Shown here: in pieces, positions 1-44,489 of the stretch
Position numbering within the stretch: the first letter of the stretch is position 1
Layout of the letters: each line of letters starts with the position of its first letter
Assembly: GCA_021300155.1 (NCBI GenBank)
Contig: JAJTID010000044.1
Location: 1 to 44,489, forward strand
Reading direction: 5' to 3'
Length of the DNA stretch: 44,489 bases
Source: Pirellula sp.
Lineage (GTDB): Bacteria > Planctomycetota > Planctomycetia > Pirellulales > Pirellulaceae
Program-made: the position numbers and the translations under genes
The notes under the pieces: model-generated
Told to the model about the DNA's origin: nothing
Databases searched by the model: none
Seen by the model: the letters and a program-made list of their open reading frames with translations, nothing else

Positions 1-1
1 C

Positions 2-961
2 GAAGTCTTTGCGACGTGGGGATTGGCAAAAGATGAGTTTCTTGACAACGGAAACTGGCCGCATCAAATCTATGTTCGCGAAGCTCGCCGTATGGTCGGA
101 TCGTTCGTGATGACCGAGAACGAGATCTTGAAAATGAACCCGATTCGCGACTCCATTGGAATGGGATCTTACACGATCGATTCGCACAACGTCCAACGCT
201 ATATTACTCCGGAAGGCTTCGTACAGAACGAAGGAGACATTGGAGTTTCGACGCGTGGTCCCTACCCGATTTCGATGGGGTCAGTATTGCCCAAGGCCGC
301 CGAGGCTACGAACCTGCTTGTTCCGGTATGTTTATCGAGCTCACATATCGCATTCGGCTCCATTCGAATGGAACCGGTTTTCATGGTATTGGGAGAATCT
401 GCATCCACGATTGCCTCTCTCGCGATTGCAAAACAATGCGATGTCCAGAAGGTTTCGTACGCTGACGTTCGCCCTATCCTTCTCAAGAATGGACAGGTGC
501 TGGAGTACGAAGAAGTGCTCGAAGAAGACATCGCCGTGAAGAGCCTACGCGGAATTGTCGTTGACAATGCGAAAGCAACCTTGATCGGGCATTGGGCTAC
601 AAGCCGCAGTACCAAGCCGTGGGTTGGCACAGGGTACCTTCATGACAATGACGCAAAATTCCCGAGCAGTTCTGCGATCTTCGAAACAAAGGAATCGCTG
701 AACGGAAGGTATCGGGTTTTGATGGCTTACAGTGCAGGTTCGAATCGTACAAAATCCGTCAAGATCAACATCGAACACGCGGAGGGCACGTCCGTCATCG
801 ATGTTGATCAAACGAAGCAGCCAGACCAAAAGCCATGGCAAGAGCTAGGAACTTTTCGATGGGACGGAACCAAGCCTGGTCGCATCACAATAAGCAACGA
901 AGGTACCAAAGGCCATGTCGTGCTAGATGCGTTTCAATGGTTGCCTTCGGAAACTCGCTGA
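2..961 (+). CDS. FAD-dependent oxidoreductase, C-terminal part (5' end outside window)
   Basis: The reading frame is open from the left edge (frame 2), so the gene is cut by the window and the N-terminal FAD-binding Rossmann region is not visible. What remains begins with the stretch WGLAKDEFLDNGNWP and continues through YVREARRMVG, which is typical of the FAD_oxidored family (FAD-dependent oxidoreductases often annotated as xanthan lyase-like) common in planctomycetes. The last ~130 residues (from about GHWATSRSTKPWVG to DAFQWLP) resemble the golvesin C-terminal-like beta-sandwich, including the pattern Y-x-V, a vnQ-like VDQ and the closing DAFQW. The family is thought to act on carbohydrates or other exported substrates, but the substrate cannot be read here. 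It ends 46 bp before polX. Confidence is high for the CDS and moderate for the family. Confidence 0.85.
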   Translation, partial: EVFATWGLAKDEFLDNGNWPHQIYVREARRMVGSFVMTENEILKMNPIRDSIGMGSYTIDSHNVQRYITPEGFVQNEGDIGVSTRGPYPISMGSVLPKAAEATNLLVPVCLSSSHIAFGSIRMEPVFMVLGESASTIASLAIAKQCDVQKVSYADVRPILLKNGQVLEYEEVLEEDIAVKSLRGIVVDNAKATLIGHWATSRSTKPWVGTGYLHDNDAKFPSSSAIFETKESLNGRYRVLMAYSAGSNRTKSVKINIEHAEGTSVIDVDQTKQPDQKPWQELGTFRWDGTKPGRITISNEGTKGHVVLDAFQWLPSETR

Positions 962-1007
962 GTGACGCAGATAACCTAATTCCATCGACTCTGCTCTTCA
1001 AAACGAT

Positions 1008-2738
1008 ATGATTTCCAATCAAGAGATTGCAACTACCTTCGAAGAGATGGCAGATTTGCTAGAACTATCGGGCGAAAATGCCTTTCGAATTCGCGCGTAC
1101 CGCAACGGAGCCAAAGCGATCGCCGATTTGGGTGACTCTGTGGCCCAATGGATCCTTGACGGAAAAGACTTGACGCAAGTAGATGGGATTGGATCGACAC
1201 TAGCCGACAAATCCAAAACGCTCGTCGAGACCGGCGCACTACCGCAACTAGAAAAGCTACGCGCCGCGGTGCCACCCACGTTGAGAAACATTATGGGGAT
1301 TCCAGGTGTCGGTGCGAAGAAGGCCATGAAGCTCTTTCGAGAGTTGTCGATCAAAGATCTACCCTCGCTACGTGCAGCCTGCGAAGCGGGGTTGGTTGCG
1401 CAACTGAAGGGCTTCGGCGAGAAAACGCAGGCTTCGATTCTTCAAAACATGGAGATCGCAGAGAAAGCTGCGCAGCGTTTGCTAATGGACGCTGCCGAAT
1501 CGCTCGTAATGATCATTCGAGAACACATGAAATCGTGCAGTGCCGTAAAACGATTGGAGTTTGCGGGTAGCTATCGACGTGGCAAAGAGACCGTCGGGGA
1601 CCTCGATCTCTTGGTGACCAGCGAAACTCCTGAAGCGGTGATGGATCATTTCTCCAAGCTGACTCAGATTCAAGAGATCATTCAGCGAGGAGAAACCAAA
1701 ATGAGTATCCGAGTCGCGGACTCGTTCCAAGTGGATCTCCGTGTCGTGGAGGATGCCTCCTGGGGAGCAGCCCTCCAATACTTTACCGGAAGCAAAGAGC
1801 ATAACGTCCGCGTTCGAGGGATGGCAAAAGCCATCGGACTTAAGATCAATGAGTATGGCGTCTTCAAGAGCGAAGATGAATCGTGTCGTGTGGCGGGTGC
1901 AAACGAAGAGGAAATCTATGCGTTGGTCGGTATGCCGTGGGTACCGCCAGAACTTCGCGAAGACCGACTCGAGTTTTCTTCCGGTGCAAAAGAATTGTTT
2001 ACGCATCTGATCCAAATGGAAGACATACGAGGCGATCTTCATATGCACACGACCGCCACGGACGGGGAGAGCTCTATCGAAGAAATGGCACAAGCGGCGA
2101 GGGCGCGCGGTCTCCAATACATCGCTATCACGGACCATTCCAAGCGAGTCAGCATGGCACGCGGTCTCGATGAAACCAGATTGAGGGAACAATGGAAGGA
2201 GATTGACACTTTCAACCAAAAGTCAAACGGACAGTTCTGGGTACTGAAAGGAATAGAAGTTGATATTCTCGAGAACGGGTCGCTCGATATCTCCGATGAT
2301 TGCTTAGCGGAAGCGGATTGGGTGACTGCGAGTGTCCACTACGGGCAACGGCAATCGCGTGAACAAATCACCGATCGAATCCTTAACGCTATCCAAAATC
2401 CAAACGTTCACGCAATTTCACATCCGACAGGCAGGCTGATTTCCCGAAGAGAAGCGTACGACGTCGATATGGCTGCCGTCATGCAAGCTGCAAAAGAGTC
2501 AAACAAGATCCTCGAACTCAATGCGAATCCGTACCGATTGGACCTGAACGACATTCATACGATGACAGCGGTACAGCTGGGCATTGAAATAGTCATCAAC
2601 ACGGATGCGCACTCGATTGCCAATTTAGATCTAATGAAATACGGTGTTCGACAAGCTCGCCGCGCGGGTGTTCGGCCTTCGATGGTATTCAACACATTGA
2701 CGCTCGATGAAGTCAAGAAACGACTGGGAGTCGCATGA
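1008..2738 (+). CDS. polX: DNA polymerase/3'-5' exonuclease PolX
   Basis: Family X DNA polymerase acting in gap-filling DNA repair, of the bacterial PolX type that joins a polymerase to a PHP nuclease. The 576-residue length fits the family. Order of domains: helix-hairpin-helix motifs near residues 63 and 98 ([19 protein letters not shown]); the nucleotidyltransferase palm with [19 protein letters not shown] near residues 185-203 carrying two catalytic aspartates (DLD), the third in VDLRVV near 243; the YFTGSKEHN nucleotide-binding loop; then a C-terminal PHP domain starting at GDLHMHT (about residue 345) with TDHS and ending at NTDAHS. All key motifs are intact, so both activities are expected. 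The ATG follows a region with only weak ribosome-binding character. The 3' end overlaps nadD by 4 bp (ATGA), indicating cotranslation. Confidence 0.97.
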
Positions 2739-3349
2739 GCCAGAAGAAAATTGGCATCTACGGCGGCTCCTTTGACCCGATTCATATCGCTCACCTAATC
2801 CTTGCTGAGTGTTGCCGAGAGTCACTACAGTTGGATGAAGTCCGCTTTGTACCTGCGAACATTTCGCCGTTGAAGCAATCAGGTAATCCGTTGGATGGCA
2901 AGCACCGAGTCGAAATGCTGCGGCTGGCAATCAGAGGAAATGAGCAGTTCATTTTGGATACCCGAGAATTGGATCGAGCAGGTGTAAGCTATACGATTGA
3001 CACGGTACAGTCGATGGCTCAGGAGTTCCCTGACGCGGAGTTGATACTGCTGATGGGAGCGGATAGCTTGATGGATATCGCCAAATGGAAATCACCAGAA
3101 CAACTTTTGAGCCTGGTATCGATTGGCGCCATCGCACGCGGTGGAGTAGGAGAACCACCTTGGGAGGCTTTGCGGCCATTCGTCTCGGAGGCTCGATGGA
3201 AACAGATACAAAGAAAGGTGACTGCTCCGAGCCTCGACCTTAGCTCATCAAATCTTCGCCAGCGAATCCGAGATGGGTTAAGTATTCGCTACCAGCTACC
3301 AGAATCTGTGGAGGACTATATCAAGCAACATCAACTCTATTCGAGTTAG
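2735..3349 (+). CDS. nadD: Nicotinate-nucleotide adenylyltransferase NadD
   Basis: Transfers AMP from ATP to nicotinate mononucleotide to give deamido-NAD, in cytosolic NAD biosynthesis. The N-terminus has the family signature GIYGGSFDPIHIAHL (nucleotidyltransferase GSFDPxHxxH), then the substrate-loop MGADSLMDIAKWKSPEQLL and the C-terminal SSSNLRQRIRDG, the usual SSTxIR element, followed by the VEDYIKQHQLY ending. Length 204 aa is normal. It starts inside the last codon of polX (ATGA overlap), so it is probably translationally coupled to it. Nothing is unusual in the sequence. Confidence 0.96.
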   Translation: MSQKKIGIYGGSFDPIHIAHLILAECCRESLQLDEVRFVPANISPLKQSGNPLDGKHRVEMLRLAIRGNEQFILDTRELDRAGVSYTIDTVQSMAQEFPDAELILLMGADSLMDIAKWKSPEQLLSLVSIGAIARGGVGEPPWEALRPFVSEARWKQIQRKVTAPSLDLSSSNLRQRIRDGLSIRYQLPESVEDYIKQHQLYSS

Positions 3350-3966
3350 CCAAGATTCAATTCTCACCTTACGTGTTCGAGCGATCTTCCGTTACCTTCG
3401 ATTTCATTTAACACATCGCTAAACACTCAAGAAGCAAGAAGAAGTGATATCCAATCTTTCTATGCAAACCAAACCACGCGAGCACGACATGATCCATCAT
3501 TGCTGGAAATGTTGTGGATTTACAAATCACTGGTTGCGAACAACTCGATTTCTAGATTTCATCAATGTATGTCCCAAGTAGTTCTAGCTGAAACAACCTC
3601 TTTTTCTGTGTGGCGTCACAGTTTTTAGCGTCACCGAAGGTTCCACGTTCTGACGAATTCGGAATTCCTCGAACGAAATGAGAACGAAATATTTTTCAAC
3701 AATGTCCCAAACAATCCTGCCGGCTGTGTCTATTCTGTTGTGCTTTCGCCGTCCGCGCGAGAAGCCCATCGACTGTGCTTGATCCGCTACGTCGTGCTCA
3801 GGCATTCGGCTTGGCATGCTCGGCCGTATCCAACGTAGGCCAGCGCGCTATTAATGGCAGCTACTTTTATCCGCTATTCACAAGAGTACGAGTAAATGTT
3901 GATACAATCACATCCAGCGTTTGTTTGGTGTAGAATCCTCGCGTTTCCATCCTTTCATCCTCTTCA
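3350..3966. other. 617-bp intergenic region, no gene recognised
   Basis: The stretch between nadD and the serine hydrolase gene shows no convincing gene, tRNA or hairpin-plus-T-run terminator. It holds two nested EcoRI-type palindromes around 3655-3668 and several AT-rich tracts. One 77-codon minus-strand ORF (3584-3817) lacks a recognisable fold or ribosome-binding site. It probably contains the promoter of the gene beginning near 3967 and may hold decayed sequence. Confidence 0.5.
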
Positions 3967-5064
3967 ATGATCTACATAATGACACGATTCAAGGCATTTC
4001 AGATTGCGATTGTTGGTTGGCTCATCGGAGTTCCCCTCGCCTTTGCTAAGGATCCCCTTCCTCGAAGCACTCCCGAATCACAAGGGGTGTACTCGTCTGC
4101 TATTTGCAGCTTTATCGAGATGGCAAATAGCAAGATTGAATCGTTGCATAGTTTTATGCTACTGCGTCATGGACATGTCGTCGCGGAAGCGTGGTGGAGT
4201 CCAGAGTCGCCAACCAAGCCACACGTCCTGTGGTCCCTTAGCAAGAGCTTTACTTCGACCGCCGTTGGGTTAGCCGCAAATGAAGGAAAGTTAAGTATTG
4301 ACGATAGGGTCATCAAGTACTTCGATGGGAAATTGCCAGAGAAGCCATCGGACAATCTCAAGGCGATGCGAATTCGCGATTTGTTGACCATGTCGACGGG
4401 GCATCAAGACGAAGTGTCCCTAAAGGACAAAACCGATTGGGTCTCGGCCTTTCTCGCGCATCCAGTTCCGCACAAGCCAGGCACTCATTTCAAATACAAT
4501 ACTCCATCTACGTTTATGCAGTCGGCCATCGTTCAGCAAGTCACCGGTCAATCCGTAGTTGACTATCTTCAAACACGATTGTTCGACCCACTTGGAATTG
4601 AAAAACCAACGTGGGACAAAAGCCCCGATGGCTATAGTTTAGGCGGCTACGGTCTTTACCTTTGCACAGAAGATATCGCCAAATTTGGCCAACTCTATTT
4701 GCAAAAAGGGAAGTGGAAAGGAAAACAAATCGTTCCCGAGAAATGGGTCGAACAAGCGACAGCGAAACACGTTTCCAACGGTAGCGATCCCGAACGAGAT
4801 TGGGACCAAGGGTATGGATTTCAGTTTTGGCGATGTCGGCACGGTGCTTACCGAGGTGATGGCAAGGACGGCCAATTCTGTATCGTATTGCCCGATCAGG
4901 ATGCGGTGATTGCCATCACCGCTAACACTTCCAACATGCAGGCCGAGCTTAACGTCGTGTGGGAAACGCTTCTACCTGCTTTTCACGATAAGCCGCTTCC
5001 TGAAAACGAAAAAGAACTGGAACGGCTGATGTCTATGGTATCGGGACTGAAGGCGACTAAATAG
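3967..5064 (+). CDS. Secreted serine hydrolase, class C beta-lactamase family
   Basis: A penicillin-binding-protein-fold hydrolase (beta-lactamase/esterase/6-aminohexanoate-dimer-hydrolase type), 365 aa. A signal peptide is visible (MTRFKAF followed by a hydrophobic stretch ending GVPLAFA). The SxxK catalytic motif is the SLSK in LWSLSKSFTS (about residue 91), and the following SIDDRVIKYF and MRIRDLLTMSTGH are the standard helices of the family. FKYNTPSTFMQS occupies the position of the YxN/YSN motif, with Tyr as the likely base; GYGFQFWR and GKDGQF are near the C-terminal active-site strand. The substrate is unknown; it may be a peptide, ester or amide. An in-frame ATG at 3979 gives a more conventional signal peptide and may be the true start. 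The gene is a single unit, convergent with recQ 17 bp away. Confidence 0.9.
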   Translation: MIYIMTRFKAFQIAIVGWLIGVPLAFAKDPLPRSTPESQGVYSSAICSFIEMANSKIESLHSFMLLRHGHVVAEAWWSPESPTKPHVLWSLSKSFTSTAVGLAANEGKLSIDDRVIKYFDGKLPEKPSDNLKAMRIRDLLTMSTGHQDEVSLKDKTDWVSAFLAHPVPHKPGTHFKYNTPSTFMQSAIVQQVTGQSVVDYLQTRLFDPLGIEKPTWDKSPDGYSLGGYGLYLCTEDIAKFGQLYLQKGKWKGKQIVPEKWVEQATAKHVSNGSDPERDWDQGYGFQFWRCRHGAYRGDGKDGQFCIVLPDQDAVIAITANTSNMQAELNVVWETLLPAFHDKPLPENEKELERLMSMVSGLKATK

Positions 5065-5080
5065 AATACGATCCTTTAGC

Positions 5081-7957
5081 TCAAGCTTTAGGTTGGCTCG
5101 CCCAACGCTTTACAAAATCCCATAGCATAGGAAACGACATGAATATCATCGGCGGTTCTTCGGTACTAGAACCGCTACTTCGAAATTCCTTAATGGCTAT
5201 TTGCGTTCGCCGATCGAATAATTGCTCGATCGGCACCGATTCATTTGCATCCATCGCGGCGCATAAATCCGAAAGCACTTGATCCGGCTGTTTGCCTCGA
5301 ATCAATGCAATCTCACCCAAGCGATAGCCGTGCTGCGCTAATCGCAACGTCCAAAGCCAATCGTAGGGAGTTGCCGACACTGGATCGCGCTGCCTATTGG
5401 CATCTCCAACTTCGATTTTTGGCAAACCTTCAACGTTTCGAATTTCATCCCCTGACTTATGTGTTTCCGATTCAACTTCTGGCCGCTTCAAGTCTGCTAA
5501 GGGAAGCAGCTCTCGGTTCCTATTCGATTCGACTACAGTTGGTTTGATAACGGTAGGACTGGTTGGCTGTATGCGTTCTACGGTTGGCTTGGCTGGCTTC
5601 TCTTTTGAGATCCCTTCACTATTCGTTTTCTGAATTGGGGACGGTTGTTTCTCAGAGACATATTGGCGTTCGTTGTGGCAATACTGCGATACAATCTCTT
5701 CCGGAATCGTGGTAATCCCGTGCATGCAATCCAGCCCTAACGGACCGACGGACACGGTAACTTTCCCAACACGTAATTCCGTAAGAATTAACAACGATTT
5801 GTCTAGCAAAAGATCCAAGAAAGACGAAACATGGGATTTCTTCCAGTGTCGTAGCAATGCAAACTCAGGAAGTCGCTGCAAACGCAATCCTTGGATAGCT
5901 CGATTTTCTTGACCTGAAAAGAACTGCGAAAGGATCGTTTTACTCAAATATCCATGCGTTCGCTCGATAGCCCCGAGTGCGCGTTGGATGACCGCTCTCG
6001 CTTGCTCTTGCTCTACCGGAGTCGCAGTGTTGACGGTAACTGCTTTAATGGGGGCCGCATTTTTGGATTTTGCTTTCTCCTCTTTCTTCGGACTTGTAAC
6101 TGCTATGTGGCTCTCGGCTGTAGTTGGGGCAATGATCGATTTTGTCGATTCCAGCTTCGACGGTTCTGCTGCTATCGGGAGTGCTGCTTCTTGCTTCTTT
6201 CGCTCTTCGATTTCCAACCGTTTGTCTTCCGGAATCGTTGGCCAGCCTGCTTTTCCTTGACAACGATCGCAAATGTTGCAATTCGCTGCAGAATTATCTC
6301 CGAAGTATTGCAAGATCGCTTTCTGACGACATGCCCGGCTATTGGCAAAAGCAACCATCTGATCGAGCTTCTCGTAGTCCGCCTTCTTTCTCACCGCTAA
6401 ATGATCATGATCGATCTTGAGCTCCGAGAAAGGCACATCTCTTTTTCGAAAGTGAATCGCTCGTCCGCGAAATGGGGGAACGTATTCAAATCCAGGCAGA
6501 CTGCAGAGCTCGCGCAAATGCCTAGATACTGCATCCCTTTCCATTTGCAATTGTTGCATCAACCAGCGTGGATTCACGTACACCGCTTCTTCTCTTCGAT
6601 CCCCGATCGCTTTCTCCACGGTCCGCAACACTGCGCGCTTGACGGTCGCTTCTTTGGGAAGTAGATCGAGCAACGTTGGAAGTTTGCTATCCATGCGAAC
6701 CATCGCAAGGCCGCCAGCCACTTCCAAGCGTTCGAGTACGTCGGTCCGCCCTAGGATCTGCAACGCGGAGTTCACTGCTTCGGCGGTTGCAGGAGTATTG
6801 CTCAGTTCCTTGATCTCTTCTGCAGTCAATTCGATCGGGTCTTCGGTTCGGTCGTGGAGAAAACTATAAACCGATTCCAGAATTTCCTTGGATGGGTTTG
6901 CATTCTCGATAAAAAACTCTTGGATGTATCGATCTTGGGCACTGAACAACAACACGCACTGAGACGCCAATCCATCACGTCCCGCGCGACCAGCTTCTTG
7001 GTAATAAGCCTCCAAAGTGCCAGGCATGTTGTAGTGAACAACGAATCGCAGATCCCGCTTATCGATTCCCATGCCGAATGCATTGGTTGCAACGATCGTA
7101 TCCAGTTCTCCTCGCATGAATTGGTCTTGGATCAATTTCCGTTGATCTGGCATCAGCCCAGCGTGGTAAGCGCCAACACTGATGTGCAGTTCTTTGGAAA
7201 TCATTTCGACGAGCGCTTCGCAACGTTTGCGCGTGGCGGCATAAATGATTCCACCACCGGGTCTGCGTTCGAGAAACTCTAAAAGCTTTTTATCTTTTTC
7301 CCGATCGCTATGCGATTGAACAACGCCGAAAAAAAGATTGTCGCGTGCAAAGCCAGTGATAAAGTGCTTGGCGACTTTTAGTTTGAGCGAATCGACAATA
7401 TCTTGCCTGACCTTTGGTGTGGCGGTCGCGGTTAAAGCGATCGTCTGCACTCCACCGAGTGCCTCCCGAAAGCGTCCGACTCTTTGATAGTCTGGTCGGA
7501 AATCGTGCCCCCATTCGCTGATGCAATGCGCCTCATCGATGGCCAACAATTGAACCGGTGTCGTCCGGATAGCTTCTAGAAAGGTCGGATTGCGCAGTCT
7601 TTCCGGCGCGACGTAAACGAGAGAATAGTGTCCACCAGCGACTCTCTCGAGACGATGGTTTTGCTCCGATTGGCTTAGAGAGCTATTGATGAGGGTCGCT
7701 GAAATCCCTTTCTTAACCAAAGTATCGACTTGATCCTTCATCAACGCGATCAGCGGCGACACGACAATGGTCAGTCCGCTTCGCAGGGCGCTTGGCAGCT
7801 GGTAGCATAAACTTTTCCCGCCGCCGGTTGGCATGACGCACAAGCAGTCATTGCCAGCCATTAGATGGTCGATCACTTCACGCTGCCCCTTTCGGAAGTC
7901 CGACAATCCGAACTTCTGAAGAGCACCTTTGAAGTCTATGTTCGCTACGCTAGCCAT
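5081..7957 (-). CDS. recQ: RecQ-family ATP-dependent DNA helicase with long C-terminal extension
   Basis: A 3'-5' superfamily 2 DNA helicase for recombination and replication-fork repair. Visible helicase motifs are: motif 0/I MPTGGGKSLCYQLPS (Walker A about residues 44-51), motif II DEAHCISEWGHDFRPDY (near 142), motif III ALTATAT, motif IV GIIYAATRKRCE, and motifs V/VI MGIDKRDLRFVVHYNMP and YYQEAGRAGRDG. The RecQ zinc-binding cysteines follow (CRQKA then NCNICDRC, about 541-564). The first ~570 residues are a full RecQ core. The remaining ~390 residues include Lys/Glu/Pro-rich linkers, a winged-helix-like part (AIERTHGYLSKTILSQFF) and a final helical segment (LAQHGYRLGEIALIRGKQPD) resembling the HTH_40 module seen at the end of some RecQ proteins. 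At 958 aa it is far longer than E. coli RecQ (about 610 aa). Confidence 0.95.
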   Translation of the reverse strand: MASVANIDFKGALQKFGLSDFRKGQREVIDHLMAGNDCLCVMPTGGGKSLCYQLPSALRSGLTIVVSPLIALMKDQVDTLVKKGISATLINSSLSQSEQNHRLERVAGGHYSLVYVAPERLRNPTFLEAIRTTPVQLLAIDEAHCISEWGHDFRPDYQRVGRFREALGGVQTIALTATATPKVRQDIVDSLKLKVAKHFITGFARDNLFFGVVQSHSDREKDKKLLEFLERRPGGGIIYAATRKRCEALVEMISKELHISVGAYHAGLMPDQRKLIQDQFMRGELDTIVATNAFGMGIDKRDLRFVVHYNMPGTLEAYYQEAGRAGRDGLASQCVLLFSAQDRYIQEFFIENANPSKEILESVYSFLHDRTEDPIELTAEEIKELSNTPATAEAVNSALQILGRTDVLERLEVAGGLAMVRMDSKLPTLLDLLPKEATVKRAVLRTVEKAIGDRREEAVYVNPRWLMQQLQMERDAVSRHLRELCSLPGFEYVPPFRGRAIHFRKRDVPFSELKIDHDHLAVRKKADYEKLDQMVAFANSRACRQKAILQYFGDNSAANCNICDRCQGKAGWPTIPEDKRLEIEERKKQEAALPIAAEPSKLESTKSIIAPTTAESHIAVTSPKKEEKAKSKNAAPIKAVTVNTATPVEQEQARAVIQRALGAIERTHGYLSKTILSQFFSGQENRAIQGLRLQRLPEFALLRHWKKSHVSSFLDLLLDKSLLILTELRVGKVTVSVGPLGLDCMHGITTIPEEIVSQYCHNERQYVSEKQPSPIQKTNSEGISKEKPAKPTVERIQPTSPTVIKPTVVESNRNRELLPLADLKRPEVESETHKSGDEIRNVEGLPKIEVGDANRQRDPVSATPYDWLWTLRLAQHGYRLGEIALIRGKQPDQVLSDLCAAMDANESVPIEQLFDRRTQIAIKEFRSSGSSTEEPPMIFMSFPMLWDFVKRWASQPKA

Positions 7958-8073
7958 GCGTTATCCGTGAAAGCACCACTCGGGCCGTCCTGAAGGAAAC
8001 TGATTTACTGCCGCGACACACTCGGCGACAGCTATTAGTTTACCCTTTTCACGGAACTATCGACAGTCACCGA

Positions 8074-8409
8074 CTACGGCCGATTGGGTTGTGGGCGAAT
8101 CGCTTCGGCTGCGGATGGTGACACGTATGTCGACGGAGTGCTTGACCCTATGACTATTCCTTCGTTAATAATCTGCCCGTCGTACGATCCGTATGAAGCA
8201 GAAACATTGTTCTCGCATGTCGAACAACCAGCACTGGGAGCATACTCTGGAGCTGGCGCACAGCCTGCATCACATGGTTCGCCCATGTTCGCTACACCAT
8301 GAATGCGGTTATGTAGTTTCGTCAAAATATTTGGACGCCAACCTTGGCCACATGTGCATCCTGCGAACGCCAACATGAATGTAGCGCTAATCAATGTGAA
8401 TTTTCTCAT
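8074..8409 (-). CDS. Small cysteine-rich lipoprotein, function unknown
   Basis: A 111-residue protein beginning MRKFTLISATFMLAFAGC, a signal peptide ending in a lipobox-like FAGC, so the mature protein is probably lipid-anchored. The ATG at 8409 was chosen over a longer frame reaching 8490 because it gives a clean signal peptide and is preceded by a purine-rich ribosome-binding site (GAGGGTAAAGGGA). The mature part has RPNILTKLHNRIHG, then several Cys residues (GEPCDAGCAP, GCSTCENN) and a Pro/Ser-rich tail. Similar small exported proteins with an N-R-hydrophobic-basic motif followed by a Cys-rich segment are frequent in planctomycetes, to my knowledge without assigned function. The gene is divergent from the alpha/beta hydrolase gene. 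Confidence 0.7.
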   Translation of the reverse strand: MRKFTLISATFMLAFAGCTCGQGWRPNILTKLHNRIHGVANMGEPCDAGCAPAPEYAPSAGCSTCENNVSASYGSYDGQIINEGIVIGSSTPSTYVSPSAAEAIRPQPNRP

Positions 8410-8635
8410 TCCCTTTACCCTCTTGAATATCAGTGACCATTTGGTGCACGAAAAAGCGAACAACTCTACGTCGCCGTTAGGGATAGGCAAATCTAGTCCG
8501 TAAATTTTCCCAATTTATTACAGAATTCCTAACGCTCGGTAATCGAAATGAGTGGTACAGTTCCCCATCTACAGCAGCGTCGATTTCGAAGTTTCTGAGG
8601 ATAGACTGTCGTTTCGTTCGCCTCGATTGGTGTCT

Positions 8636-9820
8636 ATGACAATGCGTACCTATCAAACGAATATTCTTCCGACCATTAGAATTCGTGGTTTGGCCATCGC
8701 ATGTTGTAAGTTGTTTGCCCTGTTTTTCTTTCCCTTAGAAAGTCCCGCAGGACTGGCAGGGGAGGAGCATGGAGTGATCGCAGAGAAGGCCCGGTCGTCG
8801 ATCGCGATCAAAGATTCGATCACGCTTGACGATGCATCGCCTTCCCTTTCCTTAACAACTGCTTCGGCCAGTTCTGAATTCGCTGCCACGGCTTGCAGAG
8901 CGAACCCTTCGGTCACTTCCGAGATTTTCGAATTATCAACTCGACATCTTCCGGAACAGTTTTGTTCGATTGACGAAAACAACCCACCGCTCGATGTTCA
9001 TCGTTGGGAAGCTACTCGGTGGCAACGCTCAGACTTAGACCAGGCGTTAACTTACGAAGACAAGCCCACGATCATCTATGTCCATGGTAACTTCATGGAA
9101 CGTAATAATACTCTAGAGCGAGCCAGAATTCTCGATTCCTATCTTAAGACACAATCAAATGAAAACTATCGATTACTGTTGTTTTCATGGCCGAGTCAAC
9201 GCGAGAGAAAGCCACTTCGCGACATTTACGAAAACGATGAGACTGCAGAAGACCATTCCCTGTACCTTGCTTGGATCCTGCGTCAGCTTCGATCTCAGTC
9301 TCGAGTCAGTGTACTTGGTTTCTCGTTTGGTGCGCGGTGTGTGACCGCTGCGCTTCACTTAGATGCTGGCGGCAATATTCCTGGCCTGAGATTCGGAAAC
9401 CAGCAGACAGAATCAGTGCAAAGAGTTCCATACCATTTAGGATTGATCGCACCTGCTGTGGACAAGAACTGGCTATTGCCGAACGGTCGGTATGGAAAAG
9501 CCACTTCCAACATCAACGACTTTGTCAATATGTACAATTCGCGGGACCCTGTTTTGCGCCGCTATAAATTCATTGATCGCCTATCGCGTCCAATCGCAGG
9601 CGGCCTCGTTGGGTTTGACGGTATTGGCGACCCACGAGCGACGTCTCCTTTAGCTGGCCAAATCAAGGTGAAGCAATACAATTGCGGAGGTGTGATCGGA
9701 ACGACCCATAGCGAGAAAAGCTACTTCGGTGAATGTCCGTATTTCCGAGTCATGATCGACCATCTTCTTTGGAACCAAGATCCGAATGAACCTTCCAACA
9801 GCGACGCATCTTGCAGGTAG
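8636..9820 (+). CDS. Exported alpha/beta hydrolase-fold protein
   Basis: An alpha/beta hydrolase with an N-terminal export signal (hydrophobic segment around LAIACCKLFALFFFPL, followed by a Gly/Glu-rich cleavage region). The core has IIYVHGNFMERNN (oxyanion-hole HG region), LLLFSWPSQRE, and a nucleophile elbow VSVLGFSFGARCVTAALHL (G-F-S-F-G). The organisation resembles DUF900-like serine hydrolases, and the substrate is unknown. The open frame extends upstream to 8552, but the in-frame ATG at 8636 (or 8642) gives a normal signal peptide and was preferred. The 3' end overlaps the next gene by 35 bp, so the two are probably cotranscribed. Confidence 0.85.
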   Translation: MTMRTYQTNILPTIRIRGLAIACCKLFALFFFPLESPAGLAGEEHGVIAEKARSSIAIKDSITLDDASPSLSLTTASASSEFAATACRANPSVTSEIFELSTRHLPEQFCSIDENNPPLDVHRWEATRWQRSDLDQALTYEDKPTIIYVHGNFMERNNTLERARILDSYLKTQSNENYRLLLFSWPSQRERKPLRDIYENDETAEDHSLYLAWILRQLRSQSRVSVLGFSFGARCVTAALHLDAGGNIPGLRFGNQQTESVQRVPYHLGLIAPAVDKNWLLPNGRYGKATSNINDFVNMYNSRDPVLRRYKFIDRLSRPIAGGLVGFDGIGDPRATSPLAGQIKVKQYNCGGVIGTTHSEKSYFGECPYFRVMIDHLLWNQDPNEPSNSDASCR

Positions 9821-10724
9821 TGTTGCTTTTCGGATCGACAATACACTGAAATTGCCCGTCGCTTGCGACGCCGAGCAACTGGGCTGGAACGTTTATGATC
9901 CAGGTCCAGCAAACGGCGCCATCCTCGTGGAACGGATCCGTACGTTTGGGGCGAGAGTTGTTGATTTAGAGATCAATACGCAACGATTGATACTGGGCGC
10001 GAAAACATTCTTTTTGCCGTCCGATAGTATCGCCAATTCATTTCGAATCATGGCGTCGGCGATCGTTGAAGAGAACAACAATCTCATCAAATCGCTTGGA
10101 GATGTTTCCGTTGTCATTGTTTATTCCCCTACCGAAGATGGTGGATGGCAGTCGATTGCTCATTTGGCGCCGATCCCGTTTCAGAAACTGAAGGGATGGT
10201 ATAAGAACGGAACATCTCTCTTATCCACGGAGATAAAAGTCCCAACCACGGAGTTCATGCCGAACTACATTAAGCATCGCAGCAGACTTCATTACTGGCT
10301 CGCTGACCGAGCCGTGCAATCGAATTCACCTGGAGGGGTCGCGTTGTTAGAGACGACCGATGGCTTCATCGCCGACACTTCGATCGCGAATATTGTGATT
10401 GTCACCAAGCAAGGACAATGGATCACTCCCACGACACGCAACGCCATCCACGGTACGACATTGCGACGTGTGTGTCGGCTTTTGCAGAAGAACGGCACAG
10501 AGGTTGATTCTGCCAAGCTAAAGAAAGAAGACATATTCAGAGCCTCCGAAGTACTGCTGCTGGGTACGACAGGTTGCATATGGAACGCAACACAACTGGA
10601 TAATGTGAGAATCGGCGCAGATCCCAATACGCCCAAAACAAAATGGCTTCAGTCTCTTTGGGCTGATTGGGTCGGAGTAGATGTAGTACAGCAAGCCATG
10701 ACACATCCGACAAAGCCGCAGTAG
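9786..10724 (+). CDS. Class IV aminotransferase (4-amino-4-deoxychorismate lyase/branched-chain aminotransferase fold)
   Basis: A PLP-dependent fold-type IV enzyme, 312 aa. The catalytic lysine is in NYIKHRSRLHYWLAD (about residue 162). The conserved glutamate-containing cofactor loop is LLETTDGFIADTSIANIVIV, matching the E-x(n)-G-x(3)-E/D-x-S-x-x-N pattern, though with Asp in GFIADTS where Glu is usual. The strand ending EVLLLGTTGCIWNATQL is the usual C-terminal phosphate-binding T-T-G region. Members release p-aminobenzoate (PabC) or transaminate branched-chain/D-amino acids. No pabA or pabB is in the window, so the exact activity is left open. It starts 35 bp inside the preceding hydrolase gene. 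Confidence 0.85.
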   Translation: MNLPTATHLAGSVAFRIDNTLKLPVACDAEQLGWNVYDPGPANGAILVERIRTFGARVVDLEINTQRLILGAKTFFLPSDSIANSFRIMASAIVEENNNLIKSLGDVSVVIVYSPTEDGGWQSIAHLAPIPFQKLKGWYKNGTSLLSTEIKVPTTEFMPNYIKHRSRLHYWLADRAVQSNSPGGVALLETTDGFIADTSIANIVIVTKQGQWITPTTRNAIHGTTLRRVCRLLQKNGTEVDSAKLKKEDIFRASEVLLLGTTGCIWNATQLDNVRIGADPNTPKTKWLQSLWADWVGVDVVQQAMTHPTKPQ

Positions 10725-10838
10725 GCTGGGACCGTTGTCCGACCCTATCTGGACGTTTACTTGCTCATAGCAAAATCCAACTGCTCGGGACAAATGGTCT
10801 CAAGCTATAGTAAAACGAGGCTCCGATTGCGTTTCACG

Positions 10839-11702
10839 TCAGGAGGCGTGGCTTGGCGAACACTGGTTGCTTATCCAGTCAGCGGCACAAGACAAGACTG
10901 CCTCGCGTTCGGTTTCAAAATGGAGCTCGTGATACATTCCATCCCAAAGTCGCAGTTGGCAGTTCCTCCCCGCTTCTTTAGCGAATGTTTGACTACACTC
11001 CGATGAGGTCACTTGGTCCGCGCTGCCGTGCATCAGGAGCATCGGTATGGAAAGGCTCGCCGCGTGTCGTAATGCCCATTCCCCCGCATCCAGCATTGAG
11101 ATTCCAAGCGCGGCTGAAACACGATGATGCACCAGAGGGTCGGTTCGATACTTTTCGATCTCCGCATCGACATGAGTTAACGAATTGGGATCGATCCCTG
11201 ATCCCAGCGTGATCGATGGCCAGAACCTGCCAATTTTTTTAGCAACGAGCAACTTCCAAGCTGGCGGTACGATGGTTGGCCGCAGTAATGGACTGGATGC
11301 GATGAAACCGCGTAAAGTGGTTGGGCTCGGATAAGTTGGATTCCGCAAAGCGAAGTTGACCACCAATCCACCGCCGAGACTTTGGCCGTACAGGAAAACG
11401 ACTTCATGCAATTCCTTCAGGTGTGAAGTAAAACACGCAAGATCTTCAAGCAGGCTTTCGAACGTTGGGAGCTGTCCCCCTGTCTTTCCGTGCCCCCGTT
11501 GATCGTATCCAACCACATGGAATCCTTCGCGTACTAGCTGCTCGGCGACCGGGTGGTATCTCCCGCAATGCTCGCCGAGCCCATGCACGATGCCTATCAC
11601 GCACTTTGCCTCTCCGCTTACGGACCAAGATTGGGTTTCCAGCTTGCCCGTCGAACCCCTTATGCTAGAAAAGGAGTGGATGCTATTTCTTGGGTGGTTC
11701 AT
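10839..11702 (-). CDS. Lysophospholipase/monoacylglycerol-lipase-type alpha/beta hydrolase
   Basis: A serine hydrolase of the Hydrolase_4 group. Visible elements are IVHGLGEHCGRYHPVAEQL (HG oxyanion region), GYDQRGHGKTGG (the D-x-R-G-H-G motif), the nucleophile elbow FLYGQSLGGGL (G-x-S-x-G), the acidic residue in LLMHGSADQVTS and the catalytic histidine in YHELHFETE. The triad is complete, and the family cleaves acyl esters of glycerides or lysophospholipids. The ATG at 11702 gives about 287 aa, typical for the family; an upstream in-frame ATG at 11774 would add 24 residues without obvious function. Neither has a clear ribosome-binding site. The gene converges on the aminotransferase gene. 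Confidence 0.9.
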   Translation of the reverse strand: MNHPRNSIHSFSSIRGSTGKLETQSWSVSGEAKCVIGIVHGLGEHCGRYHPVAEQLVREGFHVVGYDQRGHGKTGGQLPTFESLLEDLACFTSHLKELHEVVFLYGQSLGGGLVVNFALRNPTYPSPTTLRGFIASSPLLRPTIVPPAWKLLVAKKIGRFWPSITLGSGIDPNSLTHVDAEIEKYRTDPLVHHRVSAALGISMLDAGEWALRHAASLSIPMLLMHGSADQVTSSECSQTFAKEAGRNCQLRLWDGMYHELHFETEREAVLSCAADWISNQCSPSHAS

Positions 11703-11985
11703 GGGGACATTTTGCAAGTTGCCCGGGAGGGCAGATAAAGTTCCGTTGAAGGTACTGCGGGCAACGTTGAGCATTACGAAATGTTGTGTGCGGTCGAGAG
11801 CCCGATGATACCAAAATTGCGTAGAAATCAGCGAGGTTACAAAAATTCTCTTTTTTTGCAGGCCGGGTGAATAAACCGTTGAGATCTCTCCTCCTTCATC
11901 TCCGTGAAGACCAGCCGACCTCTTATCGATTACAAGGTATTTTGAGATTCTCGCCTACAAATCGGACGGAGCAGGGAGTTTGGCA

Positions 11986-12495
11986 ATGACGCCAGAACGA
12001 CCGCTGGACCCTAACATCGTGGCAGATTGTCATCGAGCATGGAGGGTTTTGCTAGAGCGTTACGCTTGGGCGATCCTTCGAGATTGGTCGTTGGCTGCCG
12101 ACGCGGTTCAAATTGCATTCATCTCGCTCTCTCGCTTTGGCGCAGATGTCGAGCCGAAAGCCCGAAAAGCTTGGATGTTCACCACCGTGCATCGAGAAGC
12201 TTTGAGAATCAAGTCGGCAGAAAACCGCCATCAATCCAAGGCGATTGCATCGGTCCGCGAGTCGGAGCCACGTTACGAAGTTAGCCCGTTAACACGACTG
12301 AGTAGTTCTGAAGAGCTGGAGGAGCTTCGAGCAAGAATCGCCAGCCTCCCTGCCGAACAAAGAACGATCGTCAACATGAGGATCGTAGAAGATAAGACCT
12401 TTGGTCAGATTGCAGAAGAGTTGCAGATCCCGCTCGGTACTGCATTGTCTCGAATGCGATTGGCTCTCGAACGCCTGAAAAACGCCAGTGAATAA
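11986..12495 (+). CDS. ECF-type RNA polymerase sigma factor
   Basis: A 169-residue sigma-70 family protein with only regions 2 and 4. Region 2 is around residues 20-85 (LLERYAWAILRDWSLAADAVQIAF, then KARKAWMFTTVHREALR); region 4 is LPAEQRTIVNMRIVEDKTF followed by a helix-turn-helix GQIAEELQIPLGTALSRMRLALERL. The frame opens with a TTG at 11980, but the ATG at 11986 sits 7 nt after GCAGGGAG, a good ribosome-binding site, and is taken as the start. It is the first gene of a tightly packed cluster reaching 18496, so it probably controls or is coregulated with the planctomycete-specific DUF1549/DUF1501 genes. The following gene starts at the very next base after its stop codon. Confidence 0.92.
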   Translation: MTPERPLDPNIVADCHRAWRVLLERYAWAILRDWSLAADAVQIAFISLSRFGADVEPKARKAWMFTTVHREALRIKSAENRHQSKAIASVRESEPRYEVSPLTRLSSSEELEELRARIASLPAEQRTIVNMRIVEDKTFGQIAEELQIPLGTALSRMRLALERLKNASE

Positions 12496-13077
12496 ATGAA
12501 CATGAACCAACCTATCCCAGACAATAACTCCGACCAACGCGATCTTGAAGCGATGCTTTATGTATTGCGAGACCCTGCAATCGACTGCGAGACTTTTGAA
12601 GCTCGGATGATCGACGAGCCGCTTTTGGCAGAAGCTGTCTCGCATGCGGTTTCGTTGGTCTTTGCTATCAAGAACCAAAATGAAGTAAATGTTGAACGCC
12701 AGTCGTTGACGAAGCCGACTTTGGCAACACCAACTGCTTCGGTCGCGATGCCGAAGTTCTCCTTCGATCCTGCATGGATGGCGTTGGCAACCATTTCAGC
12801 ATTAATCAGTTTGTTCCTGCTGAATCTGGATTACACATCGAAAGATAGCTCGTTGGAACCAATGGTCGAAGTTGCTACGGCGTGGACCGACCTTCAGTCA
12901 ACGAAGATGGAACAACCAAGCTCCGATACGAAGAACGAGACTTCCCTGACGAGTCACTTCGATTTGGACGACAGTTCGCTTGGTTTGGAGACCAAGAGTC
13001 TCGACAACGATCTCCCGGACTGGATTCTTTTAGCAGCAATTGCAAGTGACTCAATGAACGCGGAGATGGTCCAGTGA
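12496..13077 (+). CDS. Single-pass membrane protein, possible anti-sigma factor
   Basis: A 193-residue protein with no recognised domain. The N-terminal ~70 residues are acidic and helical (DLEAMLYVLRDP, then LLAEAVSHAVSLV). One hydrophobic segment near residues 93-109 (WMALATISALISLFLLNL) would span the membrane, and the C-terminal ~80 residues are acidic and Ser-rich. The ATG follows immediately on the TAA of the ECF sigma gene, and this layout with one TM segment suggests an anti-sigma partner. There is, however, no HxxxCxxC zinc anti-sigma motif, so this role is inferred from position only. It overlaps the next gene by 4 bp (GTGA). Confidence 0.75.
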   Translation: MNMNQPIPDNNSDQRDLEAMLYVLRDPAIDCETFEARMIDEPLLAEAVSHAVSLVFAIKNQNEVNVERQSLTKPTLATPTASVAMPKFSFDPAWMALATISALISLFLLNLDYTSKDSSLEPMVEVATAWTDLQSTKMEQPSSDTKNETSLTSHFDLDDSSLGLETKSLDNDLPDWILLAAIASDSMNAEMVQ

Positions 13078-13736
13078 AAATGCCAGCTCGCTTGGTTCCT
13101 TGGGCTTCAAGAGCCTTTGCTGTTTTCCTGCTCAGCACGACTTGTTTGACCTCCATAGCGGACGATAAATCCAAAGCGGACGATGAATCCAAAGTTTCCA
13201 CGCCAAATGGCAAGGTTACTTCGGCCCAGTCCAAGGAGTCGTCTGATTCTGCTCCCGTGTTGGAGGAAAGAGAATCGCTGGCATTGAAGTTTGTTGAGGC
13301 CCACGATGCTGCACTGGCGAGTTTGCTTCAAGTGCTCAAGGCAATGAAGCCTAAAGAATACGACACCGCCATCAATGAGATCACCAAAGTTCGCAAGCGA
13401 TTAGAACAGCTTCAATCGCGAGACAAACCTCTTTATGAAGTTGATCTTGAGGGTTGGAAGCTGCAATCGAAGATCGATATGATGATGGCGCGAGCAGTTG
13501 CCAAGGAACAAACGCTCGATGAGAAAGCTTTGCGTGAGCTTGTTAAAAAGCGCCATGAGAATCAAGTGAATCGACTTCGCATCGAGCAAGACAATTTGAA
13601 GACTCGAGAAAAGCAAATTCACGAATCTCTAGAACGCCTACAAAAAAATGAATCGGAACGGTTGGACCAGCAGTTGTCCGCGTTGATCAAGAAGGTTGAT
13701 GCCAAGAAACCGAAAAGCAAAAGGAACGACAAATGA
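13074..13736 (+). CDS. Exported coiled-coil protein, function unknown
   Basis: A 220-residue protein with a signal peptide (MPARLVPWASRAFAVFLLSTTCLTSIA) and a long charged helical region likely to form a coiled coil (from about residue 70 to the end, rich in Lys, Glu, Leu and Gln). Near the mature N-terminus is a duplicated hexapeptide ADDKSK-ADDESK. The start is GTG at 13074 overlapping the previous stop, or an ATG at 13080 two codons later. Its stop overlaps the start of the DUF1549 gene by 4 bp (ATGA). It is presumably a periplasmic structural or accessory partner of the downstream proteins. Confidence 0.8.
   Translation: MKMPARLVPWASRAFAVFLLSTTCLTSIADDKSKADDESKVSTPNGKVTSAQSKESSDSAPVLEERESLALKFVEAHDAALASLLQVLKAMKPKEYDTAINEITKVRKRLEQLQSRDKPLYEVDLEGWKLQSKIDMMMARAVAKEQTLDEKALRELVKKRHENQVNRLRIEQDNLKTREKQIHESLERLQKNESERLDQQLSALIKKVDAKKPKSKRNDK
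13158..13193 (+). repeat. Two tandem copies of an 18-bp in-frame repeat
   Basis: GCGGACGATAAATCCAAA at 13158-13175 is followed directly by GCGGACGATGAATCCAAA at 13176-13193, differing at one base. It encodes the doubled ADDKSK/ADDESK element just after the signal peptide of the coiled-coil protein. It is a likely slippage or duplication product. Confidence 0.85.
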
Positions 13737-16618
13737 ACTATTCGAACCATCGTAACGGACCCATTTCTATGGCAAGAGTATTCTTCCGCTATTTGGCTGT
13801 TTTCGCAATTCTTTGTGGTCCCGCGGGCCTTTTTGCTGAGACAACATCAACAACGATGCCATCGTTGAGCGAGCGATTCAAACCATCGTCGGACGGTACG
13901 ATCTCGACCGATGAAGTTCCTGACTTCCAGAAACACATATCCCCGTTGTTGGGCCGGCTCGGTTGCAATGGCCGCGCATGCCACGGTTCCTTTCAGGGCC
14001 AAGGTGGTTTTATGCTGTCCCTATTCGGATACGATTTTGATGTCGATCACAAAGCCCTTTTGGATAATGATCGAGTCAACGCAAAGACTCCGTTGGAAAG
14101 TCTGATCTTGACCAAGCCCATCGATGCAGACGCACATGATGGGGGAAAACGATACGAAAAGGGTGGTTGGGAATATCAAGTGCTTCGTACCTGGATCGAA
14201 GCTGGAGCACCCAAGAAAAAGAAATCGCAAACCACTGAACTGAAGCTCGAACAACTCGAAGTCACTCCTCTCGAAGTGTCTTTTGATGCCCCCGGAAAAA
14301 GCAAAGCTATTCAAGCGATTGCGGTTTGGAACGATGGGAGCCGAGAAGATGTCACAACTCTCTGTCGATTTGTCAGCAACGACGCCGCGATTGCACAAGT
14401 CGACATACACGGAGTGATCACCGGCGGGGAACGCGGCGACACTCACGTTGTCGTGTCGTACGACAATGCCGTTGTGCCCGTCAGCGTCATTCGCCCTTCG
14501 GGCCCGTCCGGTATCTTGAAGAAACAGATCGCCGGTGCCACCAACCCCGTGGATCGATTCGTTCTCACCAAGTTGGACAAACTAGGAATTCAGCCTTCGG
14601 AGATTGCATCGGACGAAGAGTTCTTCCGCCGAGTGTCCCTCGACATATCCGGAACGCTACCGACCTCCAGTCAAGTTCGAGACTTCCTATACGACACATC
14701 ACCCAACAAACGAGCCAAGGCTGTAGAGCAATTGCTCGCATCACCTGGATATGCAGCCCTTTGGACCACGTTTTTGTGCGATATCACAGGAAACAACGAA
14801 GATCAGCTCAACAATTTCTCGTATGTCCGGGGCAATCAATCGCAACACTGGTATCAGTGGATCTACGATCGAGTTAGCAAGAATGTCCCTTACGATCAGA
14901 TCGTAGAAGGCATCGTCACTGCGGTTTCGCGTGAACCAAACGAAAGCTATCGCGAGTATTGCGAAGCGATGACCGAGATCGCTAATGACAAGTCGGGCAA
15001 GAGCTTTGCGAAGCGGTCCGATATGATGTACTACTGGGCTCGCAACAATCAGCAGAAAGCCGAAGATCGCGCGGTTGCATTCGCATATGCATTCTGCGGC
15101 GTTCGCATCCAATGCGCTCAGTGCCACAAGCATCCGTTCGATCAATGGTCCAAGAAAGATTTCGATCAATTCGAGCGATTGTTTGATGGGATCGAGGCGA
15201 GACAAAAACTGGCGTCAGACTCGAAGAGTGATTTCGACGCGATTCTCGATGAACTGGGGATTCCAAAGTCAACCAAAGGGAATCAGCTTGCGAAGTCGAT
15301 TCAAGACAAATTCAAGGGAACTTATGACAAAACGCTCCCCTTCCCCGAAGTGTATGTAACCTCGAAAGTCGCAAAACCAATCAACGTAAAAGGGGAAGGG
15401 AAGGGAAACAAAAAGAAAGAACCATCTCCCAAAGCAGCCCCCACAGCGAGATTGCTGGGTGGCGATTTTGTCGATCTCTCTCGTGTCGAAGATCCTCGAA
15501 TTCCACTGATGGAATGGCTCCGAAGCAAGAACAATCCGTATTTCGCGAAAGCGATCGTCAACCGAGTATGGGCCCATTACTTCCAAGCAGGGATTGTGAA
15601 CCCTCCTGATGATTTGAATCTAGCCAACGCACCGAGCAACGAACAACTCCTCAACTGGTTGGCCGAGTCGTTTATCGAAAGTGGATTCGACCTCAAATGG
15701 TTGCATCGAACGATCGTCAATACAGACACGTATCAGCGTACATGGCGGACGAACGAATCGAATGAATTGGACCGTCGGAACTTCTCGCATGCGTTGTTAC
15801 GTCGACTACCAGCCGAGACCGCGTACGACGCTATCAAGATTGCGGTTTCCAGCGATAAGACGGCCGCGTCCATGTGCAACCTCGAAGTAAGCCGTGCTAT
15901 GACCATGGCAGGGGGCAGTGCAAGAAATCGTGGCAATGGCGATCAGTATGCGTTGAGTGTTTTCGGACGTTCGATTCGCGAAAGCAACTGCGATTGCGAC
16001 CGCACGAGTGAGCCAAGTCTACTTCAGACGGTTTTCATTCGAAACGATTCTGACGTTCTCCGAGCCATGAGCGATTCGAAAGATAGTTGGCTGGCTCAGA
16101 TCGCAAAAGAGAACGATTGGCCGTTGCTACCGTCGGATCGTAATCCGAAAGAGAAAGCTAGCCGCGACGAAATGATGATGAGTGGCGCGTCGGACAAGGA
16201 CCAGAAGATTGCGGACGACCTCGATCGCGAAATCCGTTCCTTGAAGACGCGTATCGAACGCCTCGCAAAGGATGAAAAGGAAGAGAAAAAAGTCAAAGAG
16301 CTAAAGTCGCTCTTGGCTAATCGAGAGAAGAAGCTTGCAGCTCAAATGGAATTGCTTGCGAAGAAGGCCGAGCAAGCGGAATTTGCGGATAAGGCCAACT
16401 CAGATAAAGAAGCAGCCGGACTCGTAGTGAACGCAGACCGGCTAAAGATGAATGGCTTGATTGAAGAAGCCTATCTTCGCACCCTGTCACGCAAGCCGTC
16501 CGCTTCAGAAGTAAAGCGTTCTTACGCTTCGATTTCGCAAGCGGAGTCACCCACCCGAGGCTTGAGCGATCTACTTTGGGCACTAATCAACTCCAAAGAA
16601 TTCATTTTGAATCACTAA
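13733..16618 (+). CDS. DUF1549/DUF1553 protein with planctomycete cytochrome-C-like motif
   Basis: A 961-residue exported protein of the planctomycete-enriched PSCyt/PSD family. After a signal peptide (FFRYLAVFAILCGPAGLFAE) there is a haem-type CNGRACHG motif (CxxxCH, about residues 78-84) in HISPLLGRLGCNGRACHG. An Ig/BIG2-like segment follows (IQAIAVWNDGSREDVT to THVVVSYDNAVVPV), then DUF1549 starting near NPVDRFVLTKLDKLGI. A second haem-type site is QCAQCHKHPFDQW (CxxCH, about residue 461). DUF1553 follows (WLRSKNNPYFAKAIVNRVWAH to the C-terminus). Lys/Glu-rich coiled-coil inserts lie near 560 and 830-890. The function of the family is unknown, with roles in periplasmic redox or polysaccharide use proposed. 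It overlaps the preceding gene by 4 bp and is followed 27 bp later by its usual partner, DUF1501. Confidence 0.93.
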   Translation: MNYSNHRNGPISMARVFFRYLAVFAILCGPAGLFAETTSTTMPSLSERFKPSSDGTISTDEVPDFQKHISPLLGRLGCNGRACHGSFQGQGGFMLSLFGYDFDVDHKALLDNDRVNAKTPLESLILTKPIDADAHDGGKRYEKGGWEYQVLRTWIEAGAPKKKKSQTTELKLEQLEVTPLEVSFDAPGKSKAIQAIAVWNDGSREDVTTLCRFVSNDAAIAQVDIHGVITGGERGDTHVVVSYDNAVVPVSVIRPSGPSGILKKQIAGATNPVDRFVLTKLDKLGIQPSEIASDEEFFRRVSLDISGTLPTSSQVRDFLYDTSPNKRAKAVEQLLASPGYAALWTTFLCDITGNNEDQLNNFSYVRGNQSQHWYQWIYDRVSKNVPYDQIVEGIVTAVSREPNESYREYCEAMTEIANDKSGKSFAKRSDMMYYWARNNQQKAEDRAVAFAYAFCGVRIQCAQCHKHPFDQWSKKDFDQFERLFDGIEARQKLASDSKSDFDAILDELGIPKSTKGNQLAKSIQDKFKGTYDKTLPFPEVYVTSKVAKPINVKGEGKGNKKKEPSPKAAPTARLLGGDFVDLSRVEDPRIPLMEWLRSKNNPYFAKAIVNRVWAHYFQAGIVNPPDDLNLANAPSNEQLLNWLAESFIESGFDLKWLHRTIVNTDTYQRTWRTNESNELDRRNFSHALLRRLPAETAYDAIKIAVSSDKTAASMCNLEVSRAMTMAGGSARNRGNGDQYALSVFGRSIRESNCDCDRTSEPSLLQTVFIRNDSDVLRAMSDSKDSWLAQIAKENDWPLLPSDRNPKEKASRDEMMMSGASDKDQKIADDLDREIRSLKTRIERLAKDEKEEKKVKELKSLLANREKKLAAQMELLAKKAEQAEFADKANSDKEAAGLVVNADRLKMNGLIEEAYLRTLSRKPSASEVKRSYASISQAESPTRGLSDLLWALINSKEFILNH

Positions 16619-16645
16619 CCCACCATACAAATAAAGGAAAATCAA

Positions 16646-17950
16646 ATGTCACTCCACAAATACTGCGATGGTGTTAAGCGACGAGACTTTATTCGAATCG
16701 GTGGTCTTGCCACAGGAGGCTTTGGACTCGCCAACTATTTGCAGCTTGCCGAAGCTGGGCATGTGAAAGAAGGACACGCAACTTCTGGGATCTTCATTGA
16801 TCTTAACGGTGGGCCATCGCACCTCGATACGTTCGACCCCAAACCCGATGCACCGGAAGGAATTCGAGGCGATTTCAAAACGATCGAAACCTGCGTTCCA
16901 GGGGTTCGGATTTCTGAACACTTGCCCAAATTGGCGAAGAACTTTGACAAATATGCCATTCTGCGTGGCGTGTCGCATACATTGGCCGCTCACCGATTGG
17001 GAAGCGAGTACGTCAATACCGGCAGCCGCCCTTTGGCTTCGCTAGAGTATCCGGGGTACGGAGCAGTGGTCTCCAAAGAACGCCCAGTCGATAACGATAT
17101 TCCTCCATTCGTTGCTATCCCCAACGGCGGGCAACGCTCGGGCTTTCTCGGTATTCAGTATGCGCCGATGAACACGTCGCAAACACCACAACAGGGAAAG
17201 CCGTTCAATGTGCGAGGTATCTCGTTGGGCGCAGGCATTACGGTAGAACAGTTGGATCGTCGTCAAAGCCTATTGCGCGATATCGATACTACGTTTGCGT
17301 CGCTCGAAGGAAAGGATCAACTCTTAACCGGTCTCAATCGCTTTAGCGACAAAGCGTTTTCCATGTTGACAAGTGAACGCGCCAGGTCCGCTTTTGATAT
17401 CTCCAAGGAATCACCGACCTTCGCGGCACAGTTCGGTGCTGATGCCTTTGAGCAAAGTTGTTTGCTGGCCATTCGACTCATTGAGTCAGGAGTACGATTC
17501 GTTTCGCTGTCGATTGGTGGTTGGGACAATCATACTGACATCTTCAATATCCTGAGCAACAAGCAGCTACCGAAGCTGGACAACGGCCTTTCGTCATTGT
17601 TAGTCGGCTTGCAGCAAAAGGGGTTGCTAAGTTCTACGGCCGTTATGGTAACAGGCGAGTTTGGACGCACTCCGAAAGTCAACACACGTGCAACCCTCGG
17701 CGGCCGCGATCATTATCCACGCTGCATGTTTATGCTCATGGCCGGTGGTAAAGTGCGTGGCGGACAAGTGATCGGTGCGTCCGATGAAACAGCCGCTGGC
17801 CCCGCCAACGAAGCTATCAAACCTGACGATGTCGCAGCATCCTTCTACCACAACTTGGGTATCGATCATAAACAAGAATTCCAAACCGAAACCGGGCGTC
17901 CAATCACATTGGTACGCGACGGCGAAGTTGTCCCACAATTGTTTGCGTAG
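16646..17950 (+). CDS. DUF1501 domain-containing protein, probably Tat-exported
   Basis: A 434-residue alkaline-phosphatase/sulfatase-superfamily-like protein of the DUF1501 family. The N-terminus has a twin-arginine element (VKRRDFIRIGGLATGGFGLANYL), so export through Tat is likely. Recognisable blocks are GIFIDLNGGPSHLDTFDPKP, ILRGVSHTLAAHRLGSEYV, LSIGGWDNHTDIFN, VMVTGEFGRTPKVN and GGRDHYPRCMFMLMAGG, which carry the conserved Asp/His positions expected to bind metal. DUF1501 genes sit next to DUF1549/DUF1553 genes across planctomycetes, as here. The reaction is not established. A ribosome-binding site (AAAGGAAAATCAA) precedes the ATG. Confidence 0.93.
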   Translation: MSLHKYCDGVKRRDFIRIGGLATGGFGLANYLQLAEAGHVKEGHATSGIFIDLNGGPSHLDTFDPKPDAPEGIRGDFKTIETCVPGVRISEHLPKLAKNFDKYAILRGVSHTLAAHRLGSEYVNTGSRPLASLEYPGYGAVVSKERPVDNDIPPFVAIPNGGQRSGFLGIQYAPMNTSQTPQQGKPFNVRGISLGAGITVEQLDRRQSLLRDIDTTFASLEGKDQLLTGLNRFSDKAFSMLTSERARSAFDISKESPTFAAQFGADAFEQSCLLAIRLIESGVRFVSLSIGGWDNHTDIFNILSNKQLPKLDNGLSSLLVGLQQKGLLSSTAVMVTGEFGRTPKVNTRATLGGRDHYPRCMFMLMAGGKVRGGQVIGASDETAAGPANEAIKPDDVAASFYHNLGIDHKQEFQTETGRPITLVRDGEVVPQLFA

Positions 17951-17986
17951 GTTACTATCAGATCAACCTGGAGAAAAGGTGACAAG

Positions 17987-18496
17987 ATGAAGAAAATGTT
18001 GTTGGCACTATTGGCAGTATCGTTGTTGACTTTCAGCCCGTGGACTGTTCAAGCCCAAGAGAAAGGAAAGGGCAAGAAAGGAAATACGAATCCAGAACAA
18101 CAGATGATCGACCAATTCATGAAGCAATTGGAAAAGGCGGAATTGACCGAAGAGCAGTCCACCAAGATCAAAGAGCTTTGGACCAAGGTCGCGAAGGAAG
18201 TGACCAAGACCAGGACCGAAGGCGGCATCACTGCTGAGATGATGAAAAAACGCGCAGAAGCCACGAAAGAAGCGCGCGAGGCCGGCAAGAAGCAAAAGGA
18301 AGTTCAAGAGGCCGTCGACAAGGCGATGGCATTGAGCGATGAACAAAAGAAGGTGATGCAGGAAACCGAAGCCCAGCTAGCCAAAGTGCGTCTTGAGATC
18401 GGCAAGCTACTCAAGCCCGAGCAAATCGAGAAACTGTCTCCCCAAATGAAAGACAATCTGAAGGAAAAGGAAGGCAAGAAAAAGAAAAAGCAATAA
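17987..18496 (+). CDS. Periplasmic helical Spy/LTXXQ-like protein
   Basis: A 169-residue protein with a clear signal peptide (MKKMLLALLAVSLLTFSPWTVQAQ) and a highly charged, Lys-rich helical mature part. Two repeats of the L-T/S-E/D-E-Q type, LTEEQSTKIKE and LSDEQKKVMQE, recall the LTXXQ motif of the CpxP/Spy group of periplasmic chaperones and stress sensors. The C-terminus is a Lys-rich tail (KEKEGKKKKKQ). An AGAAAAGGTGACAAG ribosome-binding site precedes the ATG. It is the last gene of the sigma-factor cluster. The family link rests on the repeat and charge pattern only. Confidence 0.82.
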   Translation: MKKMLLALLAVSLLTFSPWTVQAQEKGKGKKGNTNPEQQMIDQFMKQLEKAELTEEQSTKIKELWTKVAKEVTKTRTEGGITAEMMKKRAEATKEAREAGKKQKEVQEAVDKAMALSDEQKKVMQETEAQLAKVRLEIGKLLKPEQIEKLSPQMKDNLKEKEGKKKKKQ

Positions 18497-18601
18497 TCAC
18501 GATACGCGTTTGCCCCGGCCCCATCAGCATTGGCACTTCGCTATGTAGAGCGGTGCCCCTATCGTTCTACTCGGAATACCTCGAGTCAAAAGAACTGAAG
18601 A

Positions 18602-20386
18602 CTACGGAACGGAAAGCAAAACCGATTGGTCGAGAGGATCGAGTCCTAAGCTGGCTTGGAGCGCAGCGATAGCAGCAAAGTATTCCCTCTCGGCCTCGTA
18701 GAGTTTTGCTTCTGCTTCTGTGACTTTGACCTCCTGTTGAAGCAATAACACCAAGTCAAAATCCCCCGCTGTCAGTGCGAGTTGGAAATAGCCTTGGACT
18801 TTGGTCGCTTCTTCTAGTAGCCCTCTGGCAGCAACAACATTTTGATAAGAGTACGCAACGTGGTTCCGGGACATCTGGATTTCATTGGCAATCTTGTTCC
18901 GTTGGAACTCAAGCTTTTGTTCTAACTGCGTTAACTTTGCCGTGGTGCTTTGAATCTTACCGAACGCTTTGTTTCGTTGTATTGGTACGTCGCCAACGAT
19001 GCCCGCTTCGATTTCGAGTTCCCCTTTGTCGTTTCTGGCTGAAATCCTCTGACCGACGTCCTGTGCCGCTTGAACGGTAAAGTCTACGTTTGGCAGTGTT
19101 TGGTTCCTCGCCAACTGAAGATCCCATCGAATCTCGCGGGACATCAAATCAATCAATTGTATTTCCGGTCTCGTGGTCAAAGCGCTCGAGAGATCTTGCT
19201 CGAGACTTTGGAAAGCAATCTCCAACGCTTCAGGAAAATCAGATGGCAACCAATCGGGTGATGCGAGCATCGGCTTGCCTGATTCATCCCGCAGGAAGAG
19301 CGAAAGCTTGATTCCTGCATCCAGAAACTTCATACGAGTATCATTCACCTTCATTTGACGGGAATAGATCTCTTGTTTGTTGAGCGATACCTTGAGCCTC
19401 GTTCCCGTGTTGTTTCGCAATTCGAGCTCAAACTGCTCGCCACGTTCAACTGCGATCTGAAGCAATCGTTCCTGCGCTTGGAGAACTTTCCCTTGCTCTA
19501 CCCACAACCAGTAAGCCAGAGCAGCATCTCGGGTCGCGACGAGAAGCTGAAACTGTACTTCGGGGCCAACGGCTTGTTGTCGGAGATTCGCTTGAAACAA
19601 TTCCACCCGTTGTGGATCAATGGCACGTCCTTGCAACAGGGGTTGAACGTAATTGGCTTTGAACTCACCAGCTTCGTTGGTTTCGCGTTCCTTGTACCAA
19701 GGTTCAATATTCCCTCGTCCGTTTCGATAACCGACACCGACATACCCACCGAACCATGTTTGGCGTGCCACTCCCAATCCGTTGCGGTAGGTTTCGTAGA
19801 ATCCTAGTGGCTGGTTTAAGGAGTAGTACTCGATCTTGGTATCGTAAGCCCCCCACGCAGATTGAATTTCTCCTCTTGCGACTCCAGCTTCCAACCGAGC
19901 GATTTCAATCAATGGAAAAGCCCGAAAGGTTGAGGCGATCACATCGTTCAACTGCAAAGCATTCGGATTGGTAGTCTCGTTCGGTCCGAGATTGGGCTCT
20001 AGAACCGGTGGCGAAACGGTCCCGTCCGCACGAGGCGGTTGTTTCAAACTCTCAGCCTCAGGTTGGTTCCTTGCTGTGTCGCGAAGATTGCTCTCCTTAC
20101 GGTCCTCAATCCGTTGCGTCTCGGCTTTATCCTTGTCTGCTCTTCGAAGCTCCCGGTTTAGACGATCACGAACAGAGTCTCGCTGCGTTTGCTGCAGACG
20201 ATCTGTCGGCTGAACATTAGGTAGCGTTGGATCTTGTGCTTTCGTAGTGCCCGACAGACATGCCCCGATCAGGATCACAAGCGTTTTGCAAACTACTTGA
20301 CCTTGGGCTTTTTGATTTCTTTCTCTTTCGACATCTCTTCGTCGGCATTTTCGCGAGCCGGGGGAAATCCGTTGAGTTGACGCCAT
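18602..20386 (-). CDS. TolC-family outer membrane efflux/secretion protein
   Basis: An outer-membrane channel of tripartite export systems. Two halves of helical barrel are visible: ASTFRAFPLIEIARLEAGVARGE, then ALTTRPEIQLIDLMSREI and the second-half QLARNQTLPNVDFTV, with long alpha-helical repeats at LEQKLEFQRNKIANEIQMS and the C-terminal EREYFAAIAALQASLGLD. The start is uncertain. The longest frame (ATG 20386) overlaps the HlyD-type gene by about 94 bp and begins with a very basic stretch. A GTG at 20278 would give a short signal sequence (ILIGACLSGTTKAQ) and avoid the overlap. Neither is preceded by a clear ribosome-binding site. It is the last gene of the ABC-HlyD-TolC operon. Confidence 0.88.
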   Translation of the reverse strand: MASTQRISPGSRKCRRRDVERERNQKAQGQVVCKTLVILIGACLSGTTKAQDPTLPNVQPTDRLQQTQRDSVRDRLNRELRRADKDKAETQRIEDRKESNLRDTARNQPEAESLKQPPRADGTVSPPVLEPNLGPNETTNPNALQLNDVIASTFRAFPLIEIARLEAGVARGEIQSAWGAYDTKIEYYSLNQPLGFYETYRNGLGVARQTWFGGYVGVGYRNGRGNIEPWYKERETNEAGEFKANYVQPLLQGRAIDPQRVELFQANLRQQAVGPEVQFQLLVATRDAALAYWLWVEQGKVLQAQERLLQIAVERGEQFELELRNNTGTRLKVSLNKQEIYSRQMKVNDTRMKFLDAGIKLSLFLRDESGKPMLASPDWLPSDFPEALEIAFQSLEQDLSSALTTRPEIQLIDLMSREIRWDLQLARNQTLPNVDFTVQAAQDVGQRISARNDKGELEIEAGIVGDVPIQRNKAFGKIQSTTAKLTQLEQKLEFQRNKIANEIQMSRNHVAYSYQNVVAARGLLEEATKVQGYFQLALTAGDFDLVLLLQQEVKVTEAEAKLYEAEREYFAAIAALQASLGLDPLDQSVLLSVP

Positions 20387-21708
20387 ATTTCGAAACCAAG
20401 TGGGACGCTATCCATTATGATCCAGGCATTAGCCCGAACCCCTTGTTTTAAGTATCGTCTATCAGGCCACCTTTCTTGGATTGGATCTGACGGATCTGGT
20501 CCAACAAATACCTTGAAATTCCCCTTTCCGTCGTCGGCGGGATTGATAGCAATTACAATGCCGCCGAATGTACCCCGAGCGGCGCTAGGCCATCCCACAA
20601 ACTGAATGGCTGGCCAACCATCGAATTGCAGACGAACTTTATCGCCGACCTTGATAAGAGGTTGATCCATACCACGGACACTTAACTCGACCCACAGGTA
20701 GTCCGTCTCGGGAATGATCTCGAATAATGGCTCGCCGATGTCGACGTTCTTTCCTACTTGGCCAAGGATTGATTGAACACTTCCGGTGTTAGGGCTTAGC
20801 ACTTGCGTTCGTTCGAGTTCACCTATCTTTACGATCACATCTTGTAACTCTTTGGAGGCTTCCGCAATCTTTCCTCGAAACTCTTGTACCTTTTGCTCGC
20901 TCTGATTGATCTTGATAGCGATTTCCCGACGTTTGCTATCGAGCAATTCTTCCTTGGCAACTTTCTCGTGAAATGCCTCTGATTCCGCTTCACGAGCCTT
21001 TTTCAAGTTGTTCGACTCAATCTCCTCTTCAGTTTTAGCTTGCATATACTCAAGTTCGGAAACGGTGATCCCTCTCAATGGCTGGATTGTCTGAACATTT
21101 ACTTGCGCTTGCTTCGCTTTGTTCTCTTGTGCATCGGTACTTGCTTCGGCTGACTTCCACTTGGCGTATGCACCCGCGATCTCGGATTGGGCAGATGTGA
21201 TCTGTTTATCCCCGGATTCAATACTATCTGTTACTTGAGTTCGTGCGAACGAAAGTTGAGACTCCAAATACGCAATTTTGTCCCGGACAGTCTTTTCTTG
21301 AAGCCGCGTTAACTCCAGTTGATCTTTGGCCAGCGTCTCAATCTCCATCAGCTTCTCGCCCTGCTCGACAAGCGATCCTTCCTGAAGTTGATCTTTCTGC
21401 CATTTGATCACTCCCTTCGCGGCACTCAAAAACACCTGTCTTCGCTCATTCGGGTTTCGCGCTGTTACCATTCCTTCGCATCGCGATGTTTGCTGCCATG
21501 GGACAAAGATCCCTGCAAAAACAAATAGCAACAACAAATAGAACGTGATGTTTGCAAGTGAGCGTGCAAACCAGCTCGAACGGACCAAATGCATTGCTGG
21601 AAAGTTTTCCGCAAGCATCTCCGAAGGGCGATAGCGGATCATTCGCTTTTTTGAGCGGATGGTGTGTTGCTGAGCTTGGTTCGGTTCCTGGTCTACGCGT
21701 GTTCGCAT
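20293..21708 (-). CDS. HlyD-type membrane fusion (periplasmic adaptor) protein
   Basis: Periplasmic adaptor that links an inner-membrane transporter to a TolC channel. A cytoplasmic N-terminus is followed by one TM segment (ANITFYLLLLFVFAGIFVPW), a first lipoyl half-motif (GVIKWQKDQLQEGSLVEQGE), a long coiled-coil hairpin (about residues 105-290), the second lipoyl half (SPNTGSVQSILGQVGKNVD) and a beta-barrel domain (VRGMDQPLIKVGDKVRLQF). The ATG at 21708 follows AAGGATTTGAGCTC, a usable ribosome-binding site, and lies 16 bp inside the upstream ABC gene; the open frame reaches 21735. Length (~471 aa) is normal for type I secretion adaptors. Confidence 0.9.
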   Translation of the reverse strand: MRTRVDQEPNQAQQHTIRSKKRMIRYRPSEMLAENFPAMHLVRSSWFARSLANITFYLLLLFVFAGIFVPWQQTSRCEGMVTARNPNERRQVFLSAAKGVIKWQKDQLQEGSLVEQGEKLMEIETLAKDQLELTRLQEKTVRDKIAYLESQLSFARTQVTDSIESGDKQITSAQSEIAGAYAKWKSAEASTDAQENKAKQAQVNVQTIQPLRGITVSELEYMQAKTEEEIESNNLKKAREAESEAFHEKVAKEELLDSKRREIAIKINQSEQKVQEFRGKIAEASKELQDVIVKIGELERTQVLSPNTGSVQSILGQVGKNVDIGEPLFEIIPETDYLWVELSVRGMDQPLIKVGDKVRLQFDGWPAIQFVGWPSAARGTFGGIVIAINPADDGKGNFKVFVGPDPSDPIQERWPDRRYLKQGVRANAWIIMDSVPLGFEIWRQLNGFPPARENADEEMSKEKEIKKPKVK

Positions 21709-23897
21709 GAGCTCAAATCCTTGTTTCCGTCGCACTGTTCAATAATGGTTGGATCGTGTGTTGCCACGATTAGTGTCCAGGGTTGTTTCTTATCACGTAA
21801 TCGATCCCAAATCTCGTTGCGCATCCGTCCCGGCAAAGCGTCGAGAACTCCATCGATCAGCAGCAATCGAGGGGTCGACACAATCGCCCTCGCGATCATC
21901 AATCGAGCCATTTGTGAAGGCTCGAGCGGATACCCATCGCTTTGAAGTGAAGTTTCCAAGCCGTTCGGGAGCGTTAGCACTTCGTCCCAAAGGCCTGCTG
22001 TGATTAAAGCCTCGCGAACATCCGATGACGAAACAGTCAAACGATTCAGAGAAATGTTTTCCTGTAACGTTCCGTGGAAAATCTCGGTCTGCGATGCGAT
22101 CGCAACCATAGAGCCTTCGGAGAATCGATTGACCTCGCGTGAATCGACGCCTCCGATTTCAATGAGCCCATGGGCTGGTGCGTCCAGTCCACACAAACAT
22201 TCCATCAACTGAGGCCGTCCGCAATCGCCGTCGCCATAAACTGCAAATCGGGATCCGCTTTCAATCTTGATGTTGCCAAACTTCATCAATTTATGACCGC
22301 TCGATTGGACTCCCAGATCCTCCATTCGAACCTCGACCGGCCCGGTGCCAGCATCGAGCGTTCGCGAAGGTGGAAGGGTTGGTAGATCGATCAAGTGCCC
22401 GACTTTATCCGTGGAAGCCATCAGGTCATAAAACGACTCCAACGATTTGCCGATTTTTGCAAAGGCACCCACGACGATGGCGATAACGGAAACGCTCGCC
22501 ACCAATTGGCCAATGGTCAATGTGTTGGAAAGCACCAACCATAGCCCGAGCGCCAAGATCGCGGTGATCGAAAAGGAATAAAGCAGTAACGAAAACAGAG
22601 TTTGCCGCATCAACACCAAGAAGTGCTTTCGCCTCGCGGCCAGATACTCGACGGTCAATCGATTGGCCCGGTCGACTACCAATTCTCTGCCACCGTGAAC
22701 TTGGAATGCCAACGGATTGCCAATCACATCTTGAAGCCAGTGGGCGATACGATACTTGACCAAGGATTCCTCAATTGCAGTCCGAACCGCATTCCTTCCC
22801 AAAATCAATAGAAATAAGGTCATGCACATAATCAAGACAATGTCGAACGCTAATAGGAACGGACTGTAAATGGCGAGCAGCAACAATCCTGTCAACGTTT
22901 GAATGATCAGCGACAAACCTTCGACGAGAAGGGTGGCTGTCGCTTTCTGCATGGTCATCACATCGAAGAATCGATTAGCCATCTCAGGACCATAGATGCC
23001 TCGCATCGACGATCGTTCCAATCGAGGCAATCGCTCCGATAAATCGCCAACAATGCGAACAAACATGCGCCTTTGCAAAATTTCAACAATGAAGAACTGT
23101 AACCCCTTGATCACAGCCGAAAGAGACAGTAACCCAAAGAGCAAGATGGCCAGCCAAATGAGCGGTTGGGTCAAGCTGGTGAAACCGATGGTCGTCACCA
23201 TCTGTTCGATAGCCAGTGGCGTCGATAACTCGAGAACAGCGACCACGAATCCGAATATCACGAGGGACCAAATATCTCGTGTGTCCGCCTTTAGAAACTC
23301 TATCATCCGCCTAAGCGGTGATAAATGCTCGTGCGCATGATCGTCATGATCATGATTATGGTCGTGATTGCCAGCCACACGGTTCGAGTCTGAATGTGAA
23401 ACGTGCTCTTGATGGGATGAAGCTGCGGTTGCGCATGTCAACGAGGGTTCTGCGACAAAGCAAAACGCGTTTTCTCGCTTCATCTGCCGGATGAGTTGCA
23501 GTCGCGTTAATGACTCGGAAGTATTTCCGCTCGCCTGAATGGTCGTGGCATCTATTTTACCGAAGGAAATGTCGGAGTAGAGGACCGCTCGATCACCATC
23601 CATGCGGGACCTCATCGCAATGACAGCAAACCCCTCCAACACGAGTTCCCAAGCGTCGGTACCTCCCAGCTCGATCGGCGCCACTCGTATCCCTATCCCC
23701 TGCGCCGCCCGCATCATCACCAGCGTGATGGAATCCTCAGTCTGTTCCTGCAGGTCGCTCAAAGAATCCGACAGAGATTGTTGTAATCGCCCAGCCTCAA
23801 CGGAAATATCCAGACGGACTGCTAGCTCGCTCAACGTAGATCGAAGCAACTCAAGCAATTGACCGTTCGACCTGCCATCAGTAGCCGGCTTTTGCAT
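21693..23897 (-). CDS. ABC transporter, fused TM and nucleotide-binding domains, NBD apparently degenerate
   Basis: A 734-residue half-transporter of the type I secretion/bacteriocin-export layout. The first ~160 residues resemble a peptidase-like (C39-like) accessory domain (GIGIRVAPIELGGTDAWELV). A His-rich segment (about residues 174-190) precedes a six-helix TM domain beginning LVIFGFVVAVLELSTPLAIE. The C-terminal ATPase domain has the right architecture, but the Walker A reads GDGDCGRP (residues 555-562), with Arg561 for Lys and Pro for Ser/Thr. The LSGGQ position reads EPSQM, and Walker B is LLIDGVLD with Gly683 for the catalytic Glu. The H-loop VATHDPT is kept. It is the first gene of an operon with HlyD- and TolC-type genes. 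The ATG follows TTAGGAGTTTTT, a good ribosome-binding site. Confidence 0.93.
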   Translation of the reverse strand: MQKPATDGRSNGQLLELLRSTLSELAVRLDISVEAGRLQQSLSDSLSDLQEQTEDSITLVMMRAAQGIGIRVAPIELGGTDAWELVLEGFAVIAMRSRMDGDRAVLYSDISFGKIDATTIQASGNTSESLTRLQLIRQMKRENAFCFVAEPSLTCATAASSHQEHVSHSDSNRVAGNHDHNHDHDDHAHEHLSPLRRMIEFLKADTRDIWSLVIFGFVVAVLELSTPLAIEQMVTTIGFTSLTQPLIWLAILLFGLLSLSAVIKGLQFFIVEILQRRMFVRIVGDLSERLPRLERSSMRGIYGPEMANRFFDVMTMQKATATLLVEGLSLIIQTLTGLLLLAIYSPFLLAFDIVLIMCMTLFLLILGRNAVRTAIEESLVKYRIAHWLQDVIGNPLAFQVHGGRELVVDRANRLTVEYLAARRKHFLVLMRQTLFSLLLYSFSITAILALGLWLVLSNTLTIGQLVASVSVIAIVVGAFAKIGKSLESFYDLMASTDKVGHLIDLPTLPPSRTLDAGTGPVEVRMEDLGVQSSGHKLMKFGNIKIESGSRFAVYGDGDCGRPQLMECLCGLDAPAHGLIEIGGVDSREVNRFSEGSMVAIASQTEIFHGTLQENISLNRLTVSSSDVREALITAGLWDEVLTLPNGLETSLQSDGYPLEPSQMARLMIARAIVSTPRLLLIDGVLDALPGRMRNEIWDRLRDKKQPWTLIVATHDPTIIEQCDGNKDLSSCEHA

Positions 23898-24403
23898 AAA
23901 AACTCCTAATAAATCACCTTACTCAACGGTGCCAAAACTTAGGGGACCGCACATTATTAGCCCATCAACTATATCGCAAAGTGCATTTTTCGCATCCATT
24001 GCTGCGATAATTCAATCGATTGATCGCGTTTTCTCAAACGTTGGACTAAACGTAGGTCTATTGCGGTTCTTCCCTAACGCTGGGACTTCACCTCCTACCT
24101 TTTACTTTCACGACGGGAGTGATTCTCGTCCTGCTAGTAGGATTTTTTATTGCTGTTCGCCATTACAGCTATCATTGCCCTTACAAATAGTTTTTCCATC
24201 GGCACGACCTTACGGATTAATGAGGATCGGTGCTTCATTTTCAAAAGAGCAAGGTTCGCATGCATTTTGATTCGTTTCCGCTTGCAGGAATTGCTGTTGG
24301 CCTGGAAACTTCGATGTCTCGCGGTTTTGAAAACGTCCGCGACTGTTGGCTAAACGTGAATACATCGTTTGGCCTTTCACATAATTAGAAGCTGAGGAAT
24401 TCC
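23898..24403. promoter_or_regulatory. 506-bp divergent intergenic region
   Basis: This region separates the minus-strand exporter operon from the plus-strand glutamine-synthetase-like/OleC operon and must hold both promoters. The ribosome-binding sites are visible at its two ends (AGGAG on the minus strand near 23903-23908; GAGGAA near 24393-24398). I see no convincing -35/-10 pair, tRNA or riboswitch, and the 113-codon plus-strand ORF at 23929-24270 has no recognisable features. Confidence 0.5.
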
Positions 24404-25558
24404 GTGAAACCAAAGGCAGTGCTAGCGTATTGTCGCGAGAAAGGGATTCGCGCGTTCGACCTGCGGTATTGCGACCTGGACGGAAACTGGCGACAAGTCA
24501 CTTTGCCAGTCACGGGACTGAATGATAGTTCTTTCGAAGAAGGCTTTGGACAAGAGATTGTTCTTCATCCGAAGTCATCGACCAGTTCTTTTGCCATACT
24601 GATGCCAAACAGTCATGCGAACTATTTGGATCCACTCACACTACACCCGACACTCGTGCTCGTGTCGACGATTCAGGACAATTATCAACTTCAAGAAAGT
24701 CCGTTCGACTCGCGGTTTGTTGCCCAGCAGTCGCTTCGCTATCTCCAGGCGACCGGAATTGCTGACGATGTTCACGTTCGAAATACACTTCGGTTCGGAC
24801 GGATGAAGCACGAAGCTCCTAGGGTAGTGCATTCTGATGTAACCGACGATCAATTCGTTTTGCGCTGCGAACTCATGGATAAAGCGATTGACGCCGGGAT
24901 TAACGTGGATCGACACTACAGTACGGATCATAGCGTGTCGGATATCGTTTTGCGATCCACGAGTCTAATTGAATCGGGCGATGATGTGATGATGATGCGC
25001 TACCTCATTCAACAGATGACATCAAACCAATGGACGACAAACGGTTATTGGGCGACTAGCCAATGGAACATGATGCGAAATGAGGAACCATTGTTTCCTG
25101 GGACCGCTCATCGTGGACTCAGCGACACGGGGATCCACGCGCAAGCGGGAATTGTTCGACATGCATCTGTTCTCGCGGCAATAGCACTCTTGCCGAAACT
25201 TGCAACGGATTCAGTGGAGTACCCGTTCGCGGCTGACAACAATCCAGAGAATTCGGCGTCTATAACACGGGCAATCAACGACGCCTCATCACCTCGCACG
25301 ATGACCGTCGAGCTACGCGGCATTCCAGTAGAGGCGAATCATTACTTGGCACATGCTGCAACCGTGATGGCGATGATCGACGGGATTCAGAACAAGTGGA
25401 TGCCCTCGAAGCACACCGAGAATCCGGATCGGATCTACACCGAATCGAAAGTATTGGCGGCCTGCTTTAACGACGACTGGGATTTTCTCAATCGAGGCGA
25501 TGTATTCCGAGAGGAACTGATCGAGTTCATCCGCGATCAACTCCATTGCAAACCATGA
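24404..25558 (+). CDS. Glutamine synthetase-like protein lacking catalytic residues
   Basis: A 384-residue protein aligned by eye with type I glutamine synthetase over its whole length. The beta-grasp domain is represented by IRAFDLRYCDLDGNWRQVTL and FEEGFGQEIV, the linker by SLRYLQATGIADDV, and the catalytic domain by MMRYLIQQMTSNQW, AGIVRHASVLAAIALLP, ENSASITRA and the C-terminal ATVMAMIDGIQNKWMP. The metal-binding E-x-E after TGIAD is replaced (RNTLRF), the HHHE...NE segment reads RHYSTDHSVSD, and no GSGMH block is present. Only the Glu in MTVELRG matches a known ligand position. Ligase activity is therefore unlikely, and a regulatory or scaffold role is possible. The GTG start is preceded by GAGGAA. 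The stop overlaps the next start by 4 bp. Confidence 0.88.
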   Translation: MKPKAVLAYCREKGIRAFDLRYCDLDGNWRQVTLPVTGLNDSSFEEGFGQEIVLHPKSSTSSFAILMPNSHANYLDPLTLHPTLVLVSTIQDNYQLQESPFDSRFVAQQSLRYLQATGIADDVHVRNTLRFGRMKHEAPRVVHSDVTDDQFVLRCELMDKAIDAGINVDRHYSTDHSVSDIVLRSTSLIESGDDVMMMRYLIQQMTSNQWTTNGYWATSQWNMMRNEEPLFPGTAHRGLSDTGIHAQAGIVRHASVLAAIALLPKLATDSVEYPFAADNNPENSASITRAINDASSPRTMTVELRGIPVEANHYLAHAATVMAMIDGIQNKWMPSKHTENPDRIYTESKVLAACFNDDWDFLNRGDVFREELIEFIRDQLHCKP

Positions 25559-27201
25559 ATGTTGCCAAGCGTTTGGGTGAACAATCGCTCAAGAACCCAA
25601 ATCAATTAGCGATTGTGTCTCCATCGGGTTCGCATCGACAAAAGACGAATCGTTCTTACGTTTCCATCTCGATGTCGGACCTGGACAGTCGCTCGTCCGC
25701 GATCGCTGCGGGATTGCAGTCGATGGGAATCGGCCCAGGCAAACGCATTGGGCTTCTCGTTCGATTTGGTGAAGACTTTATTACGCTAGTCTTTGCGATG
25801 CTCAAGACGGGTGCGACGATGATCTTGATCGATCCAGGCATGGGTCGAAAGAACATCCTCCAATGTTTGGAAGCAACGAATCCCGATGGATTTATTGCGA
25901 TTCCCATAGCGCACGCGATTGTCCGTATGTTGTCATCTCGATTTCCGAATGCGAAGCTCAATGTACTCGCGGGGCGTTGGCTTCCGGGCTTGCCGAGCAT
26001 CACACTGAGCCAATTGGAGAAATCCTCTCCCAAAGATTACCGCGATCCGATTCACGATTGGGAAGCGGAGTCCGCGATCATCTTCACCACTGGTAGCACT
26101 GGGCCTCCGAAGGGAGTCCTCTACACGCACAAGACATTTCATTCGCAAATCGATTTGATCGCCTCTCGATATGGGATTTTGTCTGGCGGAGTCGACTTGA
26201 GTTGCTTCCCGTTATTTGGATTATTCAATGCGGTCATGGGAACAACGACCATTCTTCCGGACATGGATCCAACTCGACCAGCGGATGTGGATCCCCCTCG
26301 ACTACTGGATGCGATCGAACAATGGCAAATCGGCCAATCCTTTGGTTCACCCGCGTTGTGGACTCGCATGGGGAACTACTGCCAACAGACAGGCCGTTCG
26401 ATGCACACCCTAAAGCGAGTGCTTTCTGCGGGTGCTCCAGTGCCACCCAGAGTTCTTCAGTGTATTCGATCCGTCATCCATCCGGACGGAACGATGTACA
26501 CGCCCTATGGTGCCACCGAGGCTTTGCCGATCGCATCGATCGAATCACGCGATGTTTTGGGGGAAACTGCGGCCAAGACCGCCAATGGGGCTGGCACGTG
26601 TGTTGGCTCTCGGTTCCCCAGTATGGAATGGCGAGTTATTCGTATCACGGACGCTGCCATGCATACGATGCAGGAAACAGAATTGTTGCCGATAGGCGAA
26701 ATTGGCGAACTTGTCGTGTCTGGCCCCGTTGTTTCGACACGTTATGTCACTCGACTCGATCAGAATGCGATTCACAAGCTCTCGGACGATGACCGCGTTT
26801 GGCATCGGATGGGAGATGTGGGATATCTCGACTCGCAAGATCGATTCTGGTTCTGCGGACGCAAATCCCATCGCGTGACTACCGCCCATGGAACGCTCCA
26901 TACGGAACAAGTCGAAGCGATTGTGAACTCTCATCCATGCATCTATCGTTCCTCATTAGTCGGCACGGGACATTCGCCGAATCAGAAACCGTTGGTCATT
27001 CTGGAGCCTTGGCAGAAAAGCTCGACGCCAATGCAACTTGAGAAAGAGATTGCTGATAAGCTGAAAAACTACGAGTTGACGAAAAACATCGCCGACACGG
27101 TCGTCTATCCTAAGAAACTTCCGACAGACATTCGTCACAACTCCAAAATATTTCGCGAGCAGCTCACTAGCTGGGCGAATGAACATCGAGCCGAACGTTG
27201 A
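25555..27201 (+). CDS. oleC: OleC-type beta-lactone synthetase/fatty acid adenylating enzyme
   Basis: An ANL-superfamily adenylating enzyme, 548 aa. The A3 phosphate-binding loop is IIFTTGSTGPPKGVLYTH (about 175-192), the A5 motif is YTPYGATEALP, and A7/A8 are MGDVGYLDSQDRFWFCGR. The C-terminal A10 region RHNSKIFREQL carries the catalytic Lys. LIDPGMGRKN, TTILPDMDPTRPADVDPP and the RHNxKIFRE end are features I associate with OleC, which activates a beta-hydroxy acid and closes a beta-lactone on the way to long-chain olefins. A related acyl-CoA or acyl-AMP ligase is the alternative. The ATG at 25555 overlaps the preceding stop (ATGA), so translation is probably coupled. No oleA, oleB or oleD is in the window. 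Confidence 0.9.
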   Translation: MNVAKRLGEQSLKNPNQLAIVSPSGSHRQKTNRSYVSISMSDLDSRSSAIAAGLQSMGIGPGKRIGLLVRFGEDFITLVFAMLKTGATMILIDPGMGRKNILQCLEATNPDGFIAIPIAHAIVRMLSSRFPNAKLNVLAGRWLPGLPSITLSQLEKSSPKDYRDPIHDWEAESAIIFTTGSTGPPKGVLYTHKTFHSQIDLIASRYGILSGGVDLSCFPLFGLFNAVMGTTTILPDMDPTRPADVDPPRLLDAIEQWQIGQSFGSPALWTRMGNYCQQTGRSMHTLKRVLSAGAPVPPRVLQCIRSVIHPDGTMYTPYGATEALPIASIESRDVLGETAAKTANGAGTCVGSRFPSMEWRVIRITDAAMHTMQETELLPIGEIGELVVSGPVVSTRYVTRLDQNAIHKLSDDDRVWHRMGDVGYLDSQDRFWFCGRKSHRVTTAHGTLHTEQVEAIVNSHPCIYRSSLVGTGHSPNQKPLVILEPWQKSSTPMQLEKEIADKLKNYELTKNIADTVVYPKKLPTDIRHNSKIFREQLTSWANEHRAER

Positions 27202-27335
27202 TGGGACTCATGTTAGTCTCGGCCATCGCGATCGTCGCGGGAATGATCTTCACTGGTCGCAATTTCGAAGGGATCGTCGCTGATGGCTTGATTCACTTCG
27301 GACTTGGTTTAGCGACCGCTGAACTATCCATTTAG
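27201..27335 (+). CDS. 44-residue putative membrane peptide
   Basis: The stop codon of the OleC-type gene shares its last base with an ATG (TGATG), opening a 44-codon frame: a hydrophobic N-terminal segment (MGLMLVSAIAIVAGMIF), then TGRNFEG and a second hydrophobic part (LIHFGLGLATAEL), ending TAG at 27333. The stop-start overlap suggests translational coupling and one or two short membrane helices. It could be a genuine small protein or the remaining start of a truncated membrane protein; no continuation in another frame was found. Confidence 0.4.
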   Translation: MGLMLVSAIAIVAGMIFTGRNFEGIVADGLIHFGLGLATAELSI

Positions 27336-27568
27336 GTCTCGCATCTAGGGCTTTTTGCGAATGCTTTAAAAAGCGCCTATGCCAGCACTATGCGTGGCGT
27401 TAAATCACCCAAAAGGAACACTTTAACAAAAGAACTCGCCATTAATTGATTTTCTGCTCACAAAATCCACTTCTTTCGACTAAGGGTGATTGATTCCTCT
27501 TTACGGATACATTAAGTTGCCTGAAGTTTCTCTGCTGGCTTATTGTTGTTTTTTTAGAGGGTTTTGAC

Positions 27569-28534
27569 ATGTCGAAACGATTTACCCGTTTAGGAAGATC
27601 ATTGGGCTTCACATTAGTGGAGCTTTTGGTGGTGATCGCCATTATTGGAATACTAGTTGGATTGTTGCTTCCGGCGGTTCAGGCTGCACGCGAGGCGGCA
27701 AGACGCATGCAGTGTTCCAACAACATCAAGCAGTGGTCACTCTCCTTCCACAATTTCGAGAGTGCGAATAAGCGGTTTCCTATCGGGGGAACTGGAAATT
27801 CAGCCGCGACCGCTGTTCCGCGTACTTGGCGGCAAACGTGGGTGATGTATCTCTGGCCCTACATGGAGCAAACCAATTTGGCCAACGCCAGTAATTACCA
27901 GGAAAGATTCCATGTTCCACCCAATACGATCTACTTTACATTGAACGGTTCGACTGGCCGTCGAGTACCGGCCTACCTTTGCCCGAGTGATAACGGCACG
28001 ATCGATCAAAACCACACTTCCAGCCAACATCAACGCACGCGCGGCAATTATGTTGTCAACTGGGGGAACTCTTGGTACGGCCAAAATCCACAACCAGCAG
28101 GACAAGCACCTTTCTTCAACACAGACGGAAATCGTACACGACCAGGAAAGGTGACATTTGGCTCGATATCCGACGGAACTTCCAATACGCTTTTGGTCTC
28201 GGAGTACTTAATTGCCAAGAGCGACCGCGATAACGATTGGCGTGGAGACATCCATAATGATGACGGAGTCTTTCGCTTCCACACGTTGTTGACTCCCAAT
28301 ACGCGGTCACCGGACATCATCGCAAACGGATGGTTTCAGGTTACCAACGATCCAGCCATGCCTGCAACTGCAGGTGCCCAGCAACGAAATGCTGCCCGAA
28401 GCCGTCATACGGGCGGTGTCAATGCGGGGCGATGTGACGGTTCCATCAGCTTCGTGAGTCAAAACGTAGCAACCATCGTATGGCAAGCGTTGGGTAGCAT
28501 GAACGGTGGCGAAGTTTTCGAGAACCCAGAATAA
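27569..28534 (+). CDS. DUF1559 domain-containing prepilin-like protein
   Basis: A 321-residue member of the large planctomycete DUF1559 family. The N-terminus carries a type IV prepilin/pseudopilin signal (GFTLVELLVVIAIIGILV), with G|F cleavage expected by prepilin peptidase, followed by the family stretch PAVQAAREAARRMQCSNN. Downstream blocks YLCPSDNG, ISDGTSNTLLVSEY and SRHTGGVNAGRCDGSISFVS are the usual DUF1559/H-X9-DG region (here R-C-D-G). The proteins are thought to be pilin-like surface or secretion components; the precise role is unknown. An AGAGGG ribosome-binding site lies before the ATG. A hairpin follows 35 bp after the stop. Confidence 0.95.
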   Translation: MSKRFTRLGRSLGFTLVELLVVIAIIGILVGLLLPAVQAAREAARRMQCSNNIKQWSLSFHNFESANKRFPIGGTGNSAATAVPRTWRQTWVMYLWPYMEQTNLANASNYQERFHVPPNTIYFTLNGSTGRRVPAYLCPSDNGTIDQNHTSSQHQRTRGNYVVNWGNSWYGQNPQPAGQAPFFNTDGNRTRPGKVTFGSISDGTSNTLLVSEYLIAKSDRDNDWRGDIHNDDGVFRFHTLLTPNTRSPDIIANGWFQVTNDPAMPATAGAQQRNAARSRHTGGVNAGRCDGSISFVSQNVATIVWQALGSMNGGEVFENPE

Positions 28535-28568
28535 CCACGAAGCTCTCGATGATGAGTGCTTGAAAAAC

Positions 28569-28593
28569 AATCAGGGTCCGAGCGTCCCTGATT
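28569..28593 (+). terminator. Hairpin after the DUF1559 gene
   Basis: AATCAGGG (28569-28576) and CCCTGATT (28586-28593) form a perfect 8-bp stem around a 9-nt loop, 35 bp after the stop codon. There is no T-run after it, so it may be a weak terminator or an mRNA-stabilising hairpin. Confidence 0.5.
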
Positions 28594-28669
28594 CATTCAC
28601 GGCTTCGGTGCAATGAATTGCACAGAGGATAACCCATTTCTCCAGACTAAACACCAAAGTAAAATTTTT

Positions 28670-29068
28670 ATGTTACGTCGCTTCCTTCTTGTTTCTTGGA
28701 TACCCCTGTTGATCGTCGGTTGTGGGCCGGAATCCAAGATGGCCACGATCACCGGTACGGTCACTGTTGACGGAAAGCCACCAACAACTGGATCCATCTC
28801 CTTTGTTGCCATCGATGGCTTAACACCTAACACCGGGACGGAGATCAAGGACGGAAAATTCACATCGGAGGTTCCGATTGGTGAATCGAAAGTGGAAATT
28901 CGAGTTCCGAAAGTCGTTGGGAAAAAGAAACTCTACGACACTCCAGACAGTCCCGAGCAAGACGTGATGATAGAATTGCTCCCTCCGAAGTTTAACGAGG
29001 AAACAGAACTTCGATTCACGGCGAAAAAGGGAAAGAACGAAAACAACTGGGACCTGAAAAGTAAGTAA
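28670..29068 (+). CDS. Small lipoprotein, carboxypeptidase-regulatory-like
   Basis: A 132-residue protein starting MLRRFLLVSWIPLLIVGCG, a lipoprotein signal with LIVGC as lipobox. The longer frame from 28613 lacks this signal at its start, so the ATG at 28670 was preferred. The mature part has ATITGTVTVDGKPPTTGSISFVA, the beta-sandwich G-x-V-x-V-D-G-x-P opening seen in many planctomycete lipoproteins placed after DUF1559 genes. Here too it sits downstream of one. The function is unknown. Confidence 0.85.
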   Translation: MLRRFLLVSWIPLLIVGCGPESKMATITGTVTVDGKPPTTGSISFVAIDGLTPNTGTEIKDGKFTSEVPIGESKVEIRVPKVVGKKKLYDTPDSPEQDVMIELLPPKFNEETELRFTAKKGKNENNWDLKSK

Positions 29069-29376
29069 TTTTTAGGAGCAAGTAGTTACTCTCTCCTATG
29101 TAATTGCCTAACCTGACGACCCCTTGGTAGAACGATTTTCCTCAATGGTTGCCCACGCGGTTCATTCGTTTCCTAAACAATTGAGAACAATTGCTCTACA
29201 CTTATCCACGTTTTTCACCTGAAGAAGTCATGTGAAATAGCATGGAATTCTGATGGGGGCTAGAAAACCGACGCCAGTGCATGCGGGATCGTGTTGTAAC
29301 GTGCATTTCTTCAAGTCCATAAAAAAACCTCAGGCGATTGACCTGAGGTTTAGTAGGCTGACTCTTGCTTCTCGAC
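29069..29376. other. Intergenic region between convergent genes
   Basis: This 308-bp stretch between the lipoprotein gene and the secretin gene contains only the terminator hairpin described at 29321-29351. I see no gene or other signal in the rest. Confidence 0.6.
29321..29351 (-). terminator. Rho-independent terminator of the secretin gene
   Basis: On the minus strand AAACCTCAGG, a 7-nt loop and CCTGAGGTTT form a perfect 10-bp stem, followed by T residues reaching TTTTTTT in total, 25 bp after the secretin stop codon. It is a textbook intrinsic terminator. Since the two genes converge, it could also slow plus-strand transcription from the lipoprotein gene. Confidence 0.92.
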
Positions 29377-32300
29377 TTAAGGTCGAGTTGGATTGAAGCC
29401 CAAGTTCTCTTCTTCTTCTTCAGGAATGATGATTCTCGGTGTGACCGTCATCATCAGCGTGTTGGTCGTTCTGCCAATCGCATTGTTCTTGAAGAGCCGA
29501 CTCAAGTAAGGAATCTTGCTCAAGATCGGGGTACCTCGCTCGGTTCGGCCCTCTTGAAGCCGTTTGATACCGCCCAAGAGGATGGTACCACCGTCTGGAA
29601 CGTTGACCGTAGTCGAGATATTCGTGGTTCCGAAAGTTGGCTGTTGCACCGTTGTGCCCTCGGTTACTTCTTCTTCATCGTCGCGATTCCGTGTGCCGTT
29701 TGGATTCAGAATGCTGGTCACCGTCCCCGTTCGCGTCGACCGTCTTCCTTGGAAGGTAAATTGTCGATCAGCGGATTCGATCCGAGTGAACTGAGGATTC
29801 AAAGTCATTCGAACGAATCGTTTGTCTTGCGAGACCACCGACTGAACATTCAACATTGTTCCTTCGTTGAGAACAACAATGATCGGTTGTTGTGCAACAG
29901 CAAAGTCACCGACAACGGGCTGGAACGAGGTCACGAACGGTCGCTGAGCGGTATCGTTGATACTTGCAGTTTGACCGTCATACATTGTTACCTTCGGAGC
30001 ATTCAAGACGTTCTGACGGCTATTCCCCTGCGAGGCTTGCAAGAAGAAGAACAGTTCCATGTCGCTCAAGATCGCCATGCCGAACGTAGTTGCTTGACCA
30101 ATGTCAGGAGCTCCGAATGGTGGTGTGACCGTGAAATTATTGGAGAGTGTCAAATCGAGATCGCTCGTAAAGGTTGGAGCACCGGATCCAAGTCCTGAGC
30201 TCAACCCGACCGCAACGCTCGGGCCTTGATCGTCACGGGGAAGCTGGCGAACCTTGTCATCAAACTTCATATCAAAGTCCACGCCGATTTGCTCGAAGAA
30301 TGTATCTTGCAACTGGATGAACTTCACTTCAATTGTCACTTGAAGATCACCGAGCGAACGAAGGCTCTTCAAAAGGTCGGCAATCGCTTCGTGCGTTTCT
30401 TGTGGAGCTGAGACAACCAAGCTCAAGTTTTGTCGGAACTCAAGCATGGTGGACGTTCCACCTTGGGCATCCCAACCATCAGGAGTAATCGTCTGTTGGA
30501 TCAGGTTGATCAACTCTCCATAGTTTGCCATCGCGCCACCACCACCGAGTCCCTCACTGGCATTCGCATATGCGGCTAGTCCGGCACCGGGCATCGCAGC
30601 TGCCAAGCTCGGCGAGACACCGGTCAAATTCGGCATTGCAGCGATTTGCGCCATGACCGAGGACTTTGGATCGATACTAGCCATTCGACTCGCAGTCAAC
30701 GCGGACTCTTGGGGACGCACGGTTGCGGATGCGAAGCTAGTTTGAGCTTGGAATGCAGCCTGCAACGCACCAGCCATACCGGTATTGTTGTCGCTGACAA
30801 AGTTAGGAATCGGGATAACCAGATCCTTTACGTTGTACGTTTTCGTCTGCAACTCACGCTGGGTGAATCGTCGGCTTTGAATCGTCAACGTTTCGTTCTT
30901 CACAGCGTATGTTAAATTCAACTTCTCAAGAATTTGATTCAACGCGCTCTTCAGACGAATCGAGTTCCCTTGAAGATCGAGCGTGACAGGCGTATCGACC
31001 GTCACACCCTCCTCTTCAATCGATCGTTGGTCAATATCTACAGGAACGCCAAACATCTCTCCGATGGTACGCATCGCATCCGAAAGCGGTCGTTTGTCGA
31101 ATGATGCCGAGAAAGGCTCGTCGAGCGCTTCACGGATTCTCTTTTCCGACGGAAGAATCTTGGAGTCTGTCTTGTCCTTTGATCTACGCTCCGTGAGTTC
31201 CGTCCAGTCTTTTGCTGGCGGGAAAGCGAACGGTCTGTTGTCATCAAAAGGGGTTGAAGATATTTCTACATTCAACATGTTGCGCATGAAGTTCTCTTGC
31301 TTCATGCCGCGTATCAATTCGTACTCTTCAATACGCGCTTGAGCCCGTGCTTTGGTCATCATGACTGCTGCAATTTCGGAGCCAGGCTTTAGTTCGGAAA
31401 CTCGTTTCGCAACTTCGATAGCTTCTTCAAAACGGCGTTGATCGATAAGATCATTGTACTGATCGACTAACGTTTGAACTTGAAGATCGGACTTTGCTCG
31501 GCTCTGTGCCTCGATATCCATTCGATCTTCGATCTGCTTGTTTCGCTGATCAAGCTGAATGGCTACTTTATTTTGTTCAACCCATGCTTCGATATTGCCG
31601 CTCACTTTGTCAACCATCGTAAACATACTCTTACGATAGTTGCTATCGACATCGGCCTGTGTGATGCGATTGCGGAGCGTACGAAGTTTATCGAGAGCCT
31701 CCAATGGCTTGTTCGCCATGGCCATTCTCTCAGCATCAGCGATTTCTCCAGACACTTCGGAGAAGAGCCTTTGTCGCTTAATCTGCGATTCTCTTCCCTC
31801 GGCGCTTAGTGCGGAGATACTTTCCGGTTCACCTGAGGTTCGCTGTTCTAGTTGAGTCAATTTATCTTTAAGCTGACTCACTGTCGCCTGATCCAGATCG
31901 GACCGCTTGGCATACGCAGCTCGGAATTTCTCCATCGCTTCCTTCTTGTTGCCCGCCGTCAGCTCAGAGACACCTTGTTGGTAAAGGTCTCGTCCTGACA
32001 CTTCAGCATCCAACGAAGTCAGCACACCGCTCGCAGGTGCGACTTTGGTAGAGTCTTTCTTCGGCTGGAACACACTGTTCTGAACAGGATTCATCGGAGG
32101 ATTGTTAGCCACGCCTGCATTTTGAACCCCATTTTGTGAAGCTGGCATATTTGCAGAGGCCTGCATGATATTGCCAGACAATTTTTCTTTACTGGAAATC
32201 GCCAGTTCGACTTCCCATGGCCGTGTTTGCGAAGAGCCAAAGTCCTTGTCAGGTACCTTCAACGCGATCGCCTGATCGATTATACGCCGTGCACCAGCAA

Positions 32301-32949
32301 GGTCTCCACGGTCCATCGCGAACTTTGCTTGAGCGGTCAGGCTCACAGCTTGTTCGCGAAGCGGATTAGGAGTCAACGTTTGCAAATTCGGAGCAGTACC
32401 AGGCAACGGTGGCAACGTTGGCAGAGCGTTGTTCGCAGCAGGAGTACTATTTACAGCAACCGGCAAACCTAGTGGTGGGAGCATCGTTCCATTGGAACGC
32501 AACTGATTCGGCATGGCTTGTTGTGCCATCTTGAATGCGTTGTCCATTACCGCGGGCGTAACGCCTGCGGCTTCGAATTGCTTTCGAGTTTTCTGTACTT
32601 CGGCATTCCACTCTGCAGTGGCAGATCCTACCAACTGGGCTTGTGCCAGCGTTTGGATCGCAACCTCTTTTCTTCCTTCCGTTAAAGCCGCCTGGGCTTT
32701 GCCGAGCAACTCTTTTGCGAGCACCTCTACACCGGGCACAGCAGGAACTGCACTCGGCAAAGATGCTAAGGGTTGAGTCGCAGGTGGAAGAGGTGGCAGG
32801 GAACCGCCGGGTGGGCTCTGTGCGACGACCGTCGATGTCGAGACCATCGGTGTGGCTATACCCACAAACAATGGAACATAGACGGGCGAGGATGCCGCCG
32901 ACAACGCGGTCAATAGCCGTAATGTCCGTAATGGATTGAGGTGTTTCAA
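29377..32949 (-). CDS. Secretin (type II/III secretion or type IV pilus outer-membrane pore), long N-terminal region
   Basis: Outer-membrane secretin of 1190 residues. The chosen TTG start at 32949 is preceded by AAGGAG at 7-nt spacing and opens a signal peptide (MKHLNPLRTLRLLTALSAAS...VVAQ); the frame extends upstream to 33024 without a better start. The N-terminal ~600 residues are Ala/Gln/Asn-rich with TPR-like helical segments. A secretin N0/STN-type domain is near residue 630 (GEMFGVPVDIDQR), an N1-like domain ends at ETHEAIADLLKSLRSL, and the beta-domain begins at QVTIEVKFIQLQDTFFEQ. VLNAPKVTMYDGQTA and the signature VPDGGTILLGGIK (about 1116-1128) then PILSKIPYLSRLF and MMTVTPRII complete it. 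No other secretion genes flank it. Confidence 0.94.
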   Translation of the reverse strand: MKHLNPLRTLRLLTALSAASSPVYVPLFVGIATPMVSTSTVVAQSPPGGSLPPLPPATQPLASLPSAVPAVPGVEVLAKELLGKAQAALTEGRKEVAIQTLAQAQLVGSATAEWNAEVQKTRKQFEAAGVTPAVMDNAFKMAQQAMPNQLRSNGTMLPPLGLPVAVNSTPAANNALPTLPPLPGTAPNLQTLTPNPLREQAVSLTAQAKFAMDRGDLAGARRIIDQAIALKVPDKDFGSSQTRPWEVELAISSKEKLSGNIMQASANMPASQNGVQNAGVANNPPMNPVQNSVFQPKKDSTKVAPASGVLTSLDAEVSGRDLYQQGVSELTAGNKKEAMEKFRAAYAKRSDLDQATVSQLKDKLTQLEQRTSGEPESISALSAEGRESQIKRQRLFSEVSGEIADAERMAMANKPLEALDKLRTLRNRITQADVDSNYRKSMFTMVDKVSGNIEAWVEQNKVAIQLDQRNKQIEDRMDIEAQSRAKSDLQVQTLVDQYNDLIDQRRFEEAIEVAKRVSELKPGSEIAAVMMTKARAQARIEEYELIRGMKQENFMRNMLNVEISSTPFDDNRPFAFPPAKDWTELTERRSKDKTDSKILPSEKRIREALDEPFSASFDKRPLSDAMRTIGEMFGVPVDIDQRSIEEEGVTVDTPVTLDLQGNSIRLKSALNQILEKLNLTYAVKNETLTIQSRRFTQRELQTKTYNVKDLVIPIPNFVSDNNTGMAGALQAAFQAQTSFASATVRPQESALTASRMASIDPKSSVMAQIAAMPNLTGVSPSLAAAMPGAGLAAYANASEGLGGGGAMANYGELINLIQQTITPDGWDAQGGTSTMLEFRQNLSLVVSAPQETHEAIADLLKSLRSLGDLQVTIEVKFIQLQDTFFEQIGVDFDMKFDDKVRQLPRDDQGPSVAVGLSSGLGSGAPTFTSDLDLTLSNNFTVTPPFGAPDIGQATTFGMAILSDMELFFFLQASQGNSRQNVLNAPKVTMYDGQTASINDTAQRPFVTSFQPVVGDFAVAQQPIIVVLNEGTMLNVQSVVSQDKRFVRMTLNPQFTRIESADRQFTFQGRRSTRTGTVTSILNPNGTRNRDDEEEVTEGTTVQQPTFGTTNISTTVNVPDGGTILLGGIKRLQEGRTERGTPILSKIPYLSRLFKNNAIGRTTNTLMMTVTPRIIIPEEEEENLGFNPTRP

Positions 32950-33121
32950 CGCGACACTCCTTATCGCTTCTGATTTCCAATAAACGCTCGTCTCGAATCG
33001 ACATTTCACCACTGCACAATACAACCGACAGCCATCCGTGGCCTCTGATTATTTCGCGCAACGTTGAACGCAACTTTTGCTACAGGCAATTGAATAGGCG
33101 TCAACCGAAAGATCGGTCAAT

Positions 33122-33134
33122 ACCAGAATCTGGT
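33122..33134. repeat. Short dyad upstream of the secretin gene
   Basis: ACCAGAATCTGGT is a palindrome with a one-base centre, about 175 bp upstream of the secretin start. A second weaker dyad, ACCGA-AAGA-TCGGT, precedes it. They could be operator half-sites or the end of the upstream transcript. Confidence 0.4.
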
Positions 33135-33208
33135 TTGGCGAAAGATTTTTTCGAAAAGTAAAATGGGCAATATCCATGGCTTTACGCATCTCTCTCAGTC
33201 TTCGCGGA

Positions 33209-34375
33209 TTAACGAAAGACGGTTCCGCCTCCAACGGTCTGCATCGGTCGGGGATGCCCAACCGTATGAGGAACCGCTATTTGATCGGTGTTCAGGGCGT
33301 TGGACTTTTGCTGTTCTAGTCGTAGCTTCTCCAGGTAGTAGCTACCTGATTTTTGGTGCATCGTGTTGTTATTGGCAACCGAGGCTGTTGTGTTGGCAGT
33401 GAGAAGAGTGTTCGAAGCAGGCTGAACCGCATTGCCAACTCCGCGAACAGGAACCCAAGCAACTGCAGTTTGTACAGGATTCAGTAATTGATTCTGCGAG
33501 GCATTCCCAGCAGGTGCCGATGCGGAAGCGAGCCTTGTTTTTCCAGGCAGTCCGCGTGATTGAGCCGTATATGCGATCACATCTCCGCCACCATCTGCAA
33601 CCCACAAGTTCCATGCGGTTTGCAGCGATCCCACTGAGGGATACTCGTAGGCCTGATTCGTTGCAGCAACCCAATCCCCCTCACGCATACCAAGCTCTAG
33701 AAAACGAATGAAGTTTCGCGGTCCCCCCTGATGAATCAAGAAACTGGTGAGGCTATATCCTTGGGCATAAAGCGGAAGCATATCGGCGGGATAGTCGGTC
33801 AACAGAAACAGCGTTGCAAACGGAATCCCCTTCCCTTCCGAGAGGAATCGAACCAGCATGCTGTCGTGCTTACTGCGCTCCGCGTCATGCTCGACCGTGG
33901 TGCACATGCCTTCGTCAGCCCAGCGAGGCACCGGTTTTCCCAGTGGAGCAAAGTGGCTTGCAATGACGGTATGTGTTACTTCGTGTGGCAAAACACTGTC
34001 GATGATTCGCTCGCGAGTCCCAACAACAGTCATCTTGAAATTGATGACTTGACCGTTGATCAACGTGTAGTTCGTCTCACCACTTGCGAGTCTCGTCGGG
34101 CCATCTTGGACGATAACAGGGCAAGGGTTCGACCATTGTGGAAGCTCTTGCCCTAACCAATGGATCGCTAGTTCTTTCCGATTCTTCTCGGCTGCCTCTG
34201 CAACATGCTTTGCCCACTCTGGATCCCTTGCCATCACCTTGAAATTCGGTGTGGCAACGCTGAAAAGAGGCTGATTCTGGATCTGTCCAACCGCGGTTGG
34301 AATCACACCTCCAACGAGCCATAAACACGCGAAGAAAGCAATGTATTGACGAGACTTGGAAAGGACCGCATCCAT
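33209..34375 (-). CDS. Exported gluzincin-type zinc metallopeptidase-like protein (DUF1570-like)
   Basis: A 388-residue protein with a signal peptide (FFACLWLVGGVIPTAVGQ) and a thermolysin/gluzincin-like core. The zinc motif is LPHEVTHTVIASHF (HEVTH = HExxH), followed about 20 residues later by PRWADEGMCTTVEH, where Glu is the expected third ligand. The C-terminal part has LTSFLIHQGGPRNFIRFLELG, typical of peptidase MA-like/DUF1570 proteins. The tail is Asn/Gln/Ala-rich and probably disordered. Substrate unknown, with action expected in the periplasm or at the surface. An AAGGAG site 7 nt before the ATG supports the start. The secretin gene lies 259 bp downstream on the same strand. Confidence 0.85.
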   Translation of the reverse strand: MDAVLSKSRQYIAFFACLWLVGGVIPTAVGQIQNQPLFSVATPNFKVMARDPEWAKHVAEAAEKNRKELAIHWLGQELPQWSNPCPVIVQDGPTRLASGETNYTLINGQVINFKMTVVGTRERIIDSVLPHEVTHTVIASHFAPLGKPVPRWADEGMCTTVEHDAERSKHDSMLVRFLSEGKGIPFATLFLLTDYPADMLPLYAQGYSLTSFLIHQGGPRNFIRFLELGMREGDWVAATNQAYEYPSVGSLQTAWNLWVADGGGDVIAYTAQSRGLPGKTRLASASAPAGNASQNQLLNPVQTAVAWVPVRGVGNAVQPASNTLLTANTTASVANNNTMHQKSGSYYLEKLRLEQQKSNALNTDQIAVPHTVGHPRPMQTVGGGTVFR

Positions 34376-34659
34376 GCGTTTTCTCCTTGGAGTGTTGTGC
34401 TTTCAACTGCTTCCTTGCAGCTACTTTTCGTGTTGCAGTTCCGAACCTTTGCTTGAAAGACTCAAATCGGGAACTCGGCAGGAAGTCTAAGAGACATCCG
34501 AAGAACGCCTCCAGGTCAATCTTTAGACAAAGTCCAAAAAAAGAGACAAAAACGCGATGCTAGCGAAAGCAACATTCACCAAAACTTTACCCACGCAGGC
34601 ATCGATTGACACAAAATCTATGAAGCAATCCGCGTTCGAAAGACCTGTCGCCGCCTACG

Positions 34660-36150
34660 TTAGCGGTTCGATTTCGATTCCACGCAATAAAGACTGGCAT
34701 AAGATCGCAAAAACAGCTGCCCGTTGGAGACAGCCGGTGTCGCGTTGAAGATGGTCTGATCTGATTCGAATTTGTTCTGATGAAGGATCTTCATTTCAGG
34801 CTGCCCCGCAATGACGAAAAGCCCGCTTCCTCGCGTCTGCGCGTAGATCTTTCCATCCACCAGAATGGGCGAAGCGTAGACAGGACGGCCCTTGGACTCG
34901 ATTCCGGGTACACGCTTTTTCTGAACCAGTTCACCAGTACTCGCCTTGGAGCAGAAGTACATTCCTTGGTCATCTATCCAATACAAATGCCCGTCGTGAA
35001 GAACTGGAGTTACTACATAGGATGAATTCCGACTCGTCCATGCAATATGCGATTTGGTAACGTCTCCCGTTCCGCCCGTGCGCAGAGCAAGACTTCCTGA
35101 CGAACGATATCCTCCGAAAATGTATAGCATATCTCCATCTTGTATCACGCTCGGAGATAGGTTTCCCGTCAATGTCGTTTCTGCATACCACACGAGCTTC
35201 CCTGTAAGAGGATTCAGCCCCCAGACTTCACCAGGCACAGCGATGACCATGTCATCACGAGTCTCATCCACTCGCACAATCATGGGAGTTCCATAGGCCA
35301 GTTCCAATGTCGACGCAGGTGCAGACCAAACCTTCTTCCCGGTCTTTCGCTCGAATGCTATCAAGGACTGGCTCTCCTCCGATGCATTAACGATCACCAT
35401 GTCTTTGTATAGCAACAAACTCGAAGCTGTCCCCCATCCACGGTTCCCCGATTCGGTGCCAACCGAAGCATGCCATTGTTCGTTTCCATCCAAGTCATAT
35501 GCATGCAGCCCCGATTTACCAAAAAACGCATAAACGTACTCTCCATCCGTCGTGGGCGTGTTCGTGGCGTAGCCGTGTTCTGGAATCCCCATCCCTTGAT
35601 AAGGATCCTCAGGCAGTACAGCATGGACACTTTTCGTCCAACGCAATTTACCATCGGTACGATCTACACAATGCAAATGCCGTTTCAACGAATCCATCTT
35701 ACCAACGGTTTGATTTTCATCACCGTAGCCGGTGTAGCTTGTTAAAAAAACATATTTCTCCGTAAGTATCGGACTGGAGGAGCCAGGCCCAGGTAAATCC
35801 AGTTTCCAACGTAGATTTTCTGAGTCGCTCCACGAAACCGGGATCGTACGATCTTCGCTAATACCTCGGCCATCGCGTCCTCGAAATCGATTCCATACGA
35901 TTTGGTGATTATCTTCAATCGCATTTGTGTTCGCTTCATTACTCGAAATAACTCGGATCCCTTGTTCGAAGTGAGCCGGCAATTCTCGAACGCTTTGAGG
36001 CAACTCTGTCTCGGGGCGTTGAACGGAAACGCCGCCACGCAATCGTCCTACACCAGGTCTACCCATTCGAAAAACGGAGAACACAATCGCGCCAACTCCC
36101 AAAGCAAGCAACCCTACAAATCCAACCTTCCATCGTCGTACGATGCTCAT
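34660..36150 (-). CDS. Membrane-anchored PQQ-type beta-propeller protein
   Basis: A 496-residue protein with an N-terminal TM anchor (RRWKVGFVGLLALGVGAIVFSVF) and a beta-propeller of PQQ/BamB-like repeats. Examples are WRGRDGRGISEDRTIPVSW-like opening, LHCVDRTDGKLRWTKSVHA, LHAYDLDGNEQWHASVG, LIAFERKTGKKVWSAPAS and VWGLNPLTGKLVWYAETT, each carrying the x-D/x-G-K-x-x-W signature. The open frame reaches 36294, but the ATG at 36150 directly starts the TM anchor and was chosen. Such proteins are abundant in planctomycetes and usually not quinone enzymes. A scaffold or binding role is likely. Confidence 0.88.
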   Translation of the reverse strand: MSIVRRWKVGFVGLLALGVGAIVFSVFRMGRPGVGRLRGGVSVQRPETELPQSVRELPAHFEQGIRVISSNEANTNAIEDNHQIVWNRFRGRDGRGISEDRTIPVSWSDSENLRWKLDLPGPGSSSPILTEKYVFLTSYTGYGDENQTVGKMDSLKRHLHCVDRTDGKLRWTKSVHAVLPEDPYQGMGIPEHGYATNTPTTDGEYVYAFFGKSGLHAYDLDGNEQWHASVGTESGNRGWGTASSLLLYKDMVIVNASEESQSLIAFERKTGKKVWSAPASTLELAYGTPMIVRVDETRDDMVIAVPGEVWGLNPLTGKLVWYAETTLTGNLSPSVIQDGDMLYIFGGYRSSGSLALRTGGTGDVTKSHIAWTSRNSSYVVTPVLHDGHLYWIDDQGMYFCSKASTGELVQKKRVPGIESKGRPVYASPILVDGKIYAQTRGSGLFVIAGQPEMKILHQNKFESDQTIFNATPAVSNGQLFLRSYASLYCVESKSNR

Positions 36151-36298
36151 CTTTGTATCTCTCCAGAGTGCCACCCAAGACGCAGTGTCCGAAAGCGGGC
36201 ACCCATCCAACGATTCGCCAGGATGCCAAGAAACGACTCGGTCCGTCCAGGAGTCATTATGCAGAAAGAACCTTAAGTGACGATGAAGCCTCAAGCCG

Positions 36299-36321
36299 TT
36301 TTGGCCAACTTGTGGCCAAAA
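36299..36321. repeat. 9-bp inverted repeat between PQQ and glycosyltransferase genes
   Basis: TTTTGGCCA (36299-36307) and TGGCCAAAA (36313-36321) pair perfectly around a 5-nt loop, 95 bp downstream of the glycosyltransferase-like gene stop. The hairpin is followed by TTTT on the plus strand and has no T-run on the minus strand, so its use as terminator for the minus-strand genes is uncertain; an operator role is possible. Confidence 0.55.
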
Positions 36322-36415
36322 TTTTCAATGTACCAAGATTTAGGGTACAAACGTTTTCGTCAGAATGGCGTAATCACAAGCGGGCGCAATAATCCCGAGC
36401 CAATCAAGAGTGGAC

Positions 36416-37213
36416 CTATGCAACGCGTCGCATACAGCGGAACCAGTTCTTGACCACCATTGGTAGCTTGTGCTTTGTTCTGGCACGTGGAAACTTGCGA
36501 AGAGTGGCGCCTTCGAAATGGGATCGATTTTCGGCATCCTGTTCCGCTGTTAGCGTGTTACGATTTGGATCATACACACATCCAACAAACTCACCTCCGA
36601 CCCGCTTCGTAGGAAACGGTCGAGCCGACTCACCGGCGTATTCACAGAAATCGCTGTGCACCATGCAATCGTTAAGAAATCTTGGATAGATGACATCCCG
36701 CAGGAACGCTTGATCCAAGCCCTTTTTGGACCAGAGCCCCCATCTGTCAATGAGCATCTGCATATCGGGAATGCAACCACCGCGACATCCCCACATACCG
36801 GCCAATATTGCCGTATGATGTGAAGGATGATCTCGCATGATGTGCATGGTTTTGCCACTTTCCATCCATTCAGTGACCGCCGCAAACTCTCTGGCGGTTA
36901 CTCTCGAATCGACATCTCTCACAACAACGAACTCCACGTCGGATTCGCCGGCTGGTAAGAACCTCCAGAACGTACCATCAACGAGACCGATGCGACATTT
37001 CTGCACCACTTCTGCACCGGCATCGGTGAGGCGATGGCAGTACTCGGGCGAAACTTCTTGAGATACATAAACTCTTGCGACCCAATTCGGGTAAACTGTC
37101 GGCAATAGCTCAACGTTCCGCATCGCGCCTTCAAGATAAAGCGGGTTGGTTCCGTACAGAGAGAACGAAACAATGCGATTCTTGCTTGCAATCTCTGGGA
37201 TCACGCGGCTCAT
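36416..37213 (-). CDS. Glycosyltransferase-like protein (GT-A type)
   Basis: A 265-residue protein with no exactly recognised family. It opens with RIVSFSLYGTNPLYLEGAMRN, typical of glycosyltransferase-like proteins that carry FSLYG-N-x-x-Y. FVVVRDVDSRVTAREFAAV contains a D-x-D (DVD) that would bind metal and nucleotide-sugar. Further conserved-looking blocks are HIMRDHPSHHTAILAGMWG and DQAFLRDVIYP. The fold therefore looks like a GT-A transferase acting on surface polysaccharide, by inference. It overlaps the upstream gene by 4 bp. Confidence 0.82.
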   Translation of the reverse strand: MSRVIPEIASKNRIVSFSLYGTNPLYLEGAMRNVELLPTVYPNWVARVYVSQEVSPEYCHRLTDAGAEVVQKCRIGLVDGTFWRFLPAGESDVEFVVVRDVDSRVTAREFAAVTEWMESGKTMHIMRDHPSHHTAILAGMWGCRGGCIPDMQMLIDRWGLWSKKGLDQAFLRDVIYPRFLNDCMVHSDFCEYAGESARPFPTKRVGGEFVGCVYDPNRNTLTAEQDAENRSHFEGATLRKFPRARTKHKLPMVVKNWFRCMRRVA

Positions 37214-38055
37214 TCCGGCATCCCTGTAGGTTGAGCCAATTCATAGCCTACTTCCATCCACCTTTGACGTGTCGCCGTTCCAAGTGGGCGTGTACAACGA
37301 AAGTTATGGTAATAAAGTTTGCTTCTACTCAGATCTAACGACTCCATCATGCATCGAATCGAACTTTCCATGCAGTGGATCTCCGTTGCTCTTTCCAACA
37401 AGAGCCCCAAATGAAAAATGCTTTCACTCATGTCATTTCGCACAATGGGCAAATGGATGGACTCGGTATTAATAACGAACCCTCGCGATGCATCGTCATG
37501 TACAAAAGCGAATGGAGCCTGCGGAGCCAGTTTTCGAAAGACCCGTTCTTCCTCATCCAGATCTCGTTGCCAATAGCATTTGGTATATCGGTACTCGTAA
37601 GGCAAATCCAACTGGAGATAGAACAATTGGTCAAAGAACAAGTCTGGATATTCTTTTGCAAGTCGCTTGAGCGATCGATGACCAACGCTTAAGAAATTGG
37701 TGCTGTTGCGATTCCGAAGGATTCGCCAAACTTCTGAATGCTCTTTTTTCTGATCATCGACGGGCACAACCTTTAGTCTCGATTCGTCGCGATACATCCA
37801 TTCGACCATCGTGGCATATCGCTCCTTGCAAAATACAAATAGACGATTCCTGTCGTGTAGCTCCTCCAGCAAACTCCGAACTAATCCGTTACAGTGGATC
37901 ATGTCTCCCAAACCGAGGTGGTGATGAACGTATAAGTCATGATCGCGTGCCAACTTCACTCTGTATTTCGGTATTGATACGAATTGCAGTCGTGGCGGTC
38001 GGAGTCTTAATGGTGCGAATGGGAGTTGCATAGTAGTCGATGAAAAAGCAAACAT
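37210..38055 (-). CDS. Glycosyltransferase-like protein (GT-B/heptosyltransferase type)
   Basis: About 281 residues. The N-terminal segment DLYVHHHLGLGDMIHCNGLVRSLLEEL matches the GLGD-type loop found at the start of glycosyltransferase family 9 or related GT-B proteins. The C-terminal FHLGLLLERATEIHCMESSIRCMME resembles the donor-binding half, where a conserved E/S pocket follows. The start is uncertain: ATG 38055 was chosen, with a TTG at 38073 and an ATG at 38031 as alternatives, none with a clear ribosome-binding site. It overlaps the next gene by ATGA. The pair probably works on the same glycan, by inference. Confidence 0.78.
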   Translation of the reverse strand: MFAFSSTTMQLPFAPLRLRPPRLQFVSIPKYRVKLARDHDLYVHHHLGLGDMIHCNGLVRSLLEELHDRNRLFVFCKERYATMVEWMYRDESRLKVVPVDDQKKEHSEVWRILRNRNSTNFLSVGHRSLKRLAKEYPDLFFDQLFYLQLDLPYEYRYTKCYWQRDLDEEERVFRKLAPQAPFAFVHDDASRGFVINTESIHLPIVRNDMSESIFHLGLLLERATEIHCMESSIRCMMESLDLSRSKLYYHNFRCTRPLGTATRQRWMEVGYELAQPTGMPE

Positions 38056-38293
38056 GCACAAGAGTCGATGCAATAGGACTGCCTAACTCCCATTCGTGTC
38101 TAACAAAACCACGCCTTGTAAGCAATATCAGCATTCAGGGCTCGGAGGTAATGCTAGCAACTCGAGAGAACGAGCGACAGAAATCTTAGGCAAAATATAG
38201 CGATTTTAACGATCGTTCTCATGCAGAGCTGGGAGATTTTCCGATTCCAAAGAACGGTTTACTGTTATCGGTTCCTTGCAGGGAAGCATACGG
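38056..38293. promoter_or_regulatory. Divergent promoter region with AACGATCGTT palindrome
   Basis: 238 bp between divergent genes. It contains the perfect 10-bp palindrome AACGATCGTT at 38208-38217 in an AT-rich context and the ribosome-binding site AGGGAAG before the plus-strand gene. The palindrome is a candidate operator, but it is short and can occur by chance. Confidence 0.4.
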
Positions 38294-40228
38294 ATGTACG
38301 AGTCATTTTTCGGGTTTGTTAATCGTCCTTTTTTACCAGCACCCACTCTCGACCGTTATTACCCTGCTCCCGGTATGGAGCAAACGATTCACACCGCCAA
38401 TCGCGCCATTGCAAGAGCGGAAGGCCCCGTCGCAATTTTTGGTGGTACTGGGCTGGGGAAAACAGTCTGCTGTTTAAGAATTGCCGAGCATTTTCGACGC
38501 AACTTTGAAGTTGTGATGCTCGCTAGTTCGCATCTGGTGACAAGGCGTGCCCTCCTTCAGAGTTTATTGTTCGAACTTCGAATGCCGTTTCGAGATCTGA
38601 ACGAGGGCGAACTGCGACTGACACTAATGAATCGCCTACAACCTACGCCAGACTTACAAAGCGAAGGGCTTTTATTAATAGTTGACGAGGCGCAAACACT
38701 TTCGCTCAAACTATTGGAAGAGATTCGACTCCTGACCAATGTCATGCGCAACGGTTTGCCACGTGTCCGACTGGTCCTCTGTGGTAGTCTAAGACTAGAG
38801 GATAGTTTGTGCCACCCACAAATGGAGTCTCTCAATCAGCGTATAGCGACACGTTGCTTCCTCACACCATTGTCGATGGAAGAAACTGCGCAATATGTTG
38901 CACACAAAATTGAACTATCAGGCGTGTCTCACTCCAGCGTTATCACTCGCGACGCGTTGGATGCGATCTATCGTGGATCGGATGGAATTCCACGCCTTAT
39001 CGATCGATTGGCAGATCAGTCGCTGCTGCTAGCGACCCAGGAAAGACAACGACCCGTCTCCGCCGCATTAGTTGGAAAAGCTTGGGGAATGCTTCAGCAG
39101 TTGCCGAATCCATGGAGCGAACCAGACTCAATCAAGACGGTTGCAAAATCAACTGCGTTCGTTGCGCAGTCGACTGATTCGGGTCAGTATTCTCCGATAT
39201 CTACGGCCGATGCGATCCCCCAATCCGAACCCACTTCCAACATTGCAGCATGGTTCCAGTCGACATCGTTTCCAACCGCGAAGCAAGAGAGCCGAGAGAG
39301 TATCGTCGAATTCGGAACCCTCGATGACTTGAGCGAAGCCATTCCAACAAAAAATACAACCACTGCATCTGGAAAGGCTTCGTACTCCATGTTCAACACC
39401 GAGTCGACGACAGCTTCTTCACTAGCCAAAACTGAACTTCAGCCGTATTCCGCATGCCAAGGTCCCATTGCGTGTGAGAAAGAATTGGACGAGTACCAGT
39501 TGGCTCCGATCGGTCGCACTGAGACTACGACGCCGATCGCTCTAAACAAAAGTCACTCCGCAAAAATAGACGCGTCAAGCGTATTCGGAAATGATTTTGA
39601 TGAAGAGTTCAATCTCCCCGTCCAATCATCCAACGGTTACAAATCCTACTCGGGCATCGCGTTCGGTAATCTCAATCATGACTTGCAATCCCTCGATAAC
39701 GAATCCGCTAATCGCTTCAACATCGAAGAGGCTCAAGACTTTTTGGTTCCAACCACAAATAGGATCCATGAGACGCGTTCTTTTGATCGTGAAACCTCGG
39801 TTTCTGACCTTGGCGAGTCGAGCTTCGAACCCATTTCGAATATCACTCCATCGCAGGCTGCAAATCTCGAACGCCAAGTTGAAGAAGAGATGCGAGAGCT
39901 AGTCTCCGATCTGAACATGAATGCGATGACATTTGATCCGATGCAGAGGATCGTGGATATGCCGAGCCAGCCATCGTCAGTATTGTTGGATCGTTTCGGA
40001 GAACGAGATGTTCTCTCATTTGCGGAAATGAACGACCAATGGGAGCCAAGCGAACGGAAGAACCGTCGACCTGCCCCAACCTCCAATGTGGGCGATGATC
40101 GCGATATGCTCGTCGTCGAAGAGGACCTGGAGACTATTCGCAACACCGTGGACGGCGCGACCAAAGCTCCCCATCGTCCTATCCTTCATCCGTACGCGAA
40201 ACTCTTTAGCAATCTACGGAACAGCTAG
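38294..40228 (+). CDS. ExeA-like AAA ATPase with long disordered tail
   Basis: A 644-residue protein of the AAA/GspA (ExeA) type. The start MYESFFGFVNRPFLPAPTLDRYYP is the classical Y-x-x-F-F-G-x-x-x-x-P-F motif. The ATPase has Walker A FGGTGLGKTV (about residues 49-58) and Walker B LLLIVDEAQTLS (near 131), with sensor-like RLVLCGSLRLED and a C-terminal winged-helix-like GIPRLIDRLADQSLLL. After residue ~260 the chain is Ser/Thr/Glu-rich, low in hydrophobics and probably unstructured. ExeA proteins assist peptidoglycan-linked secretion assembly; in planctomycetes such genes also accompany polysaccharide genes. The ATG at 38294 was chosen over TTG 38276 because AGGGAAG lies just upstream. Confidence 0.9.
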   Translation: MYESFFGFVNRPFLPAPTLDRYYPAPGMEQTIHTANRAIARAEGPVAIFGGTGLGKTVCCLRIAEHFRRNFEVVMLASSHLVTRRALLQSLLFELRMPFRDLNEGELRLTLMNRLQPTPDLQSEGLLLIVDEAQTLSLKLLEEIRLLTNVMRNGLPRVRLVLCGSLRLEDSLCHPQMESLNQRIATRCFLTPLSMEETAQYVAHKIELSGVSHSSVITRDALDAIYRGSDGIPRLIDRLADQSLLLATQERQRPVSAALVGKAWGMLQQLPNPWSEPDSIKTVAKSTAFVAQSTDSGQYSPISTADAIPQSEPTSNIAAWFQSTSFPTAKQESRESIVEFGTLDDLSEAIPTKNTTTASGKASYSMFNTESTTASSLAKTELQPYSACQGPIACEKELDEYQLAPIGRTETTTPIALNKSHSAKIDASSVFGNDFDEEFNLPVQSSNGYKSYSGIAFGNLNHDLQSLDNESANRFNIEEAQDFLVPTTNRIHETRSFDRETSVSDLGESSFEPISNITPSQAANLERQVEEEMRELVSDLNMNAMTFDPMQRIVDMPSQPSSVLLDRFGERDVLSFAEMNDQWEPSERKNRRPAPTSNVGDDRDMLVVEEDLETIRNTVDGATKAPHRPILHPYAKLFSNLRNS

Positions 40229-40230
40229 GC

Positions 40231-40710
40231 ATGCTTGCAACGATTCGGGGGCATATTCGAAAACAACCGCAGTTCGTGTTAGGACTGCATGGCATATTCG
40301 ATTCCTTTCCGGCAAACTGCCCAGACGCGGTGAACCATCCGATCTGGGCAGCGTTTCAATCACAATTGAGTCGTTCGATCGAAGTAGAATGGCAAATAGA
40401 GCCAGTTCGATTCGATGCCGTGAAGATAACAAAGGAAGCGCCGAAACATTCACGCAAGGATCGCTACGATCAAATGAAAAGTGTCGGTGTGTGGAAACAG
40501 CACCGCCTGAGCTTGGTAGACTTAGGTATCTACGATTTCGAAGTTGCTTCACAGTTTGGACGGTACTGCGATGGGGTAATCCTTGTGCTTGCAGCCGGCC
40601 GATCGGCTGGAGCAAAGCGGATCGAACAATTGCACAATCACAACATCCCTTGGTTAGGGTACTGGAATATGGAAGTGCAATCACTTCCGCAACTTCAGAA
40701 AGTTGGTTAA
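40231..40710 (+). CDS. Hypothetical protein resembling a BY-kinase/CpsD C-terminal part without P-loop
   Basis: A 159-residue protein starting 2 bp after the ExeA-like gene stop. The C-terminal half (LSLVDLGIYDFEVASQF, RYCDGVILVLAAGRSAG, HNHNIPWLGYWNMEV) resembles the Walker B and end segment of CpsD/Wzc-type tyrosine kinases, in which a VDxP strand is followed by cDgvvlVvr and a final glvlN. No Walker A (GxxxxGKS/T) is present, so ATP hydrolysis as in BY-kinases is unlikely; it may be a degenerate partner of the adjacent ATPase. No other domain was recognised. The 3' end is followed at once by the epimerase gene. Confidence 0.8.
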   Translation: MLATIRGHIRKQPQFVLGLHGIFDSFPANCPDAVNHPIWAAFQSQLSRSIEVEWQIEPVRFDAVKITKEAPKHSRKDRYDQMKSVGVWKQHRLSLVDLGIYDFEVASQFGRYCDGVILVLAAGRSAGAKRIEQLHNHNIPWLGYWNMEVQSLPQLQKVG

Positions 40711-40717
40711 AAGAATC

Positions 40718-41659
40718 ATGGTTCGATGCTTGGTAACTGGTGGTGCTGGCTTTATCGGTTCGCACATCGTACGAGGACTGCTAGATGCAGGCCATTCGGT
40801 TCGTGTCTTAGACAATCTATGCACTAGCACTCGTGATAATCTAGAAGAAGTTTCCGATCGCGTAGAGTTTATTGAAGGAGATATCCTCGATCCAATCGCA
40901 GTGCGCGAAGCTCTCTCGGGAGTAGAACGCGTTTTTCATCAGGCGGCCCTCGCATCGGTTCCACTCTCACTCGAGCGTCCATTGGATTCGCATGCAGCCT
41001 GCGCTACAGGCACATTGAACATGTTGCACTGTAGCGTCCAAGCAAAGGTGAAGCGATTTGTCTACGCTGCCAGCAGCAGTGCCTATGGAGATCAACCTAC
41101 TTCATCCAAGCGAGAAACAGACTTGCCTATGCCATTGTCTCCCTATGCAGTTGCCAAACTGACAGGCGAGTACTATTGCCAAGCTTACTTTCACAGCTTC
41201 GGATTAGAGACAGTGGGCATTCGCTACTTTAATGTTTACGGACCTCGTCAGGATCCCAATAGCGCCTATTCAGCAGTTATTCCATTGTTTGTGAGTCGAA
41301 TCTTGACAGGGCAGGCTGCCATTGTCTACGGCGATGGTTTGCAGTCACGCGACTTCTGCTATGTAGCAAATGTTGTACATGGTAATCTATTGGCTGCTGA
41401 GCGGCCCAACATCGGAGGCCGTGTCATCAACGTGGCTGACGGGCAACAGACAACTCTTTTGCAGCTATTGAAGCTGCTTGCCAAACAGCTTGGATTTACC
41501 CCAAAGATCGACTTTCAACCTCCACGCGTTGGCGATGTGCGAGAAAGTTTGGCTGACATCACGTTGGCTCGCAAACTGTTGGGTTACGAACCTCAAATTC
41601 GATTGGAAGAGGGAATTAGTCGAACCATAGAGTACTATCGATCCACAGTCGCCGCCTAG
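40718..41659 (+). CDS. NAD-dependent sugar epimerase/dehydratase (extended SDR)
   Basis: A 313-residue member of the GalE/WbpP-like extended short-chain dehydrogenases, acting on UDP- or GDP-sugars in the cytosol for glycan precursors. The NAD-binding site is CLVTGGAGFIGSHIVRGL, with acidic DNL after it. The catalytic SSSAYGD and YAVAKLTGEYY (Y-x-x-x-K) are intact, and HQAALASVPLSLERPL and IRYFNVYGPRQDPNSAY are typical of the family. The ATG at 40718 was chosen; a TTG at 40703 overlaps the previous gene. Together with the GT-like genes it fits a surface polysaccharide context. Exact substrate (for example UDP-GlcNAc/GlcA) is not known. Confidence 0.94.
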   Translation: MVRCLVTGGAGFIGSHIVRGLLDAGHSVRVLDNLCTSTRDNLEEVSDRVEFIEGDILDPIAVREALSGVERVFHQAALASVPLSLERPLDSHAACATGTLNMLHCSVQAKVKRFVYAASSSAYGDQPTSSKRETDLPMPLSPYAVAKLTGEYYCQAYFHSFGLETVGIRYFNVYGPRQDPNSAYSAVIPLFVSRILTGQAAIVYGDGLQSRDFCYVANVVHGNLLAAERPNIGGRVINVADGQQTTLLQLLKLLAKQLGFTPKIDFQPPRVGDVRESLADITLARKLLGYEPQIRLEEGISRTIEYYRSTVAA

Positions 41660-41668
41660 AATACCTCG

Positions 41669-42181
41669 CTACTTCAACGCATGCTTGCCCAAAGCTATGC
41701 GGTTGCGATTCACTGCAATCCATGCGAGCGACGATTGCTTTAGAAGCTTGATCAATTGACTTGAGGAGATGTCGAGTTGCTCTGCCATCGGAGCTAGCTC
41801 CCAATCGTTGGTTTCCATCCGATTTAGCAATTCAGCAAGAATAGTAGGCCAATCCCAGTTCGATTCAGAGACAGCGATGCGGCCTCGCTGTGTGTACTTT
41901 GCAACCAGCAGTTCCCCTTCGCTCGAGGGAACAGTACGCATTTCGACGGCCAAGTTGAGTCGCAATCGGTCCACCGCCACTCGACGGTTGTCCTGTTGTG
42001 TTCGTCGCTCCGAGGCTGATCCGCTGATACCGGACGGCACATGAAGGACCTCGACGGCCGTCTCGACTTTGTTTCTGTTCTGCCCACCGGGCCCCGAGGC
42101 TCGCTTGAATGTGACGCGGCATTGTTTCTCGAGTTGCTCTTGGGAAAGAAAAACGGGGTGCATGGCTTGAAGCTTTTTCAT
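41669..42181 (-). CDS. Peptide chain release factor-like protein (GGQ domain only)
   Basis: A 170-residue protein with the class-I release factor catalytic motif GGQ in KRASGPGGQNRNKVETAV (GGQ at residues 32-34), followed by VLHVPSGISGSASERRTQQDNR, the usual R-S-Q-x-x-N region. There is no codon-recognition domain, so it belongs with the ArfB/YaeJ-like or RF-like rescue proteins that release peptidyl-tRNA from stalled ribosomes. Unlike ArfB, the C-terminus is not a strongly basic tail but looks like a helix-turn-helix (AEQLDISSSQLIKLLKQSS). The gene ends 9 bp from the epimerase stop (convergent). Confidence 0.9.
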   Translation of the reverse strand: MKKLQAMHPVFLSQEQLEKQCRVTFKRASGPGGQNRNKVETAVEVLHVPSGISGSASERRTQQDNRRVAVDRLRLNLAVEMRTVPSSEGELLVAKYTQRGRIAVSESNWDWPTILAELLNRMETNDWELAPMAEQLDISSSQLIKLLKQSSLAWIAVNRNRIALGKHALK

Positions 42182-42371
42182 GAACTCGCTTGCGGATCTG
42201 TTTTTCTAGCGATTTGATCCACAGAATCGTTACAATACGTAATCTTATCGCACTCCTCAAGTCTTTACCAACCGGATCGTTTGCTTCTCGGACTTTTCGG
42301 AGCTATATCACGGAGGCTCACTTCTGGAGATAAGTTCTCCATTCGTTGCAGTCAAAGCTAACGGAGCAATC

Positions 42372-43235
42372 ATGGTTATTATTGTCGGGTGCATAATTGT
42401 TTGCGCGAGTGTGATCGGCGGGTTCATTTGGGCCGGCGGACATGTGGGCGCTTTGATTCAACCATCAGAAGTGCTGGTCATTGGTGGTGCGTCTGGTGGC
42501 GCGTTAGTCATCATGTCTTCGCCTGCAGTTCTAAAGGGACTCGTCAAAGGGATTATCCAAGCACTCAAGGGTGATCCATATAGTAAAAAATCATACGAAG
42601 AAACCTTCTCTGCGTTATATGAGTTGTTTCGAATTGCACGTCGCGACGGATTGCTCGCCCTCGAAGGTCACATTGCAGACCCTCATAAGAGTGCGGTCTT
42701 TGCCAAATATCCAAAACTAGCAGCGGATCATCACGCAACCGAGTTTATCAAAGGTGCGTTCGGTCCAGTGATAGATGGTTCGGTACGACCAGAAGATGTC
42801 GGTGCCCTCATGGATATAGAAATACATTCTATGGAAGAAGAACACCATTTGCCTATTCACGCGCTCCAAACGACCTCAGACGGTCTTCCAGGATTCGGAA
42901 TCGTGGCGGCAGTTCTCGGGATCGTGGTAACCATGGGTCATATCGATGGTCCTCCTGCGGAAATCGGACACCACGTGGGTGCTGCTCTGGTGGGAACGTT
43001 CTTAGGGATTCTAGCGTCGTACGGATTCTTTGCTCCGCTCGCTGGGAAAATGAATTTGATCGGACACTCGGAAAGCTCCTATTTCAAAACCATCGCTTGT
43101 GTACTTCAGGGGTTCTTTAACGGCATGCAGCCAAAGATGGCCATTGAAACTGGACGACGTGGTTTGAGTAGCGAGTTGCGTCCATCCAACGAAGAGATGG
43201 AAGCCCTCTTCAAAGCCGTTGATTCAGGAGGCTAG
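42372..43235 (+). CDS. motA: Flagellar motor stator protein MotA
   Basis: Proton-conducting stator subunit of the flagellar motor in the inner membrane. The 287-residue length fits. TM1 is the VIIVGCIIVCASVIGGFIWAG start, TM2 is EVLVIGGASGGALVIMS. A large cytoplasmic loop with FIKGAFGPVIDGSVRPEDV carries the charged residues contacting FliG. TM3/TM4 are LPGFGIVAAVLGIVVTMG, with the conserved Pro, and GAALVGTFLGILASYGFF. The ATG is preceded by ACGGAGCAATC. motB follows 6 bp after the stop. A role in gliding or another stator function is an alternative, since no other flagellar gene lies in the window. Confidence 0.93.
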   Translation: MVIIVGCIIVCASVIGGFIWAGGHVGALIQPSEVLVIGGASGGALVIMSSPAVLKGLVKGIIQALKGDPYSKKSYEETFSALYELFRIARRDGLLALEGHIADPHKSAVFAKYPKLAADHHATEFIKGAFGPVIDGSVRPEDVGALMDIEIHSMEEEHHLPIHALQTTSDGLPGFGIVAAVLGIVVTMGHIDGPPAEIGHHVGAALVGTFLGILASYGFFAPLAGKMNLIGHSESSYFKTIACVLQGFFNGMQPKMAIETGRRGLSSELRPSNEEMEALFKAVDSGG

Positions 43236-43241
43236 TAAATC

Positions 43242-44003
43242 ATGGGTGGTGGTGGAGGTGCATGGAAAGTTGCTTATGCTGACTTCGTAACAGCGATGAT
43301 GGCGTTCTTTATGGTGATGTGGCTGACGTCCCAAAGCCAAGAAGTGAAGAGCGCTGTTGCGAAACACTTCAAGAACCCAGGTGGTAGGCGGCTCTCAGGA
43401 ATGGACGCCCGATCGCTCGTACCGTCGGCAAACAACGGCAACGGTAGTCGGCGTCCCGTGAAAGCCAAAGGATCCAGGAAATCCGATGGTGAAGCAAAAC
43501 ATCGAGAAATGACCGATGAAGGCGAGCGTTCGAATGTCGGTGCGATTGTGTCCTTTGAATTGAACTCATTCGACTTGAACGAAAAAGGTCGAGATTTACT
43601 GCTCACACTCATCCCAGAGCTGGAAGGGAAACAGCATCGTATCGAAGTACGAGGGCATGCCGCAAATAATGGTGGTAACGTAAACCAAGCAGCTATGGAT
43701 GCATGGTCCATTGCCTTTCGTCGCGCCCTATCGGTTTCGCAATTCTTGATCGACAACGGTATCGATCCACGAAGAATTCGAACAAGTGCGGCTGGTAACT
43801 CGGAACCTCGATTCAAAGAAGATCGTGTAGACCCAGATCTGGATTCGCGAGTAGAAGTTTTTGTCCTTTCTGAGATTTTTGAAGAACCATCCTCCATCTC
43901 GGAGCGGCTCATCTCCAATAAATCTCTCGACGCGCAAGCTGCCGAAATCGAGTCTCAACAGAAAGCAAAAGAATCGAGTGGGCCCAAGGGCGGTGGTCAT
44001 TAA
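43242..44003 (+). CDS. motB: Flagellar motor stator protein MotB
   Basis: Peptidoglycan-anchored stator partner of MotA, 253 aa. The single N-terminal TM helix is WKVAYADFVTAMMAFFMVMW, in which Asp14 is the conserved proton-binding residue. The C-terminal OmpA/MotB domain has HRIEVRGHAANNGG, WSIAFRRALSVSQFLIDNGI and NSEPRFKED ending with SRVEVFVLSEIF. A Gly-rich start (MGGGGGAW) and a basic, Ser/Gly-rich linker are unremarkable. Codon usage and spacing support cotranslation with motA. Confidence 0.94.
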   Translation: MGGGGGAWKVAYADFVTAMMAFFMVMWLTSQSQEVKSAVAKHFKNPGGRRLSGMDARSLVPSANNGNGSRRPVKAKGSRKSDGEAKHREMTDEGERSNVGAIVSFELNSFDLNEKGRDLLLTLIPELEGKQHRIEVRGHAANNGGNVNQAAMDAWSIAFRRALSVSQFLIDNGIDPRRIRTSAAGNSEPRFKEDRVDPDLDSRVEVFVLSEIFEEPSSISERLISNKSLDAQAAEIESQQKAKESSGPKGGGH

Positions 44004-44132
44004 ACACATTGGGGGCCGGTCCAATAGTCCAGCGCTGTAAAGGTCTTGCTGTTGCATTGATTTCACGATTTGGTCAGATTAGTCGCACGTTTTATCCGCA
44101 GACTGATCGTCGATACCATGGAGGCAGATGGA

Positions 44133-44147
44133 CGTGGACCGTCCACG
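44133..44147. repeat. 15-bp interrupted palindrome
   Basis: CGTGGAC-C-GTCCACG is a perfect 7-bp inverted repeat with one central base, 130 bp after motB. It could be a terminator stem, operator or part of a repetitive palindromic element. Confidence 0.55.
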
Positions 44148-44169
44148 CGAAGACGGCGCACGGTAACAC

Positions 44170-44226
44170 GGTAGGGACACACCATTTTATTGACACACGG
44201 TAGGTAGGGACACACCACTTTATTGA
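44170..44226. repeat. Two 24-bp direct repeats
   Basis: The element GGTAGGGACACACCATTTTA plus TTGA occurs at 44170-44193 and again at 44203-44226 with one substitution (T to C). The copies start 33 bp apart with 9 bp between them. The GTAGGGACACACCA core recalls sequences I associate with the flanks of REP-associated/IS200-like transposase genes; this is a recollection, not a search. Only two copies are visible, so it is not a CRISPR array. Confidence 0.75.
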
Positions 44227-44489
44227 TAATTCAATCAACCAACTAAATCACTCATCAATCCAATCACGCTTTGCGGCGGCAAAAAAAGAGGCGGCTGACC
44301 TCGAACCCGTATTAATTTTCTGGTTCAGCTTGTAGCAAGCGCAAAAGGGCTGCATCGCGAGCCGCCGCCGAGGTCGCCATCGATAACTACGTTCAGTTCG
44401 AAACGTCCGAACTAGGACGCAAGCCGCTTGAGGTAGAACCTCCGATGCGTCTTCAAGCTGCGCATCTCACGCACCGTTTGAGCTTTCCC

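Follow-up and report, generated by a model that had tools for sequence, protein, structure and literature searches.

What does a glutamine synthetase (GS) do once its active site has gone? This question is raised by a gene of Pirellula sp. that lies on the stretch of DNA analysed here, a contig of 44,489 nucleotides (the window). The coding sequence (24404..25558, + strand, GTG start, TGA stop) specifies a 384-residue descendant of type I glutamine synthetase (GSI), henceforth pseudo-GS. The initial annotation had read this protein as a GS pseudo-enzyme with nearly all metal ligands replaced, and had proposed that it could serve as a regulator, a chaperone or a ligase with altered chemistry. 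TIGR00653, the curated GSI family model, scores pseudo-GS at 93.8 bits and thus below its cut-off of 429. In its own genome (6.46 Mb, 99.99% complete) we found two GS genes, one for pseudo-GS, which is the only GSI-type gene found, and one for a type II enzyme (GSII) of 337 residues. A structural model of pseudo-GS has the GS fold with both the beta-grasp and the catalytic domain, a similarity that is partly built in, since 12 of the 31 rows in the alignment used for the model are canonical sequences.

We numbered the six metal ligands of GS as in the Salmonella enzyme: E129, E131, E212, E220, H269 and E357. In the window protein these positions are occupied by Thr, Arg, a gap, Asp, Thr and Glu. 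Residues T128-L129-R130 (24785..24793, +) stand where the E-x-E ligands E129 and E131 were, and R170-H171-Y172 ... D180 (24911..24943, +) takes the place of the HHHE...E motif, with E212 lost and E220 represented by Asp. The sole metal-ligand Glu kept is E303 (25310..25312, +), the equivalent of E357. The claims that almost all metal ligands have been replaced and that a single Glu persists are therefore upheld. The substitutions also recur in relatives. Among 24 sequences (the window protein and 23 others from the genus; the fragment L028 from G025 was left out), E129, E131, E212 and H269 are each kept in none, where for E212 and H269 two alignments place the gap differently but neither yields Glu or His. 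E220 is kept in 20 of the 24, with Asp in two more, and E357 in 17. All six ligands are present in 22 of 22 intact GSI from relatives, and no scored same-genus homologue has a full GS site with its Glu and His ligands in place.

The damage extends beyond the metal site. In the window protein, E272 aligns with the flap residue E327, R339 is replaced by Ser, and D50/S53 by Glu/Ile. Across the genus, E327 is Glu in 7 of 24 sequences and R339 is found in none; the equivalent of R359 is kept in 18. A profile alignment makes the flap about six residues shorter than in GSI. An apparent deletion of about 18 residues was rejected as an overcount, as the gap columns had been opened by one long row. At column 397, the site of adenylylation, none of the 24 genus sequences has Tyr, as opposed to 21 of the 22 intact relatives. 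The alignments thus show a predicted loss of the active site that is common to every genus copy scored: pseudo-GS is without a metal site, a recognisable flap, an adenylylation loop and the C-terminal end, and has kept the GS fold. Compared with GlnA of other Pirellulaceae, it shares the fold, the domain order and the N-terminal helix, and its clade stands beside canonical GSI, but it has lost the metal site, the D50/S53 loop, the recognisable flap, the Y397 loop and the C-terminal end.

A remodelled pocket could, in principle, catalyse some other reaction of the ligase or transferase type that needs little metal. The partial retention of E357, E220 and R359, the alignment of window E272 with E327, and a histidine (H171) that is invariant across the pseudo-GS set are what such an enzyme might leave behind. 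However, the flap is shortened, E327 and R339 are mostly or entirely gone, and E357 itself is lost in seven of the 24 sequences. The residues that are invariant among pseudo-GS and not in the mixed set (M1, K2, K4, A5, L7, A8, Y9, L84, A107, S179 and R298) lie mostly in the first helix, and no new site of acidic, His or Cys residues emerges from them. For these reasons we regard a new enzyme as very unlikely. The bacterial GS-like ligases GlnA2-4, PuuA and GmaS, which are active enzymes on other substrates, resemble pseudo-GS in being divergent GS paralogues; unlike them, pseudo-GS no longer has the metal site.

Is this gene, then, simply a relic, released by a sufficient GSII, stripped of its site and heading for loss, with open reading frames that are an accident of time? 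Homologues of the window protein occur in 24 of 26 same-genus relatives with 33-89% identity, the copy in G025 being a fragment at a contig end. None was found in G003 (77% complete) and G013 (93% complete), both of which have GlnE. The closest homologue, at 88-89% identity, comes from an uncultured Pirellula metagenome-assembled genome (L023); full-length matches other than that in G024 are 33-48% identical. By contrast, a comparison of GSII with that of six other genus members gives 87-91% identity. The reading frame is open in all 23 complete copies scored. In a tree with 15 canonical GSI the 24 genus sequences form one clade (100/100) on a branch of about two changes per column, and the 19 genus sequences in a larger tree of 53 rows, which omits L011, L013, L017, L020, L021 and L028, are still one clade.

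Nei-Gojobori dN/dS values of 0.087-0.177 were obtained for nine genus pairs with dS <1, which share sequences and are not independent; other pairs were saturated (L005/L006, dS 2.2) or gave an undefined value (L008/L012). Between the own genome (G000) and G024, dN/dS is 0.147 for pseudo-GS and 0.045-0.113 for six neighbouring genes, two of them with dS >1. This comparison indicates that pseudo-GS is less constrained than its neighbours, yet clearly under purifying selection. The low ratios, the near-universal presence in the genus and the uniformly open frames all speak against a relic, as does the conservation of the first helix described below. What speaks for one is the rapid divergence of the protein and the ease with which GSI disappears elsewhere in the family, and we consider a decaying remnant improbable. 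In our judgement pseudo-GS is, with high probability, a selected pseudoenzyme descended from GSI, so that the initial reading of a GSI-derived pseudoenzyme is confirmed at the level of sequence and extended to the genus.

What is under selection? We divided 23 genus sequences into blocks of 15 residues (L017, cut by a contig end, was omitted). Codons 1-15 (24404..24448, +; VKPKAVLAYCREKGI in the window protein) have a mean pairwise identity of 0.97, in contrast to 0.22-0.64 for the blocks elsewhere. In a sliding window of 15 residues the best stretch outside this segment reaches 0.70. The 22 intact GSI give 0.70 for block 1-15 and 0.58-0.94 for the remaining blocks. The conservation profile is thus inverted relative to intact GSI: by this measure no part of pseudo-GS is now better conserved than the N-terminal helix, which spans residues 3-13 in the structural model, and the protein outside it is evolving fast. 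Synonymous codons differ within the block, which argues for selection on the protein and not on the DNA. Several positions are peculiar to the genus: K2, A5 and Y9 occur in 24 of 24 sequences (as compared with four, none and one of the 22 intact GSI, respectively), and G14 in 23 of 24 (two of 22). From helix periodicity we infer that positions 2, 5 and 9 share a face of the helix. A search of the own genome for a second copy of the helix with a 29-residue query, a length at which matches can be missed, found none.

A precedent for such a surface exists in E. coli. A review describes dodecamers of E. coli GS as meeting head to head through H5 and H13 of the exposed N-terminal helix, so that in these filaments this helix is the contact surface (PMC13142944). 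An ungapped alignment to Salmonella GS places H5 and H13 at window positions 5 and 13. Pseudo-GS differs in having Ala5 and Lys13 instead of His at these putative stacking positions. Taken together, the hyperconserved helix and the stacking helix of E. coli GS suggest that a docking or stacking surface may have turned into the main selected feature of the protein. Among the roles listed in the initial annotation, that of a regulator or scaffold is consequently the best supported, because constraint has moved to the exposed helix, whereas the new ligase is disfavoured, because the newly invariant residues fall mostly within that helix and do not make up a new site of acidic, His or Cys residues. 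That pseudo-GS works through helix-mediated docking or stacking is a view towards which we lean, if only slightly.

The companion GSII suggests how this situation could have arisen. Its motifs E-x-E, E...E, GSGMH and R-x-x-x-x-R-x-P are intact by reading of the sequence, and it scores 385.7 bits against the GlnII model, below the cut-off of 500. In a sample of 149 genomes of the family, which are related to one another, seven belong to the genus and all of these have both pseudo-GS and GSII. The other 142 comprise 96 with a GSI match, of which 50 have GSII, and 46 with no GSI match or a weak one, of which 40 have GSII; given the relatedness of the genomes, a Fisher test on these counts is not to be read literally. 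These 46 genomes speak for the relic reading. From outside the genus we fetched 20 loci that were low-scoring, short or from genomes with a close GSII, and hence not a random sample. Nineteen were scored: in nine, two to five of the six ligands differ (Asp in place of Glu was counted as a difference), three have all six ligands but other active-site changes, and seven are intact. The twentieth, L082:1-1601 (G174:C1:3843300-3844900), was left out of the 19-locus alignment; this GSI is broken into three open pieces in a one-contig genome and is evidently a decaying copy.

The nine ligand-changed GSI are L064 (G190), L065/L066 (G144/G101), L067 (G129), L069 (G181), L073/L074 (G081/G132) and L079/L083 (G107/G145). 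They have open frames and come from four genera (g46, g76, g56 and g82) on several branches of the 53-row tree, where branches are long and the independence of losses outside the genus is uncertain (three to four label changes in bootstraps). We therefore rejected the idea that GSI degeneration is unique to one genus. Genus g46 contains a graded series, with GSI intact in G170, changed in G181, G129 and G190, and absent from G071 and G154. Each of the nine genomes has another GS gene, namely GSII in g46 and g82, GSIII in g76 and further GS genes in g56; the types were assigned by gene length and by the region matched. GSI catalysis thus seems to have been lost repeatedly, after a second GS had become available. 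The degenerate copies in several genera and the broken gene of G174 fit a relic; however, three pairs of degenerate GSI outside the genus are identical at 15 of 15 positions in residues 1-15, with the rest at 75-94%, although for the closest of these pairs such identity is not improbable.

The regular coexistence of degenerate GSI with another GS would also be expected if pseudo-GS bound to GSII as a regulatory subunit and tuned the activity of that enzyme. All seven genus members in the family sample carry GSII, and the nine other genomes with degenerate GSI each carry a further GS gene. Against this stands the distance between GSI and GSII, together with the mismatch in ring symmetry, since GSI forms hexameric rings and GSII pentameric ones. 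Moreover, the other GS in g76 is, by its length, GSIII and not GSII. A GSII regulator is accordingly, to us, no less unlikely than a new enzyme. The scenario we favour instead is a scaffold or docking protein. GSII would have taken over glutamine synthesis and thereby released GSI from catalysis. What then preserved GSI would be a non-catalytic task, one that falls chiefly to the exposed N-terminal helix, either because copies of pseudo-GS stack on each other or because the helix face holds a partner. As a whole, the explanation that a GSI-derived pseudoenzyme is kept for such a job by way of its helix seems to us reasonably probable.

A candidate for such a partner is GlnE. According to one paper, the C-terminal domain of GlnE AMPylates GS and the N-terminal domain deAMPylates it, under the control of P-II (PMC12409994). 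We found the GlnE family PF03710 in 60 of 60 genomes searched (the own genome and 59 relatives), with best scores per genome of 74-124 bits in the genus versus 119-244 elsewhere. The own GlnE (G000:C162) scores 172 bits against PF03710. By sequence and by model fold (pLDDT 85.4, from a 22-row alignment with eight rows from other genera) it matches both halves of E. coli GlnE, 3k7d and 1v4a. Both of its nucleotidyltransferase domains have altered D-x-D, which we take to be the catalytic motif: domain 1 reads P-x-E and domain 2 D-x-G. Thus the fold of both halves is kept as in the E. coli protein, and the genus differs from it by the loss of D-x-D in both. In the genus, domain 2 has an intact motif in 0 of 27 proteins (the second Asp being Gly, Ser, Thr, Pro or Asn) and domain 1 in 0 of the 26 covered, given that the GlnE of G015 does not reach domain 1 and that several domain 1 sequences are too diverged for a sure alignment.

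Outside the genus, genomes with canonical GSI retain the motif in 11 of 11 cases in domain 2 and in nine of 11 in domain 1, a group to which G035 and G047 were assigned on the strength of their scores (450 and 458 bits) and nothing else. The corresponding figures are 2/2 and 1/2 for partly altered GSI, 4/8 and 1/8 for degenerate GSI in other genera (G145, split over contigs, was dropped) and 7/9 and 0/9 for genomes without GSI. GlnE of the genus appears, from these motifs, to have lost its active sites as well. It nevertheless evolves under constraint, with dN/dS of 0.099 and 0.217 in the two usable pairs. Residues 601-660 are 72-80% identical within the genus versus a median of 36%, and the same segment is 68-76% identical in canonical GlnE, which indicates that this block was kept and not newly tightened. 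P-II, the regulator of GlnE in E. coli, is present in 40 of 40 genomes searched; judged by score, the best copy is like that of relatives (112-116 bits) in 23 of 25 genus members, and lower (92-94 bits) in G003 and G016.

Pseudo-GS and GlnE have thus degenerated together and been retained together, but GlnE also survives in the nine GSI-less genomes examined, so its retention is independent of GSI and a complex of both proteins is a hypothesis. GlnE, the former modifying enzyme retained after D-x-D loss in both nucleotidyltransferase domains, would be the partner held by the helix face; we put it forward as a tentative candidate, with more doubt than conviction. The fullest version, in which GSI and GlnE both turned into pseudoenzymes and still join one another and P-II in a helix-docked, non-catalytic nitrogen-status complex, along a route begun independently in other Pirellulaceae genera, strikes us as rather unlikely in its entirety. 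As a separate observation, the GlnE proteins of GSI-less genomes (among them L094, L115-L117 and L120-L122) have an intact motif in the adenylylating domain in seven of nine cases, and may act on another target, such as GSII or P-II.

Non-catalytic use of the GS fold has a known example. Lengsin, the GS-like protein of the vertebrate lens, was recruited to a structural role; by description, pseudo-GS resembles it in the presumed non-catalytic use of the fold and differs in setting, which for lengsin is the eye. GS pseudoenzymes are therefore known as a kind. Decay of GS paralogues is also in print: mycobacterial glnA3 and glnA4 are reported to be undergoing reductive evolution, and two species have pseudogenes (PMC2667176). 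Our literature search, with most subscription journals outside its coverage, returned no report of an inactive GlnE or of a GS pseudoenzyme in bacteria, and the putative genus-wide bacterial case with a degenerate GlnE was not found there.

Glutamine synthetase and its adenylylation cycle are a textbook case of metabolic control. Here one lineage holds an enzyme and, apparently, its modifier that have lost their chemistry and stay under selection. Since intact, half-degraded and dead GSI copies occur in one family, the group offers a view of how an enzyme becomes a non-enzyme. It also bears on which part of GS always had a second, structural role, and the first helix is a sharp prediction in this respect. 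In practical terms, a glnA or glnE annotation in the genomes of these planctomycetes does not guarantee an active enzyme.

The gene neighbourhood provides one more possible partner. The initial annotation had stressed the translational coupling of pseudo-GS to an adenylating enzyme. In the window, the stop codon indeed overlaps the ATG of the next gene in an ATGA (25555..25558, +; checked at this locus only). This gene (25546..27201, +) encodes an OleC-like AMP-forming ligase that matches PRK09274 with 619 bits (cut-off 478) and the olefin beta-lactone synthetase model with 527 bits, below its cut-off of 900. The overlap would point to pseudo-GS as a partner of this ligase in a beta-lactone or lipid pathway. 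The two genes adjoin each other in five of the 21 genus loci read (G000, G024, G006, G026 and G012; G004, G008, G015 and G025 were left out), and the neighbour differs in the other 16, where the helix and the active-site losses are the same. The coupling is thus real in the own genome but does not generalise, and we rejected it as an explanation for the genus at large. The link is local, since the neighbours vary from one subclade to another; the ligase is probably a neighbour in one subclade only and not part of the function of pseudo-GS, and a shared pathway is highly improbable. Elsewhere in the genus, pseudo-GS is preceded in seven genomes by EF-P, identified with Pfam in one of them, and a Pcm-like methyltransferase, and a Xaa-Pro aminopeptidase lies 3' of it in nine; the names of the methyltransferase and the aminopeptidase were read off the sequences and are presumptive. 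Divergent from pseudo-GS, the window carries a row of TolC-like, HlyD-like and ABC exporter genes (18602-23897, -), which stays beside pseudo-GS in G024 and G006; in G026, where the contig ends, part of the row is seen. On the 3' side of the OleC-like gene lies a gene (27569-28534, +) whose product, a DUF1559 (SBP_bac_10) protein, carries a methylation motif at its N terminus.
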